Of a DNA stretch of 64,000 nucleotides, positions 1 to 64,000 are shown piece by piece (the first letter of the stretch is position 1; each line of letters starts with the position of its first letter). The notes below the pieces were generated by a model that ran no database searches, had not been told where the DNA came from, and saw only the letters and a program-made list of their open reading frames with translations. The position numbers were made by a program, and so were the translations under genes. Origin of the DNA: Natronococcus sp. A-GB1 (GTDB taxonomy: Archaea > Halobacteriota > Halobacteria > Halobacteriales > Natrialbaceae); contig NZ_JARUKW010000002.1 in the NCBI RefSeq assembly GCF_029688845.1, positions 248,001-312,000 of the forward strand. The letters run 5' to 3'.

Positions 1-896
1 TCGACGACGTGTTCGCCGCCATCGACGTCGAGTTCGGGCGGGAGTGCGACTTCGATGTCGGTTCCGACCGTCTCATCGCTGAGCAACTCCCGCGCGGTGG
101 CGTTGGCGTCCAGCAGCCGGCCGTCGGCGTCGACGACGACGACACCGTCGTCCAGCGCGTCGAGCAGTCGTGACCGGGCTACGGGGACGACGTCGATGAG
201 GCGGGTGGTGAAGATACCGACGCCGAAGAGAACGGCCGTGATAGCGAACCCGATCGGCGTCGGATCGACCGCCGGATGGGGCCAGCCGCGGAAGACGTAC
301 GCGATTCCGACGATCCAGGGGACAACGATAGCGAGGGCGATAACGGACGACTGTTTCTGGTAGATTACGGGCTGTCCGATCGCCGTCAGCAAGAGGAGCA
401 CCGTTCCCAGCGCGAGGAGCCCCCATCCGAACGCGGCGAACAGCCAGAACCCCGGTCCTCGCCCATGTTCCAGAACTGCCGTCTCCCCGACAGTGACGAC
501 GGCGAATTCCGCGTAGAACAGCCCGTGGCTCTGGGTGGTGAGCACGACCAGGACGGTCAGTACGGGCCCGACGAACAGGGCCGTGACGAGTCGACGGGTC
601 ACCCAGCGGTCCCGTCCGGAGTACCGCAGTACGAACAGCAGGAACCAGATCGGCGCCGTCGTAACGCCGAGGTACTTCACCGCGGTGAGGACGACGTACA
701 TCGTCGGATCGAGCGTGAACAGTCGGGCCATCGAACCGATGACCCAGACGGCGACGGCCATGACCATGCAGACGAACAGCCGGCCGAGCGGCTTCTCGGA
801 GTGACTGCGTCCCACGTAGACCGCCAGCGAGATCATCAGTCCCGCAGCTACGAGGTGGCTCGCCCAGACGACCTCCGAGCCGGTCACCTCGTACAC
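1..896 (-). CDS. Sensor histidine kinase N-terminal part (7TM receptor + PAS), truncated by window edge
   Basis: Membrane signal sensor. The 298 visible residues begin at a GTG (VYEVTGSEVVWASHL) and hold about seven hydrophobic helices in residues 10-215, a pattern typical of the 7TM extracellular/membrane sensor of haloarchaeal histidine kinases. A PAS-like start follows (DALDDGVVVVDADGRLLDAN, about residue 225). The reading frame runs off the left edge, so the kinase core, if present, lies outside the window. An in-frame TAG near 992 limits the start to GTG 896 or GTG 887. An AT-rich tract at 1025-1045 is the likely promoter region. The ligand is unknown; the family call rests on topology plus the PAS sequence. 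Confidence 0.75.
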   Translation of the reverse strand, partial: MYEVTGSEVVWASHLVAAGLMISLAVYVGRSHSEKPLGRLFVCMVMAVAVWVIGSMARLFTLDPTMYVVLTAVKYLGVTTAPIWFLLFVLRYSGRDRWVTRRLVTALFVGPVLTVLVVLTTQSHGLFYAEFAVVTVGETAVLEHGRGPGFWLFAAFGWGLLALGTVLLLLTAIGQPVIYQKQSSVIALAIVVPWIVGIAYVFRGWPHPAVDPTPIGFAITAVLFGVGIFTTRLIDVVPVARSRLLDALDDGVVVVDADGRLLDANATARELLSDETVGTDIEVALPPELDVDGGEHVV

Positions 897-1114
897 GGCT
901 ATCCCATTCGTCGCCGAACGAAGCCGCGTACTTCCCCCGTCGGCGTTTCCCCGGTCCCGCCGACGGTATCCGAACGCTGTTCTCCCATCGTTCTATTTCG
1001 CATTCACACACCAATGAATTTATTGTATGATAGTATAGTATAGTGCTCGAACAGGTTAGAACAGCGTATATTCGGGACGCCGTCTCGAGTAGCGTCTTCC
1101 GAACGATCGACCGA

Positions 1115-1335
1115 TCAGTTCCCGTCAGTTCGGTCGTATTGGGGGTGGGCCCCCTCGAACCGGGTCCAGCCCAGTCCCATCAGCGCCGCGAAGATGGGGA
1201 CGAACGCGAGCCCGGTCAGCCCGACCGGAAGCCGAGGAGAGACAGACCGAACGTGCCGATCGCCGACAGCGCCACGACACTCACGACGATGGCCTGGACG
1301 TCACTGAACGCACCCGTTCCATCTGCGCCGATCAT
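1115..1335 (-). pseudogene. Small two-helix membrane protein gene with a frameshift
   Basis: Reading from ATG 1335 gives MIGADGTGAFSDVQAIVVSV and one hydrophobic helix, but the frame hits TGA after LLGFRSG. Shifting frame by one base at about 1225-1230 gives VGLTGLAFVPIFAALMGLGW followed by a polar tail ending at 1115. The two parts join naturally as a 73-residue protein with two membrane helices if one C is restored (GFP-VGLTG). The span is 221 bp, one base short of 74 codons, which fits a single-base loss. It could be a real pseudogene or a sequencing error. Function unknown. It lies next to the acyl-CoA dehydrogenase gene on the same strand. Confidence 0.55.
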
Positions 1336-1343
1336 GGCAGCCG

Positions 1344-3215
1344 CTACCCTCGGTCGTCCTGAATACTTTCTGACGGGTTTTCGATACCGTCGACGTCCGG
1401 GAGCCGATCGGGAGCGACCGACGCGTACCGGACGATCGGATCGAACGCCTCGAGCGCGAACCGGTCTCCGCTCGCGATCCCCCGGGCTTCCGGTTCCTCA
1501 AGTTCGTTCGCGACGAACCGCTTCGCGACGAGCACCGTTCGGGCGTCCCCGTCCTCGATCTTCGACTGGGCACGCTCGAGCAACAGCGCGGCGGTGAAGA
1601 CGTCGAACACGTAGTGGGCCAGGCGCTTGGCCGATAGCTGGGCGTACTCGCCGTCCTCGCCGGCGAGCGTCGTGAGTGCGGTCAGCAGCTCGTGATACTC
1701 GCTCTCGACGGTCTCGAGGGAGTCGGCGAGGGCCGGGTGAGAAACGCGCTCGAGTCGGTTCTCGATCGCCTCCCGCAGCGGTTCGTGGGCGTCCTCGCGC
1801 ACGAGGGCCCGCAGGACGTCCAGCGAGAGGACGTTTTCGGTTCCCTCCCAGATCGGGAGCACCTGTGCGTCCCGGAGCATGCGGTTCGTGACGAACTCGT
1901 TCACGTAGCCGTTGCCGCCGTGGACCTCCATCCCGTAGGAGGCGGTGTCGACGGCCATCCGAGCGGTGCGCAGTTTCGCGATCGGGATCAGCAGTCGCAT
2001 CAGCCGGTAGGCGTCGTCCGCTTCGTCGCCGTCCTGGTCGGCCCGCTCAGCGCGTTCGCGCTCCGAAAGCAACCGCGCGGCCTCGAGGACGTACGTCGTC
2101 GCGGCCTCGTGGTCGACCGCCATGTCGACCAGATCCGCCCGCATCAGCGGGTGCTGGTCGATCGGCTTCCCGAACGCCTCTCGGTTCGCGGCGTAGATCT
2201 TGCTCTCGAGCAGCACCCGACCCATAATCCCGCAGGACGCGGCGGCGTTCGACAGCCGCTCGAGGTTGAGCATCTCGGCCATCTGCCGGAACCCGCTTTT
2301 CTCCTCGCCGACGAGGATCGCCTTCGCGCCGGTGAACTTGACTTCGCCAGTCGGCACCGAGATCGTCCCCAGCTTGTCCTTCAGGCGGCGGTAGAGCTGG
2401 TCGTTGACTTCGTCGGGTGCGAGCGGTCCGTCCTCGAGCAGGTCGCCCTTCGTCACCGGATCGTCGAAGCGGTCGAGATTGGAATGGGGCACGAGAAACA
2501 TCGAGAGCCCCGCGGTCCCCTCGGGCGCGTCCTCGGTCCGGGCCAGCGCCAGCGTTCCCTCGGCGTCGACGTTCGAGCAGAACCACTTCTCGCCGTACAG
2601 GCGCCAGCAGTCGGCGTCGTGGTCGTACTCGGCCCGCGTCTCGTTGGCCCCGACATCGCTCCCGCCCTGTTTCTCGGTGAGAAACATCGCGCCCTCGATC
2701 AGGTCGTCGTAGTCGCGGCTCGTCAGCGCCTCGAGGTAGGGTTCGAGCGACTCGTCGCCGAACTTCTCTAAGACGAGTGCCGCGCCGGCGGTCATCGCCA
2801 CCGGGCAGTCGAAGCCGGGGTCGGCGTAGCACAACAGGTACTGCATCGCGAGGTTGTGCGACAGCGCCATCGGCTCCTCGCGGCCGGGTGGGGCCTCGAA
2901 GACGTCGGCGACGATCCCGGCCTCGTAGGCGAGACGTTCGTTCTCGAACTGTTCGGCCGGATACCGTACCCGGTTCTGGACCTCGCCGTGTTTGTCGTAG
3001 GGCTCGAGTTCGGGTCCGTGATCGTCAATATAGTCGGCGTTGTCGGCGATCATGTGACCGACGGTTTCGCCGAACGCCTCGAGGCGGGGTTCGGCCCACT
3101 CGAACGCCTCGTCGGTGTACGTTCGGCGGAGTTCGCGCTGCAGGGTCCGATCGAGTTCCCAGTAGTTGACGTTCCGGCCCTCCTCGTAGCGGCCGTAATC
3201 GATCCCGTCGTCCAT
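1344..3215 (-). CDS. Acyl-CoA dehydrogenase family protein
   Basis: FAD-dependent oxidation of an acyl-CoA to the trans-2-enoyl-CoA in fatty-acid or related acyl degradation. The 623-residue protein has the family blocks in order: FLTEKQGGSDVG (FAD/substrate loop, about residue 193), TGAKAILVGEEKSGFRQM, QHPLMRADLVDMAVD, and the C-terminal EVHGGNGYVNEF...WEGTENVLSLDVLR signature. It is longer than the usual 380-residue enzymes and resembles the AidB/long-chain ACAD branch. Start chosen at ATG 3215 (MDDGIDYGRYEEG); a further in-frame ATG 45 bp upstream adds residues that do not look conserved. It is not in an evident beta-oxidation operon here. Substrate not predictable. Confidence 0.9.
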   Translation of the reverse strand: MDDGIDYGRYEEGRNVNYWELDRTLQRELRRTYTDEAFEWAEPRLEAFGETVGHMIADNADYIDDHGPELEPYDKHGEVQNRVRYPAEQFENERLAYEAGIVADVFEAPPGREEPMALSHNLAMQYLLCYADPGFDCPVAMTAGAALVLEKFGDESLEPYLEALTSRDYDDLIEGAMFLTEKQGGSDVGANETRAEYDHDADCWRLYGEKWFCSNVDAEGTLALARTEDAPEGTAGLSMFLVPHSNLDRFDDPVTKGDLLEDGPLAPDEVNDQLYRRLKDKLGTISVPTGEVKFTGAKAILVGEEKSGFRQMAEMLNLERLSNAAASCGIMGRVLLESKIYAANREAFGKPIDQHPLMRADLVDMAVDHEAATTYVLEAARLLSERERAERADQDGDEADDAYRLMRLLIPIAKLRTARMAVDTASYGMEVHGGNGYVNEFVTNRMLRDAQVLPIWEGTENVLSLDVLRALVREDAHEPLREAIENRLERVSHPALADSLETVESEYHELLTALTTLAGEDGEYAQLSAKRLAHYVFDVFTAALLLERAQSKIEDGDARTVLVAKRFVANELEEPEARGIASGDRFALEAFDPIVRYASVAPDRLPDVDGIENPSESIQDDRG

Positions 3216-3284
3216 ACCCTGGTATTCGGTCCCAACTGCCAAAAAACGAAAGCTATCCAACCTGTCTTCCGTTGTCGAGCGTTG

Positions 3285-3935
3285 TTACGCTGTTGCAGCG
3301 TGATTCCACTCGGGGACGTGTTTCTTGAGTCGCGTGCGGGGGAAGACGTACACCCGCAGCGACTCGGGGACGACGCCGTTTGGCGCGACCGTCGCGTGGG
3401 GGTAGACAGCGCCGACGACGGGAACGTCGGGCGCGTAGTTCTCGTTCGTCGGGTAGTCGGCGACGGAGTCGCCCGTGGCCTGGATCCGGACCGCGTCGGC
3501 CCGCAGGTCCGAGACGTCGACGACCGTGAGTCGGTCGCCGGTCTCGCGGTCGACGACCGTATCGCCCGACCGGAGCGCGTGGCGGTCGCAGTAGGCCGGA
3601 CCGGTCGCGTTCTCGTCGACGAACACCGTCTTGCCGCAGTCGTGGCAGCCGACGGCTCGCTCGCCGGGCGGGGGCGTTCGCCCCTCGTTGATCTCGATGG
3701 CGACGCGGCGGACGTGCTTGCAACGGACCCCGCGGAAGACGTGATCGGGACAGGTACAGCGACCGCCCTCGAGGTCGACGAGGTAGGTCTGATCGGTCGC
3801 GGACTCGACCTCGTAGAGGCCCTCGCCCAGCGCCCGCACCGACATCGGTTCGGTGCGGGCGCGGCGCGAGCGCTCCTCGAGGCCGTCGTCGGACGGTACT
3901 GGAAGCGGTGCTTTCGGTGACGCTGTTGTTTTCAT
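3285..3935 (-). CDS. SWIM zinc-finger domain protein
   Basis: A 216-residue soluble protein with a SWIM-type zinc-binding motif, CTCPDHVFRGVRCKH (CxC...CxH, about residues 60-74), a fold usually involved in DNA or protein contacts. A second possible metal site follows: CHDCGK with YCDRH, about residues 97-116. The C-terminal half (residues 120-216) is unassigned. Start is ATG 3935 (MKTTASPKAPLPV); the upstream in-frame extension is low-complexity. It is a single gene on the minus strand 69 bp behind the acyl-CoA dehydrogenase start, so it could be transcribed with it. Specific function unknown. Confidence 0.8.
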   Translation of the reverse strand: MKTTASPKAPLPVPSDDGLEERSRRARTEPMSVRALGEGLYEVESATDQTYLVDLEGGRCTCPDHVFRGVRCKHVRRVAIEINEGRTPPPGERAVGCHDCGKTVFVDENATGPAYCDRHALRSGDTVVDRETGDRLTVVDVSDLRADAVRIQATGDSVADYPTNENYAPDVPVVGAVYPHATVAPNGVVPESLRVYVFPRTRLKKHVPEWNHAATA

Positions 3936-4187
3936 AGGTGCGTCGGGAGTGATTCGCCGGCTGACGGCCGGCTCCGTGGTCGACTGGCTATTCGACGTCC
4001 CTAGGCGAGCCACCGAAATAACCGGACTGCTTGCCAGTGCTTGCCTATACTTTATATGAGCTGTCCAATCTCGGCCGGCTCGACGGCTTTGGCGACCACT
4101 CAGGGATCGAGGGGCGAAAGGGCAACAGTGCGGTGCTCGAGCGGCGCTTCGAAGCGCTTTTGGCCGGGCCGGGGAAACCGTCGGGTA

Positions 4188-4445
4188 ATGCTCGAGCGCG
4201 AGCGGATCATCGAAATCGTCGTGGCCGTGACGTCCGTCTTCCTAATGCTCGGTGCCATGGTCGCCATCGGCGGCGAGTACGGGGGTGCGGACAGCGCTCT
4301 CTCCCCCGAGGGCGGCGAGATGCTCGTCGGCGTCATCATTGGCTTCATCTTCCTGCTAACCGCGGTCGGGATCGGTCTAGCGTACCTGCTGAACGATCCG
4401 ACCGACGGCCTCGACGACGACGCGGACGCACAGAACGCAGCGTAG
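4188..4445 (+). CDS. Small two-helix membrane protein
   Basis: 85 residues with two clear membrane helices (IIEIVVAVTSVFLMLGAMVA and MLVGVIIGFIFLLTAVGIGL) joined by a short acidic loop and ending in an acidic tail (DGLDDDADAQNAA). Start ATG 4188 follows the conserved-looking MLERERIIEIVVAV; residues further upstream are Arg/Ser-rich and non-halophilic. A TATA-like tract (4045-4057) lies about 130 bp upstream. It belongs to a type of short haloarchaeal membrane protein of unknown role. No partner gene is evident; it converges on the small gene at 4513-4692. Confidence 0.75.
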   Translation: MLERERIIEIVVAVTSVFLMLGAMVAIGGEYGGADSALSPEGGEMLVGVIIGFIFLLTAVGIGLAYLLNDPTDGLDDDADAQNAA

Positions 4446-4512
4446 GCGGCGCCCGTTCCTGCCTCGAACCGCTCCCATAGCCGCTGGCGAACCGAGAACG
4501 GCGGCCCCGTAA

Positions 4513-4692
4513 CTACTCGTCCTCGAGTTCGTCGACCCGTTGCTCGAGGGCTGTGATCCGTCGCTCGTAGCCGCGCTTTCTGTCGAGATACTCGTAGACA
4601 CCGATGATCAGCAACAGCGGAATTCCAAGGAAAAACACCGTCAGTAATAGGACCACAAGCAACTCCGGACCACCGGGGACCTGGAGTATCAC
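4513..4692 (-). CDS. Small membrane protein with coiled-coil tail, TatA-like N-terminus
   Basis: 59 residues from GTG 4692: a short lead (VILQVPGGPELL), one long hydrophobic helix (about residues 11-34), a basic stop (DRKRGYERR) and a heptad-like acidic tail (ITALEQRVDELEDE). The lead resembles the PGGPELL start of haloarchaeal TatA proteins, but the helix is longer and the TatA amphipathic helix is missing. It is therefore probably a distinct membrane-anchored coiled-coil protein. Start uncertain because no ATG is available. Function unknown. Confidence 0.6.
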   Translation of the reverse strand: MILQVPGGPELLVVLLLTVFFLGIPLLLIIGVYEYLDRKRGYERRITALEQRVDELEDE

Positions 4693-4829
4693 CGTCCCGT
4701 CACTACCGGCCGATCTCACATAAAACTGCGTTCGGACCGACGTGCTCGGCCGCAGATTCGCCGCTTTCCTTCTGTCCCGGCACCCGTACCGGTGGTGGGT
4801 GCTGGTTGCCAAACGGGCGGCTCGGGCGA

Positions 4830-5906
4830 TCAATCCCCGGCCGCCGACTCCTCGCCTCCCTCGCGCCAGTCCTCGAGTTCGTCCTCGTCGGTCTGATCGA
4901 TGCGTTTCTCGTAGTAGGCCATCGGGTGTGGAATGCGCTCGCAGAGGTCGTCCTTGTTCACGCAGTCGCCGTAGGACTGCATCGTCGCACAGGAAGGTGG
5001 CGAGTACTCCGTCGGCGACGTCTCGCCGCCGATATGGTCGGTCTGATAGCGGGTCATCTCCTCGCCGAACGAGGAGTTCACCCGGTAGAGTTCGACGATC
5101 TCGTCGGTCGACATCCCGATGCTCGTCAGGAAGGCGGTGATCGCAAAGCGGGAGTGGTGGGGCAAGTGTTCGCCTTTCTGGATATCGTCCAGCAGCGCCT
5201 TCATACACGGCGGGAACAGGTCGGGGACGACGGTGTCGATCTCGCGGGTGAGATCGAGTTCCGCCAGCACGTCGCGGATCTCGGCGGCCTCGGTCTCGAG
5301 GCTCGCCGCGATCGCGTCGGGCACCTGGAAGGGGAGCCCCCCCTCGATCCGCTCGCGGATGGCCTCCCGGAGCAGCGTGTGCAGTTCGTCCTCCTCAATC
5401 GGTACCTCGCCGCCCGAGAGCGCCCGGTTGACGAGCCGCCATCGGTCGTCGCGAAGCCCCGCCGCCAGCGGGAGGTAGCGGCCGATGCCGATCCGGTACC
5501 CGTCGTCCACCGGCTGGACGGCGTTTGCGAGGTCGAACTCCTCGAGCAGGTCGTCGAGGTCCAGCCCGGTCGAGCTGACGCTTTTGAGTTCGACAGTGTT
5601 CTCGAAGTCGTCCGTGAACCGCTCGAAGGCCGCCGTCGACTCGGCGCGGGCGTACTTGCGGGTCAGGATCCCTTCGTCGACCAGCGAGACGAGCACCCGG
5701 GCGACGGGATAGGAGAGCAGTTCCGTGCGGGGATCGCGATGTGGGTCGCCGATCTCGCCGTCCTCGACCGCGGTGCTCACGCGCTGGGTCGCCCGCTCGA
5801 CGACCGCCCCGTCCTGTTCGACGATCGTCGCCAGGTCGACGGCCTCGGTCGCCACGGCCTCGCGGGCGGCCTCGAGAAACGGGTATCGGGCGTGCAGTCG
5901 CTCCAT
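4830..5906 (-). CDS. priL: DNA primase large subunit
   Basis: Regulatory, iron-sulfur subunit of the archaeal PriS-PriL primase, which makes RNA primers at the replication fork. 358 residues from ATG 5906 (MERLHARYPFLEAAREAV). Four cysteines fit the PriL 4Fe-4S site: C234 (FPPCMKALLDD), C306 (PPSCATMQSYGDC), C315 and C322. The C-terminal DEDELEDWREGG tail is acidic. The longer in-frame start (24 codons up) overlaps likely promoter sequence and is rejected. PCNA lies 1.5 kb away, but the two are not in one operon. The catalytic subunit priS is not in the window. Confidence 0.93.
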   Translation of the reverse strand: MERLHARYPFLEAAREAVATEAVDLATIVEQDGAVVERATQRVSTAVEDGEIGDPHRDPRTELLSYPVARVLVSLVDEGILTRKYARAESTAAFERFTDDFENTVELKSVSSTGLDLDDLLEEFDLANAVQPVDDGYRIGIGRYLPLAAGLRDDRWRLVNRALSGGEVPIEEDELHTLLREAIRERIEGGLPFQVPDAIAASLETEAAEIRDVLAELDLTREIDTVVPDLFPPCMKALLDDIQKGEHLPHHSRFAITAFLTSIGMSTDEIVELYRVNSSFGEEMTRYQTDHIGGETSPTEYSPPSCATMQSYGDCVNKDDLCERIPHPMAYYEKRIDQTDEDELEDWREGGEESAAGD

Positions 5907-6071
5907 CGGTAACGTAGTGTTACTCGGGGAGGTTAAGCGCCCTGATTGTCCGGCCGCCTCGGCGCTCGGAGCCAAACAGATGTTACTGTCGGTAACATGC
6001 CCTTACCGATTTCGTGGGTCGGCCCTGCCTCGAGGGTCGATTTCAAGGGCGTTCGATGCGTCGGCACGCGT

Positions 6072-6932
6072 ATGCCACGGGTCACTCGAGACGGCGTGTC
6101 GATCTACTACGAACACGACGAGGGGGAGGGAACGCCGGTCGTCTTCCTGCAGGGACTCGGTTACGGACGGTGGATGTGGCGCTGGCAACGGGAGGCCGTC
6201 GCCGACGACTACGGAGTCATCGCGCCCGACAACCGGGGAACGGGTCGCTCCGAGGCCGGGCTCCCGCCGCTCGTGGGCCGACTGCCGCAAAAGCTTCGTG
6301 CCCCACTGATCTTCAAGTTCGCCGGCTACTCGATCGGGGGGCTGGCCGCCGACCTCGAGGCGGTCCTCGACGATGTCGGTATCTACGACGCCCACATTGT
6401 CGGTTCGAGTTTGGGCGGGATGATCGCCCAGCGCTACGCCCTCGAGTACTCCCGGGCGAAGACGCTGACGCTTTGTTGTACGACCCACGGCGGGGTCGAC
6501 GCGGTCCCGATTCCCGACGAGACACAGGAACAGATCTTCGACACCCCAGACGGCGCGAGCGAACGGGAGGTTATCCGTCACCGAATGCGGCCCGCGTTCA
6601 ACGAGCGGTTCACCAACCGGAACCCGCACCTGATGGACCGCATCATCGAGTGGCGCCTCGAGCAGGACGCTGCCGCGCCAGCCCGGGAGGCCCAGGCCGC
6701 GGCCGCACTCGAGTTCGACGTCAGCGATCGACTGGAGCGAATCCGGGTGCCGACGCTGGTCATGCACGGGACGAACGACCGAGTCCTTCCTGTCGCGAAC
6801 GGGAAGCTGCTCGGCGAGAAGATTCCGGACGCGCGCCTCGACCTCGTCGAGGGCGGCTCGCACTGCTTTTTCATCGAGGACTCGGAGCTGGTCAACCGGA
6901 CGCTTCGCTCGTTCCTCGAGGATCACGAGTGA
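6072..6932 (+). CDS. Alpha/beta hydrolase
   Basis: 286-residue alpha/beta-hydrolase-fold enzyme. The triad can be read in sequence: nucleophile Ser in VGSSLGGM (about residue 115), Asp in HGTNDRVLP (about 235), and His in GGSHCFF (about 262). The oxyanion-region FLQGLGYGRWMW and DNRGTGRS blocks are present. Start ATG 6072 (MPRVTRDGVSIYYEH) is the family-typical beginning. It is divergent from priL, with 165 bp between starts. The substrate cannot be told; relatives include esterases and 3-oxoadipate enol-lactonase-like enzymes. Confidence 0.88.
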   Translation: MPRVTRDGVSIYYEHDEGEGTPVVFLQGLGYGRWMWRWQREAVADDYGVIAPDNRGTGRSEAGLPPLVGRLPQKLRAPLIFKFAGYSIGGLAADLEAVLDDVGIYDAHIVGSSLGGMIAQRYALEYSRAKTLTLCCTTHGGVDAVPIPDETQEQIFDTPDGASEREVIRHRMRPAFNERFTNRNPHLMDRIIEWRLEQDAAAPAREAQAAAALEFDVSDRLERIRVPTLVMHGTNDRVLPVANGKLLGEKIPDARLDLVEGGSHCFFIEDSELVNRTLRSFLEDHE

Positions 6933-6957
6933 GTCGTCCCGCCGAACAGTTCCGGTA

Positions 6958-7272
6958 TCAGTCGCCGGCGACCGTGCTGGAGGCGGCCGAGGGATCGGAG
7001 ACGCGGATCCGGCCGTCGGTGCGAACGTCGACGTCGAAGCCGGCGTAGGAGAACCGAAGGCTGTGGGTTCGGTTACCAGCCGTTCGACGGGCGTGGGCAC
7101 ACAGCGAATCGATCGCGTCCGGATCGATGACGGCGTACAGCGGCTCGAGCTCGAGCGGATCGACGTCGGCAGCGGTCCCGACCGCGTCGAGGACGGCCTC
7201 GCTGGCGCTGTCACCGGCGGGATCGAACGTTGTCTCGTACCGTCTATCGCTGGGATCGCTGTTGGAGGGCAT
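6958..7272 (-). CDS. HalOD1 output-domain protein
   Basis: 104-residue protein made essentially of one HalOD1 domain, a haloarchaeal output module found alone or at the end of two-component proteins. Features: a YETTFDP lead, a helix SASEAVLDAVGTAADVDPLE, the LYAVIDPDAIDSLCAHAR block, and a terminal beta strand FSYAGFDVDVRTDGRIRV. Start ATG 7272 (MPSNSDPSDRRYE). A possible TATA tract lies near 7322-7330. Its signalling partner is not obvious; kinase genes lie 1.2 kb away. Confidence 0.8.
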   Translation of the reverse strand: MPSNSDPSDRRYETTFDPAGDSASEAVLDAVGTAADVDPLELEPLYAVIDPDAIDSLCAHARRTAGNRTHSLRFSYAGFDVDVRTDGRIRVSDPSAASSTVAGD

Positions 7273-7406
7273 GCGCGCTCTTCCTACACGGAGGAAACTG
7301 GTAGGGACGGTGCTTACCATATCGAGCTTTTAAGTCACGACTCGAGTGAGATACAGTCGCACACGAAGGAGTGGATACCGAACGCGATCGACCGGAAATA
7401 ACGGCG

Positions 7407-8150
7407 TCAGTCGCTCTGAATCCGCGGCGCCAGCATGTAGGTGACCTGTCCCTGCCCCTCGGCGAACCCGAAGTAGATCTTCACGGGGAACTCCTCGCCC
7501 AGATCGAGCGTGACCTCGGCGTCGCCGGGGATCGCTTTGTCCATATCCTTGAGGTAGTCGAGCGAGAACAGCGAGTGAGCCGGGCCGACCTGCAGGTCGA
7601 TCAGATCCCCCTGCGTGAGCTCGAGGTGAACGTCGTCGGTGTCGCCCTCCGCGTCGACGTAGAAGTACTCCTCGCCCTCGTCGACGCCGAGCGCGATGTG
7701 ATCGGAGACCATATCCGCGGCCTTCACCGAGCGATTGACGTCCTTCCCCTCGAGGACGACCCGTGCGGGGAGGTCGAGCTCCGGGATGTCCGGCTCCTGG
7801 CGGATCGAGTCGGGGTCGATCAGCGCCAGCGTGTACTCGAGCCCGTCGATCTGAATGTGGAGCTTGCGGGTTTCCTCGTCGAGCTCGAGCTGGATCAGCT
7901 GTCCGGAGTCGGCCATCCCGGCGATATCCTCGAGTCGGGAGAGATCGACGCCGATCAGTCCGCCGTCGGCCTCGTAGGACTCGAACGCCGTCGCTTCGAG
8001 CGAGAGGTCGACCATCCCGACGTTCGCGGGATCGACGGCCCGGATTTCGAGCCCCTCCTCCTCGAGATGGATCTTGCACTCGTCGACCAGCACGCTCACC
8101 GAATCGAGCGCGCTGGTGAGCGTTTCCGCGCTCACGATGGCCTTGAACAT
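7407..8150 (-). CDS. pcn: DNA polymerase sliding clamp (PCNA)
   Basis: Trimeric ring that tethers DNA polymerase and other enzymes to DNA. 247 residues, the standard archaeal length, beginning [20 protein letters not shown] and containing [17 protein letters not shown] and [20 protein letters not shown] (interdomain loop), and ending LAPRIQSD. Very acidic, as expected for a haloarchaeal clamp. Start ATG 8150 is supported by alignment to the family and by a TATA-like tract about 30 bp upstream, which would give a leaderless or near-leaderless mRNA. Single-gene transcript. Confidence 0.97.
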
Positions 8151-8177
8151 ATGGCTCGAGGTACGGACGGTCGCCAT

Positions 8178-8188
8178 AAAAATGCACT
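8178..8188 (-). promoter_or_regulatory. Probable TATA box of the PCNA gene
   Basis: AT-rich tract (gcatttttatg read on the minus strand) centred about 32 bp before ATG 8150. This is the spacing expected for a nearly leaderless archaeal transcript, and it supports the short PCNA start over the 9-codon-longer in-frame ATG. Confidence 0.5.
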
Positions 8189-8469
8189 CTTTACGCGCGA
8201 GCGTGGCGCGGGCGCGAAGAAGATATAGCGGAGCGGATCCGGCAGCCGCTCCCGGACGAACCGAAAACTTCGACCGTCGGAAACGACGACCCGTCGAAGT
8301 ATCACGTCGTTTGCCATAACAAGTTATCTGTGGGACCACGGGGCGGATCGCAGCCTCCTCGGAAACGACTTACAGCGGACAGTATCAGACGGGTCGACAC
8401 CGGTCGTCTTTGCCTCGCGTGGCGGAACCCCGCTCGAGGTTTCGGGGCGCGTAGACGTCCGCCATCGGG

Positions 8470-9585
8470 TCAGCGCTCGGACTCGAGGCGGATCCGAACG
8501 GTCGTTCCCGGCACTCGCTCCGGGTCGCTCTCGATGGCCAGACTTCCGCCGTAGCGATCAACGAACGTTCGCACGAGGTACAGGCCCACACCGATCCCTT
8601 CCTCGTCCGTGGTGTAGCCGCGTTCGGTAGCCCGTCGGCGATCGGTTTCCGAGAGCCCCGGTCCGCCGTTGGAGACCGTCAACTCCGCCTTGCCGTCGGC
8701 TCCTCGAGAGACGTTTACGGCGATCTTCCCCTCCGCATCGCCGTGGACGACCACGTTCGTCAACACGTTTCGGACGACGACGTTGAGAAACCGGTCTGCC
8801 CGAACCGAAACCCTCCCATCGGGACGGTCGAAAGCCACCGTACAGTCCCCGTATCGGGCCTCGAGCCGATTGATCTCCTCTTCGACCACGGCCACGAGAT
8901 CGATCGGGACGAGTTCGGTCTGTGGTTCCTCGAGGGACTCCACCATCGTCCCGACCGACTCGGTGAGTTCGACGATGTGTTCGCCCGCCGCCTCGATCCG
9001 GGAGACGATCCGCTTCGACTCGGGGTCTGTCGTCTCGAGCGCCGATACCCACCCCAGAACGACGGCGGCGTCGTTTCGTATCTCGTGGCGCACCAGCCAG
9101 TGTAACACCGCCAGCTCGCTTCGCTGGCGTTCGATCTCGGCCGTTCGACGTCGTCGTTCCACGGCGTAGGTGACCGTTCGATCGAGCAGCCGCGGCGTCA
9201 CCCGGTCCTTCACGAGGTAGTCCTCCGCGCCCCGTTCGACGGCCTTTCGCCCGATCTCGGTGTCGTCGATTCCGGTCAAAACGACGATCGCCGTCCCGTC
9301 GACGGTCTCGAGAACGGAATCCAGCGTGTCGAGTCCCAGCGAATCGGGAAGGTTCAGGTCGAGCAACACCAGATCGAACGATTCGGCATCGTCCTCGAGT
9401 GCCGTTCGTGCGTCCTCAAGCGTTCGGACGGTCTCGACGGTCGTGACTGTTTCAGCCGCCGACTCGTCGGCCGTTACCGGTTCAGTTCCTCGCTCTCGGT
9501 ACAGCATCGTCCGGTACAGCCGCGCCTGCAGGTCGTCGTCTTCGACGAGCAGTATTGTGTGAGAAGAAGACTGTTCAGCGAGCAT
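8470..9585 (-). CDS. Receiver domain-histidine kinase hybrid
   Basis: 371-residue cytoplasmic signalling protein with the order receiver, then kinase. Receiver (about residues 8-125): acidic pocket LLVEDDDLQ, phospho-acceptor Asp in LVLLDLNLPD, Thr in VLTGIDD, Lys in YLVKD. Kinase: H-box LHWLVRHEIRNDAAVVLGW (about 165), N-box NVVVRNVLTNVVVHG, G-boxes GGPGLSETD and GIGVGLYLVRTFVDRYGG. No membrane segment, so it needs an upstream input, possibly another kinase phosphorylating its receiver. The neighbouring HTH-receiver protein on the same strand (9635-10537) ends 49 bp before this start, so the two probably form an operon and may be a functional pair. An alternative start is ATG 9612. Confidence 0.9.
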   Translation of the reverse strand: MLAEQSSSHTILLVEDDDLQARLYRTMLYRERGTEPVTADESAAETVTTVETVRTLEDARTALEDDAESFDLVLLDLNLPDSLGLDTLDSVLETVDGTAIVVLTGIDDTEIGRKAVERGAEDYLVKDRVTPRLLDRTVTYAVERRRRTAEIERQRSELAVLHWLVRHEIRNDAAVVLGWVSALETTDPESKRIVSRIEAAGEHIVELTESVGTMVESLEEPQTELVPIDLVAVVEEEINRLEARYGDCTVAFDRPDGRVSVRADRFLNVVVRNVLTNVVVHGDAEGKIAVNVSRGADGKAELTVSNGGPGLSETDRRRATERGYTTDEEGIGVGLYLVRTFVDRYGGSLAIESDPERVPGTTVRIRLESER

Positions 9586-9634
9586 TACGTTCACCAGGGA
9601 GTGGGATCCCAAAGCTTCTCTGGCCGAACCCGAA

Positions 9635-10537
9635 TCAGGAAGCGTCCTCGTCGGATGGTGACATTTCCGTCTCGGGGTCGGCTCCCTCCTCGAGCAGTCG
9701 ACGCCACGGCTCGCGGGCCTCCACCGCGGCCGCCCGGTCGGCCTCGATCCGATCCAGTTCCGCCCTCGCGCGGCGGTACGGCGCCGTCGATCGGACGGCC
9801 GATCCGAGGTGGGTCTCGACGAACTCGAGTCTGTGACGTCGCGCCCGAACCTCGCGGGCGATCGGCGCCTCGTCGGGGAGTCGGTCCAGCTCCTCGATCA
9901 CCGTCCGCAGTTCGCGTTCGGTGATCGGCTTTCGAAGCAGTCGATCCGCCGGTAGCGAGACGTCCGCCGGCGTCACCTGCATCGACGTGAGGATGGCGAT
10001 CGGCGTCTCCTGCCCGATTCGAGCGATCGACGACGCGATCTCGTCACCGTTCTTTCCCGGCATCGATCGATCGAGGACCGCGACATCGACGGACTCCTCG
10101 AGGCGCCGAAACGCCTCTCGGCCGTCGGTCGCCGTCACGATGTCGTAGTCGGTCGCAAGCCACAGCGCGTAGAGCTCGAGCAAGCGGGTGTCGTCGTCAG
10201 CCAGCAGCACGGTCGGCGCGCTGGCACCCGTTACGTGGGTCGCGTCCCACTCCGCCATCGACTCCAGAATCGTATACAGCTCCCGGCCCGCCCCGGTGAG
10301 TTCGTACTCGACGCGACGGGGTCGCTCCTGGACGACGTCACGCGAGACGACGCCGTGCTCACGGAGATCGTCGAGGTTGTCCGACAGCACCTTGCTCGAG
10401 ATCCCCTCGAGTTCGCGCTTGCAGTCGCCGAAGCCGAGCCGTCCCTCCCTCGCCAGGGCGACGATCAGCCGTGGCTTCCACTTGGTTCCCAGTAGCGAGC
10501 CCGCAACCGACTGTGCCGGATTCGGCGTCCTCGTCAT
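9635..10537 (-). CDS. HxlR-type HTH-receiver-HalX regulator fusion
   Basis: 300-residue regulator with unusual order. Residues 1-105 form an HxlR-like winged helix (LLGTKWKPRLIVALAREGRL, LSDNLDDLREHGVV, RRVEYELTGAGRELYTIL). Residues 108-220 form a receiver (VLLADDDTRLLELYALWL, VAVLDRSMPGKNGDEI with the phospho-Asp, AILTSM, RLLRKPIT). Residues 220-290 form a HalX-like helical tail. DNA binding at the N-terminus is the reverse of classical response regulators. Start ATG 10537 (MTRTPNPAQSVAG); longer in-frame starts would run into the divergent gene at 10696. Likely co-transcribed with the downstream receiver-kinase. Confidence 0.88.
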   Translation of the reverse strand: MTRTPNPAQSVAGSLLGTKWKPRLIVALAREGRLGFGDCKRELEGISSKVLSDNLDDLREHGVVSRDVVQERPRRVEYELTGAGRELYTILESMAEWDATHVTGASAPTVLLADDDTRLLELYALWLATDYDIVTATDGREAFRRLEESVDVAVLDRSMPGKNGDEIASSIARIGQETPIAILTSMQVTPADVSLPADRLLRKPITERELRTVIEELDRLPDEAPIAREVRARRHRLEFVETHLGSAVRSTAPYRRARAELDRIEADRAAAVEAREPWRRLLEEGADPETEMSPSDEDAS

Positions 10538-10695
10538 GATGGTCGTCTCCCGCTCCGGATACGGTCCGTACCGTCTCCGAAACGATAAATCGGACGCCCG
10601 CGACGGTGACAAGGGGATGGTAACCTTGAGGTAACCCACCGAGGACACCTTCGGCTTGCCGTCGGTAGTCGTTCCGAGACTTCCTCCCTTCGGTA

Positions 10696-11997
10696 ATGAC
10701 TGCGCATCCGATACGTTGTCCTCGGTGTGACGCACAGTCGGTCGCGGACGAGCGAATCGTCGAACACGACTGTGGGCACGTCGCCCCCATTGACGCGTTC
10801 GACGACGGCTGTGAGAAGTGCCGCCGTCGGGCCGACTCCGAGACGCTGACCGACCTGCAGACGGTCGAGCGTTGTCTGGACTGTGGCCACCGCTCGGCGC
10901 TGGTGCCCGACGAGGAGAGCATCGGTCCCCTGCCCGCGGTTTCCTTCCCGACGCTTCCGACCCCGGAGCAGAACCTCAGCTGGGTTCCGGCCCGGTTCGT
11001 CCCCGAATCACGGTTCAGGCGCGGCGTTCTCAGTACCGCACTCGTCGCGATGGTGCTCGTCGCCGGCATCGCCGGTGCCGTCTCCGTGACACCGATGCTC
11101 GAGACGGGACCGACCGACGAGGCGTCGGTCGACACGGACTGGGAGGAGTACGATTCGCTCGTGATCTTCAGAAACGACGACATCCAGCCGTGGTACAACC
11201 AGGAAGAGATGCGCGCGGTCGACGAGGTCTTCATCGAACGCGACGTGCCCGTCACACTCGGGATCATCCCCGACACGAACGGGAGCGCTGCCTTAACCGA
11301 AGACCCGGAGCTCTGTGAGTACCTGCAGTCGCTCGAGACCAACCACCCCGGACAGTTCGAGATGGCGATCCACGGGACCACCCACGAACCGGTGACCGAC
11401 TTCTACGGCGCCAGCGAGTTCGGTGGCCTCCCCGAGACCGAGCAACGCGAGCGACTGGCCGAGGGTGAAGCGCTGCTCGCCGACTGCGTCGACTCGCCGT
11501 CGTCGACGTTCATCCCGCCGATGAACACGTACGATACGACGACCGTCGAGGTGCTCGCCGAGTCGAACTACACCGCCGTCTCGGGCGGCCAGTGGTTTAC
11601 CGACGAGTACTACGACACCGACAACGAGACCTACTTCCGGGCGGGCGGACTCACCCACGTCCCCGAAACCCAGGCGTTCGAGAACTGGAGCGCCTACGAG
11701 GAGGCAGGCGAGGACGATGACGGCGACGTTCCGTTTCACGACCTCGAGACGCTGACGGACTCGTTCGATGCGAGCCACGACGAGAACGGCGTTCACGTCG
11801 TGATGCTCCACTACCAGTACTTCACCACCGACGACCGACTCGAGAAACTCGAGTCGCTGATCGAACACATGCAAAGCGAGGACGACGTCGGCTTCCTGAC
11901 GGTCGAACAGTTCGCGGAGGGACTCGAGGACGGCTCGGTCGAGGAGACCGACGACGGCTGGCGCGTGCTCGAGCCGATCTCGGCGGTGAGCCGATGA
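10696..11997 (+). CDS. Membrane-tethered polysaccharide deacetylase (DUF2334/NodB-like) with N-terminal zinc ribbons
   Basis: 433 residues in three parts. Residues 1-65 carry cysteine pairs C8/C11, C26, C39/C42 and C60/C63 that look like two zinc ribbons. Residues 110-131 form one membrane helix. Residues 150-430 form a deacetylase-like domain with metal-site motifs VIFRNDDIQPW and AIHGTTHEP plus a FIPPMNTYD loop. Topology implies a cytoplasmic zinc-ribbon and an external catalytic domain. The stop overlaps the start of the GT2 synthase (ATGA at 11994), so the two are translationally coupled. By analogy with PgaB/PgaC pairs, it may de-N-acetylate the polymer made by its partner. That analogy is inference. 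Confidence 0.85.
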   Translation: MTAHPIRCPRCDAQSVADERIVEHDCGHVAPIDAFDDGCEKCRRRADSETLTDLQTVERCLDCGHRSALVPDEESIGPLPAVSFPTLPTPEQNLSWVPARFVPESRFRRGVLSTALVAMVLVAGIAGAVSVTPMLETGPTDEASVDTDWEEYDSLVIFRNDDIQPWYNQEEMRAVDEVFIERDVPVTLGIIPDTNGSAALTEDPELCEYLQSLETNHPGQFEMAIHGTTHEPVTDFYGASEFGGLPETEQRERLAEGEALLADCVDSPSSTFIPPMNTYDTTTVEVLAESNYTAVSGGQWFTDEYYDTDNETYFRAGGLTHVPETQAFENWSAYEEAGEDDDGDVPFHDLETLTDSFDASHDENGVHVVMLHYQYFTTDDRLEKLESLIEHMQSEDDVGFLTVEQFAEGLEDGSVEETDDGWRVLEPISAVSR

Positions 11998-13538
11998 GCG
12001 TCGAGCGGTCGTTCGGGAACGCTCTTCGCTTCGGGCGGACGATGGGACGCGGCCTCCGGGCCGTGAAGTGGCGTTCGGTCGCGCTGTTCCTCTCGGCGCT
12101 GGTGCCCTTCGGACTGCTGATAAACGTGATGAACGCGGGGACGCTGTACGCCATCGCCCTGTTGGGTGGACTCTTCGTGTCCTACCTGCTCTGGAGCTAC
12201 TACGTCGTCGAGCGCAACCCCCGATACGAGTCCCTGTTCGGGATACGGGCGCTGGTCGTGGGCGGGGTTGGCTACCTCGCGACGATCGTCTGGCTGGGCT
12301 GGCTTACCCCCTCGCCGATCGCCATCGTTCACTTGGGCGCGGTCGTGTTGATCTTCGTGTACTACTGGTTTATCGCGTTCATCGCGTTCTTCCACGACCA
12401 GATCGGCCGCTCGAAGTACGTGCCCAGGCCGCCGTACCCGAACGTGACGGTCCTGATCCCCGCGTACAACGAGGAGGGGTACATCGGTCGGACGATTCAG
12501 GCGCTGCTCAACGCCGACTACCCGGCCGAACGGCTCGAGATCGTCGCGGTCGACGACGGATCGACCGACGGGACCCTCACCGAGGCGAGCGCGTTCGCCG
12601 CCGCCTCGGATCGGGTCTCGGTCGTCAGTAAGGCAAACGGCGGCAAGTACTCCGCGCTGAACTACGGGTTGCTGTTCGCAGACGGCGACGTCATCGTCAC
12701 CGTCGACGCCGACAGCATCGTCGACCGCAACGCCCTGAAACTGATCGTCGCTCCCTTCGAGGCTAATCCGCGGATCGGCGCCGTCGCGAGCAACGTCACG
12801 ATCTGGAACCGTAACTCGCTCATCACCCGCTGTCAACAGCTCGAGTACACGATCGGCGTCAACATCTACCGCCGGGCGCTCGATTACTTCGGGATCGTGA
12901 TGGTCGTCCCCGGTTGTCTGGGCGCCTACCGCCGCGAGGTGCTCGAGGAGGTGTTCGCCTACGATCCCGACACCCTCACCGAGGACTTCGACGTCACGAT
13001 GAAGGTGCTCCGGGCCGGCCACCGCGTCTCGGTCAGCGACGCTCGCGTCTACACGGAGGCGCCGGCGACCTGGCGAGACCTGTACCGTCAGCGCCTGCGC
13101 TGGTACCGCGGCAACTACATGACCGTCCTCAAACACTGGCCCGTCGTCACGGATTCGTCCTACGGCTACCTCAGCCGGATCGCGCTGCCGTTCCGACTCG
13201 TCGAGATGTTCTTTCTCCCGCTGGCGAGTTTCGTCATCCTCGCGTACATCGCCTGGCTCGTCCTCACGGGGTACGTGATGACGGTCCTCGCCGTGTTCGT
13301 CTTCTTTACGAGTATCGTCTTCCTGATCGCCGCTCTCGGCATTCAGATCGAGGGCGAGGACTGGCGGCTGCTCGTCTACGCCCCGTTGCTCGTTGTAGGT
13401 TACAAACAGTTCCACGACGCGCTCAACATCCGCTGTCTGCTGGACGTCCTGATCGACCGCGACCTCGCCTGGACGCGGGCGAACCGGATCGAACAGGACT
13501 CGGGTGAAGGGGGAGAGTCCGCACCGTCGGCCGACTGA
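11994..13538 (+). CDS. Processive GT2 glycosyltransferase (polysaccharide synthase-like)
   Basis: 514-residue membrane glycosyltransferase. It has about three N-terminal helices (LFLSALVPFGLLINVMNAG onward), a GT-A domain at residues 140-370 and three to four C-terminal helices. Catalytic motifs: VTVLIPAYNEEGYI, EIVAVDDGSTDGT, VDADS (DxD-like), LTEDFD (general base region) and RQRLRWYRGN (QxxRW), the set typical of processive synthases of the cellulose/PNAG/hyaluronan type. Overlaps the deacetylase gene by 4 bp. The likely product is a beta-linked homopolymer exported during synthesis; the sugar is unknown. Confidence 0.9.
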   Translation: MSVERSFGNALRFGRTMGRGLRAVKWRSVALFLSALVPFGLLINVMNAGTLYAIALLGGLFVSYLLWSYYVVERNPRYESLFGIRALVVGGVGYLATIVWLGWLTPSPIAIVHLGAVVLIFVYYWFIAFIAFFHDQIGRSKYVPRPPYPNVTVLIPAYNEEGYIGRTIQALLNADYPAERLEIVAVDDGSTDGTLTEASAFAAASDRVSVVSKANGGKYSALNYGLLFADGDVIVTVDADSIVDRNALKLIVAPFEANPRIGAVASNVTIWNRNSLITRCQQLEYTIGVNIYRRALDYFGIVMVVPGCLGAYRREVLEEVFAYDPDTLTEDFDVTMKVLRAGHRVSVSDARVYTEAPATWRDLYRQRLRWYRGNYMTVLKHWPVVTDSSYGYLSRIALPFRLVEMFFLPLASFVILAYIAWLVLTGYVMTVLAVFVFFTSIVFLIAALGIQIEGEDWRLLVYAPLLVVGYKQFHDALNIRCLLDVLIDRDLAWTRANRIEQDSGEGGESAPSAD

Positions 13539-13729
13539 TCTTCCGGTTTCTCCTCGTCCCGTTCGTCTCGAGCCGTCGGTTCGAGCTCGAGAGCCCTCGA
13601 GGGCGACCCCCTTGTTTCGGATCGCTTTCAGCAGGTCTTTCCGCTTCTGTCCCCTACCCACGCTACGAACCAGCCGATCCGTCGCGAGACTCGTGTGTCG
13701 CCGTTGACCGGACCGGCGCGATCGAACCC

Positions 13730-14515
13730 ATGACACGAAAAGATCACTACTACAACAAGGCGAAACAGGAGGGGTACCGCAGCCGAGCGGCCTACAAACT
13801 CAAGCAGCTCGACGATCTCGAGAACGTCATCTCCGGTGGCGACACCGTCGTCGACTTGGGGGCGGCTCCGGGCGGCTGGCTCGAGGTTGCCGCCGAACGG
13901 GTCGGCCCGCAGGGACGGGTCATCGGGGTCGACCTCCAGCGGATCAAGGACCTCGAGATGCCAGGGGGTACCGATCGCATCGAGACGATCCGCGGCGACA
14001 TGACCGAGGACCGGACCCGAGACCGGGTCACCGACGCCGCGGGCGGCAGCGTCGACGTCGTCGTCTCCGACATGGCGCCCAACATGTCCGGCGAGTACTC
14101 CCTCGACCAGGCTCGGTCGCTACACCTCGCCCGTCAGGCGTTCGAGACGGCGCTCGACCTGCTCGACAGCGGCGGGAACTTCCTCGTCAAGGTGTTCGAC
14201 GGCCCCGACGTCGACGCCCTCCGGGCCGACCTCGAAGATGAGTTCCAGTACGTCCGGGCGACGGCGCCCGACGCCTCCCGCGAGTCCTCTTCGGAGCTGT
14301 ACTTCATCGCCAAGGGGCGGCTGACAGGGCCGGTCCGGGAGGGCGACGAACTCGAGGTCGAGATCGTCGACGTCGGCAGCGAGGGCGACGGGATCGCGTC
14401 GATCGAGGGATATCGGCTGTTCGTTCCGGAGACGGAGAAGGGCGACGTCGTCGAGGTCCGCGTCGACGACGTCAAACCGAACTTCGGGTTCGCCGAACGG
14501 ATCGACCGGGACTGA
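13730..14515 (+). CDS. rlmE: 23S rRNA 2'-O-methyltransferase RlmE (FtsJ) with TRAM domain
   Basis: SAM-dependent methylation of the 2'-OH of a conserved uridine in 23S rRNA. 261 residues: residues 1-195 are the FtsJ domain with RSRAAYKLKQLDD (contains the catalytic Lys), DLGAAPGGWLEVA (SAM site), VVSDMAPNMSG (Asp), FLVKVFDGPD (Lys) and SSELYFIAKG (Glu), completing the K-D-K-E set. Residues 200-255 form a TRAM RNA-binding domain (DVGSEGDGIASIEGYRLFVP), a fusion common in haloarchaea. Start ATG 13730. Divergent from nothing; isolated between the GT2 gene and a small minus-strand gene. Confidence 0.95.
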   Translation: MTRKDHYYNKAKQEGYRSRAAYKLKQLDDLENVISGGDTVVDLGAAPGGWLEVAAERVGPQGRVIGVDLQRIKDLEMPGGTDRIETIRGDMTEDRTRDRVTDAAGGSVDVVVSDMAPNMSGEYSLDQARSLHLARQAFETALDLLDSGGNFLVKVFDGPDVDALRADLEDEFQYVRATAPDASRESSSELYFIAKGRLTGPVREGDELEVEIVDVGSEGDGIASIEGYRLFVPETEKGDVVEVRVDDVKPNFGFAERIDRD

Positions 14516-14621
14516 GACTGTCGGTCAGAACTCACGGAGTCGATCGTTTTGCTAGGGCGTCCTCGTAGACGACGACCTCGAGTTCACGACCGGTTTCACG
14601 TAGTTCTGTCTAACAGTATAA

Positions 14622-14876
14622 CTATTCTTGCTCGTAACTGATCCGAACCGTCGTAACTGACTCCTCGGCCGTGGCCACGTACAGCTCCTCGAGGTCGTCG
14701 AAGACCGCTGGCGGAAGCTCCGCCGCTTCTTCGGTGCGTTCGGCCTTCGCAACGGCGAGCTCGTCGTAGAGGTGGGCTGTCGCTTCGTGGAGTGCGCGCT
14801 GGACCGTCTCCGTCGCCGGCAGCTCGATGACTTCGTCTGATATATCGGATTCTTGCTCAGTCGTGGAGGGCGTCAT
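14622..14876 (-). CDS. Hypothetical small acidic protein
   Basis: 84 residues, acidic (VIELPATETVQRALHEATAH, EEAAELPPAVFDDLEELYVA), predicted mostly helical with a final beta strand (ESVTTVRISYEQE). No membrane segment or known motif. Start ATG 14876 is the only strong candidate. Codon use and acidity match neighbouring genes, so it is probably real. It precedes the CopG-like gene with a 64 bp gap in reverse order on the same strand. Function not recognised. Confidence 0.65.
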   Translation of the reverse strand: MTPSTTEQESDISDEVIELPATETVQRALHEATAHLYDELAVAKAERTEEAAELPPAVFDDLEELYVATAEESVTTVRISYEQE

Positions 14877-14940
14877 GGAACAGGGTACATCACTCGGTCC
14901 CCATAAGCAATCTGGTTCTGTCTATTGGTAATTCCGTCTA

Positions 14941-15120
14941 CTACTGCTCGTCGGACTCGAGTCGGCCCTGTCGATCGTCGATCTCGTCCAGGATATCGAG
15001 GGTCTTGCGGACCGAAGCGCGAATCGCGTCGCTGCGGTTGACGAACTTGCCGTCGTCGCCGACGTGATCGTCGAGGTCGTCGAGCAACTCCTGTGGGATT
15101 TCGACGCTAATCTTGGGCAT
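14941..15120 (-). CDS. Ribbon-helix-helix (CopG-type) DNA-binding protein
   Basis: 59 residues: beta strand MPKISVEIP, then LLDDLDDHVGDDGKFVNRSDAIRASVRKTLDILDEID, the strand-helix-helix pattern of CopG/NikR-N-type regulators that bind DNA as dimers. No extra ligand domain and no toxin gene beside it, so an antitoxin role is not supported. Start ATG 15120. It lies 49 bp behind the tatCt stop on the same strand and could be co-transcribed. Target unknown. Confidence 0.82.
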   Translation of the reverse strand: MPKISVEIPQELLDDLDDHVGDDGKFVNRSDAIRASVRKTLDILDEIDDRQGRLESDEQ

Positions 15121-15169
15121 GGACGATCGTTCGCAGGGCACTCCCTTAAGCCGTCGGCGCCCCACCCGG

Positions 15170-17545
15170 CTACTCGGGTGTCGGCGTGGCCTCGGGTTCG
15201 GGGTCGGGACTGCCGCCACCGCCGCCGCCGAAGAAGCGACCGCCGCCGGTGAGTACGTACAACACGGCGAGCCCGAGCATGTAGGTCAGTGCGATCGGGA
15301 TCGCGACCAGCAACATCGTGAGGATTCCCTTCGGACTGAAGAACGCGGCTGCGGTGAAGATCCCGACGACGATGGGCCGCCAGCGCTTGAGCATCGTCCG
15401 GTAGTTGACGATACCGCCGATGTGGAACAGCGCCATCGTGACGATGATGTTAAAGAGGAAGCCGACGCCGAGCGTCGTGTAGATCACGAGCCACGAGAAG
15501 CTGTTGATCCGGTAGGAGACCTGCATGTTGTTCGTGACGGCGTCCGTGATCAGATACGAGATCACCGCGGGGGCGATCCAGTAGAACCCGATGAGTAGCC
15601 CCATTGCGAACCCGCCGATCATCGCGCCGCCCCAGAGGAGCATCACTCGTGGGTCGCCGCGGACGAGGCCGCGCTCTTTGGCGGCCGGCCAGCTCCAGTA
15701 CAGAATCAGCGGAGCGACGGCGATGATCGCGAGGATCGTACTGACCTTCACCATGAAGATCAATACCTCGACAGGGTGGAGTGCGATGACCAGTCCCGCC
15801 TCGTTCAGGATCTCCGTGATCTCCGCCGTCGAGTCCGCGGCGGCGATCTCTTCTTCGCTCATATCCGTGACCTGGGCGAGGGCCGCGTCCGGTACGCGGT
15901 CGACGAACTGGGTGAGGACGACGCCGAACCCGCCCTGGTAGAGCGCGACGAACGTTCCGCCGAGCACGACCATGAACACGCCGACGATGTAGAACATCTT
16001 TGAGGTGAGGCTGTTGAAAATGAAGGCGAGGTCGTAGGCGTAGCCGCCGACGTCGTCCTCGGTCGTCTCCTCCTCGGTGAAGGCGTCGAGCATTCCTGCG
16101 GCGGTACTCGAGAACAGCCCCTCTTCTTCCCCCTCGTCCGCTGTGGCGGCGCGGGTGCCGGGAGCGCTGCCGGCACCCGCGCCGACGTTCGAGTCGGCGC
16201 CCGGACCGTCGTCGGACCGCTGCTGTTGTTGCTGTTGTTTCTGTAGCCCATCGTACCGATCGAGGATCGCCTGGGCCTTCTCCCGGTTGTCGTCGTACAT
16301 CGCCTGCCGGGACTGGTCGAGGGCCTCGTCCTCCTCCATCTCGAGGAAGACCGTTGCAGGGACGTCCTCGATGTCGTCGGCCGCGAGCGTCTCGAAGTCG
16401 ATATCCTCGGCGGTTTCGGCGGTCCGGATGTCGTCTTCCCGCGGATAGACGGGCGACTGCAGGACCTTCAGCGTGTAGCCGAGCAGGATGAGCCCGCCCA
16501 CGGTGGTGGCGGCGATCGCGGCGATCGCCAGCAGACCGAGTACGCCGTAGTCGACGTACAGCTCCCAGAACCCGACCGTTCCGCCCTCGGGCTGGAGCCA
16601 CGCCGGCAGGTTCGGATACACTTCCTGATTGACGAACGCGAACCCACCCTGCACGATGAACACGACTGCAGCGACGGCAGCGAGGGCGATAACGCCGAGG
16701 AACTGGAGGAGCCGCCGCTTCATCAGCCCGGTTCCGGTGTCGAGTTCGGCCGCACCTCGACGACGGATGTTGGTGACGACCTTCGCCAGTCCGAGGCTGA
16801 AGACGTACAGCGCGAACAGCGGCATCGCCCACATGATCAGCGTGAACGGGTCCGGCGGGGAGAACATCGCCCCGAAGACCGTGATGGCGACCGCCGCGTG
16901 GCGCCACTTGTCCCGGAACATCTCGTAGGGGACGATTTCCGTGTAGGAGAGTACACCCATGAACAGCGGCATCTGGGCCGCAAGGCCGAACGAAAGCGTC
17001 AGAAGCGCGATAAACTCGGTGAACTCGGTGATCCCCCAACTGGGGTTGACGCCGGCGTCGAACGCGACGGCACCGAGGAAGTCGAACGCGAACGGGAAGA
17101 AAATCGCGTAGGCATAGAAGACGCCGACCCAGAACAGCACGAACGACGCCATCGCGAAGCTGGCCATGTGGAGCCGCGAGATCGGGACCTTCGACCGGAA
17201 GCCGCGCTCGCGAAGCTTCTGACGGGAGAAGTACAGCAGCGCGGGGATCGCGACGATGATCCCGACCAGCATCCCGATCTTCGCCTGGAGAAGGATGACC
17301 TCGAACGGCGTTCGAGTAATGATCTCGGTCGCGTCGGCGACCACCTGGTTCATCTCCGAGGTCGCCGTTCGCTCGAGGAAGTCCCAGATCCAGACCCGCA
17401 GGGCGTAGAAAGATCCGAGGAAGCCGAGGACGAAGACGATAAACACCTTCTGGAGGTGCGTCTGGAGGCTCGAGAGCATCGCGCCGATCGTCTCCCGACC
17501 AGTGTTGATAGCGCGGGCCGTGTCCTCGTCGACGGCAGAACTCAT
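15170..17545 (-). CDS. tatC: Double Sec-independent translocase TatCt
   Basis: Receptor component of the twin-arginine translocase, which exports folded proteins. This is the haloarchaeal TatCt form: two TatC domains fused in one 791-residue chain, roughly residues 20-330 and 470-780. Each has the family block around AIPALLYFSRQKLRERGF or APLILYWSWPAAKERGL and the MFSPPDPFTLIMWAMPLF or FFSPKGILTMLLVAIPIA tail. About 14 membrane helices are expected. The acidic, Gln/Gly-rich linker (about residues 370-460) includes a run of six Gln. Start ATG 17545. It is divergent from tatCo (144 bp apart), the usual haloarchaeal arrangement. Confidence 0.95.
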   Translation of the reverse strand: MSSAVDEDTARAINTGRETIGAMLSSLQTHLQKVFIVFVLGFLGSFYALRVWIWDFLERTATSEMNQVVADATEIITRTPFEVILLQAKIGMLVGIIVAIPALLYFSRQKLRERGFRSKVPISRLHMASFAMASFVLFWVGVFYAYAIFFPFAFDFLGAVAFDAGVNPSWGITEFTEFIALLTLSFGLAAQMPLFMGVLSYTEIVPYEMFRDKWRHAAVAITVFGAMFSPPDPFTLIMWAMPLFALYVFSLGLAKVVTNIRRRGAAELDTGTGLMKRRLLQFLGVIALAAVAAVVFIVQGGFAFVNQEVYPNLPAWLQPEGGTVGFWELYVDYGVLGLLAIAAIAATTVGGLILLGYTLKVLQSPVYPREDDIRTAETAEDIDFETLAADDIEDVPATVFLEMEEDEALDQSRQAMYDDNREKAQAILDRYDGLQKQQQQQQRSDDGPGADSNVGAGAGSAPGTRAATADEGEEEGLFSSTAAGMLDAFTEEETTEDDVGGYAYDLAFIFNSLTSKMFYIVGVFMVVLGGTFVALYQGGFGVVLTQFVDRVPDAALAQVTDMSEEEIAAADSTAEITEILNEAGLVIALHPVEVLIFMVKVSTILAIIAVAPLILYWSWPAAKERGLVRGDPRVMLLWGGAMIGGFAMGLLIGFYWIAPAVISYLITDAVTNNMQVSYRINSFSWLVIYTTLGVGFLFNIIVTMALFHIGGIVNYRTMLKRWRPIVVGIFTAAAFFSPKGILTMLLVAIPIALTYMLGLAVLYVLTGGGRFFGGGGGGSPDPEPEATPTPE

Positions 17546-17654
17546 TTACTGGTGGATTGTAGCTGACATCCGGTTATCAACCTTTCGTGTACGAAACGGG
17601 CGTCTCGCGAAACGACGGCCGCCTGTCTGCGGTTTCGGGTGGCCGTAAGAAAAG

Positions 17655-17666
17655 GCCTATAACTGG
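17655..17666 (+). promoter_or_regulatory. Probable TATA box of tatCo
   Basis: gcctataactgg centred about 28 bp before ATG 17689. The spacing predicts transcription starting within a few bases of the start codon (leaderless). Confidence 0.5.
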
Positions 17667-17688
17667 CGGGGTATCTATATCTCGATAG

Positions 17689-18705
17689 ATGTCGGACGAG
17701 TCGGCGACCGATGGGGACGTCGAACCCCCCGAAGAGCCGCGGGACGAGCCCGAGGACGATGCCTCGAGCGACGCCGATGCGGAACCCGACACCGACGACG
17801 AGACGGAGCCTGACGTAGACGCCGATGCGGAACTCGACGCCGACGACGACGGTGCGCTCGAGCGGGCCGACGACGACGAGCCCGAACTCGAGACCGACGG
17901 CGAGGGGGTCGTCGGCGACCGACCGGAGGAGCCGGATACGACCTACCCCGACCCCGACGAGGACGTCGGCGGGATCTCGACCCCGCCGGACGACGAGGAG
18001 ATGCCCCTGGCCGACCACATCGAGGAGATGGTGCTCCGGCTGGCGGTCGTCTTGCTCATCGGCGCGGCCGGGACCGCGATCGGGCTGCTGTGGGCGTCTC
18101 AGGCGATCGATCACATCTGGAACAACGTCTTTCCCTCTCAGTTCGAGCAGGTCCCTCCGCCGCATATTTACCACCCGCTCGAACTGTGGTTGACCCGGAT
18201 CAAGCTCTCGGCGCTGCTGGGGATCATGGTCGCGCTGCCGATGTTCGTCTACCAGTGTTACCTGTTCATGAAGCCGGGGCTGTACCCCAACGAGCGCAAG
18301 TACTACCTCGCGGCCGTCCCGACCAGCGTCGTGCTCGCGGCGCTGGGGATGATCTTTTCGTACCTGCTGGTGTTGCCGATCCTCTTCCAGTACTTCACGT
18401 TCTACGCCGAGGGGAGTGCGGGGATCGCCTACGCGCTCGGAGACACGTTCAACCTGATCATCACGCTGACAGGCTTCCTCGCGATCGTCTTCCAGATCCC
18501 CCTGTTCATGATGCTCGCGATCATGATGGGCGTGACGACCCGGAGGTGGCTCGCGGACAAGCGGCTGTACTTCTGGGCCGGCTTCGCGGGACTGGCCTTC
18601 CTGTTTACCGTAGACCCGACGATGATGGCGCCCATCCTCGTCGCGATCACGATGATCCTGCTGTTCGAGGGAACGCTGCTACTCCTGAAGTGGACGGGCA
18701 GGTAG
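17689..18705 (+). CDS. tatC: Sec-independent translocase TatCo
   Basis: Single-domain TatC. 338 residues: residues 1-105 are an acidic, low-complexity cytoplasmic extension. Residues 106-338 form a six-helix TatC core beginning MPLADHIEEMVLRLAVVLLI, with PMFVYQCYLFMKPGLYPNERKYY and LADKRLYFWAGFAGLAFLFT. The long acidic N-terminus is common in haloarchaea. It is divergent from tatCt. A palindromic element follows 10 bp after the stop. The window encodes several likely Tat substrates (32142, 36524, 56597, 57717). Confidence 0.95.
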   Translation: MSDESATDGDVEPPEEPRDEPEDDASSDADAEPDTDDETEPDVDADAELDADDDGALERADDDEPELETDGEGVVGDRPEEPDTTYPDPDEDVGGISTPPDDEEMPLADHIEEMVLRLAVVLLIGAAGTAIGLLWASQAIDHIWNNVFPSQFEQVPPPHIYHPLELWLTRIKLSALLGIMVALPMFVYQCYLFMKPGLYPNERKYYLAAVPTSVVLAALGMIFSYLLVLPILFQYFTFYAEGSAGIAYALGDTFNLIITLTGFLAIVFQIPLFMMLAIMMGVTTRRWLADKRLYFWAGFAGLAFLFTVDPTMMAPILVAITMILLFEGTLLLLKWTGR

Positions 18706-18715
18706 CCGGTCCCGT

Positions 18716-18800
18716 CTGATACGGTTTACTGTACGTCATTTCCGCCGCAACCCGACCCGAACCAGCGGTTGCGCCGGTAAATCGTTACAGCACCGTATGA
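18716..18800 (+). repeat. Palindromic dispersed element, copy 1
   Basis: 85 bp starting 10 bp after the tatCo stop. It begins ctgatacggtttactgtacg and ends cagcaccgtatga. Outer arms (tacggt..ctgt) and inner arms (gccgcaaccc against gcggttgcgcc) pair imperfectly, so RNA would form one long hairpin. A close relative on the other strand lies at 23707-23793, with the blocks acggtttactg, gcggttgcgccgg and tacagca shared. Both sit in the same orientation behind a gene's stop codon. The role is inferred: a terminator, mRNA stabiliser or non-autonomous element. Confidence 0.75.
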
Positions 18801-19009
18801 ATCCTCGCCGGTACCCTCGAGCCCCTGGCGCGACCGTTCCCAGTTCTCACCTGTTCTCCGATCTCATCGAGGAGTGGTTCGTCCGATTTCACTAGTTGCC
18901 GCTGAGAATCGTCGCTCGAGTACGAACTCCGCTCGCAGATATCTCCTTATACAGCTTGAGGTCGATTGGAGATCCGACGTTCGCCACTGGAAACGAGGGA
19001 AACTGGGCA

Positions 19010-19021
19010 TATATAAACGGT
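19010..19021 (+). promoter_or_regulatory. TATA-like tract upstream of the nitrite reductase
   Basis: gcatatataaacgg is the strongest TATA box in this gap, about 110 bp before GTG 19126. It would leave an 80-90 nt leader. Suggests the reductase locus is, or was, transcribed from here. Confidence 0.45.
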
Positions 19022-19125
19022 TACAGTTATACAAGTTAGGAATGTGTGGGTGAAATGTGTATTTAGTCATGTCTGGAGGAAAACTTGCGAGATCGGGGAC
19101 GATCGTCCGCTCGGGGTGATCGCTG

Positions 19126-20896
19126 GTGGCGCATAAGAAAGAGGGCCAGAAGGCCGATTGCTACGGTGACGAGGTTCGTGAACACATCATCGAGTTCGCC
19201 GAAAGCGGCGGCTACGAGGCGATTCCGGATGTGAAACGCGAGGAGTGGTTCACCCGATTTAAGTTCTGGGGGTTGTTCCACCAGCGCGACGGCCAGGAGT
19301 CGTACTTCATGATGCGGCTGACCAACGCCAGCGGCGTTCTCGAGCCCGGCCAGTTACGGGCGATCGGCGAGGTCGCCAGCGACTACGCGGCGGGTCCCGT
19401 CGAGAACCCCGAGTACGGCAACGGCTGGATCGATCTCACGACTCGACAGTCGGTCCAGCTCCGCTGGCTGAAACTCGAAGACGTCCCGGAGATCTGGGAG
19501 AAACTCGAGTCGGTCGGCGTCTCCTCCCGGTCGGCGGGCGGGAATACGATGCGTAACATCTCCGGAAGCGCCCTCCACGGCGAGGTCGAGGAGTACGTCG
19601 ATTCCGGCCCGCTGCTCGAGCGGTTCCAGGATGAACTCCGCGGGGACGACGCGCTTGCGAACATGCCCCGGAAGTTCAACATCAGCGTGACGGGATCGAA
19701 GTCGGGCTGTGCACAGGACTCGCTCAACGACATCGGGTTTGAGCCGGCCCGCAGGGAGATCCAGGGGGAGTCCGTCAAGGGATTCAACGTCCGCGTCGGC
19801 GGCTGCCTCGGCGGTCGCCAGCCCCGCGCGGCGACCTCGCTCGACGTCTTCGTCCGCCCCGAGAACGCCTACGAGGTCGGTCGCGGTCTCGTCGAGCTCT
19901 ACCACGAGCACGGCAACCGCCAGAACCGTTCGAAAAATCGCAGGCGCTTTTTCGTCGAAGACTGGGGCGAGGAACGGATCCGCGAGACACTCCAGACTCG
20001 GTACGTCGACGTCGAGCTCGAGACCGCGGGCGAGAGCTTCCGCGAAGAGTAGACCTACAACGCGGAAACCTGCCGACGCCGGCAAGCGCGATCACGTCGG
20101 CGTTCACGACCAGCGAGGCGAGGGCATGCACTACGTCGGACTAACGGTCCCGGTCGGCCGCATGCCCGCCGAGGACGCCCTCGAGCTCGCCGATCTCGCC
20201 GACGAGTACGGCTCCGGGGAGCTGCGGCTCACGCGCCGACAGAACCCCGTGATCGTCGACGTTCACGAGGACGTCCTCGAGGAACTGCTCGACGAGCCGC
20301 TGCTCTCCGAGTACCGCCCCGAGCCGAGTCCCTTCGAACGTGGCGCGATGGCCTGTACCGGTACCGAGTTCTGCTCGATCGCGCTGACCGAGACGAAAGC
20401 CCGAATGGCTCGGATGCTGCGCTGGCTCAACGGAAACGTCGACCTGCCCGACGACGTCGGGACGATCAAGATCCACTACTCGGGCTGTACCGCCGACTGC
20501 GGGCAGGCCATGACTGCCGACATCGGACTCCAGGGGATGCGCGCCCGCAAAAACGACGAGATGGTCGAGGCGTTCGACATCGGCGTCGGCGGTGGCGTCG
20601 GGGAGGAGCCGTCGTTCATCGAATGGGTTCAGCAACGGGTTCCCGCCGGCGAGGCCCCCGGCGCGATCAAGAACCTGCTCGAGGCGTTCACTGCCCACCG
20701 CGAGGCGGGACAGACGTTCCGCGAGTGGACCGAAGCGTCCGGAACCGAGACGCTGATCGAGTGCTGCGAGCCCGAGGAAACCGATTTCGAGGCACCGTAC
20801 ATGGCCGACGCCAAGCAGTCCTGGTATCCGTTCGCCGACTCTGACTCGCTAGCGGAGGCGACCGCGAAGAGTTCGATTGTCCCCTCCAACGACTGA
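19126..20896 (+). pseudogene. nirA: Ferredoxin-dependent nitrite/sulfite reductase, disrupted in the middle
   Basis: Siroheme/4Fe-4S reductase for six-electron reduction of nitrite to ammonium (or sulfite to sulfide). Reading from GTG 19126 gives 308 residues with the N-terminal half (TRQSVQLRWLKLEDVPEIWE, NTMRNISGS, KFNISVTGSKSGCAQDSLND, GGCLGGRQPRA), then TAG at 20050. The C-terminal half continues in the +1 frame to 20896 (visible from ATG 20126, MHYVGLTVPVGRM). It holds ACTGTEFCSIALTETKARM and GCTADCGQ, the four cluster cysteines. After the TAG the original frame still reads TYNAET before the shift at about 20073. The alternative is that one extra base near 20050 explains both the stop and the shift. 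Total length (about 588 residues) is normal. Either a true pseudogene or a sequence error. Confidence 0.85.
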
Positions 20897-20933
20897 TCGG
20901 TACTGTTTTCGATTTCGTTTCGCGTCGCGCGGA

Positions 20934-21293
20934 CTATCGATGATCGGTTGTTCGCCGGCGTGCGTACTCGAGCGCTTCCTCGAGGGTCCCCGGTCCGTCG
21001 TAGCGCGCGGAAAACAGCTGCATGAACTCCAGCGCAATCCGGTTACAGCGATCGAAGGTGAGCACGGTTCTGACCGGTTTCGTTTCGGAGGGCTCCAGTC
21101 CCGGGTAACTCGTCGCCGTGAGCGTGTAGCCGGGGTGGGAGTCGCCCTCGAGGGAGGCAGGGGCGACCTTCACCCGCAGGTCGTCGGACTCGTGGCGGTA
21201 GGTCAGGTACCGTAGCTCCCGGTCGCTGTTGGCCGTGGTATAGTTTCGCTCGGTTTCGATCCTCCACGGAGACGGTACGTCCTCGTCGTCCAT
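20934..21293 (-). CDS. Hypothetical haloarchaeal protein
   Basis: 119 residues, soluble, mixed alpha/beta. It starts MDDEDVPSPWRIETERNYTT and contains HPGYTLTATSYPGLEPSETK and RVTLTF-like strand regions, with a helix NRIALEFMQLFSARYD near the end. Nothing diagnostic is seen. Convergent with the nitrite reductase gene (38 bp apart). Start ATG 21293. Function unknown. Confidence 0.72.
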   Translation of the reverse strand: MDDEDVPSPWRIETERNYTTANSDRELRYLTYRHESDDLRVKVAPASLEGDSHPGYTLTATSYPGLEPSETKPVRTVLTFDRCNRIALEFMQLFSARYDGPGTLEEALEYARRRTTDHR

Positions 21294-21446
21294 CGGCAGT
21301 TGCTACCCGCCGAAAGGCTACGTCCGTGTCGACTTGTGCAAAATTTCCGCACGCTCGAATAGAAATGTGCCACATTTCGAGTTTCCAACCCCAAATCCGA
21401 TTATACACTGGACGGGCGGCTAACAGACATCGAACTCAGTGGACGA

Positions 21447-22691
21447 TCAGCGATCGCTCTCGCTCGCGAGTAGGGTGAGATAATCCTCGAGCAACCGCGG
21501 GAGGAGGAACCGTTCGCGGACGGTTTCCCGGCCCCGCTCTCCCAACCGATCCCGTAGTCCGTCGTCCTCGAGGAGCCGAACGAGTCGATCCGTCGTCGCC
21601 TCGGTGTCCTCGGGATCGACGAGGTAGCCGTTCTCGTCGTCCTCGACCTGGAGCGGGATGCCGCCGACGTTCGCACCGACGACCGGCGTCTCCTTCCACA
21701 GCGTCTCCGAGACGGTCAGCGCGAACCCCTCCCGGAGAGATTTCTGGACGCCGACGTCGGCGCTTCGCTGGAGGAGGTTGATTCCGACGTCCGGCAGGTT
21801 CGTCAGGAGGTGGATGTCCTCGTCGGTCTCGGTTTCGGCTTCGACCTCGCGGTAGACCTCAATCCCCTCGGGATCGTCATCGGGCATTCCGCCGGCCAGC
21901 ACGAGCTGAGCGTCGGATACCGCCTCGCGGACGTCCCGGTAGGCCTCGACCACTCCAAGCGGGTCCTTCCAGGGGTCGAATCGCGACACCTGTACCAGCA
22001 GCGGTCGATCGACATCGAATGGATACTCGCTCGGATCGCTTCCCTCGAGACCGTCCGGAAGTTCCTCGAGCGGCCGATTCTTCTCGGTGAAGGGATCGAT
22101 CGCGGGGTGGACGATCGCGGTCTCCTCGTTGGGGACAGCCTCGGCGTACGTCGGGTGGCTGACGATGGTTCGATCGATCGGTTCGAGCCAGGAACGGACG
22201 AAGTCGAGGTAGGCGTCGGCCGCCGTCGTCAGGTCGATGTGACAGCGCCAGAGCAGGCTCGTGTCGGGATACCGCTCGGCGAGAGTCGGAGCCATCCCGA
22301 GGGACTGCGGATCGTGGAGGACGATCGCGTCGTACCGCTCCTCGAGGGTCCTCGCGTTCTCGCGGGTGACGCGCCGGTAGGTGTCGCGCATCTCGTCGGT
22401 GAGCGTAGTGTGGTCACCCTGCAGCCCGTTGTGGATGGTCTTGGTGACGTCGTAGAACTCGTCGGGAGCGTCCATTACGTACCAGTCGACATCGACGCCG
22501 ACGTCCCTCGAGAGGGGAACTAGCGCGTGCAGGATCTCGGCGACGCCGCCGCCCTCGGCGGTCGTGTTGATGTGAGCGATTCGTTTACCGTCGAGTTGGT
22601 CTGCCCGATCGCGGATATCGTTCCGTCGGCCGGAACCGAAGACGTCCTCGTAGGCCGACAGCCGTCGATCCGTCGTTTCTACGGAAAGCAT
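21447..22691 (-). CDS. treT: GT4 glycosyltransferase, probable trehalose synthase TreT
   Basis: Probably forms trehalose from a nucleotide-activated glucose and free glucose, giving a compatible solute. 414 residues in a GT-B fold. The N-terminal domain has INTTAEGGGVAEILHALVPL, DWYVMDAPDEFYDVTK, LHDPQSLGMAPTLAERYPD and LLWRCHIDLTTA, all characteristic of TreT. The C-terminal domain has LLVQVSRFDPWKDPLGVVEA and the E-x7-E region REGFALTVSETLWKETPVVG. Start ATG 22691. No other trehalose gene is adjacent. General sucrose/trehalose-phosphorylase-like GT4 activity is the alternative. Confidence 0.85.
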   Translation of the reverse strand: MLSVETTDRRLSAYEDVFGSGRRNDIRDRADQLDGKRIAHINTTAEGGGVAEILHALVPLSRDVGVDVDWYVMDAPDEFYDVTKTIHNGLQGDHTTLTDEMRDTYRRVTRENARTLEERYDAIVLHDPQSLGMAPTLAERYPDTSLLWRCHIDLTTAADAYLDFVRSWLEPIDRTIVSHPTYAEAVPNEETAIVHPAIDPFTEKNRPLEELPDGLEGSDPSEYPFDVDRPLLVQVSRFDPWKDPLGVVEAYRDVREAVSDAQLVLAGGMPDDDPEGIEVYREVEAETETDEDIHLLTNLPDVGINLLQRSADVGVQKSLREGFALTVSETLWKETPVVGANVGGIPLQVEDDENGYLVDPEDTEATTDRLVRLLEDDGLRDRLGERGRETVRERFLLPRLLEDYLTLLASESDR

Positions 22692-22789
22692 TCGTCGTGC
22701 GGATAGTTCACACGTCCTGTCGGATCACTGTTTCTCACGTTTTCGGACGGATCCACTCGAGAGGGTCGATCAGTTGTGGCTTCGAGGCG

Positions 22790-23656
22790 TTACGACGACT
22801 CCGATGCGAACACGTCGTCCTCGACGTTTCCGTCGTCGACGTCAGCCTCCGTGGTGGGACTGACGCTTCCGGTTCGGTAGCCGTGCAGATCGAGGGTGAC
22901 GTGGTCGAACCCGATCTCCGAGAGCTCCTCGCGGACGGTCTCGGCGAACTCGAGTTCGAGCGCGCGCTCGAGTTCGTCCGGCGCGACCTCGATCCGGGCG
23001 AGCCCGTCGTGGTCACGCACGCGGAACTGGTCGAACCCCCACTGGCGAAGCAGGGCTTCGGCGCGTTCGACGCGGCCGAGTCGTTCCTCGGTGACCTCGA
23101 GCCCCGTCGGGATGCGCGAGGAGAGACAGGCCATCGACGGTTTGTCGGCGACCGAAAGGCCGTAGCGGTCGGCGATCTCTCGGACCTCCGTCTTGTCGAT
23201 CTCGTGGGCCAGAAGCGGCGAGTGGACCTCGAGCTCCTCGACGGCCTGCAGGCCGGGTCGGTGACCGGCACCCGGATCGTCGGCGTTGGTCCCGTCACAG
23301 ACCGTTTCGATTTCGAACTCGCGGGCGGTCTCTATCATCTCCCCCAGCCGCATCGTCCGGCAGTGGTAACACCGGTCGTCGTCGTTCTCGACGAAGGCGT
23401 CGCTCTCGAGTTCGGAGAACTCGACGAGTTCGTGGTGGATGCCGATCTCGCTCGCGACCCGCTTTGCGTCCTCGAGTTCGGCCTCCGGCAACGTCTCGCT
23501 TCTGGCGGTGCAGGCGACCGCGTCCTCGCCGAGGGCGTCGTGAGCGAGCGCGGCCACGACGCTCGAGTCGACCCCGCCGGAGAACGCGATCAGTACCCCA
23601 TCGCGGTCGGCGAGGTCGGCGCGTGCGGCCTCGAGTTTCGCCTCGAGCGTTGTCAT
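22790..23656 (-). CDS. larE: ATP-dependent sacrificial sulfur transferase LarE
   Basis: PP-loop ATPase that installs sulfur into the nickel-pincer (NPN) cofactor of lactate racemase. 288 residues: LIAFSGGVDSSVVAAL (ATP pyrophosphatase loop, residues 22-37), DDRCYHCRTM with C96/C99, NADDPGAGHRPGLQAVEEL, and SMACLSSRIPTG with C177, equivalent in position to the sacrificial Cys of Lactobacillus LarE. Having three cysteines matches the LarE subgroup reported to bind an iron-sulfur cluster. larA, larB and larC are not in the window. Start ATG 23656. A histidine-rich Ni/Co transporter lies 1.7 kb away. Confidence 0.9.
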   Translation of the reverse strand: MTTLEAKLEAARADLADRDGVLIAFSGGVDSSVVAALAHDALGEDAVACTARSETLPEAELEDAKRVASEIGIHHELVEFSELESDAFVENDDDRCYHCRTMRLGEMIETAREFEIETVCDGTNADDPGAGHRPGLQAVEELEVHSPLLAHEIDKTEVREIADRYGLSVADKPSMACLSSRIPTGLEVTEERLGRVERAEALLRQWGFDQFRVRDHDGLARIEVAPDELERALELEFAETVREELSEIGFDHVTLDLHGYRTGSVSPTTEADVDDGNVEDDVFASESS

Positions 23657-23706
23657 GGCCCCTCGTTCGAACCGGACGGGCAAAAACGCGTTGTCGTTCC
23701 GACGGC

Positions 23707-23793
23707 TCATACGGATTGCTGTACCGATGTCCCGGCGCAACCGCCACACGGGTCGCGGTTACACCGGTACTGACTTCCAGTAAACCGTCTCAG
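23707..23793 (-). repeat. Palindromic dispersed element, copy 2
   Basis: 87 bp. Read on the minus strand it starts ctgagacggtttactggaag and ends atccgtatgagcc, matching copy 1 at 18716-18800 along its length with scattered differences. The inner gcggttgcgccgg arm is intact. It begins 16 bp after the stop of the minus-strand gene at 23809, in the same orientation relative to that gene as copy 1 has to tatCo. Confidence 0.75.
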
Positions 23794-23808
23794 TGGTCGC
23801 GGAGCGAG

Positions 23809-24588
23809 TCAGTCACGTTGCTCCTCGCTCGAGACCGCGAGGGCAGTCGCGAGCTCCGCTCGAGCGCTCCTGGGGACCTCGTCGCCGGCCATCCGTTCGT
23901 CGAACCATCGTCGACGCTCGAGAACGACGGCGTCCTCGGTCTCGCGGAGCCCGTCGAAGCGGTCCCAGGGCAGAAACCGAGTGGTGACGGTTCCCGACTC
24001 CTGGTACCGGAGCCCGCGTTCGCAGGCCTCGTACACTCGCGACCGTCGAACGCTTATCTGCAGGATGGCGATCGCCACGACTCCAGCGGTCAGGAGACTC
24101 GAGGGGAGTCCGTACAGCATCCCAACGAACGCGCCGATCGACCCGACGCCGAACAGAAGTGTGGCGGCGTGCATCAGTCGCCGCCTCCGCCGGTCGCGGG
24201 TCGCAACCCAGCGGGCCCTCGAGTCGCCCGCGGCACCCTCGGCGTAGACCCGGGTGCCGAGGATCCAGACGACAAGCCCGAGCGCCACCAGCCCGAGCAG
24301 CGAGAGCTGCGTCGATAGCGCGATGTCGGCACGCCCGACGTCCTCGAGGATCGTTGTGGCGACGGTCGGTACCAGCGGACCGACTATCGGCACCGCAAGC
24401 AGCCGTCGACGGCCCGCTGTGACCCACATGTCGGAACGGTCGGCGAGTGCAACGGCGACCGTCACCCACGCGAGACCGAAGACGAGAATCGATCCGATTC
24501 CGCCGATACCGATCGCGGTGCTCACGAGGAAGCCAAGCACTCCAGCGTAGGCGCCGGCCGTGACCGACGGCCAGTCGACTGCGTTCAC
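23809..24588 (-). CDS. Hypothetical multi-pass membrane protein
   Basis: 259 residues from GTG 24588 (VNAVDWPSVTAGAYAGVLGF). About six hydrophobic helices: GVLGFLVSTAIGIGGIGSIL, ILVFGLAWVTVAVALA, LLAVPIVGPLVPTVATTIL, LLGLVALGLVVWILG, and two after the basic loop RWVATRDRRRRRLMH. The C-terminal 80 residues are soluble and charged (RWFDERMAGDEVPRSARAEL). Function not recognised. No ATG is available near the natural start; longer starts add Arg-rich sequence. A palindromic element follows the stop. Confidence 0.7.
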   Translation of the reverse strand: MNAVDWPSVTAGAYAGVLGFLVSTAIGIGGIGSILVFGLAWVTVAVALADRSDMWVTAGRRRLLAVPIVGPLVPTVATTILEDVGRADIALSTQLSLLGLVALGLVVWILGTRVYAEGAAGDSRARWVATRDRRRRRLMHAATLLFGVGSIGAFVGMLYGLPSSLLTAGVVAIAILQISVRRSRVYEACERGLRYQESGTVTTRFLPWDRFDGLRETEDAVVLERRRWFDERMAGDEVPRSARAELATALAVSSEEQRD

Positions 24589-24721
24589 ACCTCGATCGTG
24601 ACACCTTACTGCAATAAGTATTCTCTCGAGTTCTCGTCGCCCCTGGTCGTTCGTCGGGCTAGCCGTCCACTGCACGCCGGACGGTTAAGTTCGTGTTCGC
24701 GGTAGGTACCAGGAGAGCACT

Positions 24722-25291
24722 ATGACCGTCTCCGAACGACTTCGACGACTGCGGTCGAGAAAGGGTTCCTCCGACGTTACCGGAGCGACGGCCGAGCAGT
24801 CACGAGCCGAGCACGCCGCGCGCGCGGCGGTCCGCGGGATCCAGGCGGGACTCGTCGCGACGCTGATCATGACCGCGTTCCGACTCCCGATCCTCCGTTC
24901 CCTGCCGCCGTCGGCGAACTTCTGGTCGACGTACGTCAGCGGCAACGACCCGGAGGATCACCCGGTCATCGGACTGATCCTCCACCTCGTGTACGGAATC
25001 CAGGGCGGAGTGATCTTCGGCGCACTGTTCGCCCTGTTCGACGCCGACCGCTCGATCGAACCCGAACAGCGCGGCCTCGTCTGGGGTTCGGTGTTCGGAA
25101 TGGGGCTGTCGGCCTTCGGCTCCCAGATCATGCTCAAGGAGTTGCTCGACATCCGCCTCGACTCCGACGAGCTCGCGCTGTTCCACGCTGCCCACCTCGT
25201 CTACGGAATCTCGCTGGGCGCCTGGGTCGGCTCGCGGACGGAGGGTGTCGATGATCCCGAGGAGGAGTACGAGTACGACGACGGGAACTGA
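24722..25291 (+). CDS. Hypothetical membrane protein
   Basis: 189 residues. Charged N-terminus (residues 1-35), then about four helices: VRGIQAGLVATLIMTAFRLP, VIGLILHLVYGIQGGVIFGA, LVWGSVFGMGLSAFGSQIML and HAAHLVYGISLGAWVG. Acidic C-terminal tail (DDPEEEYEYDDGN). The repeated HLVYGI motif at residues 88 and 161 suggests an internal duplication of a two-helix unit. No function recognised. Single transcript, divergent from 23809-24588. Confidence 0.75.
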   Translation: MTVSERLRRLRSRKGSSDVTGATAEQSRAEHAARAAVRGIQAGLVATLIMTAFRLPILRSLPPSANFWSTYVSGNDPEDHPVIGLILHLVYGIQGGVIFGALFALFDADRSIEPEQRGLVWGSVFGMGLSAFGSQIMLKELLDIRLDSDELALFHAAHLVYGISLGAWVGSRTEGVDDPEEEYEYDDGN

Positions 25292-25404
25292 TCTCCCACT
25301 GTTGCTACTCCGGATGCCCGGCTTAACAAGGATTCGCAGCCGTATTACGGCTCTCGGGTCCGAAACATAACAACCAGTATAGCCGTCGACGACCCAGCGG
25401 CGGT

Positions 25405-26250
25405 ATGGAGCTGGGCCTCGTCGCCGGCGTCGTTCTGATCGGCTTCGTCCACGGCGTGTTGCCGGACCACGGCTGGCCGATCGCAGCGACGTACGCGCTG
25501 AACCGAAACCGACGCTGGCTCGCCGGACTGGTGGCGGCGTCGATCCTCGGCGTCGGCCACCTGATCAGCAGCGTCGCGCTCGTGCTCGCGTACTTCTGGT
25601 TCAGCACGTTCGCCGAGTTCGCCGAAGGGCCGTGGCTCCGGTACGTCGCCGGAACCCTGCTGATTCTGCTCGGTATCCACGAGTACCGCCACGGCGGGCA
25701 CGGAGTACACGAACACGGCGATCACGAACACAGCGGGGGCCACAGCCACGAACACGACGGCGAGTGCGACGAAGGACACGGTACCAAACGTGACCACGAC
25801 GCGGATCACAGCCACCACACCAACGGCGGCGTCGACACCCTCGAGTCGGGACACCACACTCACCACGACGCCCACGATCACGAAACCGATCGCAGCCCCC
25901 TCGAGCGAATCCGCGCAGCGCTTCCCGGCGGTGGCGGCCACCAGCACCTGAGCGAGGAACACGCCGAACGGGGGCTGGTCGCGCTGGGAACGACCGCACT
26001 CTTGCTCGGTTTCGCCCACGAGGAGCCCATCCAGATCCTGGCGATCTGCGTCGGCACCGAGGCCTGTCTCGAGCTCATGCTCGTCTACTCGCTGGCCGTC
26101 ATCGTCGCCATCATCGTCCCGACGCTACTGTTGATCGCGGGCTACGAACACTACCGTGAGCGGATCGAGCGGCTCACGCCGTACTTACCGACGATCACCG
26201 CCGTCGTCCTGGTCGGCATGGGACTGGCGTTTATCGCCGGGGTCCTCTAA
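25405..26250 (+). CDS. Histidine-rich nickel/cobalt transporter-like membrane protein
   Basis: 281 residues with about six helices. Helix one carries HGVLPDHGW, a match to the HX4DH metal-selectivity signature of NiCoT/RcnA-type transporters. Residues 95-175 form a long loop with very many His residues in HEH/HDH runs (for example HGGHGVHEHGDHEH), as in RcnA/UreH-like proteins that move or buffer Ni2+ or Co2+. A second conserved His region, LLLGFAHEEPIQI, lies near residue 205. Its stop codon overlaps the convergent stop of the glutamate-cysteine ligase (shared bases 26247-26250). Direction of transport (uptake or efflux) cannot be told. Confidence 0.83.
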   Translation: MELGLVAGVVLIGFVHGVLPDHGWPIAATYALNRNRRWLAGLVAASILGVGHLISSVALVLAYFWFSTFAEFAEGPWLRYVAGTLLILLGIHEYRHGGHGVHEHGDHEHSGGHSHEHDGECDEGHGTKRDHDADHSHHTNGGVDTLESGHHTHHDAHDHETDRSPLERIRAALPGGGGHQHLSEEHAERGLVALGTTALLLGFAHEEPIQILAICVGTEACLELMLVYSLAVIVAIIVPTLLLIAGYEHYRERIERLTPYLPTITAVVLVGMGLAFIAGVL

Positions 26251-27341
26251 TCGATCGTCGCAGCCAACTGTTCGACGTCGGACTCGAGCCGGCTCGCGTA
26301 CTCGAGGCGCAGCTCGCGGGCGTCGCTTTTCGTCACGTACTGTCGTCCGCCGATCTGGGTCGCGATCGGATGGTAGTCGGCGACGGAAAAGCCCATCCGA
26401 TCGAGGTAGTTCACGACGGGGGTCGACTCGAGACCCTTTCGGATCGCCGCGCCGGCGAGATCGAAGACAGTGTCGTAATCGGGGAGTTGAACCCCCTCGC
26501 CGGTGACGTAGCCGGTCGCGTCGTCACGACCGCCGTCGCCGATCTCGACGTTCGTCTCGTGGATCGTCTCCATCACTGCGTACAGCTCGTCGGCGAGTCG
26601 CAGCAGTTGACTCGGAAGCGCCGCGTCGGGCGAGCGCCACTCGACGGTCGGCATCTCGTCGCGCAGTCGAACGGGCGTCCAGACGACGTCGTCCGCGGAG
26701 AAGCTTTCGGCAATCGCGTCCCCGTCGACGCCAGCCGCGAGCGCTTCCTCCTCGAACTCCTCGAAACACCGCTCGAGTCGGCGCGACCACTCGCCGACGC
26801 TCTCGACGTAGTTCCAGAGCTGGCCGTGTCGCGGAAACTCGGCGTACGCCTCCTTTCGATAGCAGTGGGCTCGCGCGCTGTTCGCGATGCGTTCGCCCTG
26901 ATAGTACGGCGAGGAACTGACGAGCGCGAGCGCCGGATCGAGCGCGATGAGCGCGTTGAGCTGGTCGGTTACGTTTCGCTTCTCGAAGTGGAGGTGCGTC
27001 CCGGCACAGTAGCTCGCGTACTCGAAGTTCGATCCGAGGACCTCCCGCTGAATCCGCCCGCGCTCGCCGGGCCGGCGCTCGATCCCGTCGCAGTTGATGG
27101 GGGTTCCCAGCGGAACGAGACCTTTGCCGATTCGGTCGGCCTCCGCGAGCACTCCCTCGAGCTGTTCGACGAACGTCGTCCGAAGCTCCGCTATCGACCC
27201 GCAGGGAGGAGTCTTCAGTTCGAACAGCGGTTCGACGAACTCCCGTTCGGTGTACTCGGAGACGTCCGCGAGCGATTCCGGCGGGGTGAGCTCGCCGTCG
27301 TCGTCGATCACCCAGTACTCGACTTCGAGACTCGTGTTCAT
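26247..27341 (-). CDS. gshA: Glutamate-cysteine ligase (GCS2 family)
   Basis: ATP-dependent synthesis of gamma-glutamylcysteine, the main low-molecular-weight thiol of haloarchaea. 364 residues beginning MNTSLEVEYWVIDDDGELTP (substrate-binding E-x-E region), with FELKTPPCGSIAELR, CAGTHLHFEKRN (metal/ATP-binding strand), SSSPYYQGERIANSARAH and PTVEWRSPDAALPSQLLRLA (active-site Arg). Length fits the family. Start ATG 27341; the longer in-frame extension is Arg/Pro-rich and unlikely to be translated. Confidence 0.9.
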   Translation of the reverse strand: MNTSLEVEYWVIDDDGELTPPESLADVSEYTEREFVEPLFELKTPPCGSIAELRTTFVEQLEGVLAEADRIGKGLVPLGTPINCDGIERRPGERGRIQREVLGSNFEYASYCAGTHLHFEKRNVTDQLNALIALDPALALVSSSPYYQGERIANSARAHCYRKEAYAEFPRHGQLWNYVESVGEWSRRLERCFEEFEEEALAAGVDGDAIAESFSADDVVWTPVRLRDEMPTVEWRSPDAALPSQLLRLADELYAVMETIHETNVEIGDGGRDDATGYVTGEGVQLPDYDTVFDLAGAAIRKGLESTPVVNYLDRMGFSVADYHPIATQIGGRQYVTKSDARELRLEYASRLESDVEQLAATID

Positions 27342-27700
27342 TCTCAGTTGAGACGGAGATGGCTGCTCGCTTCGTGCGGTCGGAACGTCTTCGATACGGA
27401 CTCTCCTTCGTCGGAACGATGGTGCATTTCGCGGAAGCAGTCGTGCCTGCACCAGCCTGCCGTATACCTGACAACCATACGGAGGGGCTTGCCGATCCTC
27501 GTGGAAGCGCCGGCTATGGCTGCGATGTTCATGGACCGTGACGTAGCCGACCTGACGACACCGTCCGTCCGGAGCTGAGCGATCCGCGAGGCGCCTCGTG
27601 CGGGGGAAGCGACGGCGTCAGCGAGCTCACGGTACCTGCAGTTTCGTCGTTCCCACACGCGCTGCTGGTATTTGAGGCCGACTTCGACGGGTCGTTCCGA
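27342..27700. other. 359 bp intergenic region
   Basis: Between two minus-strand genes. It should contain the gshA promoter. Open frames here are Arg-rich and have no halophilic composition. Nothing else recognised. Confidence 0.5.
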
Positions 27701-27943
27701 CTACGCGGCCTTCGACGTCGAACTGTCCGGGGAGTCCGAGGACCCATCCTTTCGGAGCAGCCCGACGACACCCTGTGCGATCATCCCGATGACGACCCAC
27801 TTCCAGGCGAGAACGGCGACGCCGAGCATCAGCCCCGCTCGAACGTAGTTTCCGCGGTCGACCGCCCGCTTGGCGCTCTTGAGTATCGAGACGACAGCGA
27901 GCGACCGCGTTGCGGTCGAGCCGAAGAGCTTCTTCAGTACCAT
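27701..27943 (-). CDS. Small membrane protein
   Basis: 80 residues: an amphipathic basic N-terminus (MVLKKLFGSTATRSLAVVSI, SAKRAVDRGNYVRAG), one or two hydrophobic helices (LMLGVAVLAWKWVVIGMIAQ, GVVGLL), and a Ser/Asp-rich tail. It is the type of short, conserved haloarchaeal membrane protein without known function. Start ATG 27943; divergent from the MutS-like gene. Confidence 0.7.
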   Translation of the reverse strand: MVLKKLFGSTATRSLAVVSILKSAKRAVDRGNYVRAGLMLGVAVLAWKWVVIGMIAQGVVGLLRKDGSSDSPDSSTSKAA

Positions 27944-28151
27944 AGCACCACTTACGGAGTGAGGAGAATAACGAGTGACCCGGAACGCGCAAGCTTCGAG
28001 CTATCGCGTTCAGGTCGCCGTAGACCGTACCGCGCCGGATCACTCGCGTCTCCGCCCCGGGGCACGATAGCCGTGCCCGCTGTTATCATCTTGGACGCTT
28101 CTCGGACGGGAGGCTTTTTCTCACTCCGCTCTGATACGCCGCTCGAGAACG

Positions 28152-30173
28152 ATGGACCTCGAGTCGATCCCGGGCGTCGGCGAAAAGACTGCCCGGTCGC
28201 TGTCGGCCCTCGACGATCCCGAGCGAGCGCTGCGAACGGGCGACGTCGCGGCGATCGCGGCTGCACCCGGTATCTCGCAGGGCCGGGCCGCCCGCATCGC
28301 GCGCGGGGCGATCCGCCACGAGCACGACGATCCGGGTGCGTTCCTCGCGACCGATCGGGCGCGCGAAGTCTACCGGAGCGTGCTCGGACTGCTCAAGGAG
28401 CGGACCGTGACCGACTACGCCGCCCAGCGCCTCGAGACGCTGTATCCGAGCGCTCGCCGCTCGCGGATCGAGGAGGTCCAGGCCTTCGCCGAGGGGGCGA
28501 TCGAGCGCAACCCCGACCCCGAGGTGCTCGAGGCTCTCGAGGGCGTCGAACCGCTTCGCGAGTCCGGCGACGTCCGGGTGCGCGAGCGCTGTCTGGCGAC
28601 GACCGACGCGGAACGCTACACCGAGGCCAAGGAGGCGATCCCGGAGCTGCCGGTCGAGATCGTCGAGGATGCACAGGGACTGGCCGAACTCGCCCGCGGC
28701 TACGCGACGGTGATCGCGATCGACGAGTCCTTCGCCGGTATCGCCGTCGAGGGCGACGTCCGCGTCGAGCCGAACGCGCTCGAGAATCCCGCCGAGATCG
28801 TTCCCGAGCGGTCGCTGGCGTTTTTCGCGCGCAACCGAAACCGACTCCGGGCTGCCATCGACGTCGACCGTACCGTCGGTCTCGGATCGGAGTGCGATCT
28901 CGACGCGCTCGAGGAGGGGCTCTCCCGGCTCGACGAAGACGGGACGGTCGCGGGCGACGCGGAACTGGACCGGCTGACGGCGGCCGCCGCCGACATCGAT
29001 GCCGCAACGGGAACGGCCGAAAACGTCGCCAACGACCACCTTCGGGAGGCGATTCGCGAACAGGACGTCACCATCGAGGGGTCGGATCTGCTCTCGCTGG
29101 TCGAACGCGGGGCAGGCGTCGACTCGCTGCTGTCCCGGGAGCTGGCGGACGAACACGCCGCAGCCGTCGAGGCCGCCCGCGAGCACGTGATCGACGCGCT
29201 CGCCCTCGAGTCCGGAGAGGACGAGCTGGCCCGCCGAATCTTCACCGACGAGCCGACGTTTCCGGTCAAACGGGACGAGGACGCGCTCGGTCGGCTTCGA
29301 ACCGAGCTGACGACGGCCAAGGAGCGGCGTGCGAACCGCCTCAAACGGGAGCTCGCAGCCGACCTCGCCGACCAGCGCGAGGATTCGCGCCGACTCGTCC
29401 GCGATGCCCTCGAGCTCGACGTCGAGCTCGCAATCGCCCGCTTTGCCGGCGAGTTCGAGTGTACGATGCCGTCGGTCGTCGACGAGGAGGTCGGGTTCGC
29501 CATCGAAGGGGGACGCTCTCCGCTGCTCGACGAACCGGTCGAGGCGATCGACCCCGTCGACTACGAGGTCTCCGGCGTCGCTCTGCTCTCGGGCGTCAAC
29601 AGCGGCGGAAAGACGTCGACGCTGGACCTCGTGGCGAGCGTCGTCGTGCTCGCACACATGGGGCTGCCGGTTCCGGCGGAGAACGCACGCGTCCAGCGGT
29701 TCGACGACCTCCATTACCACGCCAAGACCCAGGGGACGCTCGACGCCGGCGCGTTCGAGTCGACGGTCCGGGAGTTCGCGGAGCTGGCCCAGAGCGGCGA
29801 GGGCTCGCTCGTGCTCGTCGACGAACTCGAGAGCATCACCGAGCCCGGCGCCAGCGCGAAGATCATCGCCGGCATCCTCGAGGCGCTCTCGGAAAACGGT
29901 GCGACCGCGGTGTTCGTCTCCCACCTCGCGGATGAGATTCGGGAGATGGCCGGCTTCGACGTGACCGTCGACGGCATCGAGGCGGTCGGACTGGTCGACG
30001 GGGAACTCGAGGTGAACCGCTCGCCGGTGAAGAACCGACTGGCTCGCTCGACGCCGGAGTTGATCGTAGAGAAACTCGCCGAGGAATCGACGGAGACCCG
30101 TCCACAGTCCGACGGCGGGGCGTCGGCTCGGTCGGGATCGTTCTACGCGGACCTTCTGGAAAAGTTCGATTAA
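28152..30173 (+). CDS. MutS-family ATPase with N-terminal helix-hairpin-helix
   Basis: 673 residues. Residues 1-60 carry HhH-like DNA-binding motifs (LESIPGVGEKTARSLSAL, AAAPGISQGRAARIARG). The middle is the helical lever/clamp region. Residues 460-630 form the MutS ATPase: ALLSGVNSGGKTSTLDLVAS (Walker A near residue 480), KTQGTLDAGAFESTVREF, LVLVDELESITEPGAS (Walker B) and AVFVSHLADEIREM. There is no MutS domain I mismatch-reading (FxE) element and no C-terminal Smr domain, so it resembles archaeal MutS2/MutS5-like proteins rather than repair MutS. Suggested role: binding branched or recombination intermediates. Start ATG 28152. Confidence 0.87.
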   Translation: MDLESIPGVGEKTARSLSALDDPERALRTGDVAAIAAAPGISQGRAARIARGAIRHEHDDPGAFLATDRAREVYRSVLGLLKERTVTDYAAQRLETLYPSARRSRIEEVQAFAEGAIERNPDPEVLEALEGVEPLRESGDVRVRERCLATTDAERYTEAKEAIPELPVEIVEDAQGLAELARGYATVIAIDESFAGIAVEGDVRVEPNALENPAEIVPERSLAFFARNRNRLRAAIDVDRTVGLGSECDLDALEEGLSRLDEDGTVAGDAELDRLTAAAADIDAATGTAENVANDHLREAIREQDVTIEGSDLLSLVERGAGVDSLLSRELADEHAAAVEAAREHVIDALALESGEDELARRIFTDEPTFPVKRDEDALGRLRTELTTAKERRANRLKRELAADLADQREDSRRLVRDALELDVELAIARFAGEFECTMPSVVDEEVGFAIEGGRSPLLDEPVEAIDPVDYEVSGVALLSGVNSGGKTSTLDLVASVVVLAHMGLPVPAENARVQRFDDLHYHAKTQGTLDAGAFESTVREFAELAQSGEGSLVLVDELESITEPGASAKIIAGILEALSENGATAVFVSHLADEIREMAGFDVTVDGIEAVGLVDGELEVNRSPVKNRLARSTPELIVEKLAEESTETRPQSDGGASARSGSFYADLLEKFD

Positions 30174-30398
30174 TGTATTAGTACCCAATATGAAAATTAA
30201 GGAATAAATGAATTTCGGGCCACGAGACGCTGTTAACCGGGAGATAATAAGGTGGACCGGATCCACCCTTCGAAGCGAAACGGCTGGTTCGGATCGATCT
30301 CGGTCTGCGATAAACGAACACCTCGACACTACAACATGGAACGGAGCGCGCGGACCTCTCAGCACGACGAAACTGAATCGAACGACGAATCCACCGGC

Positions 30399-32018
30399 AT
30401 GAACACGCTACTGATCGGGATCGACGCCGGGAGCCTCTCGGTCTTTGACGACCTCGACGCGGATACGGAGATCCCGACGATCCACCGGCTCTGCACGGAG
30501 GGGACGAGCGCACCGCTCGAGTCACAGATTCCGCCGTGGACGCCGAGCGCCTGGCCCTCGATGTACACGGGTGCGAACCCGGGTAAACACGGCGCGTTCG
30601 GTTTCGTCGGCTACGACGGCTACGACTGGCACGTCACCAGCACCGACGACGTCAACGAACACACCGTCTGGTCGCTGCTCGACCGCCACGGCTACTCGAG
30701 CGTCGTCGTCAACGCACCGATCACCCACCCGCCAGAGGAGTTCGACGGTGCCCTGCTCCCCGGGTTTATCGGTCCAGAGGATCCGGACTGTCATCCCGAC
30801 GGTCTCCTCGAGGAGGTTCGCGACGCGATCGGCGACTACCGCGTGTACCCGTCGTACTCCCGGGACGACGACACGCTTCCCGACTCCGAGAAGATGACGG
30901 AGTACCGAAACCTGATCCGGATGCGCGGCGCGGCGTTTCGGTACCTAGTCGAGGAGTACGACCCCGACTTCGGGTTTGTCCAGTTCCAGAAGACGGACAC
31001 GGTCTTCCACGAGTTCTTCGGCGACGAGGAGAAGGTCCGATCGGTCTACGAGACGACCGACAATGAGATCGCCGCGATCCTGGAACGGTTCGGCCCCGAT
31101 CACGTGTTCGTCGCCAGCGACCATGGAATGGGCGAGTACGACGGCTACGAGTTCCGTGTCAACGAGTTCCTTCAGGATCGCGGCTACGTCGAGACGACGA
31201 CGAGCGGGAAGGGGATGCCCTCGTGGACGCCGATGCGTCGCAAGCTCCGGGAGGGTGAGGAGTCCGAAACCTGGGAGCCGAGCGTCACCGAGCGTGCCGC
31301 GGCGGTCGCCGCCGAGCGGTTCGGGATCACGGCTCGCGACGTCGGTGTCGTCCTGGAGCGCGTCGGTCTGGCCGAGACCGTCAAGAAGTTCGCCCCGGGC
31401 GGGGTCGCACGGACCGCGAACGAACAGGTCGACTTCGAGAACTCGCAGGCCTACGTTCGGGCCCGTACCGAACTCGGCGTCCGGATCAACCTCGAGGGGC
31501 GCGACCCCGAAGGTGTCGTCTCGCCGGACGACTACGAGCGAGTCCGCGAGGAGCTTATCCGCGAACTCGAGGACGTCGAGACGCCGGACGGCGACCCGAT
31601 TTTCGAGACCGTCGCGCCGCGGGAGCGGTACTTCCACGGCGAGTACGCCGAGGATGCGGTCGACATCGTCACCGTTCCCGCCGACTTCGATCACGCCATC
31701 TCCGAACAGCTCGGCGAGGACTACTTCGGTCCGGCCGAGCCCTGGAACCACAAACTCGACGGGGTGTTCGCGGCTGCGGGCGAGGGCGTCGACGAGGACA
31801 AAACGCTCGAGCGTGCCCACCTGTTCGACGTTGCACCGACGATTATGGCCTCGTTCGGCCTCCCCTACAGCGACCGGATGGACGGGAGCGTGATTCCGGT
31901 CGTCGAACCGACCGAGGCGACGTCGTACCCCGCCTACGACGACGAGGCGGGATCGACTCAGTCCGAAGTCGACGAGGAAGTGACGGACCGACTGGCTGAT
32001 CTCGGCTACATGAACTGA
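30399..32018 (+). CDS. Alkaline-phosphatase-superfamily phosphodiesterase/nucleotide pyrophosphatase-like protein
   Basis: 539 residues from ATG 30399 (MNTLLIGIDAGSLSVFDDLD). Metal-binding Asp in the GIDAGS start, Thr/Ser nucleophile region PPWTPSAWPSMYTGANPGKHG split across two strands, FVQFQKTDTVFHEFF, and the VFVASDHGMGEYDGYEF metal site. Family members hydrolyse phosphodiesters, phosphonates or sulfates; in haloarchaea such genes sit in glycan clusters. There is no signal peptide, so it is cytoplasmic. An in-frame ATG at 30336 would add a Ser/Asp-rich leader of 21 residues. It opens the surface-glycan region. Confidence 0.87.
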   Translation: MNTLLIGIDAGSLSVFDDLDADTEIPTIHRLCTEGTSAPLESQIPPWTPSAWPSMYTGANPGKHGAFGFVGYDGYDWHVTSTDDVNEHTVWSLLDRHGYSSVVVNAPITHPPEEFDGALLPGFIGPEDPDCHPDGLLEEVRDAIGDYRVYPSYSRDDDTLPDSEKMTEYRNLIRMRGAAFRYLVEEYDPDFGFVQFQKTDTVFHEFFGDEEKVRSVYETTDNEIAAILERFGPDHVFVASDHGMGEYDGYEFRVNEFLQDRGYVETTTSGKGMPSWTPMRRKLREGEESETWEPSVTERAAAVAAERFGITARDVGVVLERVGLAETVKKFAPGGVARTANEQVDFENSQAYVRARTELGVRINLEGRDPEGVVSPDDYERVREELIRELEDVETPDGDPIFETVAPRERYFHGEYAEDAVDIVTVPADFDHAISEQLGEDYFGPAEPWNHKLDGVFAAAGEGVDEDKTLERAHLFDVAPTIMASFGLPYSDRMDGSVIPVVEPTEATSYPAYDDEAGSTQSEVDEEVTDRLADLGYMN

Positions 32019-32141
32019 CTGACGCTCGGGCCTACCGAATTCGGACGAGATAGAGACAGGGCGTGGTTCTCGAGTGGGCGAGTCGGCCCGAGAGAGCCGT
32101 TCCCGGTCCGACTTCCGGCCGATCGATCGTGGTTCGAGCGC

Positions 32142-33236
32142 CTACACCGAATCGGACGTTGCGGCCGTGATCGCATCGGTAAGCGTGATGACCGTCAAGT
32201 CACGTTCCTCGACCCACTCGAGCATCTCGCGGATCCCGTCCTCGTCGACCTCGTCTTTGAACGTGTGGGCGCCCACGATACCGATGGCATCCTGTGCGGC
32301 GACTTCGTCGAGCTGTTCCTGGATGTCGAGGGGATCGGTGAACTCGATGAAGTAGTCCCGGTGGGTGTCGAACGGATCGAACTCCTCGCGGTCGTTGAGC
32401 ATCGATCCCGGGTTGACGTTCGCGATGCCGTCGTAGTACTCGCTTGCGAACTCGATCGTCCACTCGTCGCAGACGTCGTACGGGGCCAGCAGCGTATCGA
32501 CCTCGAACCCCCACTCCTCGAGTTGCGCCTTCGAATCACCGAGAAACTCGTGCATGAGTTCTTCGGGGTAGCGCTCGACGGTTTCGCCGGCGGCGAAGGA
32601 CTCCCCGATGGGCTCATCGAACTCGAGGTAGCCGCCGATCTCGTCGCTATCGGAGGCGACGACGGTTCGAACGACCGAGTTCTCCCCGTCGGTGATCTCG
32701 ATGTCGTACTCCAGGTGGAAGCCGTGGTTTCGTTCCTCAGGGTAGACACGCGTGTCATCGGGCTCGACGTCTTCGACGAGTTCGAACTCGCCGAGGGCAG
32801 TGTGTGCGGTCGTATGCGAGTTGATCTCCCAGCCGGCCTCGGCGAGCTCCTCGAGGTGCTCGACGTCCATCCAGTCGTTGTCGTTGAAATCCTCGCGGCC
32901 GACCCACTCGGTGACGATACCCGCACTCGCAGGTGCGTCGAACTCCTGGTGGACCGGAAACGCCTGCTCGTAGTCCTCCATCGGCCCGTCGTCGTAGGTG
33001 AACACCACAGCTCCGCCGTCGATATCCGGAACGTCCTCCGTTTCCTCCTCCTGCTCATCCGTATCGTCCCTCTCGTCGGACTGGGTTGCGTCGTCTCCGT
33101 TCGAACCGTTCCCGTCGTCCTCGTCCGAGCCATCATCCTCGTCTCCGGCGAGACTATCGAGACAGCCCGCAGTCGCTCCGAGCGTGCCGGCACCGATAGT
33201 GCCGAGGAGCACTCGGCGTGTTGCCTTCTCGTTCAT
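32142..33236 (-). CDS. Tat-exported lipoprotein polysaccharide deacetylase (NodB-like)
   Basis: 364 residues. Signal: ATRRVLLGTIGAGTLGATAGC, a twin-arginine lipobox with lipidated Cys about residue 25. An acidic Asp/Gly/Ser linker covers residues 30-70. The NodB-type domain follows: VVFTYDDGPMEDYEQ (motif 1), EINSHTTAHTALG (metal His pair) and LLAPYDVCDEW (motif 3). An inserted beta-rich stretch (residues 165-225) is unusual. It is probably anchored outside the membrane and acts on surface glycans by de-N- or de-O-acetylation. Start ATG 33236, with an AT-rich promoter tract at 33258-33270 upstream. Confidence 0.87.
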   Translation of the reverse strand: MNEKATRRVLLGTIGAGTLGATAGCLDSLAGDEDDGSDEDDGNGSNGDDATQSDERDDTDEQEEETEDVPDIDGGAVVFTYDDGPMEDYEQAFPVHQEFDAPASAGIVTEWVGREDFNDNDWMDVEHLEELAEAGWEINSHTTAHTALGEFELVEDVEPDDTRVYPEERNHGFHLEYDIEITDGENSVVRTVVASDSDEIGGYLEFDEPIGESFAAGETVERYPEELMHEFLGDSKAQLEEWGFEVDTLLAPYDVCDEWTIEFASEYYDGIANVNPGSMLNDREEFDPFDTHRDYFIEFTDPLDIQEQLDEVAAQDAIGIVGAHTFKDEVDEDGIREMLEWVEERDLTVITLTDAITAATSDSV

Positions 33237-33399
33237 CGATAACAGTTGATAGTTCTACCCACCTATTTATCTCTCGGTTAACTGTAATCTTTGATCGCTC
33301 GGTAAAAATCGTTCGAGACGCTCCGACAGCGTGAGGAACGCTGATGCTACTCGAGCCCGCTACCGGTCGTTCTCGTACGGTAACTGACCTGATCTTAAT

Positions 33400-33412
33400 G
33401 CGGTTATAATAA
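33400..33412 (+). promoter_or_regulatory. Probable TATA box for the flippase gene
   Basis: gcggttataataagg lies about 95 bp before ATG 33504. This is the best archaeal promoter match in the divergent gap and predicts a leader of about 70 nt. Confidence 0.4.
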
Positions 33413-33503
33413 GGCCATCCCGACACAGAGCTTCGAACACTGTGGGTGCCACCGGACTACTAGCTGTGAGAGCCGTCCGACGGCGTCGTTCTCGGGGGAA
33501 CCT

Positions 33504-35141
33504 ATGAACCGAATCCTCCCTGATGATCTCTCCGTCGGTACTGCTAACGTAGTTGCTCTCCTCGTGGGATTCGTCACGATACCGGTTCTGTTCCGACTGC
33601 TCGGTCCGGCCGGGTTCGGCGACTACGCGTTTCTGTTATCGGTGTTTGCGATCTACATGACCTTCGTCAGTTCTTGGATCACAGACGGGGTCCGAACGTT
33701 CCTGGCGGAGGACCAGCCGACATCCGACTGGGAGCCGTACGTGATCGGGTACTATCTCCGACTCGCGGTATTATCCGCGCTTACTGGCGCCTTCGTCCTG
33801 TTTCTGGGCTCTCGGAACGGATTCGTTGCGACGCTGTTCGGTGAGGAGTACACGACCTACTTCTACGGTCTGGCACTGTTGGTGATCTCCGTCCAGTTCC
33901 AGTCGTACTCTCGAAAGACGCTTCTGGGACTCGGCCTCGAGCGACACTCCGGCTCCCTTAGCGTCCTCAACAACGTCGTGTTCGTCGTAGTTGCGGTTCC
34001 ACTCGTCTACCTCGGCTTCGGCGTTGCGGGCGCTCTGGCCGGCTATGCGGTTTCGAGCATCGTTTGCGGTATCGTCGGTCTGGCCCTGATTCACGGCCGC
34101 GTATCGCTTTCGAGCGTGTTTCGAATACCGCCACGGGAGTTTCCACGCAAAAAGATGCTCACGTCCGCCTCGACGAGCGTCGCGCTTCTCTTCTTGCTCG
34201 CCTCGCTCTACCACATCGATATCGTGATGCTTCAGCAGTTCCGCGAGAGTTCGGCGGTCGGCAACTACCGAGCGGCGCTGTTTATGGCCGAGCTCCTCTG
34301 GTTCGTCCCGATTGCTCTCCAGACTGTGCATGTCGTTCCGACGTCCGAGCTATGGTCTCGAAACCGGCTCGACGAGATTACTGCTCTCGCGTCGAAGACG
34401 ACCCGCTATACGCTCTTGCTGACTGCGGCCGTAGCGGTCGTAATCGCGTCACTGGCCGATGTCGTAGTCCCGATTTACTTCGGTCCCGATGCCACGCCGG
34501 CGATCGGTCCGGCGCTGTTGCTGTTGCCCGGTGCGCTCGGATTCGCTCTCGCGCGACCTGTCCTCGCGATTTCGCAGAGCGGGGGATCCCTCCGGTATCC
34601 AGTTCTTGCGACCGCCGGCGCCGCGGGGATCAACGTCGCCCTCAACTACCTGCTGATTCCGCGGTACGGAATGCACGGTGCGGCGTTCGCGACCACTATC
34701 GGCTACGGATCGATGTTCGCCTTTCACTGGTTTTCGGCACAGCAGATTGGCTTCGATCCACTCGCCGACGCACGACTCGGCCGAGTAGCGGCGACGACAG
34801 CTTTCGCTGCAGTGCCGACGTTTGCCCTTGCGACGGTAGTCACAAACCCGTGGCTTGCGCTGCTTCTCGTCCCTCCGTTCGGACTTCTCGTCCACCTCGT
34901 CTTCGCCGTCCTTACCGGCGCGATAGAACCCGCAGAGCCGTTCGGGGTTCTCGCCGAGCTTCCGTCACCGGTAGGTTCCCGGGCCGAACCTATCCGCGAG
35001 CGCCTCGAGGGCGTCAACGGCGACCTGACCGTTGTGGGCTGGTTCCAGAGCATGCTGTTTCTGGCCGGCGTGACGCTTCTGTTGTCGGGGGTTCTCCTCG
35101 CGACGTTCGGACCGGATACGGGGGTTCCGATCTTTGGGTAG
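33504..35141 (+). CDS. Polysaccharide flippase (Wzx/MATE-type oligosaccharide translocase)
   Basis: 545 residues with about 14 hydrophobic helices spread over the chain, beginning SVGTANVVALLVGFVTIPVL and FRLLGPAGFGDYAFLLSVFA, the usual start of Wzx-type flippases. Also typical are FRESSAVGNYRAALFMAELL and GINVALNYLLIPRYGMHGAA. Likely flips lipid-linked oligosaccharides to the outer face before polymerisation or protein transfer. Start ATG 33504. Followed at 130 bp by a GT2 gene on the same strand; together they suggest a small assembly operon or two closely spaced transcripts. Confidence 0.9.
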   Translation: MNRILPDDLSVGTANVVALLVGFVTIPVLFRLLGPAGFGDYAFLLSVFAIYMTFVSSWITDGVRTFLAEDQPTSDWEPYVIGYYLRLAVLSALTGAFVLFLGSRNGFVATLFGEEYTTYFYGLALLVISVQFQSYSRKTLLGLGLERHSGSLSVLNNVVFVVVAVPLVYLGFGVAGALAGYAVSSIVCGIVGLALIHGRVSLSSVFRIPPREFPRKKMLTSASTSVALLFLLASLYHIDIVMLQQFRESSAVGNYRAALFMAELLWFVPIALQTVHVVPTSELWSRNRLDEITALASKTTRYTLLLTAAVAVVIASLADVVVPIYFGPDATPAIGPALLLLPGALGFALARPVLAISQSGGSLRYPVLATAGAAGINVALNYLLIPRYGMHGAAFATTIGYGSMFAFHWFSAQQIGFDPLADARLGRVAATTAFAAVPTFALATVVTNPWLALLLVPPFGLLVHLVFAVLTGAIEPAEPFGVLAELPSPVGSRAEPIRERLEGVNGDLTVVGWFQSMLFLAGVTLLLSGVLLATFGPDTGVPIFG

Positions 35142-35234
35142 GAGCCGTCCGCCCCAGCGGAAGCCGATCCTGTCGGAAACCGGACCGGAACGGTGGTCGC
35201 CCGCTCTCGTTCTGCTCGAAACGCGGTTATTCCG

Positions 35235-35246
35235 TCGATAATAAAG
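35235..35246 (+). promoter_or_regulatory. Probable TATA box of the GT2 gene
   Basis: tcgataataaag centred about 31 bp before ATG 35272. Places the transcription start at about 35265, which favours ATG 35272 over GTG 35260 as translation start. Confidence 0.5.
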
Positions 35247-35271
35247 CGCCGGTGGGCCCGTGTCGAACGAA

Positions 35272-36246
35272 ATGGCACTGGTTAGCGTCATTATTCCGAC
35301 GTACAACCGGGAGGAGACCGTTTCGAGAGCGATCGATAGCGTCCTCGAACAGACGCACGAGGACCTCGAGGTCCTCGTGGTCGACGACGGATCGACCGAC
35401 GACACCGCTGCGGTTCTCGAATCCTACGACGACGACCGGGTGCGGCCGATCTACCACGAGACGAATCAGGGCGCGAACGTCGCGCGGAACACGGGCATCG
35501 AACGTTCACGGGGGAAGTACGTCGCTTTCCTCGACTCCGACGACGAGTGGCGTCCGGAGAAACTCGAGGCGCAACTCGACGTTCTCGAGGAGCGCTCCGA
35601 GGAGTGGGTCGCGGCTTACTGCGGTTTCGCGTTCGAACTCACCAGCACCTCCGATAGGTTTCGCGGTCTGGCCGCCAGCGTCCTCTCCCGAGCGGACGAC
35701 CGGCCGCGAATGGAGGGAGGGGAAGAACTCATCGGCGAGATACTCGCCGACAACGTTCACACGGGCGCCGGCTCGACGCTGATCGTACGAACCGACGTCG
35801 CGAGGGAAGTCGGCGGATTCGACGAGACGCTCGACCGGTTCCAGGACCCCGAGTTCGTCCTGCGGATCCTCGAGGTCGGAAAGCTCGCCTACGTCGACGA
35901 ACCGCTCGTCGTCCGCGAGGAGACGGGGACGCCGCCTGCGGACACAATCAGACAGGCCGACGAACAGTACCTGTCGCTGTACGCCGACGAGGTCGATCGG
36001 TTCGAGGCCGAGGGGTACGAGATCCGCTCGAGTCATGACCTCGTGCTCGCAAAGAGCTACTTCAGCGAGGGACGTCCCGCTCGTGGCTGCTGGCACCTCC
36101 TCCGCGCCGGGCCCGAACTCCGTCACCTGCCGGGTGTCCTCTGGTCGGCCGTCTCCGGGGCCCGACGGCGCCCGTTCCCGTTTCTCGCTACCGGTTTCAT
36201 CCTTGCCATCGCATTGATCGGCGGGTGGATCGGAGTTCGTTCCTGA
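35272..36246 (+). CDS. GT2 family glycosyltransferase
   Basis: 324 residues, GT-A fold. Nucleotide-sugar site ALVSVIIPTYNREETVSRAI, EVLVVDDGSTDDTAAVLESY, GANVARNTGIERSRGKYVAF and FLDSDDEWRPEKLEAQ (DxD-like acidic motif). The acceptor region includes AREVGGFDETLDRFQDPEFV. A C-terminal hydrophobic segment (FPFLATGFILAIALIGGWIG) anchors it to the membrane. Adds a single sugar to a lipid-linked or surface glycan; donor unknown. Start ATG 35272 from promoter spacing; GTG 35260 adds four residues. Confidence 0.9.
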   Translation: MALVSVIIPTYNREETVSRAIDSVLEQTHEDLEVLVVDDGSTDDTAAVLESYDDDRVRPIYHETNQGANVARNTGIERSRGKYVAFLDSDDEWRPEKLEAQLDVLEERSEEWVAAYCGFAFELTSTSDRFRGLAASVLSRADDRPRMEGGEELIGEILADNVHTGAGSTLIVRTDVAREVGGFDETLDRFQDPEFVLRILEVGKLAYVDEPLVVREETGTPPADTIRQADEQYLSLYADEVDRFEAEGYEIRSSHDLVLAKSYFSEGRPARGCWHLLRAGPELRHLPGVLWSAVSGARRRPFPFLATGFILAIALIGGWIGVRS

Positions 36247-36523
36247 AGACGAACGCACCCCCGTCGTCTCGACGACTCGACGGGACAGTCCCTCGATCTC
36301 TGCCTTGCTGGTGACCTGCTCGAGACGGCGATCAGTTCACCGTTCGTACACTTCCAGGACCTGTCCAGACCCAGCTGTGAAGGCATACTGGCTGTGGCCA
36401 CCGGTAAGTTCGGTCACCCGCAGCGTGCCAACCGACGTCGATCCAATCGTATGCGAGAGAGTACCCTCAGTGTCGGAGATACAATAGAGTGAAGAGAGAA
36501 AAAGCGGTAGTCGTCGTCGCCGA

Positions 36524-37876
36524 TCAGTGGCCTTCGCGGCGCATCTTCCAGAGGTCGTCGAAGTCGATGACCTCGACGTCGGACTCGTTGATGTACTCGA
36601 GCAGTTCCTCGTACTCGTCCACGTCCATCGTGTTGTCCAGATCGAAGGCGTGGAAGTTCAGGACCGTACACTGATTGTGTTCGACCGCGGCGTCGATACA
36701 GTCCATCGCGATATCGAGATCGTGGCCGATCGTCCGGGGCATCACCAACGGATCGAAGCCGTGGACACCAGTGAGATTCGGGCTACCGGACTGGTTGAAC
36801 CCGCCCGCGTAGTAGTAGTTCGAGGCGATGTCGAGCACCCGATCGTCGAAGTCGTTGTGCGGGAAGACGAGGTAGTGACCGCCCTCGAGTTCGTTGTTGA
36901 CGGCCCAGTTCTTGTCCGTGTTTATCGCGTCGTCGAGTTCCTCGTCGTCGAGGTCGGTCCATTCGGTGTGGGTTCCGTGGGCGACGATCTGATCGCCGGC
37001 TTCCTGGCGCTCGAGGAGCTGATCGATCGTCATGACCTCGTCGCGCTGGTCTCTGGTCCATTGACGGACGACCGCCTGGACGGCGTTGACGTCGTACTCG
37101 TCGTGCAGATCGCCGGCCGGCTCGTAGAAGTCCTCGAACCCGTCGTCCCAGCAGAGGATGACGTATCCCTCGTCTGCTTTCTCGTGGGTGCGCAGGTCGT
37201 CGAACCAGACCTCGGCTTCGTCCCCGGTGTTGTGGACGACGAGTCGGATCTCGTCGATCGCGTCCTGCTCGACCGGCGTCGTGCTTTCCTCGGCGAAGCC
37301 GGGACACATCCGGAACCAGCCGGGGGTCTCGTCGCCGTAGGAAATCGACTGGAGCATGTAGCTCGCGTGCCCACCGTAGATGTCTCGAACCTGGATCTCG
37401 AGGGCGATGTTGTGAGGCGTGGTCGTCTGAACGGCCACCGAGAGATCGAGGTCGTCCATGTCGGTCGCCTCGTCCAGCTCCGTCCCGACGACGGCGTTGT
37501 CCTCGTCCTCGGCCATGAGGCGAATACTCTGGTCGCCGTCGAAGGCGTACTCGTCGTCCATCTCCGCTTCGCCTTCGAGGATCGTCCAGTCGTCGTCGGT
37601 CTCGAAGTCGTTGAGCTGGTCGCCGGGCTGTCTGAACTCTTCGCGGCTGTTGTACTCGGTTTCGACCTGGAGCTCGGGCGATTCGACCTCGTCGCCGTTT
37701 TCGCCGTTACCGTCGTCGTCGCCGTTACCGTCGTCGTCGCCGTTACCGTCGTCGTCGCCGTTACCGTCGTCATCCTCGTCGGAGAGGAAATCCGTACAGC
37801 CAGCCATGGCCGCCGCGAAGGCCGTTGCACTGGATGCTGCGAGGAACCGTCGTCGAGTGTTCCGTCGTTGGGTCAT
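36524..37876 (-). CDS. Tat-exported lipoprotein with carbohydrate-binding-like and polysaccharide-deacetylase domains
   Basis: 450 residues. Signal with NTRRRFLAASSATAFAAAMAG then Cys (lipobox, about residue 27). Residues 30-60 repeat DDDGNG four times. Residues 75-220 look like a beta-sandwich carbohydrate-binding module (LNDFETDDDWTILEGEAEMD, GDQSIRLMAE, YVILCWDDG marks its end). Residues 230-440 form a NodB-like deacetylase with YVILCWDDGFEDFYEPA and QIVAHGTHTEWTD. Acts outside the cell on surface or environmental glycans. Start ATG 37876. It is the third deacetylase-like gene in the window. Confidence 0.85.
   Translation of the reverse strand: MTQRRNTRRRFLAASSATAFAAAMAGCTDFLSDEDDDGNGDDDGNGDDDGNGDDDGNGENGDEVESPELQVETEYNSREEFRQPGDQLNDFETDDDWTILEGEAEMDDEYAFDGDQSIRLMAEDEDNAVVGTELDEATDMDDLDLSVAVQTTTPHNIALEIQVRDIYGGHASYMLQSISYGDETPGWFRMCPGFAEESTTPVEQDAIDEIRLVVHNTGDEAEVWFDDLRTHEKADEGYVILCWDDGFEDFYEPAGDLHDEYDVNAVQAVVRQWTRDQRDEVMTIDQLLERQEAGDQIVAHGTHTEWTDLDDEELDDAINTDKNWAVNNELEGGHYLVFPHNDFDDRVLDIASNYYYAGGFNQSGSPNLTGVHGFDPLVMPRTIGHDLDIAMDCIDAAVEHNQCTVLNFHAFDLDNTMDVDEYEELLEYINESDVEVIDFDDLWKMRREGH
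37703..37774 (-). repeat. 18 bp tandem repeat (4 units) inside the lipoprotein gene
   Basis: Four direct copies of an 18 bp unit, gccgttaccgtcgtcgtc on the plus strand; three are exact and the fourth has one change. They encode DDDGNG repeats directly after the lipobox. Copy number is likely variable between strains by slippage. Confidence 0.85.
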
Positions 37877-38204
37877 TGCTGACTCCGGCTAGCGACAGCA
37901 ATGGTATTATTATGGAGCCAATAGGCCCCCGGAATCGTTCGGTTGAGAATCTTATATGAGTGTTAGCTCCGGAGAATACTGCTGATAGAGCCACCAGATA
38001 GCCCGATAGCCTTTCAGCGGAGGACTGTTTATTGGTGGCACACACCTAGTTCACTTTGTGACCCGCTTAGTGGAACTATAGTTAATGGTGGTTCGCTCCC
38101 ACTGTGATGTAGTTCGACGTGTGCGTGTTACCGTCCTTCCGGTCGGCAAACGATGTTGCCGGTCACGACTCCACGCCACAGTCACGCAGTGAGATGGTCT
38201 CGAG
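37877..38204. other. 328 bp divergent intergenic region
   Basis: Lies between the start of the minus-strand lipoprotein and the plus-strand asparagine-synthetase-like gene. AT-richer than average; a TATA-like tract (gaactatagttaat, 38073-38086) may serve the plus-strand gene. No coding potential seen. Confidence 0.5.
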
Positions 38205-39893
38205 ATGAATACGGAACTCTTCGGCGTATTTGGCGGTACAGAAGCGTTCACCCGGTTTCGGTCGACCGACGAGTTCGACGAGGTACTCGTCGGCCCGTCG
38301 ATAACCGTCGGAATCAGGGATTTTGGGCTCGGAACTCCCGGCTGGACGGCGAGCTACGACGGTGAAACCGGTTGCTGTGTTATTTGGGGTGAGGTGTACG
38401 TTCCCGGCCAGGAAACGAACGCTGCCCGCTGGTTCCTTGACGCCTACGAACGCGACGATACCGAGGCGCTGGCCGAGCTCAACGGCTCCTATCTCGCGGT
38501 CCTCGATACACCGGACGAGACGTTCGTCGCGACCGATTCGATCCGCTCGCGGGAGTGTTTCTACACCGACGCACCTGGTGTTCGTGTGTTTGGCACTGAC
38601 TCCGCAACGGTCGCAAAAACCGTTCCCGATCCCTCGTTCTGTCGGGACGGTATCCTCGAGTTTCTTCATCTGGGCGTTACACTCGGCGAGAAGACAAGCC
38701 TCGAACAGCTCTCTCGACTCCCGATCGACAGTCAGCTACGGGCATCGTCGGTTACCGATCTCGAGCGATTTGTCTACGATACCAGGGAGTTCGACTATGC
38801 CGGAACGCTCGCGAACCGACTCGAACGAGCGATCGACCGTCGGTCGATCCTTCCCGGACGAAAGGGACTGCTCCTCTCCGCGGGGTACGACTCCCGAACG
38901 CTACTCTCCCAGCTCCCGGATCTCGAACACTGCTACACGGTCGGCAACTCCACGGCCCAGGAGGTCGTCGGCGCCAAACAACTCGCAGCACAGTACGGTG
39001 CCGACCACACTGCGTTCGGACCCGACGAGCGCTACCTCTATGCCGACGGGTCGAAGGTACAGTACTCACAGGGGATCAAGGAGTCACTGCATATCCATCA
39101 CGCGGGCTACACCGACGAAGTCGACGTCGATACGATCTATCACGGCCTGCTGTGCGATACGTTCTTCCGCGGTCACTTCACCGCTCACGTCGACCTCGAG
39201 ATGTTCGGGAAACGGCTTCCGTTCGAGCGACTCGATCCTGACCCTGATCCGATCGACGTGCTCCTCTCTCGGTTCGGTTACAGCCAGGCGACGAGTCAGG
39301 AACTGGCCGAGCGGACCGCCTTCGATATCGATCCCGAATCGTTCGCCAGACAGGCCGTCCGAGCGGAGTTCGAATCGGTCCTCGACCGATCAGACTCGAT
39401 CCAGAACGCGCTCAGCTGCTGTGGAATCGCTAACCAGCCGTCGATGCCGTTCCACACCCAGCTCGCTGACAACTTCTTCGCGTCGTTTTTGGCTGCGGAC
39501 ACGGAACTCCTGGACTGGCACCTCCACGCGCCGCCAGCGGAGCGGTCCACGGACACCTTTCTCGAGGCGTGCAAACAGATCGACCCCGAAATGCTTCGCC
39601 ATCGACCACCGGACCGACCGCACGAGGTTACACTGTTCAACGAGATGGAACGGTTCATTCGCCGCAAGGCGCCGTTTTTCGACTCCTTCGAATCTCCATG
39701 GCCAGACCGGAAACAGCTCTTTACCAGGTACAACTTCGATCAGCGACTGTTGCCGGAGTTCGAACACGTTCACGACCTCCCCGCCAGACACAAGCTTCGC
39801 CTCAACGACTTTTTAGGATGGGTCGAGAGCTGGGATGAGAGCGCGGATCAGCACCTGAAGTGGATCGATCAGAACTCCTCTTTCGCCCAATAG
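38205..39893 (+). CDS. Asparagine-synthetase-like protein lacking the glutaminase cysteine
   Basis: 562 residues. The N-terminal 160 residues resemble the class-II amidotransferase half of asparagine synthetase (LNGSYLAVLDTPDETFVATD) but begin MNTEL, without the catalytic Cys2. The C-terminal half has a PP-loop variant, LLLSAGYDSRTLL (about residue 224), plus YHGLLCDTFFRGHFT. So it probably adenylates a carboxylate and uses free or alternatively supplied ammonia, or forms another amide. In surface-glycan clusters, relatives such as WbpS amidate uronic acids. A nucleotide-sugar dehydrogenase in the same region (48134-49507) would supply such acids. Specific role is inference. Confidence 0.82.
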   Translation: MNTELFGVFGGTEAFTRFRSTDEFDEVLVGPSITVGIRDFGLGTPGWTASYDGETGCCVIWGEVYVPGQETNAARWFLDAYERDDTEALAELNGSYLAVLDTPDETFVATDSIRSRECFYTDAPGVRVFGTDSATVAKTVPDPSFCRDGILEFLHLGVTLGEKTSLEQLSRLPIDSQLRASSVTDLERFVYDTREFDYAGTLANRLERAIDRRSILPGRKGLLLSAGYDSRTLLSQLPDLEHCYTVGNSTAQEVVGAKQLAAQYGADHTAFGPDERYLYADGSKVQYSQGIKESLHIHHAGYTDEVDVDTIYHGLLCDTFFRGHFTAHVDLEMFGKRLPFERLDPDPDPIDVLLSRFGYSQATSQELAERTAFDIDPESFARQAVRAEFESVLDRSDSIQNALSCCGIANQPSMPFHTQLADNFFASFLAADTELLDWHLHAPPAERSTDTFLEACKQIDPEMLRHRPPDRPHEVTLFNEMERFIRRKAPFFDSFESPWPDRKQLFTRYNFDQRLLPEFEHVHDLPARHKLRLNDFLGWVESWDESADQHLKWIDQNSSFAQ

Positions 39894-39993
39894 TTCCGCT
39901 TGTAAGAGGGTTTTTCGCACTCTGTAAAATGTTTATGCCCGGTTTGAACACGTGAACAAACGGCCGCAACAGATTTATCGCATGCTATTGAGA

Positions 39994-40006
39994 GCATATT
40001 TATACT
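39994..40006 (+). promoter_or_regulatory. TATA box of the membrane-bound HTH gene
   Basis: catatttatacta centred about 29 bp before ATG 40030. Predicts a leaderless or nearly leaderless mRNA and supports ATG 40030 rather than the upstream GTG at 39952. Confidence 0.55.
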
Positions 40007-40029
40007 ACCAGACGTGTGTGATTCGCAAT

Positions 40030-40563
40030 ATGCGTCTGACGCCGTTTCGAAAGAACTCTTCCTCGGACTCGAGTGGCGACGAGTCCACCGTTCAAGCGTC
40101 GACGTCTGTTAGAGTGTTCGAATACAACGAATCGTCGATCGTGTCCAACGACCGCGAGACCGACACGTCGACAACCGGAGCGCCGGCCGAACTCGAATGG
40201 AACGTCGTTTCTCTGCTCGAATCACGCAACGGACCCGTGACGATCGACGAGATCGCGGATCAGCTCTACGAAGCCAGTGGAACCGACGATGTCGAAGCCT
40301 GGGGCGACGTACACGAACGCCTCTCACAAACCGACTTGCCTGCACTCGACGCCTCGGGGGTGGTCGAGTACCGCCCCGAGCGTGGAACCGTCGAGCTCAC
40401 CGACGACCACTCCTCCGACCGATGGCGCTATCCGATCGCGCTCGCGTTTGCGGTCTCGTTAGCGCTGCTCGTCTCACCGATCGTCTTCGAGATTACGGCG
40501 GCCGTTTCGATCGTTGGCCTGCTGACTGCCTGTCTCGGGACCATCGCTACCATCTACCGGTAA
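40030..40563 (+). CDS. Membrane-anchored winged-helix protein (DUF7344-like)
   Basis: 177 residues. Residues 60-130 form a winged-helix-like domain: LEWNVVSLLESRNGPVTIDE, IADQLYEASGTDDVEAWGDV, HERLSQTDLPALDASGVVEY, RPERGTVELTDD. This matches a haloarchaeal HTH type. Two hydrophobic helices follow (YPIALAFAVSLALLVSPIVF and ITAAVSIVGLLTACLGTIAT), so it is a DNA-binding protein tied to the membrane. Its gene converges on a related gene (40580) with 16 bp between stops. Likely local control of the glycan genes; target not known. Confidence 0.78.
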   Translation: MRLTPFRKNSSSDSSGDESTVQASTSVRVFEYNESSIVSNDRETDTSTTGAPAELEWNVVSLLESRNGPVTIDEIADQLYEASGTDDVEAWGDVHERLSQTDLPALDASGVVEYRPERGTVELTDDHSSDRWRYPIALAFAVSLALLVSPIVFEITAAVSIVGLLTACLGTIATIYR

Positions 40564-40579
40564 CGCCGACGAGAGAAGT

Positions 40580-41170
40580 CTATCGAACGTACTGACCGAT
40601 CGTCAGCGTCGTGAACATCAGCAGGATCAGTGCGCTCAGTCCGATACCCGTGATGATCGAGAGCAACGGCAGTTCGAAGATCGCTCCTAGAAGCAAAACC
40701 GCACCCGCACCGGCAGCACCGATGTAGTAATCGTCCCAGTCCGTTCCTCCGTCCTTTCCGGTGGCGGCGGCCGAGTTCGTGTTCGAATCCGCATTGAGGT
40801 AGTAATCGAGCTGCCGGGCGAGCGGGCGTCGCTCAACGACGCCTCGGTTTTGCTGGTAGTCGATGATACCGGCCTTGTCCAGTTTCGGAAGGTGTGACTG
40901 ATACAGCGGGATGTATACGCGCTGGCGCTGGTCCGAGGTCAGCTCCTGTACGGTCGTCTCGTTCTCCCAGGCGGCGACCTGCTCGGCCACGTCACGCATC
41001 CGTACCGAGCCATCCGTCTCTTGCAGATACTCGAGAACCATCCGTCGGCGCTCGTTCTGAAGAATATGGAAAATCTCGTCGACCGGAAGTTCTTCGTCGT
41101 CGGAGACGATATCGGCTTCGCGGTCCTCACCCCGGTTTCGTTCCTCTGTAACGGTCTCTGTCGAACTCAT
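40580..41170 (-). CDS. Membrane-anchored winged-helix protein (DUF7344-like)
   Basis: 196 residues. An acidic N-terminus, then a winged helix: VDEIFHILQNERRRMVLEYL, GSVRMRDVAEQVAAWENETT, RVYIPLYQSHLPKLDKAGII, DYQQNRGVVERRPLARQL. Two C-terminal membrane helices (YIGAAGAGAVLLLGAIFELP and IITGIGLSALILLMFTTLTI). Same overall plan as the convergent gene at 40030, with a clearer match to the DUF7344 HTH family. Start ATG 41170, supported by a TATA tract 33 bp upstream. Divergent from the DUF1616 gene. Confidence 0.85.
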   Translation of the reverse strand: MSSTETVTEERNRGEDREADIVSDDEELPVDEIFHILQNERRRMVLEYLQETDGSVRMRDVAEQVAAWENETTVQELTSDQRQRVYIPLYQSHLPKLDKAGIIDYQQNRGVVERRPLARQLDYYLNADSNTNSAAATGKDGGTDWDDYYIGAAGAGAVLLLGAIFELPLLSIITGIGLSALILLMFTTLTIGQYVR

Positions 41171-41578
41171 CGCGTTGATCAGTCCGACTCGTGGACCAGT
41201 ATTAAAGCATGAAAATCGTCCATGGATGAACGGTTTTACTTCACCCAAATCCGTACTAACCTACCCGTTCAGACTGTTTCATATCGTGCACTGTGTATGT
41301 ACAGCCGCTGAGGCGGCTTTTTTCCTCATAATTGGGATATAACGAATCGTGTTCGGAACTATTACAGACGGATGTCCTCCATTCGCCCTACCGAGTCGCG
41401 GCTTCCGAAGCAAGATTGGTGTCTACCTGAACTGTATTTTGATGACTAGCGGAATGCCGAAAATAAAACCGGATCGTGTTCCTCATCACGCCGGGTTCGG
41501 CCGCTCACACCGGGTCGGTCCCCGCAGCCGTCGCTTATATGACCGATAACTAAACGCTCAAGAACCACAGGACCTGTA
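41171..41578. other. 408 bp divergent intergenic region
   Basis: Carries the minus-strand promoter (41198-41208) and a plus-strand TATA-like tract (cgcttatatgac, 41532-41543) about 40 bp before the DUF1616 start. The middle is AT-rich (around 41320-41350) with no gene recognised. Confidence 0.5.
41198..41208 (-). promoter_or_regulatory. TATA box of the 40580-41170 gene
   Basis: On the minus strand tgctttaatac, centred 33 bp before ATG 41170. Predicts a leader of about 5 nt. Confidence 0.5.
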
Positions 41579-42571
41579 ATGAGCGACTCCGATTGGTGGT
41601 TCTTCGATCTCACACTTGTCATCGCAGTAACCGGGTTCGTCACGTTCGGTCTATTCACGCCGATCTCGGGCGCGGTTCGAGTTCTGTTGGGGATTCCGCT
41701 GTTGCTGTTTCTTCCTGGATACGCTTTCATCTCCATCCTGTATCCGGACGCGTCGGAGGCGGGATACCGGTCGTTCGATGACGAAACGCGAGAGCCGAAC
41801 CGAGCCGAGCTAAACAACGGCGGACTCCAACCGATCGAACGGTTCGTTCTCTCGATCGTCGCGAGTATCGCGATCGTTCCGGCGGTCGCGCTCGCTGCGA
41901 CCGTAACGCCGTGGGGGATCACGATTCTCCCGGTGCTCGCCGGAACGGCGTTCGTGACGATCGCACTCGCGCTGGTGGGGATCGTTCAGCGGTATCGGTG
42001 TCCTCCGAACCGCCGATACACACCCTCGCTGTCGGGCGCTCCACTTCTGTTCTCGAACGCGGGCGACTCGTTCAGCCGCTCGGATCCGAGTACCAGACCG
42101 TACAACGTGATGTTTCTTGCCGCGTTGCTTGTCCTGGCGGCCGTCGCCGGATTCGCCGTCGCGAGCCCGCCCGACCACGACAGCTACACCGAGTTCTACC
42201 TCGAGACGGAGGAAGTCGATGGTGACACCGAGTACCTCTACGACGAGTCGCTCTCTGCGGGCGAGACGGAGTCGGTGACCGCCTACATCGCAAACGAGGA
42301 ACACGAGGAGCGATCGTACGAGACGGCAGTCGCGTTACAGGATGTGAGCTACGACAACGATAGTGTCTCCGTCGAGGACCAGGACGTTCTCACGACTGAC
42401 TCCGCAACCGTCGACCACGGCGAAACTCACGAGCAATCCCTCGAGTTCGAACCGACGATGACCGGTGACGACGTCCGCCTGGTCTTGTACCTCTACGAGG
42501 GCGAGGCCCCGGATGATCCGGACGAGGAGGACGCCTATCGAACGATCAAGCTCCCGGTAACTGTTTCATAA
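41579..42571 (+). CDS. DUF1616 family membrane protein
   Basis: 330 residues. Four membrane helices in residues 8-145 (LTLVIAVTGFVTFGLFTPIS, AVRVLLGIPLLLFLPGYAFI, FVLSIVASIAIVPAVALAAT, ITILPVLAGTAFVTIALALV) and a fifth at about 178-200 (VMFLAALLVLAAVAGFAVAS). The LLGIPLLLFLPGYAFISILYP block is the DUF1616 hallmark. An acidic extracellular beta domain with an Ig/CARDB-like pattern follows to the end (YETAVALQDVSYDNDSVSVE). DUF1616 genes recur in archaeal surface-glycan loci; the molecular role is unknown. Start ATG 41579. Confidence 0.88.
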   Translation: MSDSDWWFFDLTLVIAVTGFVTFGLFTPISGAVRVLLGIPLLLFLPGYAFISILYPDASEAGYRSFDDETREPNRAELNNGGLQPIERFVLSIVASIAIVPAVALAATVTPWGITILPVLAGTAFVTIALALVGIVQRYRCPPNRRYTPSLSGAPLLFSNAGDSFSRSDPSTRPYNVMFLAALLVLAAVAGFAVASPPDHDSYTEFYLETEEVDGDTEYLYDESLSAGETESVTAYIANEEHEERSYETAVALQDVSYDNDSVSVEDQDVLTTDSATVDHGETHEQSLEFEPTMTGDDVRLVLYLYEGEAPDDPDEEDAYRTIKLPVTVS

Positions 42572-43942
42572 CGCTCGGAACCGCCGATCCGCTAGCAAAC
42601 TGGCCCTGTTGCTCGCTTCGCACTCGCGTTCTCGAGTCCGCTGTTATGGCCTCTCTTTCTTCAAGGAGAACATTCTGCCATCGTCGGGCGTAGCCGACTG
42701 CTTTGAGGATCGACGTTCTCTCCCGTTTGCGGGGGGATCCGATACCATCTACACGAGTTGTGTTCGGTAGCGATACGGATCTCAAGCGAATACCGGTTCG
42801 TAGCACGAGTACGCCGAAGCGGTTACACCACCCGAATCCACAGTATCGGGTCTCTTGAAATCGGAATGTTCGAGACACACCCTCGAGCCGCTGTGATGTC
42901 TCGGCCAGCAAGATCGCTTCGCGTCCCTGTTCGAGGACAGGAGTACCGGCGGTGTGGCTCCGACAGTCGCTCTCTCATGCCGACCGGATACAAACCAGCA
43001 ACTATCCTCCGTGCAGTGCTGTGAGAAAGCCCACCGTTTACCGCGAGGAGGAGGTCGCCCGGACTATGCGGAACGGTTCTGTCGTCGTAAGGTGACTGTA
43101 GTGGCCGAATCTTGCCGTTCGCTCGCCCTGTCGGTACGGCGAGTTGGCATCGGATACCGACGAAACCGTGTGTGAATCGATAGCCTGGCGTTCGTGCAGC
43201 CTTTCGGTATCGGCTGCGACTGTTACCATTTCGATATCGGAGTCGGACTCCGTTCTCTCGATACTACGGCGCTACGCCTTCTGCTCACCGCCGTTTGCGA
43301 CTCGTCGGCCGATCCCACCCTCGCAGATTGCTCTCGACGCCAGTATAGACCCGTGACTGTCGTCGTACTCGAGTGTTCGTTCGTTCCGCACTCTCCGTAC
43401 GACAGCGGACCGAATTCTTCCCTCTTCGACGACCGAAAGAGCACGAGCGGAAAGCGGACTAACTCGGAGCCTTCGAACTCGACCGCTCGAACGACGGCTA
43501 CTCCCTTGATCGGCATCGAACTCGGCGCTGACTCCACTCGACCCACCCGATCCTTGCTGCGATCTTTCTTCGAGCAGCAACCAGCCCGGCCTCGCATGAG
43601 GTAACTGGTCGCGGCTTCGTGAGCGGTGCTCTACTCTCCGCGAAGCGTCGCTCCTAGAGCCGGGCTGAGGCAGTCCATCCAACGGACGGTGGTGGCGATG
43701 TCGAGGCTACAACCCCGTCGGGAAAGGGAGACTCTTCGTCACCGATTATGGAAGAAGCACCAATCGTCTCTCGCTACGAAGCTGCAAGACTCGCTCCATG
43801 GCGCCGGCTGTAGTAGGCATCTCGCTCGAGCCTCTTCGAAGAATTTCAACTGCCGCCGTCGATGATCTCAAAAACCTTCTCTCGGCTGATCGACGGGACC
43901 TCCGACGATACCGATGTCCGATGCGGTTACGAACCGGTTAGA
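42572..43942. other. 1.37 kb region without a recognisable gene
   Basis: Between the DUF1616 stop and the stop of the minus-strand membrane protein. All open frames are short, Arg/Ser-rich and mutually overlapping. One minus-strand frame (43682 to about 43038) stays open apart from a single TAG near 43270. It shows moderately halophilic composition downstream of the stop (SDSDIEMVTVAADTERLHE), which suggests a decayed gene. No inverted repeats or transposase motif could be identified with confidence. Confidence 0.5.
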
Positions 43943-45934
43943 CTACTCCTGTGCCGGCGACGGGGTACAGAAGCGTACGTCGCCGTTGTCGTACACGGAC
44001 GACTGTGTCGTCCGGCAGATGCGCTCCTCGGTCGGGTTATCGGAGTAGCCCGGTCCGTCCTCGGCGCTGCTGAAGTACGTCGCGTCCTCCGACTGGGTCG
44101 TTCGGTAGACGACATAGTCGTGTTCCGCGTAGCCATCCTCAGGAAGGATTATTGACGTGGTCGACGGATAGGCCCCGGTTCGCTCGAACACTGTCTGGTA
44201 GGGATGATCGGTGTGAAGCTGTTGATCCGGAGTGATCTCGGATCCCGCAGGCGAGCCGGTCATGTCGCCGATCGTGTCTACCGCCGCGAGCTCGGACTGA
44301 TCGTAGGCCAGCCGCTCGTGCTGGTCGGAGAACACCGGGCTGTCCGGGTTGCTTTCGGCGGCGAGCATCATCCCAGCCGGGTACAGCAGGACGATCACCA
44401 AGAGGAGAGCGACGACCGGTGCGGGCGAGAGGTTCCGGCTGAGCGTCCGCAGTCCGATCGCGCCGATGATCGCCATCAACGCATAGAGGAAGGCAAACCA
44501 TCGCGTCGGAACGAAGTTCTCGATTCCGAACATCGGTAGCCCGAGTACGAACACGAGCATGATTCCGCTTCCGAGCACCAGCGTGAACACCGATTGCTCG
44601 GCGCGTCGACGATGGACGACGTAGAGACTTCCCACGAGCATCAGACCGAACAGCATGAGAAAGCCGAGTTCGTTGACGTAGGGGACGATCTGATCGAGCA
44701 CCGTCGTTCCCGTGTCGGGAACTGCTGCATCTTCGTCACCCGTTGCGCCCGGCGATGCGAGTTCAAGGAATCCGGCGCTTTCCTCGAGCGTTTCGCCGAA
44801 CCAGCCGAGGACCGTTCCCAGGAACGAGTCGTCGCGGTACGGCGTCAGAGACCAGACGAAAATCGCGAGACCGAAGTTGAACACGAGAAGCCCGATCAGG
44901 TTGACCGGTTTCTTGGTCCGGAAGACGCTCGTATCGAGTCTGGTAAGTCCCAGCGGGCCGGTCATAAAGAGGACCTGAGCCAGGAACGCGGCACCGAGGA
45001 GAACCAGTACGATGAACGTCGATATCTGGTGTGTCAAGATAACCGCGACCGAGAGGAAAACGAGAAACGCGAAATCGCGGCTCGTGTACTCGATGCGCAT
45101 TACGCGGATCAGGGCGTACACGATCGCGAGGAAAAAGACGAGTCCCATGCTGGTCGGGATGAGATGAACTCCCCACATAACGGTGTAGCTGGCGACCGAA
45201 AACATCGCGGTCGCAAGGGTCGCCCACCGCGCCGGTACTAACAGGTTGGCTGCGGCGTAAACGACGAGAATCGAAAGCGGCATCGCAATCCCCATTGAGA
45301 GGTACAGCCCCATTCGCAACGAAACGTCGTAAACGAGCGTCGATGCGATGACGTACAGGTGGAAAAACGGCGATCCAAAGTGCTTGTCGTAGGAAATCGC
45401 TCCGAGCGACTGTTCCAGGTAGACCGCCTGGGTGAGTTCCGTCATGTGCGTCCAGACGTCGATCCCGATGTATCCCGGCGTCGTGTACAGCGCGGTAAAC
45501 CGGAAGACAAACGCGAACAACACGAGCTGAAACAGGAGGATTCCGCGATGGAAGTCACGGTCACTCGTGAACAGTATCTGTCCGAACAGCAACGTCCCGA
45601 CAACGCTCGAGATGGTGAAAAACAGTGGTGTTCGGGTTCCCTGCAAAATCGTCACGAGGATCATAACTGCCATTCCGACAGTGACGATACTCGGAAGCGC
45701 CATCGCAGCCGGTGTCGACAGCGTCGGCAGCGTCCGCTCGTTTTCGTTCTGGTGGACCGCGAGGAGATACAGCGCACAGCCGAGGCCGACGACGATCGGG
45801 ATCGTGTTGATGTAGATTTGGGACGCGAAAAACCGCAGCGGGAACAGCAACAGCGCGGCGATCAATCCGGCGATCGCCGCCGTCGTGTCGAGTCGCAAGG
45901 GTCGCACGTTCGACAGCGACATTTTAGATGCCAT
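43943..45934 (-). CDS. Polytopic membrane protein, possible GT-C glycosyltransferase or polymerase
   Basis: 663 residues with roughly 14 hydrophobic helices, from TAAIAGLIAALLLFPLRFFA to VVALLLVIVLLYPAGMMLAA, and a 110-residue external C-terminal domain. The first large loop has GYIGIDVWTHMTELTQAVYL, with an Asp placed like the catalytic Asp of GT-C enzymes, followed by YDKHFGSPFFHLYVIASTLV. It could therefore be a lipid-sugar-dependent glycosyltransferase, a polymerase or a ligase. Its ATG lies 11 bp inside the preceding GT4 gene, so it is the last gene of the operon 46920-47987, 45924-46913, 43943-45934. Exact activity unknown. Confidence 0.8.
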   Translation of the reverse strand: MASKMSLSNVRPLRLDTTAAIAGLIAALLLFPLRFFASQIYINTIPIVVGLGCALYLLAVHQNENERTLPTLSTPAAMALPSIVTVGMAVMILVTILQGTRTPLFFTISSVVGTLLFGQILFTSDRDFHRGILLFQLVLFAFVFRFTALYTTPGYIGIDVWTHMTELTQAVYLEQSLGAISYDKHFGSPFFHLYVIASTLVYDVSLRMGLYLSMGIAMPLSILVVYAAANLLVPARWATLATAMFSVASYTVMWGVHLIPTSMGLVFFLAIVYALIRVMRIEYTSRDFAFLVFLSVAVILTHQISTFIVLVLLGAAFLAQVLFMTGPLGLTRLDTSVFRTKKPVNLIGLLVFNFGLAIFVWSLTPYRDDSFLGTVLGWFGETLEESAGFLELASPGATGDEDAAVPDTGTTVLDQIVPYVNELGFLMLFGLMLVGSLYVVHRRRAEQSVFTLVLGSGIMLVFVLGLPMFGIENFVPTRWFAFLYALMAIIGAIGLRTLSRNLSPAPVVALLLVIVLLYPAGMMLAAESNPDSPVFSDQHERLAYDQSELAAVDTIGDMTGSPAGSEITPDQQLHTDHPYQTVFERTGAYPSTTSIILPEDGYAEHDYVVYRTTQSEDATYFSSAEDGPGYSDNPTEERICRTTQSSVYDNGDVRFCTPSPAQE

Positions 45935-46913
45935 GATACGTTTCCTCCCTATCGTCCGTTCGTTCGAGGGATAACTCCGTCGCATCGCGTCCCCGATCCT
46001 CGAGGACCGCTCGATAACACTCGACGAGGCGGTCGCCCATCGACTCGAGACTCAGTCCGTCGATGGCCTCGCGACCGTTCGAGCGTCCGGAGCCGGCGAG
46101 AACCGATTCGAGTCCCGCCGCGAGCTCGCGGTCGTCGTCGCTGACGACGCAGTTCTCGAGGCCGCCGATCGTCTCGTCGACGAAGCCGACGTCGGTCGAG
46201 ACGACAGGGACGTTACAGGCAGCGGCCTCCTTGACCGCCATCGGCCCGGCCTCCCGCTCAGAGGTTACGAGCAGCAGGTCGCTCGCGTTCATGTAGTACG
46301 GCATCTCCTCGTAGGGAACGCCGTCGATCGTCCGCACCTCGAGATCCGCGTCGGCACGGTCGGCGACGCGTTCGGCCCGCGGATAGTCCTTCTCGCTTCG
46401 ATCGCGGTCGTACGGGAACAGCGCGATTCGCTCGTCTTCGTCCCAGCCGAGGCGTTCGCGGGCCTCCTCGCGTGGGATCGGTTTGAACAGTTCCGTATCG
46501 ATCCCGAACGGAATCTCGACGTGATCGATGTCGAGTTCGCGTGACATCGCCGGGCTCGGAACGATCGTCGCGTCGGCGAACCGGGCGCCGTACCGACTGA
46601 CCGTTTCGAGCCAGCCCATGTCGCTCATCAGGTCGGTACCCCAGAGACTCAGCACTACTGGACGCGTCGGCTGGGCGAGTGCAAACGGTGCGACGAGACC
46701 GTAGTGGCCGTGAATGATGTCGTAGTCGTCCGCCCAGACGTGAGAGAGCACCTTCGGATGAAACCGGAGGTAGTCGATCGGCGTTCGAGGCGATTCGGCC
46801 GTGTAATCTCCCGGTACGCCGACGACGGTACAGTCGATCCCTCGGCTTTCGAGGACCGAGATCTGTTGTTCGAAGAACGAACGTGTGGTAGTGATGAGGT
46901 GGAGTACGTGCAT
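45924..46913 (-). CDS. GT4 family glycosyltransferase
   Basis: 329 residues, GT-B fold. The N-terminal acceptor domain starts MHVLHLITTTRSFFEQQISV and has DIIHGHYGLVAPFALAQPTR and LSLWGTDLMSD. The C-terminal donor domain has DERIALFPYDRDRSEKDYPR, MPYYMNASDLLLVTSEREAG and PMAVKEAAACNVPVVSTDVG (the E-x7-E-type region). It transfers a sugar from an activated donor to a lipid-linked glycan. Start ATG 46913 is 6 bp behind the DUF354 stop; its own end overlaps the next gene. A tightly coupled three-gene operon. Confidence 0.9.
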   Translation of the reverse strand: MHVLHLITTTRSFFEQQISVLESRGIDCTVVGVPGDYTAESPRTPIDYLRFHPKVLSHVWADDYDIIHGHYGLVAPFALAQPTRPVVLSLWGTDLMSDMGWLETVSRYGARFADATIVPSPAMSRELDIDHVEIPFGIDTELFKPIPREEARERLGWDEDERIALFPYDRDRSEKDYPRAERVADRADADLEVRTIDGVPYEEMPYYMNASDLLLVTSEREAGPMAVKEAAACNVPVVSTDVGFVDETIGGLENCVVSDDDRELAAGLESVLAGSGRSNGREAIDGLSLESMGDRLVECYRAVLEDRGRDATELSLERTDDREETYHGI

Positions 46914-46919
46914 ATCGTG

Positions 46920-47987
46920 TCAGTCGGCGTTGGCGGCAACTGTCGATCGGTCCGGGTCGGTCGTCAGGACGGTCTCGAGTTCCCGGACGATGACGTCGGT
47001 GACGTCGACGCGGTCGGCGAGCAACCGATTTCGTCGACGCTGCCAGGTCTCCTCGTCGCGGTTTTCGATGATCGACACCGCTTTCTCGAGCGAGCGGGCG
47101 TGGCGGTCCTCATCGTTGAAGTTGAACACGAGCCCGTACTCGTCCTCGAGCTCTTGCATGTAGCCCAGTGAGAGGGAATTCACGTAGACCGCAGGGGTTC
47201 CGAGTATCGCAGCCTCGGCGGCAGTCGTTGCACCTTCGCCGACGAAACAGTCCGCGTACGCGAGCAGGTCGTGTATCTGTTCCGGCGATGTCGTCATCCG
47301 GTTGGCTTCGAGTTCGTCGGGTAGGGGAACCTCCGAGGTGATCAGCACCGTCGCCCCGGCGTCCTCGAGCCGTTCGACGGCTTCTATCGGATCGTTGAAC
47401 CCACCCTGTCCCATATCGTGCGAGGAGTCCCAGCTACTCAACCGCATCACGACGAACGTGTCGTCCGGCTCCAGTCCGGCTTCCTCGAGGACCGCCGGAT
47501 CGGGTTCGAACCGGTCGGGGTGGAGGTAGGCGAGTTCGTGGTAGCCGGGGTACTCGACCTTTTTCGATCCGATGTCGCCGTCGTAACACTCCGGCGTACA
47601 GATGATGTCGGCGAACGGGTACGCGAGCATCTTGATGAGCGTCGCGTGTTCGGTGTCGTAGAAGACGACGCTTTTCGCGCCGACGAGCTTTGCGACGTGA
47701 GTCGCGGCGGGGCCACCGATGGCCGTAATCACGTCAGGCTTGATTTTCCGCGCACGGGCCAGCAGCCGTGCCTCGTAGGTCGCCTGTACCCTCGCGAGCG
47801 AGAACAGGGAGTCGGACTCGCCGGCCAGAATCTCGTGGTCGATGTCGTAGGACTCGAGTAGATCCCTGACGACTTCGTTCTCCCGCGCGAAGACGTAGAC
47901 GTCGTTCCCGTCCGCCTCGAGCTCCGTGATAGCGTGTTTGAAAAAGTGGACGTGAGCTGGGTGTTGGATCGTTACGATGACGCGCAT
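46920..47987 (-). CDS. DUF354 glycosyltransferase/epimerase-like protein
   Basis: 355 residues, GT-B-like. It starts MRVIVTIQHPAHVHFFKHAI and contains IKPDVITAIGGPAATHVAKL, GAKSVVFYDTEHATLIKMLA and VGEGATTAAEAAILGTPAVY, the signature blocks of DUF354, which is distantly related to UDP-GlcNAc 2-epimerase and MurG-type enzymes. Probably a nucleotide-sugar-dependent step in surface-glycan assembly. First gene of the operon; 146 bp separate it from the dehydrogenase gene upstream. Start ATG 47987. Confidence 0.88.
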   Translation of the reverse strand: MRVIVTIQHPAHVHFFKHAITELEADGNDVYVFARENEVVRDLLESYDIDHEILAGESDSLFSLARVQATYEARLLARARKIKPDVITAIGGPAATHVAKLVGAKSVVFYDTEHATLIKMLAYPFADIICTPECYDGDIGSKKVEYPGYHELAYLHPDRFEPDPAVLEEAGLEPDDTFVVMRLSSWDSSHDMGQGGFNDPIEAVERLEDAGATVLITSEVPLPDELEANRMTTSPEQIHDLLAYADCFVGEGATTAAEAAILGTPAVYVNSLSLGYMQELEDEYGLVFNFNDEDRHARSLEKAVSIIENRDEETWQRRRNRLLADRVDVTDVIVRELETVLTTDPDRSTVAANAD

Positions 47988-48133
47988 CTATCGGCTCACC
48001 CTACTCGTACTGTTCCTCGTCGTGTCGACTTCCGTCGCTGTTGGGAGGACGGTGACCTTCGTATCGAGTGCGAACGCCGACGCCGGTAACTTCCTCGGTC
48101 GCGTCCCGCCTCGGATCGTATGACCGCGGTACA

Positions 48134-49507
48134 TTATATTCTCCTGTAACTGAAGCCCTGCTCGGTCGCATCGTCGGCGTCGAACGTTCCGGGGATATCG
48201 ATTAGTGCGGGGGAATCGTTGAGCGCCGTCGCCATCGTTCCGAGGTCGAGTTCGTCGAACGCCGTATGCGGAGTCGCCATGAGGACGCCGTCGAAGCCCG
48301 CAAACGAGAGCGAGTCCTGTACGTCGATGCCGAACGCACGATTGACGGCATCGTTGTCCGCGTGGGGATCGTAGCCGACGACGTCGACGTCGAACTGCTG
48401 GAGCCGATCGATTACGTTTGCGACCTTCGAACTCCGGATGTCGCCCACGTCCGGCTTGTACGATAATCCGAGCACGAGTATCCGACTCTCACAGAGGGTC
48501 TTGTGTCCGTCGTTGAGTGCCTTGATCGTAAGCTCGGAGATGTGATCCGGCATCGACTCGTTGACGCTCCGGCTCGTGAGGATCAGTTCCGGATCGGCAC
48601 CGGCCTGTTTCGCCCGGTGAGCGAAGAAGTACGGGTCGACCGGAATACAGTGGCCGCCGACCAGTCCGGGCTGGTAGTCGTGGAAGTTCCACTTCGTCCC
48701 CGCAGCCTCGAGCACGTCGTGCGTGTCGATCCCCATCTCTTCGAGCGCCATCGAGAGCTCGTTCATCAGCGCGATGTTGACGTCGCGCTGGACGTTTTCG
48801 ATGACCTTGCACGCTTCCGCGACTTCGATCGACGGTGCCCGGTGGACGCCTGCGTCGACGACGGACTCGTACAGCGTCGCGACGTCCTCGAGAACGGCAT
48901 CGTTCTGTCCGCCGACGACCTTGACGACGCTGTCGAGCGAGTGCTCGCCGTCGCCGGGGGTCGCTCGCTCGGGCGAGTACGCGAGGTAAAAGTCCTCGCC
49001 GGCCTCGAGTCCGGATGCGTCCTCGATGGCCGGCGCGAACTCCTCGCGCGTGACCCCCGGATACACCGTCGACTCGAGGATTACTGTTGTTCCGCGCGTC
49101 AGATGCGCGCCGACGGTCTCGGCGGCGCTCTCGATAAACGCGAGGTTCGGCCGCTCGTCTTCGACTGGCGTCGGGACCGTAACGAGCACGTAGTCGGCGT
49201 CGCGTACCGCGGCCGAGTCGGTCGTGTAGCTGATGTCACCGTCGAGGATGGCTTCGTCCGAGAGATCCCCGGTCGTATCGACCCCGTTTTGTAGCGTCTG
49301 GACCTTCGAGTTATCGACGTCGAAACCGACGACGCGGTAGTCTGCCTGTGCGAACCCGACCGCGAGCGGGAGCCCGACGTAGCCGAGCCCGACGACACAG
49401 ACTGTCGCATCCCGAAGGCTTCCCTCTGCCGACTGGGTGAGTCCGTCTGGCCGATCGCTCTCTGGTCCGTCAGTTCGTCTCTCGGTGTCGCTGAGTGGTG
49501 GGGTCAT
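48134..49507 (-). CDS. Nucleotide-sugar (UDP-glucose/UDP-ManNAc type) 6-dehydrogenase
   Basis: NAD-dependent four-electron oxidation of a UDP-hexose to the UDP-uronic acid. 457 residues: Rossmann motif VCVVGLGYVGLPLAVGFAQA (about residue 36), LVTVPTPVEDERPNL, STVYPGVTREEF, YSPERATPGDGEHSLDSVVK, IENVQRDVNIALMNELSMAL, and the catalytic-Cys block LVGGHCIPVDPYF. The C-terminal substrate domain includes VLGLSYKPDVGDIRSSKVAN. The YSPERATPGD and ENVQRDVNIA blocks favour the WecC/VipA-like branch, so UDP-N-acetylhexosamine is as likely a substrate as UDP-glucose. Start ATG 49507. Confidence 0.93.
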   Translation of the reverse strand: MTPPLSDTERRTDGPESDRPDGLTQSAEGSLRDATVCVVGLGYVGLPLAVGFAQADYRVVGFDVDNSKVQTLQNGVDTTGDLSDEAILDGDISYTTDSAAVRDADYVLVTVPTPVEDERPNLAFIESAAETVGAHLTRGTTVILESTVYPGVTREEFAPAIEDASGLEAGEDFYLAYSPERATPGDGEHSLDSVVKVVGGQNDAVLEDVATLYESVVDAGVHRAPSIEVAEACKVIENVQRDVNIALMNELSMALEEMGIDTHDVLEAAGTKWNFHDYQPGLVGGHCIPVDPYFFAHRAKQAGADPELILTSRSVNESMPDHISELTIKALNDGHKTLCESRILVLGLSYKPDVGDIRSSKVANVIDRLQQFDVDVVGYDPHADNDAVNRAFGIDVQDSLSFAGFDGVLMATPHTAFDELDLGTMATALNDSPALIDIPGTFDADDATEQGFSYRRI

Positions 49508-49848
49508 GGTGGTGTGTCACGTGCCCGACGCCGCCGACGACGCGCGTCGGAGTCTGTGTGCCAGACGCCCTCGAGACGGCTGACACGCTTCACTCGAACA
49601 CAGACAATCTCATCGGTTTACTATAGAGCCGATAAACTGCCCCGTCACACGTCGTTCGGATTCGTCAACAGTCTAGCTCCCTCTTGACCCTCACTCAGCC
49701 TTGGTTTCGCTTCTCAGACCCTGTCATCTTATTTCGCTGTTAAGCAAATCTGTTTGACCGCATAATGAAGTTGGATGTCATATTGTGTGCTAATACGACC
49801 GATGTGAATATGTTCTCTCACGGTCGGTCATACCCGAGTCTAGCAACC
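49508..49848. other. 341 bp divergent intergenic region
   Basis: Contains an AT-rich tract (gtttactatagagccgataaac, 49616-49637) suited to a minus-strand promoter for the dehydrogenase, and TATA-like tracts near 49760 and 49790 for the plus-strand regulator. No gene seen. Confidence 0.5.
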
Positions 49849-50499
49849 ATGGAGCCCAGAACGATCGATACCGTATCCGAATCCGTCTCTAGCGACGTAC
49901 TGGTTACCGTCGGCGAGGTACACGTAGCTGCGTTCCTCTCGTCGCCCGACGGCGCAACAGTCCGGTCAGCAGCGGCATCTCTCGCTGCCAGCATCAGTGT
50001 CTCTCAACCCGTCCAGTTTCTGGGCGGGACGCCGATCTGGGAACTCGCACTGGTCGGTGCTGCAGTGGTGATCATCGGCGTGCTCATCGGAGCCCGCCTC
50101 CTCGAGGCGCTCTCGAACCGCGATGTTACGCTCGACCCTGCGGCGTTAGTGTCTTCTGACGACGACGAACGGGACGACGAACCGGCGGAAGAAGAGCCAA
50201 CCCACACGTACGAGACGTACATTTCACCGGACACACCCGACGAACTTCTGAGCGACAGGGGACAGATCATCCGGATACTCGTCGAGAACGACGGCAGGAC
50301 GTACCAGTATCGGATCGTCGAGGAAACCGGCTGGTCGAAGTCCAAGGTCAGTCGCCTGCTCTCGGAGATGCACGACCGAGGGGAAATCGGCAAGGTCTCG
50401 GTCGGTCGCGAGAACGCGATCGTTCTCGCCGACCACGGACCTGGGGGTTCACCGGAGACCGACGACCCGTCGGTAACGGTTACAAAGTCTCCGCAGTAG
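49849..50499 (+). CDS. Membrane protein with C-terminal MarR-like winged helix
   Basis: 216 residues from ATG 49849 (MEPRTIDTVSESVSSDVLVT). There is one strong membrane helix near residues 62-85 (PIWELALVGAAVVIIGVLIG) and an acidic linker. A winged-helix DNA-binding domain follows at residues 130-200: LLSDRGQIIRILVENDGRTY, QYRIVEETGWSKSKVSRLLS, EMHDRGEIGKVSVGRENAIV. It is therefore another membrane-tied regulator, with DNA-binding domain on the cytoplasmic side. An in-frame ATG at 49765 would add 28 residues without conserved features. Located between the dehydrogenase and glmS, both glycan-precursor genes. Confidence 0.82.
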   Translation: MEPRTIDTVSESVSSDVLVTVGEVHVAAFLSSPDGATVRSAAASLAASISVSQPVQFLGGTPIWELALVGAAVVIIGVLIGARLLEALSNRDVTLDPAALVSSDDDERDDEPAEEEPTHTYETYISPDTPDELLSDRGQIIRILVENDGRTYQYRIVEETGWSKSKVSRLLSEMHDRGEIGKVSVGRENAIVLADHGPGGSPETDDPSVTVTKSPQ

Positions 50500-51039
50500 C
50501 CGACGGAGCCGACGTCGCTGGGTATCTTCTCTCGCATTTCATAAGTATGCCGACGAACCTCGTTTTGGCCGCTGTCCTCCCTACCAACCGATTCTAGACG
50601 TGTTTACGAACCGGCCATGCTGGCACGCTTAGTGGTCGAATAAGGATGCGTCGTGTCTCTGCAACAAAGTGCAGCCGTTCGATCAAGACGCCGGTTCGTC
50701 TCATTGTGGTTAGTCAGTTACCGTTCTCCGAACTGTCGAACGTGGCCTATCGTGCGCTCTCACTGCACGATAAGATAATATTACTGATGAGACGCGGAGA
50801 AATGGTGAAACGGGACGGCCGTTAGTGGTTATCCGATCCATAGTAATGGGCTATGTCGCCAACGTATCGGGTAACGCCGGGTCGATGTGCAGGGACAGAA
50901 GACCCGGGAGGATTAGATCTATGACACGTTACAGAACTGCACGCCGTAGCGGCGTACCGAACCGACGTTCGACCGACCCGGCCCGCTCTGTTTGTGGCCC
51001 CTCCTCGGTTGCCGAAGCCGTCCCGGAGGTACTCGGCTG
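50500..51039. other. 540 bp region upstream of glmS
   Basis: A TATA-like tract (ataagataatatta, 50769-50783) would give a leader of about 235 nt for glmS. A 71-codon frame from GTG 50825 ends in TGATG overlapping the glmS start, but it is Arg-rich and not halophilic in composition, so it is not called as a gene. No other structure recognised. Confidence 0.5.
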
Positions 51040-52845
51040 ATGTGTGGTATCATTGCACGAATCGGATCCGACGACGCGGCCGACACGTTGCTGACGGGAC
51101 TCGAAAACCTCGAGTACCGCGGCTACGACTCTGCGGGGATCGCGGTCCAGAACGGTTCGGGTGTGAAGGTGCACAAGACGTCCGGCGAGGTTTCGGACCT
51201 CAAGTCGAAGCTGAACTACCTGCCGACCGGTAACGTCGGAATCGGACACACCCGCTGGAGTACTCACGGTCCGCCGACCGAAGAAAACGCACACCCCCAC
51301 ACCGACTCCGCCGGTGACGTCGCCGTCGTTCACAACGGCGTCATCGACAACTACGCGGAGCTTCGGACGGAACTGGCGGAGAAGGGACACGTCTTCCAGA
51401 GCGATACGGACACCGAGGTCATCCCGCACCTGATCAACGAGTACCGACAGGAGCTGCCGACCGAGGCCGCGGTGCGCAAGGCAGTCGAGACGCTCGAGGG
51501 AAGCTACGCGATTGCGGCGATCGTCGAGGACGAAGACCGCGTCTACGCGGCGCGAAAGGGCTCCCCGCTGGTGCTCGGCCTCGGAACCGACGACTGGTTC
51601 CTCGCCAGCGATGTTCCAGCCTTCCTTGATTACACCGACGAGGTCATTTACCTCGAGGACGGTGATGTCGTCGTCCTCGAGCCCGAATCCTACGAGATCA
51701 CCGATCTCGAGGGTGAGCCGGTTCACCGCGAGACCGACATCGTCGACTGGGACCCGGAAGACGCCGGTAAGGGTGAGTACGACCACTACATGAAAAAGGA
51801 GATCCACGGCCAGCCGACCTCGCTCGCGAACACGATCGAGGGTCGCGTCGAGGACGGCGAGGTCGACATCGAGTCGCTGCCCGCTGGCTCCTTTACGAAC
51901 GTCGAAGAGGTCCAGTTTGTCGCCTGCGGGACCTCGTACCACGCTGCGCTGTACGGCGCCCAGCTGCTGAAGGCGTCGGGTATCCGCGCGGAAGTAATCC
52001 GTGCAAGCGAGTACGATTCCGCCTCGGGTCCCGTCGACGAGAACACCCTGACTATCGCAGTTACGCAAAGCGGTGAAACCGCCGACACGCTGCAGGCGAT
52101 CCGTAAAGCGGCTGACCGCGGTGCACGAACGCTGGCGGTTACGAACGTCGTCGGTTCGACGATCGCCCGTGAGACCGACGACGCGATGTACATCCGTGCC
52201 GGCCCCGAAGTCGGCGTCGCCGCGACGAAGACGTTCTCCTCGCAGGCGGTCTCGCTTGCGCTGGTCAGCCAGCGTCTGGCGGCCGACGTTCCCCACGCGG
52301 ATCAGGTCGACGACGTCGACGTCATGCTCGAGAGCCTCGAGGACCTCCCGTCGCAGGTCGAGGAGATCCTCGAGACCACCGACGCCGAACGACTGGCGAA
52401 GCAGTACATCGACAGTGACGCCTTCTTCTTCATCGGCAACGGGCTCGGCCACCCCGTTGCGCTCGAGGGGGCTCTGAAGTTCAAGGAGATCACGTACGAG
52501 CACGCCGAAGGGTTCGCCTCCGGCCAGCTCAAACACGGTCCCCTGGCGCTCGTCACGGAACGGACCCCGGTCTTTGCGGTCTGCACCGGCGGCGACGACG
52601 GCAAGACGAAGACGAACGCGATCGAGGCACAGACTCGAGGCGCGTCGATCGTCGCCGTCTCGCCGGACGACCACCCCGTCGTCGACGCGGCCGAGGCCCA
52701 CCTCTCGGTTCCGGACACTCATCCCGTCTGGGCCGGGCTGCTCGCGAACGTCCAACTGCAGTTGGTCTCGTACTACGCTGCGGATCTGCTCGACCGACCG
52801 ATCGACAAGCCACGTAACCTGGCAAAGAGCGTCACGGTCGAGTAG
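51040..52845 (+). CDS. glmS: Glutamine-fructose-6-phosphate aminotransferase
   Basis: Makes glucosamine-6-phosphate from fructose-6-phosphate and glutamine, the entry to UDP-GlcNAc. 601 residues. Residues 1-220 form the glutaminase with catalytic Cys2 (MCGIIARIG), GYDSAGIA, GHTRWSTHGPP and HNGVIDNYAELR. Two SIS sugar-isomerase domains follow, with CGTSYHAALYGAQLL, AVTQSGETADTLQAIRKA and FIGNGLGHPVALEGALKFKE, and the C-terminus RNLAKSVTVE. Start ATG 51040 is fixed by the required N-terminal Cys. Supplies amino sugar for the neighbouring glycan genes as well as general needs. Confidence 0.97.
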   Translation: MCGIIARIGSDDAADTLLTGLENLEYRGYDSAGIAVQNGSGVKVHKTSGEVSDLKSKLNYLPTGNVGIGHTRWSTHGPPTEENAHPHTDSAGDVAVVHNGVIDNYAELRTELAEKGHVFQSDTDTEVIPHLINEYRQELPTEAAVRKAVETLEGSYAIAAIVEDEDRVYAARKGSPLVLGLGTDDWFLASDVPAFLDYTDEVIYLEDGDVVVLEPESYEITDLEGEPVHRETDIVDWDPEDAGKGEYDHYMKKEIHGQPTSLANTIEGRVEDGEVDIESLPAGSFTNVEEVQFVACGTSYHAALYGAQLLKASGIRAEVIRASEYDSASGPVDENTLTIAVTQSGETADTLQAIRKAADRGARTLAVTNVVGSTIARETDDAMYIRAGPEVGVAATKTFSSQAVSLALVSQRLAADVPHADQVDDVDVMLESLEDLPSQVEEILETTDAERLAKQYIDSDAFFFIGNGLGHPVALEGALKFKEITYEHAEGFASGQLKHGPLALVTERTPVFAVCTGGDDGKTKTNAIEAQTRGASIVAVSPDDHPVVDAAEAHLSVPDTHPVWAGLLANVQLQLVSYYAADLLDRPIDKPRNLAKSVTVE

Positions 52846-53576
52846 GACCTGTTCCGATCGATCCTCCCGCAGTCCCTCGAGATACGCTTCTATTTTCCAC
52901 AGGTCGCATTCTTTCGACTCCGATAGTGCTTTCCAAGCCTCGAGCCGCGGTTCGGCAGTGAGTCAGCTGTCTCGTCATCTCGCCCCCGTGAGCCATCGGA
53001 TCGATTCGAGTCGACCCGCTTCGGAGCGGTGTCTCATGCGATTCGCCAATGGTCGACTATGAGATGTTTTCGACTGCGGGAGTTTCACCGGCGACTCGAG
53101 AGCGTTCGGAGCGATACTACTCTTTCGGAGCGTTCTGCACGACCGCGGCGTTCGAGACGATCCCGTTTCGGTGCGCGGAGGCGCTACCGGCCCGCAAGGG
53201 ACCGATGCCAGCCCCACGGCAGTAGTCTCCCGTTCCAGAGACGGGCCATGTCTCTCTGCCGGCTCGCTCAGGAAGGCTTCGACAGCCGTTTCGGCGAGTG
53301 TTGCCGGTGATCCCTCCGGCGGCGATGACTAGTGGTGGATCGTTCGTCGTCGTTCGAGCGCCGTGAAGACCACGACCGATCGTCGGGTCGCCCGCTCGAG
53401 TTCGGCCTTGGTTCCGTATCGTATCCACTACGATCTCCCCGCGGTGTGTTCGGCCGCGTGGCAATTGCGTTCAGAAACGGCACCCGTCTCGAGCGAGACA
53501 CAGTGCTGAACGCGCGGGTCGAATTACTCTTCGCTCGACGTTCGACTGCGAAAAGGAAGCGCGCTACGCTACCGCG
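52846..53576. other. 731 bp region without a recognisable gene
   Basis: Lies between the glmS stop and the stop of the Asp-rich protein. Open frames in it are short and Arg-rich. A 115-codon minus-strand frame (53117-53464) has weak composition and no motif. Possibly degraded coding sequence; nothing recognised. Confidence 0.45.
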
Positions 53577-54290
53577 TTATTCGAACCAGTTCCCGTCGTC
53601 ATCATCATCGTCGTCGTCATCATCGTCGTCGTCATCGTCGTCGTCGTCATCGTCGGCATCGTCGTCGTCTTCATCGGCATCGTCGGCCGCCTCATCGTCG
53701 GCATCGTCAGCGTCGTCGTCATCGGCATCGTCGGCCGCCTCATCGTCGGCATCGTCAGCGTCGTCGTCATCGGCATCGTCGGCCGCCTCATCGTCGGCAT
53801 CGTCAGCGTCGTCGTCACCGAATACGTCGTCATCGAACGGTGCATCGTCGTCAACGTCGTCTGCACCGGTGTCGTCAGCCGGGATATCGTCAGCGTCGTC
53901 ACCGGCATCGTCGGCCGCCTCATCGTCAGCTCCGGTGTCGTCTGCTGGGACATCGTCAGCGTCATCGTCACCGGCATCGTCGGCACCGTCGTCAGCCGGA
54001 GCGTCGTCCGCATCGCCTTCCGCGGTGTCGTCATCACTCTCGTCTACGTCGTCACCGGCATCGTCTTCGGTGTCAGCCTCGTCGTTCTCCTCCTCGTCGC
54101 TCGGCTCGTCCGGTTCGGTTTCCCCCTCGATTTCCTCGTCGTCTACTCCGGTAATCGCATCGTCGATCCCCGATCCGCTTGCGGCGAGTGCGATTCCGGC
54201 GACGAGAAACCCGATTCCGGCAACGATCAGAAGGAGCTGGGCACCGGTCGAGACCGAGCGCGTGTTCTGCTGTGGACCCGAGTGACTCAT
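53577..54290 (-). CDS. Membrane protein with long Asp/Ala-repeat acidic tail
   Basis: 237 residues from ATG 54290 (MSHSGPQQNTRSVSTGAQLL). One membrane helix (LLLIVAGIGFLVAGIALAAS, residues 20-39), then about 195 residues almost wholly Asp, Ala, Glu, Gly. These include three exact 16-residue repeats (DDDADDADDEAADDAD), two imperfect IPADDTGADD-type repeats, and a terminal run of about 20 Asp ending GNWFE. No enzyme motif. Such a tail would bind cations or hydrate the surface; its orientation is unknown. The extreme composition is partly a slippage product of the DNA repeat. Confidence 0.75.
   Translation of the reverse strand: MSHSGPQQNTRSVSTGAQLLLIVAGIGFLVAGIALAASGSGIDDAITGVDDEEIEGETEPDEPSDEEENDEADTEDDAGDDVDESDDDTAEGDADDAPADDGADDAGDDDADDVPADDTGADDEAADDAGDDADDIPADDTGADDVDDDAPFDDDVFGDDDADDADDEAADDADDDDADDADDEAADDADDDDADDADDEAADDADEDDDDADDDDDDDDDDDDDDDDDDDDGNWFE
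53673..53816 (-). repeat. Three exact 48 bp tandem repeats
   Basis: Units at 53673-53720, 53721-53768 and 53769-53816 are identical (plus strand begins atcggcatcgtcggccgcct). They lie in frame inside the Asp-rich protein gene and encode 16 residues each. Perfect identity, including silent positions, indicates recent duplication. Confidence 0.92.
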
Positions 54291-54708
54291 GCTACCGGTG
54301 TGCGCTGTGCGATGCGTTTTCTCTTCCGACACGCTCCTCGTAACCGACGAACTGGTGTCTGATAACGCCGTTGATCGCGACCGGCGTGGCTCGACCGCCC
54401 GATCCGGACGGTCGACGCCGCTCGCTTCGCGTCGTAGCCGTCCGCCTCAAGCGGAAGATCCTGCCGGCGCTCGGCCAGATCTCGTGTGTGCCACGACGAG
54501 ATAGCTGGTCCCATTGGAGGCTACTTGCGGTGTATGACGTTTCATTATACGGCCGTTAAACGAACCTCGAGGTTTCCTCCCTTCGTGTCAGCACCGAAAA
54601 CGCGGGCGGGGGAGTAGGCGGTCGAATACACGCGCTCGCGGCGGGGCGTTCCGGACACGGAGCCTGCCTCGCAAACAACTAAGTAACTACGACAGCGTGG
54701 TGAAAGTA
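54291..54708. other. 418 bp divergent intergenic region upstream of orc1/cdc6
   Basis: Holds promoters for both flanking genes; a TATA-like tract (ttcattatacgg, 54541-54552) lies about 160 bp before orc1. I looked for long G-rich origin-recognition boxes with inverted copies and an AT-rich unwinding element and did not find a convincing set. Confidence 0.45.
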
Positions 54709-55839
54709 ATGGCTGACGACCCCGAGGAGGGGATGTTGTCGTGGGACGAATCCGTGTTCAGAGACGAACACGTCTTCGAGATCGACTACGTACCTGAGAC
54801 GTTCAAACACCGCGACACGCAGACGCAGAACCTCACGTATGCGCTGCGGCCGGCGGTTCGCGGATCCCGCCCGCTGAACGTTATGGTTCGGGGACCGCCC
54901 GGAACGGGAAAGACCACCGCGGTCCAGAAGCTGTTCGACGAGGTCGGGACACAGACCAGCGACGTGCGGACGATTCGCGTCAACTGCCAGGTCAACTCGA
55001 CGCGGTACTCGGTGTTCTCGCGACTGTTCGAGGGCACCTTCGACTACGAACCGCCGTCGTCGGGAATCTCGTTCAAGAAGCTGTTCGGCCAGATTGCCGA
55101 TAAACTCGTCGAGGACGACCGTGTCTTGGTCGTCGCACTCGACGACGTCAACTATCTCTTCTACGAGAACGAGGCCTCGGACACGCTGTACTCGCTGCTC
55201 CGCGCCCACGAGGAGTACCCCGGTGCGAAGATCGGCGTCATCGTCGTCTCCTCCGATCCGACCCTCGAGGTCATCGACGAGCTCGACTCGCGGGTACAAA
55301 GCGTGTTCCGGCCCGAGGAGGTCTACTTCCCGGTGTACGACCAGCCCGAAATCGTCGACATCCTCGACGAACGGGTCCGAAAGGGGTTTCGCGACGGCGT
55401 TATCTCGCGGAACACCGTCGAGCGTGTCGCCGACCGGACGGCCGAGAGCGGCGACCTCCGAGTCGGAATCGACCTCCTGCGCCGCGCGGGACTCAACGCC
55501 GAGATGCGTGGGAGCCGAACCGTCGAGATGGAAGACGTCGACGCGGCCTACGAGAAGTCGAAGTACATCAACCTCTCCCGGAGCCTCTCGGGACTGTCGG
55601 ACACCGAGCGGGCGCTGCTCGAGGTTATCGCTACTAACGACGGCAGGCAGGCTGGAGAGGTGTACGAGACCTTCCACGAGGAGACGGGACTGGGGTACAC
55701 GAGGTACTCCGAAATCGTCAACAAGCTCGATCAGCTCGGGCTGATCGACGCCGATTACGCCGACATCGAGGGCCGAGGTCGATCGCGTTCGCTGTCGCTG
55801 TCCTACGACAAGGAGGCCGTCCTCGATCGACTCGAGTGA
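54709..55839 (+). CDS. Orc1/Cdc6-family replication initiator
   Basis: AAA+ ATPase that recognises replication origins. 376 residues: RPLNVMVRGPPGTGKTTAVQ (Walker A about residue 62), VLVVALDDVNYLFYENEAS (Walker B), VIVVSSDPTLEVIDELDSRV (sensor 1 and arginine region), GDLRVGIDLLRRAGLNAEMR (sensor 2). A C-terminal winged helix follows at residues 290-370 (LLEVIATNDGRQAGEVYETF, YSEIVNKLDQLGLIDADYAD). Start ATG 54709; GTG 54697 would add four residues. Haloarchaea carry many paralogues, and this one has no clear origin sequence beside it. Confidence 0.92.
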   Translation: MADDPEEGMLSWDESVFRDEHVFEIDYVPETFKHRDTQTQNLTYALRPAVRGSRPLNVMVRGPPGTGKTTAVQKLFDEVGTQTSDVRTIRVNCQVNSTRYSVFSRLFEGTFDYEPPSSGISFKKLFGQIADKLVEDDRVLVVALDDVNYLFYENEASDTLYSLLRAHEEYPGAKIGVIVVSSDPTLEVIDELDSRVQSVFRPEEVYFPVYDQPEIVDILDERVRKGFRDGVISRNTVERVADRTAESGDLRVGIDLLRRAGLNAEMRGSRTVEMEDVDAAYEKSKYINLSRSLSGLSDTERALLEVIATNDGRQAGEVYETFHEETGLGYTRYSEIVNKLDQLGLIDADYADIEGRGRSRSLSLSYDKEAVLDRLE

Positions 55840-56109
55840 GCTGTCGGACGGATGGGGTGTTACCCGGACTATCCTCGAGCTATCGGACGATGGCCGAGTG
55901 ACGGTCGGTTGGTGACTCGGCGCATAGCTTTTCGAGGTGCTTGGCATCCTCGTCTACGGAGATTTTTCGAGGAAATGTGCCTCAGGTCGCCGACGAACGT
56001 GAGCATCCCAGCTCGTTATCAGTCGGTTTGAACAGTACGGGTTCGAGGAGCCGATCGACGGAAACGACTGACGTCGACGTCACGGATCGAGCGCCGCGAG
56101 AGCGGCAGT

Positions 56110-56379
56110 TCAGGCCTGCTCGAGACCTTCGCGGTACTCTTCGGCGGTCTCGAGAGCGCTTTCGAGGTGTTCTTCCGTATCACCCTCGGCGCGCTCGCTG
56201 AGCTGTCGTACTCCGTTCAGATGCTCGTCCATGAGCGCGTGGTCCGGCTCGTGGTCGCCGACCGTGTAATCCTCGAACGCGTCGACGTACTCGCGGATAT
56301 CCTCGCGGAGGCCGTCATCGTCTGCTGTCTTGGCCGCCTTCTCGAGATCGTCGCGTACCTGCGTCAGTTCCTGAGCCAT
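56110..56379 (-). CDS. Small acidic helical protein
   Basis: 89 residues, all-helical and strongly acidic (MAQELTQVRDDLEKAAKTAD, YVDAFEDYTVGDHEPDHALM, VRQLSERAEGDTEEHLESAL). Probably a three-helix bundle or coiled coil; no cysteine, signal or membrane segment. This kind of short protein is common in haloarchaea and uncharacterised. Start ATG 56379; composition supports it strongly. Confidence 0.75.
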   Translation of the reverse strand: MAQELTQVRDDLEKAAKTADDDGLREDIREYVDAFEDYTVGDHEPDHALMDEHLNGVRQLSERAEGDTEEHLESALETAEEYREGLEQA

Positions 56380-56596
56380 ACCTCACTCCATGACGGTCCG
56401 ACTCATAACGGTTGGCCAGACATCAGCCCCGCTATGAAGAGCGGGTCGCCGTCGCGGCCGGCGTTTACGGAACGTGTATCCGGCAGCTTCTTTCCGTAGG
56501 GTACCCGTACACGATCGTTGCCGACGATAATCTCGAGAGTTCCTCGAGTACTGACTAACGGCTTTTTCCCGTCCCGCTTCCCGGCTACGGTTGCAA

Positions 56597-57625
56597 ATGT
56601 CCGTATCACGACGCACGACGCTAAAAGCGATAGCTGTAGCGGGTGGACTGGGTGCAACCAGCGGTACCGTCTTCGCGAAAGGCGAACACGAGGACGACGA
56701 ACGACCGGCGGACGACGCAGCCGACGAACCGGCCGCCGTCTCCGCTGCAGTTCGCGTCGCTCACTTCTCGCCCGACGCGCCGAGCGTCGACATCCTCGTC
56801 GACGACGAACAGGTGCTCGCGGACGTTCCCTACGGCGCCGTCTCGCCGTACCTGGAGCTCGAGCCCGGAACCTACACCGTCGCGATCACGGCGGCCGGCG
56901 ACCCCGAGGCTGTCGTCTTCGAGGACGAGGTCGACGTGGCCGAGGGGTTCGCCACGATCGCCGCGATCGGCGAGCTCGAGGCCGAGACGTTCCGTCCGGA
57001 GATCCTGGTCGATGCCGAACCCCTGCCGGAGGATGCCGAGGCCGACGCGGCGTTCGTCCGTGTCGCACATTTCTCGCCCGACGCCCCCGCCGTCGACATC
57101 TACGCCGACGAGGATCCGCTGGTCGAGGGCGTCGAGTTCGAGGACGTCTCGGAGTACCTCGCCGTCCCCGCCGGTGCGTACACGCTCTCGGTTCGTCCGG
57201 CGGGCGAAGAGGAGGAGGTGGCGTCGTTCGACGTCGAACTCGAGGCCGAGTCGATCACGACGGGGTACGCGATCGGCTACCTCGAGCCACCCGAGGAGTT
57301 CGCTGACCGCGAGTTCACCGTCGAACTCGTTGTCGACGGGCCAGCGGCTGACGAGGAGGAGGAGCCGAAAGACGATCGCGAGGACGAGAAGGAGGTCGAC
57401 GAGAAAGAGGATGAGAAGGAAGTAGACGAGAAAGAGGATGAGAAGGAAGTAGACGAGAAAGAGGTCGAGAAGGAAGTAGACGAGAAGGGTAAAGATGAGG
57501 CCCACGACGACGCGGCCAAGGAGAAGGAGCCGGCCGACGGAAAGAACGGCGTCGATGAGAAGGAAGCCGCGAACGGCAAGGACGCGGCCAACGGAAAGAA
57601 AGCGGCACCGGACCACCAGTGCTAG
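56597..57625 (+). CDS. Tat-exported DUF4397 repeat protein with Lys/Glu/Asp-rich tail
   Basis: 342 residues. Tat signal SVSRRTTLKAIAVAGGLGAT with an Ala-x-Ala-like site (VFAKG, about residue 27). Two DUF4397 domains follow (residues 48-150 and 150-250), each opening with the same VRVAHFSPDAP block and each predicted beta-rich. From residue 255 the chain is a charged repeat (EVDEKEDEK three times, then KDAANGKKAA) ending in Cys. DUF4397 proteins are secreted and of unknown function. The Lys-rich tail is unusual in a halophile. Start ATG 56597 (a TTG lies two codons up). Confidence 0.85.
   Translation: MSVSRRTTLKAIAVAGGLGATSGTVFAKGEHEDDERPADDAADEPAAVSAAVRVAHFSPDAPSVDILVDDEQVLADVPYGAVSPYLELEPGTYTVAITAAGDPEAVVFEDEVDVAEGFATIAAIGELEAETFRPEILVDAEPLPEDAEADAAFVRVAHFSPDAPAVDIYADEDPLVEGVEFEDVSEYLAVPAGAYTLSVRPAGEEEEVASFDVELEAESITTGYAIGYLEPPEEFADREFTVELVVDGPAADEEEEPKDDREDEKEVDEKEDEKEVDEKEDEKEVDEKEVEKEVDEKGKDEAHDDAAKEKEPADGKNGVDEKEAANGKDAANGKKAAPDHQC
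57392..57487 (+). repeat. 27 bp tandem repeat in the DUF4397 gene
   Basis: Three units and a partial fourth of a 27 bp repeat (57392-57418, 57419-57445, 57446-57472, then 57473-57487) encoding EVDEKEDEK or a variant. Units two and three differ by two bases. Confidence 0.85.
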
Positions 57626-57716
57626 CTGACCAGTAGGCGACGGGCCGATCCGGCAGTCTCCTGTCGAGCGACCCGAGCTCTTTCGTCCGGTTTTCGACCC
57701 CTTCGATCCCGGCAGC

Positions 57717-58937
57717 TCAACCGTAGGCGACGACGTGGCTGTGTCCGGTCCCCACGAACAGCTCGCCGTCGACCGGCGCGAGCGCCGACACGCTGGCGAC
57801 CTGGACGCTGTCTCCCTGGAGACCGCGTTCCCATCGGCGCTCGCCGTCCGTTGGATCGATCGCGACGAGATCGGTGTCGTCGGCGTCACCGCCGACGAGA
57901 ACCATCTCTCCCACGGCAGCCAGGGTCGGTCGCTCCCACTCGGTCTCGAGCTCCCAGTCGATCGTCCCCTCGCGGTCGACCGCCATCAGCATACTCGGCC
58001 CGTCTGGATCGTCGTCCCAGCCGCCGCGACCGACGTGGAAGATCGCTCGCTCGCCGACGATCACCGGTGAGGTGACGTAGGCGCCAGGGAACTCGAGTTC
58101 CCACTCGAGCTCGCCGTCGTCGAGCCGATGGGCCTGCAGCCGCGCGGAGTCGTCGTCGAGCGGCCAGTAGCGGGCGCCGACGAGAATCCGATCCTCCCAG
58201 ACGACGGGGAACGTTCCGTGGCCCCGCTCGGACGCTTCCCAGCGTGGCTCCGGCCCGCCGTCGTCGAATCGCACCGATTCCGTCGGGGACCCGTACGCGG
58301 TGAGTCCTGTGTTCCCCCGCAGCAGCCGATCGCCGTCGATCGCGCTCGCCCCGTACCCCGAGCGGTGCCAGCGCTCGTCGCCCGAGTCGGTATCGTACGC
58401 GGTGAGGCGCCCGTCGTCTCCGCGGTAGAGCGTCTCGCCGTCGAAGCGGAGCCACACGCCGTGCGACGTCGATCCGCTCTCCCCGGCGATCTCCCAGTCC
58501 CGTTCACCCGTTCCGAGATCGTAGGCGGCGACGTCGCCGTCCTCCGCCGTCGCGTACACCGTTTCGTCGCCGAGTGCGATCGCGGCGACGTCGGCGTCCT
58601 CGTCCTCCCACCGAACGTCCCCATCGTCACGTTCGAGGGCAACGAGGCTCCGATCCGCCTCTTCTTCGCTACCCACGACGACGACGTCCTCCCCGACGAC
58701 GAGTCCTGCGACGTCGCGACCCGGCGACTCGAGCTCCACACGCCACCGTTCCTCGGGATCGTCGGGGACGGTCGCGTCGGCGTTGTGGCCCGTGTTCTGC
58801 AGGTCGAACCGCGAGAGCCGCCAGCTGTCCGGATCGGTTTCGAGCGTGCCGAACGAGTGCCCGCTCGAGAGACAGCCCGCGACGGCGGCCAGCCCGGCCG
58901 ACGCTCCCGTCGCGAGCACGGCGCGTCTGGATGGCAT
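57717..58937 (-). CDS. PQQ-like beta-propeller lipoprotein
   Basis: 406 residues. Signal [20 protein letters not shown] then Cys (twin-arginine lipobox, Cys about residue 22). The rest is a beta-propeller with repeated blades, each with a strand of the type [60 protein letters not shown] and [20 protein letters not shown]. It is of the BamB/PQQ-repeat type, with no clear catalytic residues, so likely a scaffold or binding protein outside the membrane. Start ATG 58937; divergent from uvrB. Confidence 0.88.
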
Positions 58938-59055
58938 ATCACCGCCACTACACGTTCGCGGTATAGCCTTTCGGGTCCTCGCGGATCGCTCGAGATCTCA
59001 CGGGCGCCCGAGCGGTGCATGCGAGCGCGTCAAGTGTGTCGAGTCCGTGATTCAG

Positions 59056-61113
59056 ATGATGAGTGACTCTCGAGGTCCCCTCCAGCCGGACCGTCCCGAG
59101 GCCGCCCAGCCGTTCGAGGTCGACGCGCCGTTCGACCCCGCGGGCGACCAGCCCGAGGCGATCGAGGAGCTCGCCGAGGGCTTTCGCTCGGGCGCGGACA
59201 AGCAGACGCTGCTCGGCGTGACGGGGTCGGGCAAAACCAACACCGTCTCGTGGACGATCGAGGAGACCCAGAAGCCGACCCTCGTGATCGCCCACAACAA
59301 GACGCTGGCGGCGCAGCTCTACGAGGAGTTCCGGAACCTCTTCCCGAACAACGCCGTCGAGTACTTCGTCTCCTACTACGACTACTACCAGCCCGAGGCC
59401 TACGTCGAACAGACCGATACGTATATCGACAAGGACGCCTCGATCAACGACGAGATCGACCGCCTGCGCCACTCCGCCACGCGTTCGCTGCTGACGCGTG
59501 AGGACGTCATCGTCGTCGCTTCCGTCTCTGCTATCTACGGCCTCGGTGACCCGCGAAACTACATCGACATGTCGATGCGACTCGAGGTCGGTGAGGAGAC
59601 CGGCCGCGACGAGCTGCTGGCGCGGCTCGTCGACCTGAACTACGAGCGCAACGACGTCGACTTCACGCAGGGCACGTTCCGGGTCCGGGGCGACACGATC
59701 GAGATCTACCCGATGTACGGTCGCTACGCCGTTCGGGTGGAACTCTGGGGCGACGAGATCGATCGCATGGTCAAGGTCGACCCCCTCGAGGGCGAGACCC
59801 AGGGTGAACAGCAGGCCGTGCTCGTCCACCCGGCAGAACACTACTCCATTCCGGAGACGAAACTCGAGCGGGCGATGGACGAGATCCGCGACGATCTCGA
59901 CTCTCGCATCTCGTACTTCGAACGCCAGGGCGACATGCTCGCCGCCCAGCGCATCGAGGAGCGAACCACGTTCGACCTCGAGATGATGCAGGAGACGGGC
60001 TACTGTTCCGGGATCGAGAACTACTCGGTTTACCTCTCGGACCGCGAGTCCGGCGAGGCGCCCTACACCCTGCTCGACTACTTCCCCGACGACTTCCTGA
60101 CGGTGGTCGACGAATCCCACGTGACCCTCCCCCAGGTCCGGGGTCAGTACGCCGGCGACAAGTCCCGGAAGGACTCGCTGGTCGAGAACGGCTTCCGGCT
60201 GTCGACGGCGTACGACAACCGCCCGCTCACGTTCGAGGAGTTCGAGGAGAAGACCGACCAGACCCTCTACGTGAGTGCGACGCCGGGCGACTATGAGCGC
60301 GAGCAGTCGGACAAAATCGTCGAACAGATCGTTCGCCCGACCCACCTCGTCGACCCGGAGATCGAGGTCTCGCCCGCCAGCGGCCAGGTCGACGACCTGA
60401 TGGACCGCATCGACGAGCGCATCGAACGCGACGAACGCACCCTCGTGACGACGCTCACGAAGCGGATGGCCGAGGACCTCACGGAGTATCTCGAGGAGTC
60501 CGGCGTCGACGTCGCCTATATGCACGACGAGACCGACACCCTGGAGCGCCACGAGATCATTCGCTCCCTTCGGCTGGGTGAGATCGACGTGCTCGTCGGT
60601 ATCAACCTCCTGCGGGAGGGACTGGACATTCCCGAGGTCTCGCTCGTCGGAATTCTGGACGCCGACCAGGAGGGGTTCCTGCGCTCGGAGACGACGCTCG
60701 TCCAGACGATGGGCCGAGCGGCCCGAAACGTCAACGGCGAGGTCGTCCTCTACGCCGACGATCCGTCGAACGCAATGGAGTCGGCGATCGAGGAGACTCA
60801 ACGGCGCCGCGAGATCCAACAGGAGTACAACGAGGAGCACGGCCTCGAGCCGACGACGATCGACAAGGCGGTCGGCGAGACGAACCTCCCGGGAAGCAAG
60901 ACCGACACGACCGAAGTATCGGGTCGCGAACTCGAGGACGACGACGAGGCCGCCCGCTACATCGCGGAACTCGAGGACCGGATGGAAGAGGCGGCAGGAA
61001 ACCTCGAGTTCGAACTCGCTGCGGACATCCGTGATCGTATCCGCGAGGTTCGAGAGGAGTTCGCCCTCGAGACCGAGGACGAGGGGATCGCACCACCGGC
61101 CGAGGAGTTCTGA
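59056..61113 (+). CDS. uvrB: Excinuclease ABC subunit UvrB
   Basis: Damage-verifying helicase-like subunit of nucleotide excision repair. 685 residues: [18 protein letters not shown] (Q motif), [16 protein letters not shown] (Walker A about residue 53), [13 protein letters not shown] (beta-hairpin, about 105-120), [19 protein letters not shown] (Walker B), [38 protein letters not shown] (helicase motifs V and VI). The C-terminal UVR motif is [20 protein letters not shown]. Start ATG 59056 (or 59059). uvrA and uvrC are not in the window. Bacterial-type UvrABC is normal in haloarchaea. Confidence 0.97.
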
Positions 61114-61141
61114 ACAACTCTCTCGCTCCTCCGAGACGCCC

Positions 61142-62503
61142 TCACTCGTGTTCGGTGTGATCGGCGCGTTCGGGACGGGCGTCGTGTTCACCGTGATCGC
61201 CGCGGAGGTGTTCGACCGCGTGGAGCTCGACGACCGGGACGACCTTTGCGACGCCCAGGAAGAAGAGGACGACCATCCCGATCGTCCCCGTGATCGAGGC
61301 GAACTCGATCAGGCTCGGAAAGTACGTTCCCGGGGTTGCTCCGTAGATCTCGAAGCTAGGGTGGAAGAAGCCCTCGACGACGAACAGCACCTTTTCGATC
61401 AGCGTCGCGAACAACACGAGGAGAGCCGCAGCGATGGCTCTTCCCTTAGAGAACAGCGCCGGCCGGATCGTCTGTGCGAAGATGTACGCGAGGACGCCGA
61501 AGACCAGCCCCATCGAGAGGAGGTAGACCGGGTGTGCGAGCCGCGCGGTCGCCGCGACGTCCAGGTCCACGGGCGGGAAGAAGCCGCCGGCCACGTTCTG
61601 CTGGAGCTGCAGCCAGAGAAAGAGCAGGCAGAAGAAGCCGAGCCACAGCAGCAGTCCCCGGAAGACGTCGTCGGTGATGATGTGATCCCAGTCGTAGGCC
61701 CGGCGGAAGGCGAACGACAGCAGGATGACGCCGCTGATCGCCGAGGTCAGCGCGATGGTGAGAAACTGCGGTCCCTGCACGCCGCCGAACCAGATCGGGT
61801 ACGTCGGCAACACCGCGAACAGCCACGGGATCACGCCCCCGTGGAGCAACAGCGGCGCCATGATGATGATCGCGAGCGCGAGCCACCAGACCATCCGCTG
61901 GACGATCTCGTCCTCGCGCTCGCTGTAGCCAATCGTCAGTCCCCTGTAGATCGGATCGAAGCGATCCGGCAGCTGGTCGCCCAGTCGGGAGACGTCATAC
62001 CTGAGCGTGAGTCCGAGGTACGTCGCCGTCAGCACGAAGTAGGCCGTGATGACGGTCACGTCCCACACCAGTGGCGACGCGTGGACGGTGATGTGGTAGT
62101 GACCGAGCACGCTCGTGACCATACGATCGGGGCGACCCATGTGGACGAGGATAAAAAAGCCCGCCGCGGAGAGCCCCGCGATGGTCAGGAGTTCGGCCAG
62201 TCGAGCGACCGGCATGTACCGGTCCATCCCCAGTAGTCGGACGGCCGCCGAGAGGATGATCCCGCCGTGGGCGATCCCGACCCACCAGATGAACGCCCCG
62301 ATGTAGACGCCCCAAGTAACCCCACCCCCAGTCCCCCAGTCCGAGAGGCCGGTAACGATCAGCCCCTCGGCGAGCTGGTAGGCCCAGCCGATCAGAAAGA
62401 TCAGGAGCGCCAAACCGGCGACGCCGAACAGGAGGAAGTACGTCGTCGTGGTGTTCTTGATCGGGCGGAGAATGTCCGCTTCGGTGGGCGCTTTCGTGCT
62501 CAT
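61142..62503 (-). CDS. NrfD/PsrC-type quinone-interacting membrane subunit
   Basis: 453 residues with about 10 membrane helices, starting STKAPTEADILRPIKNTTTT. NrfD hallmarks: GVYIGAFIWWVGIAHGGIIL, GFFILVHMGRPDRMVTSVLG, HASPLVWDVTVITAYFVLTA and LLHGGVIPWLFAVLPTYPIW. The C-terminus is His/Asp-rich (DHGEHDARPERADHTEHE). It is the membrane anchor of CISM-type oxidoreductases that pass electrons between quinones and an iron-sulfur/molybdopterin pair. Here no iron-sulfur or molybdopterin gene lies beside it. It converges on uvrB and the upstream gene is a GNAT enzyme. Start ATG 62503. Physiological partner unknown. Confidence 0.88.
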   Translation of the reverse strand: MSTKAPTEADILRPIKNTTTTYFLLFGVAGLALLIFLIGWAYQLAEGLIVTGLSDWGTGGGVTWGVYIGAFIWWVGIAHGGIILSAAVRLLGMDRYMPVARLAELLTIAGLSAAGFFILVHMGRPDRMVTSVLGHYHITVHASPLVWDVTVITAYFVLTATYLGLTLRYDVSRLGDQLPDRFDPIYRGLTIGYSEREDEIVQRMVWWLALAIIIMAPLLLHGGVIPWLFAVLPTYPIWFGGVQGPQFLTIALTSAISGVILLSFAFRRAYDWDHIITDDVFRGLLLWLGFFCLLFLWLQLQQNVAGGFFPPVDLDVAATARLAHPVYLLSMGLVFGVLAYIFAQTIRPALFSKGRAIAAALLVLFATLIEKVLFVVEGFFHPSFEIYGATPGTYFPSLIEFASITGTIGMVVLFFLGVAKVVPVVELHAVEHLRGDHGEHDARPERADHTEHE

Positions 62504-62590
62504 TGTGCTAACTCTTCACACCCTCATGCCGACCGGTTACTTCGATCCGACCGGTGAGCATGCAAGCATCCCTTTAACAGAACGACATCG

Positions 62591-63073
62591 CTACAGCTCG
62601 AGCGTGTACACCACCTCCCGACGCATCTCGTCGCCGATCTCGACCTCGCCCTCGCCGGTTCGCTCGAAGCCCAGTTCCTCGTAGAACGCCCGACCGCCCT
62701 CATTCGAGGCGAGGTCGATCGCCCGCATCCGGCTCATGTTGAAGTCCTCGAGATCCTCGCGGAGTCGATCGTGGAGCGCCGTGCCGACTCCCTCGCGCTG
62801 GTGGTCGGGGTGGACGTACATCCGTAGGACGTCGCCCTCCTCGCCCTGTACGACGCCGTGAGTGAAGCCGGCGATCTCGCCGTCGCTTTCGGCGACGAGC
62901 ACCGCCGTTCCGGGCTCCGAGAGCGCTCGCTCGAGTTCCTCGTCGCCGTACCAGTCGTCGATCGTCTCATCGACGACCTCGCTCGAGAGCTCGTCGTAGG
63001 TGTCGTGCCAGGTCTCGCGGGCGAGTTCGCGAAGGGATTCGCGGTCGTCGGCCGTCGCCGGTCTGATCTCCAT
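62591..63073 (-). CDS. GNAT family N-acetyltransferase
   Basis: 160 residues, GNAT fold: MEIRPATADDRESLRELARE, AVLVAESDGEIAGFTHGVVQ, DVLRMYVHPDHQREGVGTAL (acetyl-CoA pyrophosphate loop QREGVGTAL, the Q/RxxGxG/A motif), and IDLASNEGGRAFYEELGFER. Uses acetyl-CoA to acetylate an amine; substrate unknown. Start ATG 63073 rather than ATG 63100, whose extra residues are not conserved-looking. Confidence 0.88.
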   Translation of the reverse strand: MEIRPATADDRESLRELARETWHDTYDELSSEVVDETIDDWYGDEELERALSEPGTAVLVAESDGEIAGFTHGVVQGEEGDVLRMYVHPDHQREGVGTALHDRLREDLEDFNMSRMRAIDLASNEGGRAFYEELGFERTGEGEVEIGDEMRREVVYTLEL

Positions 63074-63140
63074 GCCGCGCGCTACGGTAGCGAGGACCAA
63101 AGCTGTACTCGCAACTCGAGTTGTACCGATCCAATCGCAG

Positions 63141-63437
63141 TTACGTTTCGACGTTGAACCCGCGCTCGCGAAGCAGCTCCGGCACGCGGTCGCGGTGGTC
63201 GCCCTGGAGCTCGATCCGCCCCCCGTCGACGGTACCGCCGGTTCCCACCGAGGATTTGAGATCGGAGGCGACCGACTTGAGCTCCGACTTCGGTAGGTCG
63301 AACCCCTCGACGATCGTCACCGGTTTGCCGTACCGCCGCTTCTCCATGCGGATCGACAGCAACTGCTCTGCCGCCTCGAGGTCGCCGTGGCTGTCGAGTT
63401 CGTCCAGCAGGTCGTCGATCGAGTCGTCGTTAGACAC
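63141..63437 (-). CDS. SUI1/eIF1-type translation initiation factor-like protein
   Basis: 98 residues from GTG 63437 (VSNDDSIDDLLDELDS). The SUI1 fold covers residues 25-98: LLSIRMEKRRYGKPVTIVEG, FDLPKSELKSVASDLKSSVG, TGGTVDGGRIELQGDHRDRV, PELLRERGFNVET. Archaeal aIF1/YciH-like proteins monitor start-codon choice on the small ribosomal subunit. The N-terminal zinc-type cysteines seen in many aIF1 proteins are absent, replaced by an acidic helix, so it may be a paralogue. A longer start overlaps the divergent gene at 63539 and is rejected. Confidence 0.85.
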   Translation of the reverse strand: MSNDDSIDDLLDELDSHGDLEAAEQLLSIRMEKRRYGKPVTIVEGFDLPKSELKSVASDLKSSVGTGGTVDGGRIELQGDHRDRVPELLRERGFNVET

Positions 63438-63538
63438 GTAGTACCAATCGGGGTCGGAGCGCAAAACGCTGTCCCCCGATCGGACCGACCACCGCTCGTC
63501 GGGATCGACACCCTCGCCGGTCCGCCGCTCGAGGCCCG

Positions 63539-64000
63539 ATGGTTCATACGGACGGAACACGACTCTCCGCCGTGCTCCGTCGCGCCCGCGAACTCGGACC
63601 GCCGGTGTTGGTACCGCTCGCCTGGACGTTCGTCGTCGCAGCGCACCTCGGCGTCGTCGCCGTCCGGACGCTGTTCATCGCACACGTCGTCATGAGTGCG
63701 CTGTTGGCCGTGTTCGCGGTGAGTGGCCGATCGGATATGCGGCGCGGGACGCTGCTCGTCTGGTGGCGACTCATCGTCGTCGGCCTGTTCGTGACGCTGT
63801 GTGGAACGGTGGGATTCCTGCTCGAGCCGGTCGCCGCCCCCCTCCAAGGGATCGCGCTGTTCGGCTGGATGCTCCTCCCGGCCGTCGGCTTCGTCGACAC
63901 GGGACGGCGCGTCCCGAAGGGAACGTGGATCTATCTCGGCGGAGCCGCGGCTTGCGGCCTCGGTGCGGTCGCGTACGCGGTCGGCGCCGTCGCTGCCACC
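63539..64000 (+). CDS. Multi-pass membrane protein, cut by the right window edge
   Basis: The first 154 residues run off the edge. From ATG 63539 (MVHTDGTRLSAVLRRARELG) they include about five hydrophobic helices: VLVPLAWTFVVAAHLGVVAV, LFIAHVVMSALLAVFAVSG, LIVVGLFVTLCGTVGFLLEP, IALFGWMLLPAVGFVDTG and TWIYLGGAAACGLGAVAYAV. No motif identifies it. Divergent from the SUI1 gene, with 101 bp between starts. Function unknown. Confidence 0.68.
   Translation, partial: MVHTDGTRLSAVLRRARELGPPVLVPLAWTFVVAAHLGVVAVRTLFIAHVVMSALLAVFAVSGRSDMRRGTLLVWWRLIVVGLFVTLCGTVGFLLEPVAAPLQGIALFGWMLLPAVGFVDTGRRVPKGTWIYLGGAAACGLGAVAYAVGAVAAT

What the first reader, a model, noticed from the sequence alone, without database searches (positions are those of the whole stretch)
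19126..20896. Nitrite/sulfite reductase broken by a stop and a frameshift within about 25 bases
Both halves retain all key motifs, including the four cluster cysteines in the second half, so decay is recent if real. The frame after the TAG still reads TYNAET before the shift, which would mean two lesions. A single extra base near 20050 would explain both but gives a less natural joint. If real, the strain cannot assimilate nitrite by this route.
Basis: partly seen in the sequence, partly recalled or inferred. Interest (0 to 1): 0.6.

Follow-up and report, generated by a model that had tools for sequence, protein, structure and literature searches.

The report
Decaying nitrite reductase gene in Natronococcus
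In this salt-lake archaeon the gene for the enzyme that turns nitrite into ammonium is broken by two separate mutations, and the nitrate transporter of the same pathway is frameshifted too, so the strain seems to be losing the ability to feed on nitrate; this is ordinary gene loss in a well-known pathway.

Summary
The gene at 19126-20896 is the assimilatory ferredoxin-nitrite reductase (NasD/NirA) of a Natronococcus species. An in-frame TAG (20050-20052) and a separate net loss of two bases (20062-20068) break it. All eight congeners searched, and the 57 distinct uninterrupted haloarchaeal orthologs aligned, read through.

It looks like real decay rather than a local base-calling error. On the window's branch nirA has 26 amino-acid-changing and 30 silent substitutions, against 38:92 in neighbouring genes (p = 0.03). 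Five of the changes hit residues invariant in 57 orthologs, in both halves. Natronococcus has split the cluster: nasA and a NarK-type transporter lie on another contig. There nasA is open but the transporter carries a one-base frameshift; it is intact in all 23 other genomes that have it. Of 165 genes compared with N. amylolyticus, these two were the only internal breaks I accepted after inspection.

Best reading: recent, ongoing loss of nitrate/nitrite assimilation. Two intact paralogs (51% and 39% identical) remain whose substrate is unproven, so the phenotype needs a growth test. Nothing here is a new kind of system.

The parts
19126..20052 (+). N-terminal half of the nasD/nirA pseudogene (308 codons, first ferredoxin-like + NIR_SIR domain pair), ending at the premature TAG
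   Evidence: orthologs start at the equivalent GTG/ATG
20050..20052 (+). lesion 1: TAG where the five relatives aligned at the joint have a tyrosine codon (YTYNAG motif)
20062..20068 (+). lesion 2: net loss of two bases relative to relatives, shifting the frame; exact bases not assignable because the neighbouring third-position base also differs
20066..20896 (+). C-terminal half in the shifted frame (second domain pair), to the normal stop
20354..20500 (+). the four cysteine codons for the [4Fe-4S]-siroheme cluster (20354, 20372, 20486, 20498), retained
17689..18705 (+). tatC1, conserved upstream neighbour; in most Natrialbaceae nasA (and in the locus read, L038, a transporter gene) lies between it and nirA, but not here
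18716..18800 (.). 85-bp dispersed repeat inserted between tatC1 and nirA; absent at this site in the relatives compared; no demonstrated link to the decay

Best explanation
The feature is a recently inactivated copy of nasD/nirA, the assimilatory ferredoxin-nitrite reductase (siroheme, [4Fe-4S]). In intact relatives the enzyme takes electrons from ferredoxin and reduces nitrite from NasA to ammonium. Here the stop codon would end translation after the first of the two pseudo-symmetric halves, and the second half, which carries the cluster cysteines, would not be joined to it, so no working enzyme is expected. The same genome has a frameshift in the NarK-type transporter next to nasA, so the nitrate assimilation pathway as a whole appears to be decaying, with nasA so far largely intact. 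Shown: both lesions, the intact relatives, the transporter frameshift and the changed invariant residues. Inferred: loss of activity, the order of events and the phenotype.
For: Two independent lesions against intact orthologs. Window-branch nonsynonymous:synonymous 26:30 in nirA versus 38:92 in flanking controls (Fisher p = 0.03), and 4.4 versus 1.1 nonsynonymous changes per 100 codons. H113R, D140N, G227C, D509G and A523T hit residues invariant in 57 unique orthologs, in both halves; none of the six changed sites on the N. amylolyticus branch is invariant. The transporter is frameshifted at G000 C3 about 85188 and full length in 23 other genomes. Of 165 genes tested, nirA and the transporter were the only internal breaks accepted on inspection. 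Functional assignment: nasA co-occurrence 25/25 with the gene versus 2/36 without, and linkage to nasA in most orthologous loci; the Haloferax mediterranei nasABC-nasD system is characterised (PMC2483277; PMC8143581).
Against: No raw reads were available. The N:S excess is moderate: versus the N. amylolyticus branch p = 0.17, and for nasA plus transporter alone p = 0.30. N:S is far below the neutral expectation of 2.6-3.3, so most of the branch was under constraint. nasA is still open and mostly constrained. The transporter has a single one-base lesion that could by itself be a sequencing error.
Confidence: 0.86

Rival explanations
1. The breaks are sequencing or assembly errors in a draft genome and the gene is functional.
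For: The genome is a 57-contig draft; several differences cluster within about 25 bases; the N. amylolyticus comparison assembly itself has broken genes next to unknown bases.
Against: Invariant residues are changed elsewhere in both halves, which a local error would not explain. A second gene of the same pathway is broken, while other tested genes are not; having found nirA, the chance that a further random break among 164 genes falls on one of the other two pathway genes is about 1%.
Confidence: 0.08
2. Gene fission: the two halves are made as separate polypeptides that assemble into a working enzyme, since the break falls between the two A-B domain pairs.
For: The lesions lie in the linker between the two domain pairs; NirA has an A-B-A-B layout proposed to come from fusion of two-domain proteins (PMC11237513); the cysteines are kept.
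Against: Both halves carry changes at invariant residues. The second half has no start codon at the joint: its first ATG is about 60 bases into the shifted frame, inside the region matched by PF03460. Fission would not explain the transporter frameshift.
Confidence: 0.04
3. Programmed recoding (stop readthrough plus frameshift) yields full-length protein.
For: Only that both halves are still recognisable.
Against: It would need two recoding events within about 16 bases; neither the TAG nor the shift is conserved in relatives, and the conserved tyrosine codon is simply changed.
Confidence: 0.01

Closest known systems
NasD (assimilatory ferredoxin-nitrite reductase) of Haloferax mediterranei and orthologs such as N. 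amylolyticus NirA
   Same: Same gene family; 93% identity over the N-terminal half to N. amylolyticus; same domain layout and cluster cysteines.
   Different: The window copy is interrupted by a stop and a frameshift and has changes at invariant sites. Cluster layout also differs: in H. mediterranei nasD sits beside nasABC, here it is alone beside tatC.
Plant ferredoxin-nitrite reductase (tobacco 3b0g, spinach 2akj)
   Same: Best solved-structure relatives of the intact N. amylolyticus ortholog (E 1e-84 and 5e-80).
   Different: Distant (other domain of life); the haloarchaeal protein has Gly where wild-type tobacco has Met in the SG(M/G)D motif.
Paralogs in the same genome (C34, C1)
   Same: Same NirA/SiR superfamily, uninterrupted frames.
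   Different: 51% and 39% identical. They carry a CGD motif where this family has GGD; from my own knowledge of the families, the Cys is typical of sulfite reductases, but this was not tested. The C1 copy sits next to a coenzyme-F420 hydrogenase beta-like protein.

Membership tests
Assimilatory ferredoxin-nitrite reductase (NasD/NirA) | two ferredoxin-like half domains and two NIR_SIR domains in A-B-A-B order | tested here: met
   PF03460 and PF01077 twice, once per half
Assimilatory ferredoxin-nitrite reductase (NasD/NirA) | four cysteines for [4Fe-4S]-siroheme (C-x5-C ... C-x3-C) | tested here: met
   CTGTEFC and CTADC in the second frame
Assimilatory ferredoxin-nitrite reductase (NasD/NirA) | genomic association with assimilatory nitrate reductase NasA | tested here: met
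   25 of 25 genomes with this gene type have NasA, 2 of 36 without it do; linked in most orthologous loci. In this genome nasA is on another contig
Assimilatory ferredoxin-nitrite reductase (NasD/NirA) | score above the curated cut-off of the NCBIfam ferredoxin-nitrite reductase model | tested here: not met
   halves score 202.7 and 218.3 bits, cut-off 594; the intact same-genome paralog also falls short (427), so the cut-off seems too strict for haloarchaeal proteins; the intact ortholog was not scored
Assimilatory ferredoxin-nitrite reductase (NasD/NirA) | reduces nitrite to ammonium with ferredoxin | not testable with these tools
   needs enzyme assay
Pseudogene | frame-disrupting lesions absent from relatives | tested here: met
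Pseudogene | relaxed constraint on the lineage | tested here: met
   N:S 26:30 versus 38:92, p = 0.03; five invariant sites changed; moderate strength, partly constrained history
Pseudogene | no functional product | not testable with these tools
   needs proteomics or growth tests

The most novel reading that the evidence does not exclude
The two halves function as a naturally split nitrite reductase (fission at the A-B|A-B boundary), or the strain reverses part of the pathway by keeping NasA for a purpose other than nitrogen assimilation while discarding uptake and nitrite reduction.
Probability: 0.05. Interest if true: 0.55.

Novelty: new member of a known kind. Interest (0 to 1): 0.25.

Why it matters
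It is a clear, datable snapshot of pathway loss in a haloarchaeon: the nitrite reductase and the transporter are broken while nasA is still open. It warns against predicting nitrate assimilation in this strain from the presence of nasA alone. It gives a small natural test of whether divergent NirA-like paralogs can replace NasD. The biology is otherwise ordinary gene decay.

Tried and rejected
Single extra base near 20050: rejected, the first frame still aligns codon by codon beyond the TAG. A second nirA of the same type in the genome: none found; only two divergent paralogs. Copper nitrite reductase NirK as a bypass: no match. Initial idea that nasA had been lost in Natronococcus because it is missing beside tatC: wrong, it is on contig C3. 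Initial idea that the C55 molybdopterin enzyme was the nitrate reductase: it scores as formate dehydrogenase alpha. Phosphosulfolactate synthase as neighbour of the C34 paralog: wrong, it is geranylgeranylglyceryl phosphate synthase. Ten other apparent breaks among the 165 tested genes were put down on inspection to over-extended starts, C-terminal ends, a spurious antisense frame or gaps in the comparison genome. Literature searches found nothing on nitrate phenotype in Natronococcus in the held library.

Full report
What was checked. The window lies in a 57-contig draft genome of a Natronococcus species (G000, contig C12, 4.5 Mb, 99.96% complete). The genus is inferred from its congeners; the closest one found is Natronococcus amylolyticus DSM 10524. 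The frame opened at 19126 ends at TAG 20050-20052, and homology continues in another frame to 20896. The two pieces match consecutive parts of ferredoxin-nitrite reductase models.

The lesions. Aligned with five congeneric orthologs, the codons for TYNA after the TAG are still in the first frame; then two bases are missing and the second frame begins with AAA CCT GCC. Because the third-position base of the preceding codon also differs, it is not possible to say exactly which two bases were lost.

Intact relatives. All eight congeners searched have an uninterrupted frame, and so do the 57 distinct orthologs used for the conservation test (that set was selected for uninterrupted frames). One genome outside the family, G042, also has an in-frame TAG in its ortholog, at another codon.

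Error or decay? Substitutions were assigned to branches with two outgroup congeners. On the window's branch nirA has 26 nonsynonymous and 30 synonymous changes; non-pathway genes near the two loci have 38 and 92 (Fisher p = 0.029). The same nirA on the N. amylolyticus branch has 9 and 22; the direct contrast between branches is not significant (p = 0.17). Neutral expectation is about 2.6-3.3, so by rough interpolation the gene lost constraint only for the last fifth or so of the branch, an estimate with wide error. Five window-branch changes (H113R, D140N, G227C, D509G, A523T) fall on residues invariant in 57 unique orthologs, three in the first half and two in the second. A base-calling error at the joint would not produce that, nor would a gene fission that kept both halves working.

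The pathway. In most haloarchaeal loci fetched, nasA lies within 5 kb of this gene. Genomes with this gene type always had NasA (25 of 25), and genomes without it rarely did (2 of 36). In Haloferax mediterranei the corresponding nasABC-nasD genes are characterised as the nitrate assimilation system (PMC2483277; PMC8143581). In the window's genome nasA lies on contig C3 and is uninterrupted; 2 of its 19 branch-specific changes, G251R and R370L, hit residues conserved in at least 96% of orthologs. Close to it, the NarK-type transporter gene has lost one base after codon 101, so that only residues 101-439 match in one frame; the 23 other genomes with a comparable transporter have it at or near full length.

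Background rate. 165 genes of N. amylolyticus could be compared over about 458 kb of the window's genome. Twelve were flagged. I inspected these by hand: the others were over-extended starts, ends of genes, a pelota upstream extension, a spurious antisense frame or a comparison gene with an unknown base, which leaves nirA and the transporter as internal breaks. This sorting was a judgement, not a blind test, and the contigs were chosen because they hold pathway genes. If breaks fell at random, the chance that one further break hits one of the two other pathway genes is 2 in 164, about 1%.

Can something replace it? The genome has two other uninterrupted NirA/SiR proteins (C34, 51%; C1, 39%). 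Both resemble plant nitrite reductase and the mycobacterial NirA best. They have a CGD motif where this family has GGD, which from my own knowledge points to sulfite reductases; that was not tested. Two genomes (G017, G058) have NasA but not this gene type, only the C34-like type, so that type might reduce nitrite there. No copper nitrite reductase was found. The growth phenotype therefore stays open.

Verdict. A recent pseudogene in a pathway that is being lost: real, well explained and of a known kind. Raw reads and growth tests are the missing evidence.

Noticed in passing
window 18716-18800 (and 23707-23793): An 85-bp dispersed repeat with imperfect terminal inverted repeats, inserted between tatC1 and nirA with what looks like a 3-bp TGA target duplication; 26 copies in this genome against 0-11 in congeners. 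MITE-like; no link to the nirA decay was shown.
   Followed up: partly
L022 codon 215 (G042:C2, about 480370): The ortholog in a genome of another family has a single in-frame TAG, with nasA and a transporter uninterrupted. Either a recent independent lesion or a sequencing error.
   Followed up: partly
L166-L182 (G003:C31 about 147.7 kb and 207.4 kb): Two N. amylolyticus genes are interrupted at unknown bases; one carries the peptide IRDVYKRQ next to the gap, which I recognise from memory as typical adapter contamination. Caution when using this assembly as a reference.
   Followed up: partly
L115:6095-9803 (G000:C1): A NirA/SiR-like protein is encoded beside, and overlapping, a ferredoxin-domain coenzyme-F420 hydrogenase beta-like protein, recalling a split version of F420-dependent sulfite reductase.
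   Followed up: no
window 17827-17855: The acidic N-terminal stretch of tatC1 is 96 bases shorter than in N. amylolyticus, in-frame overall.
   Followed up: no
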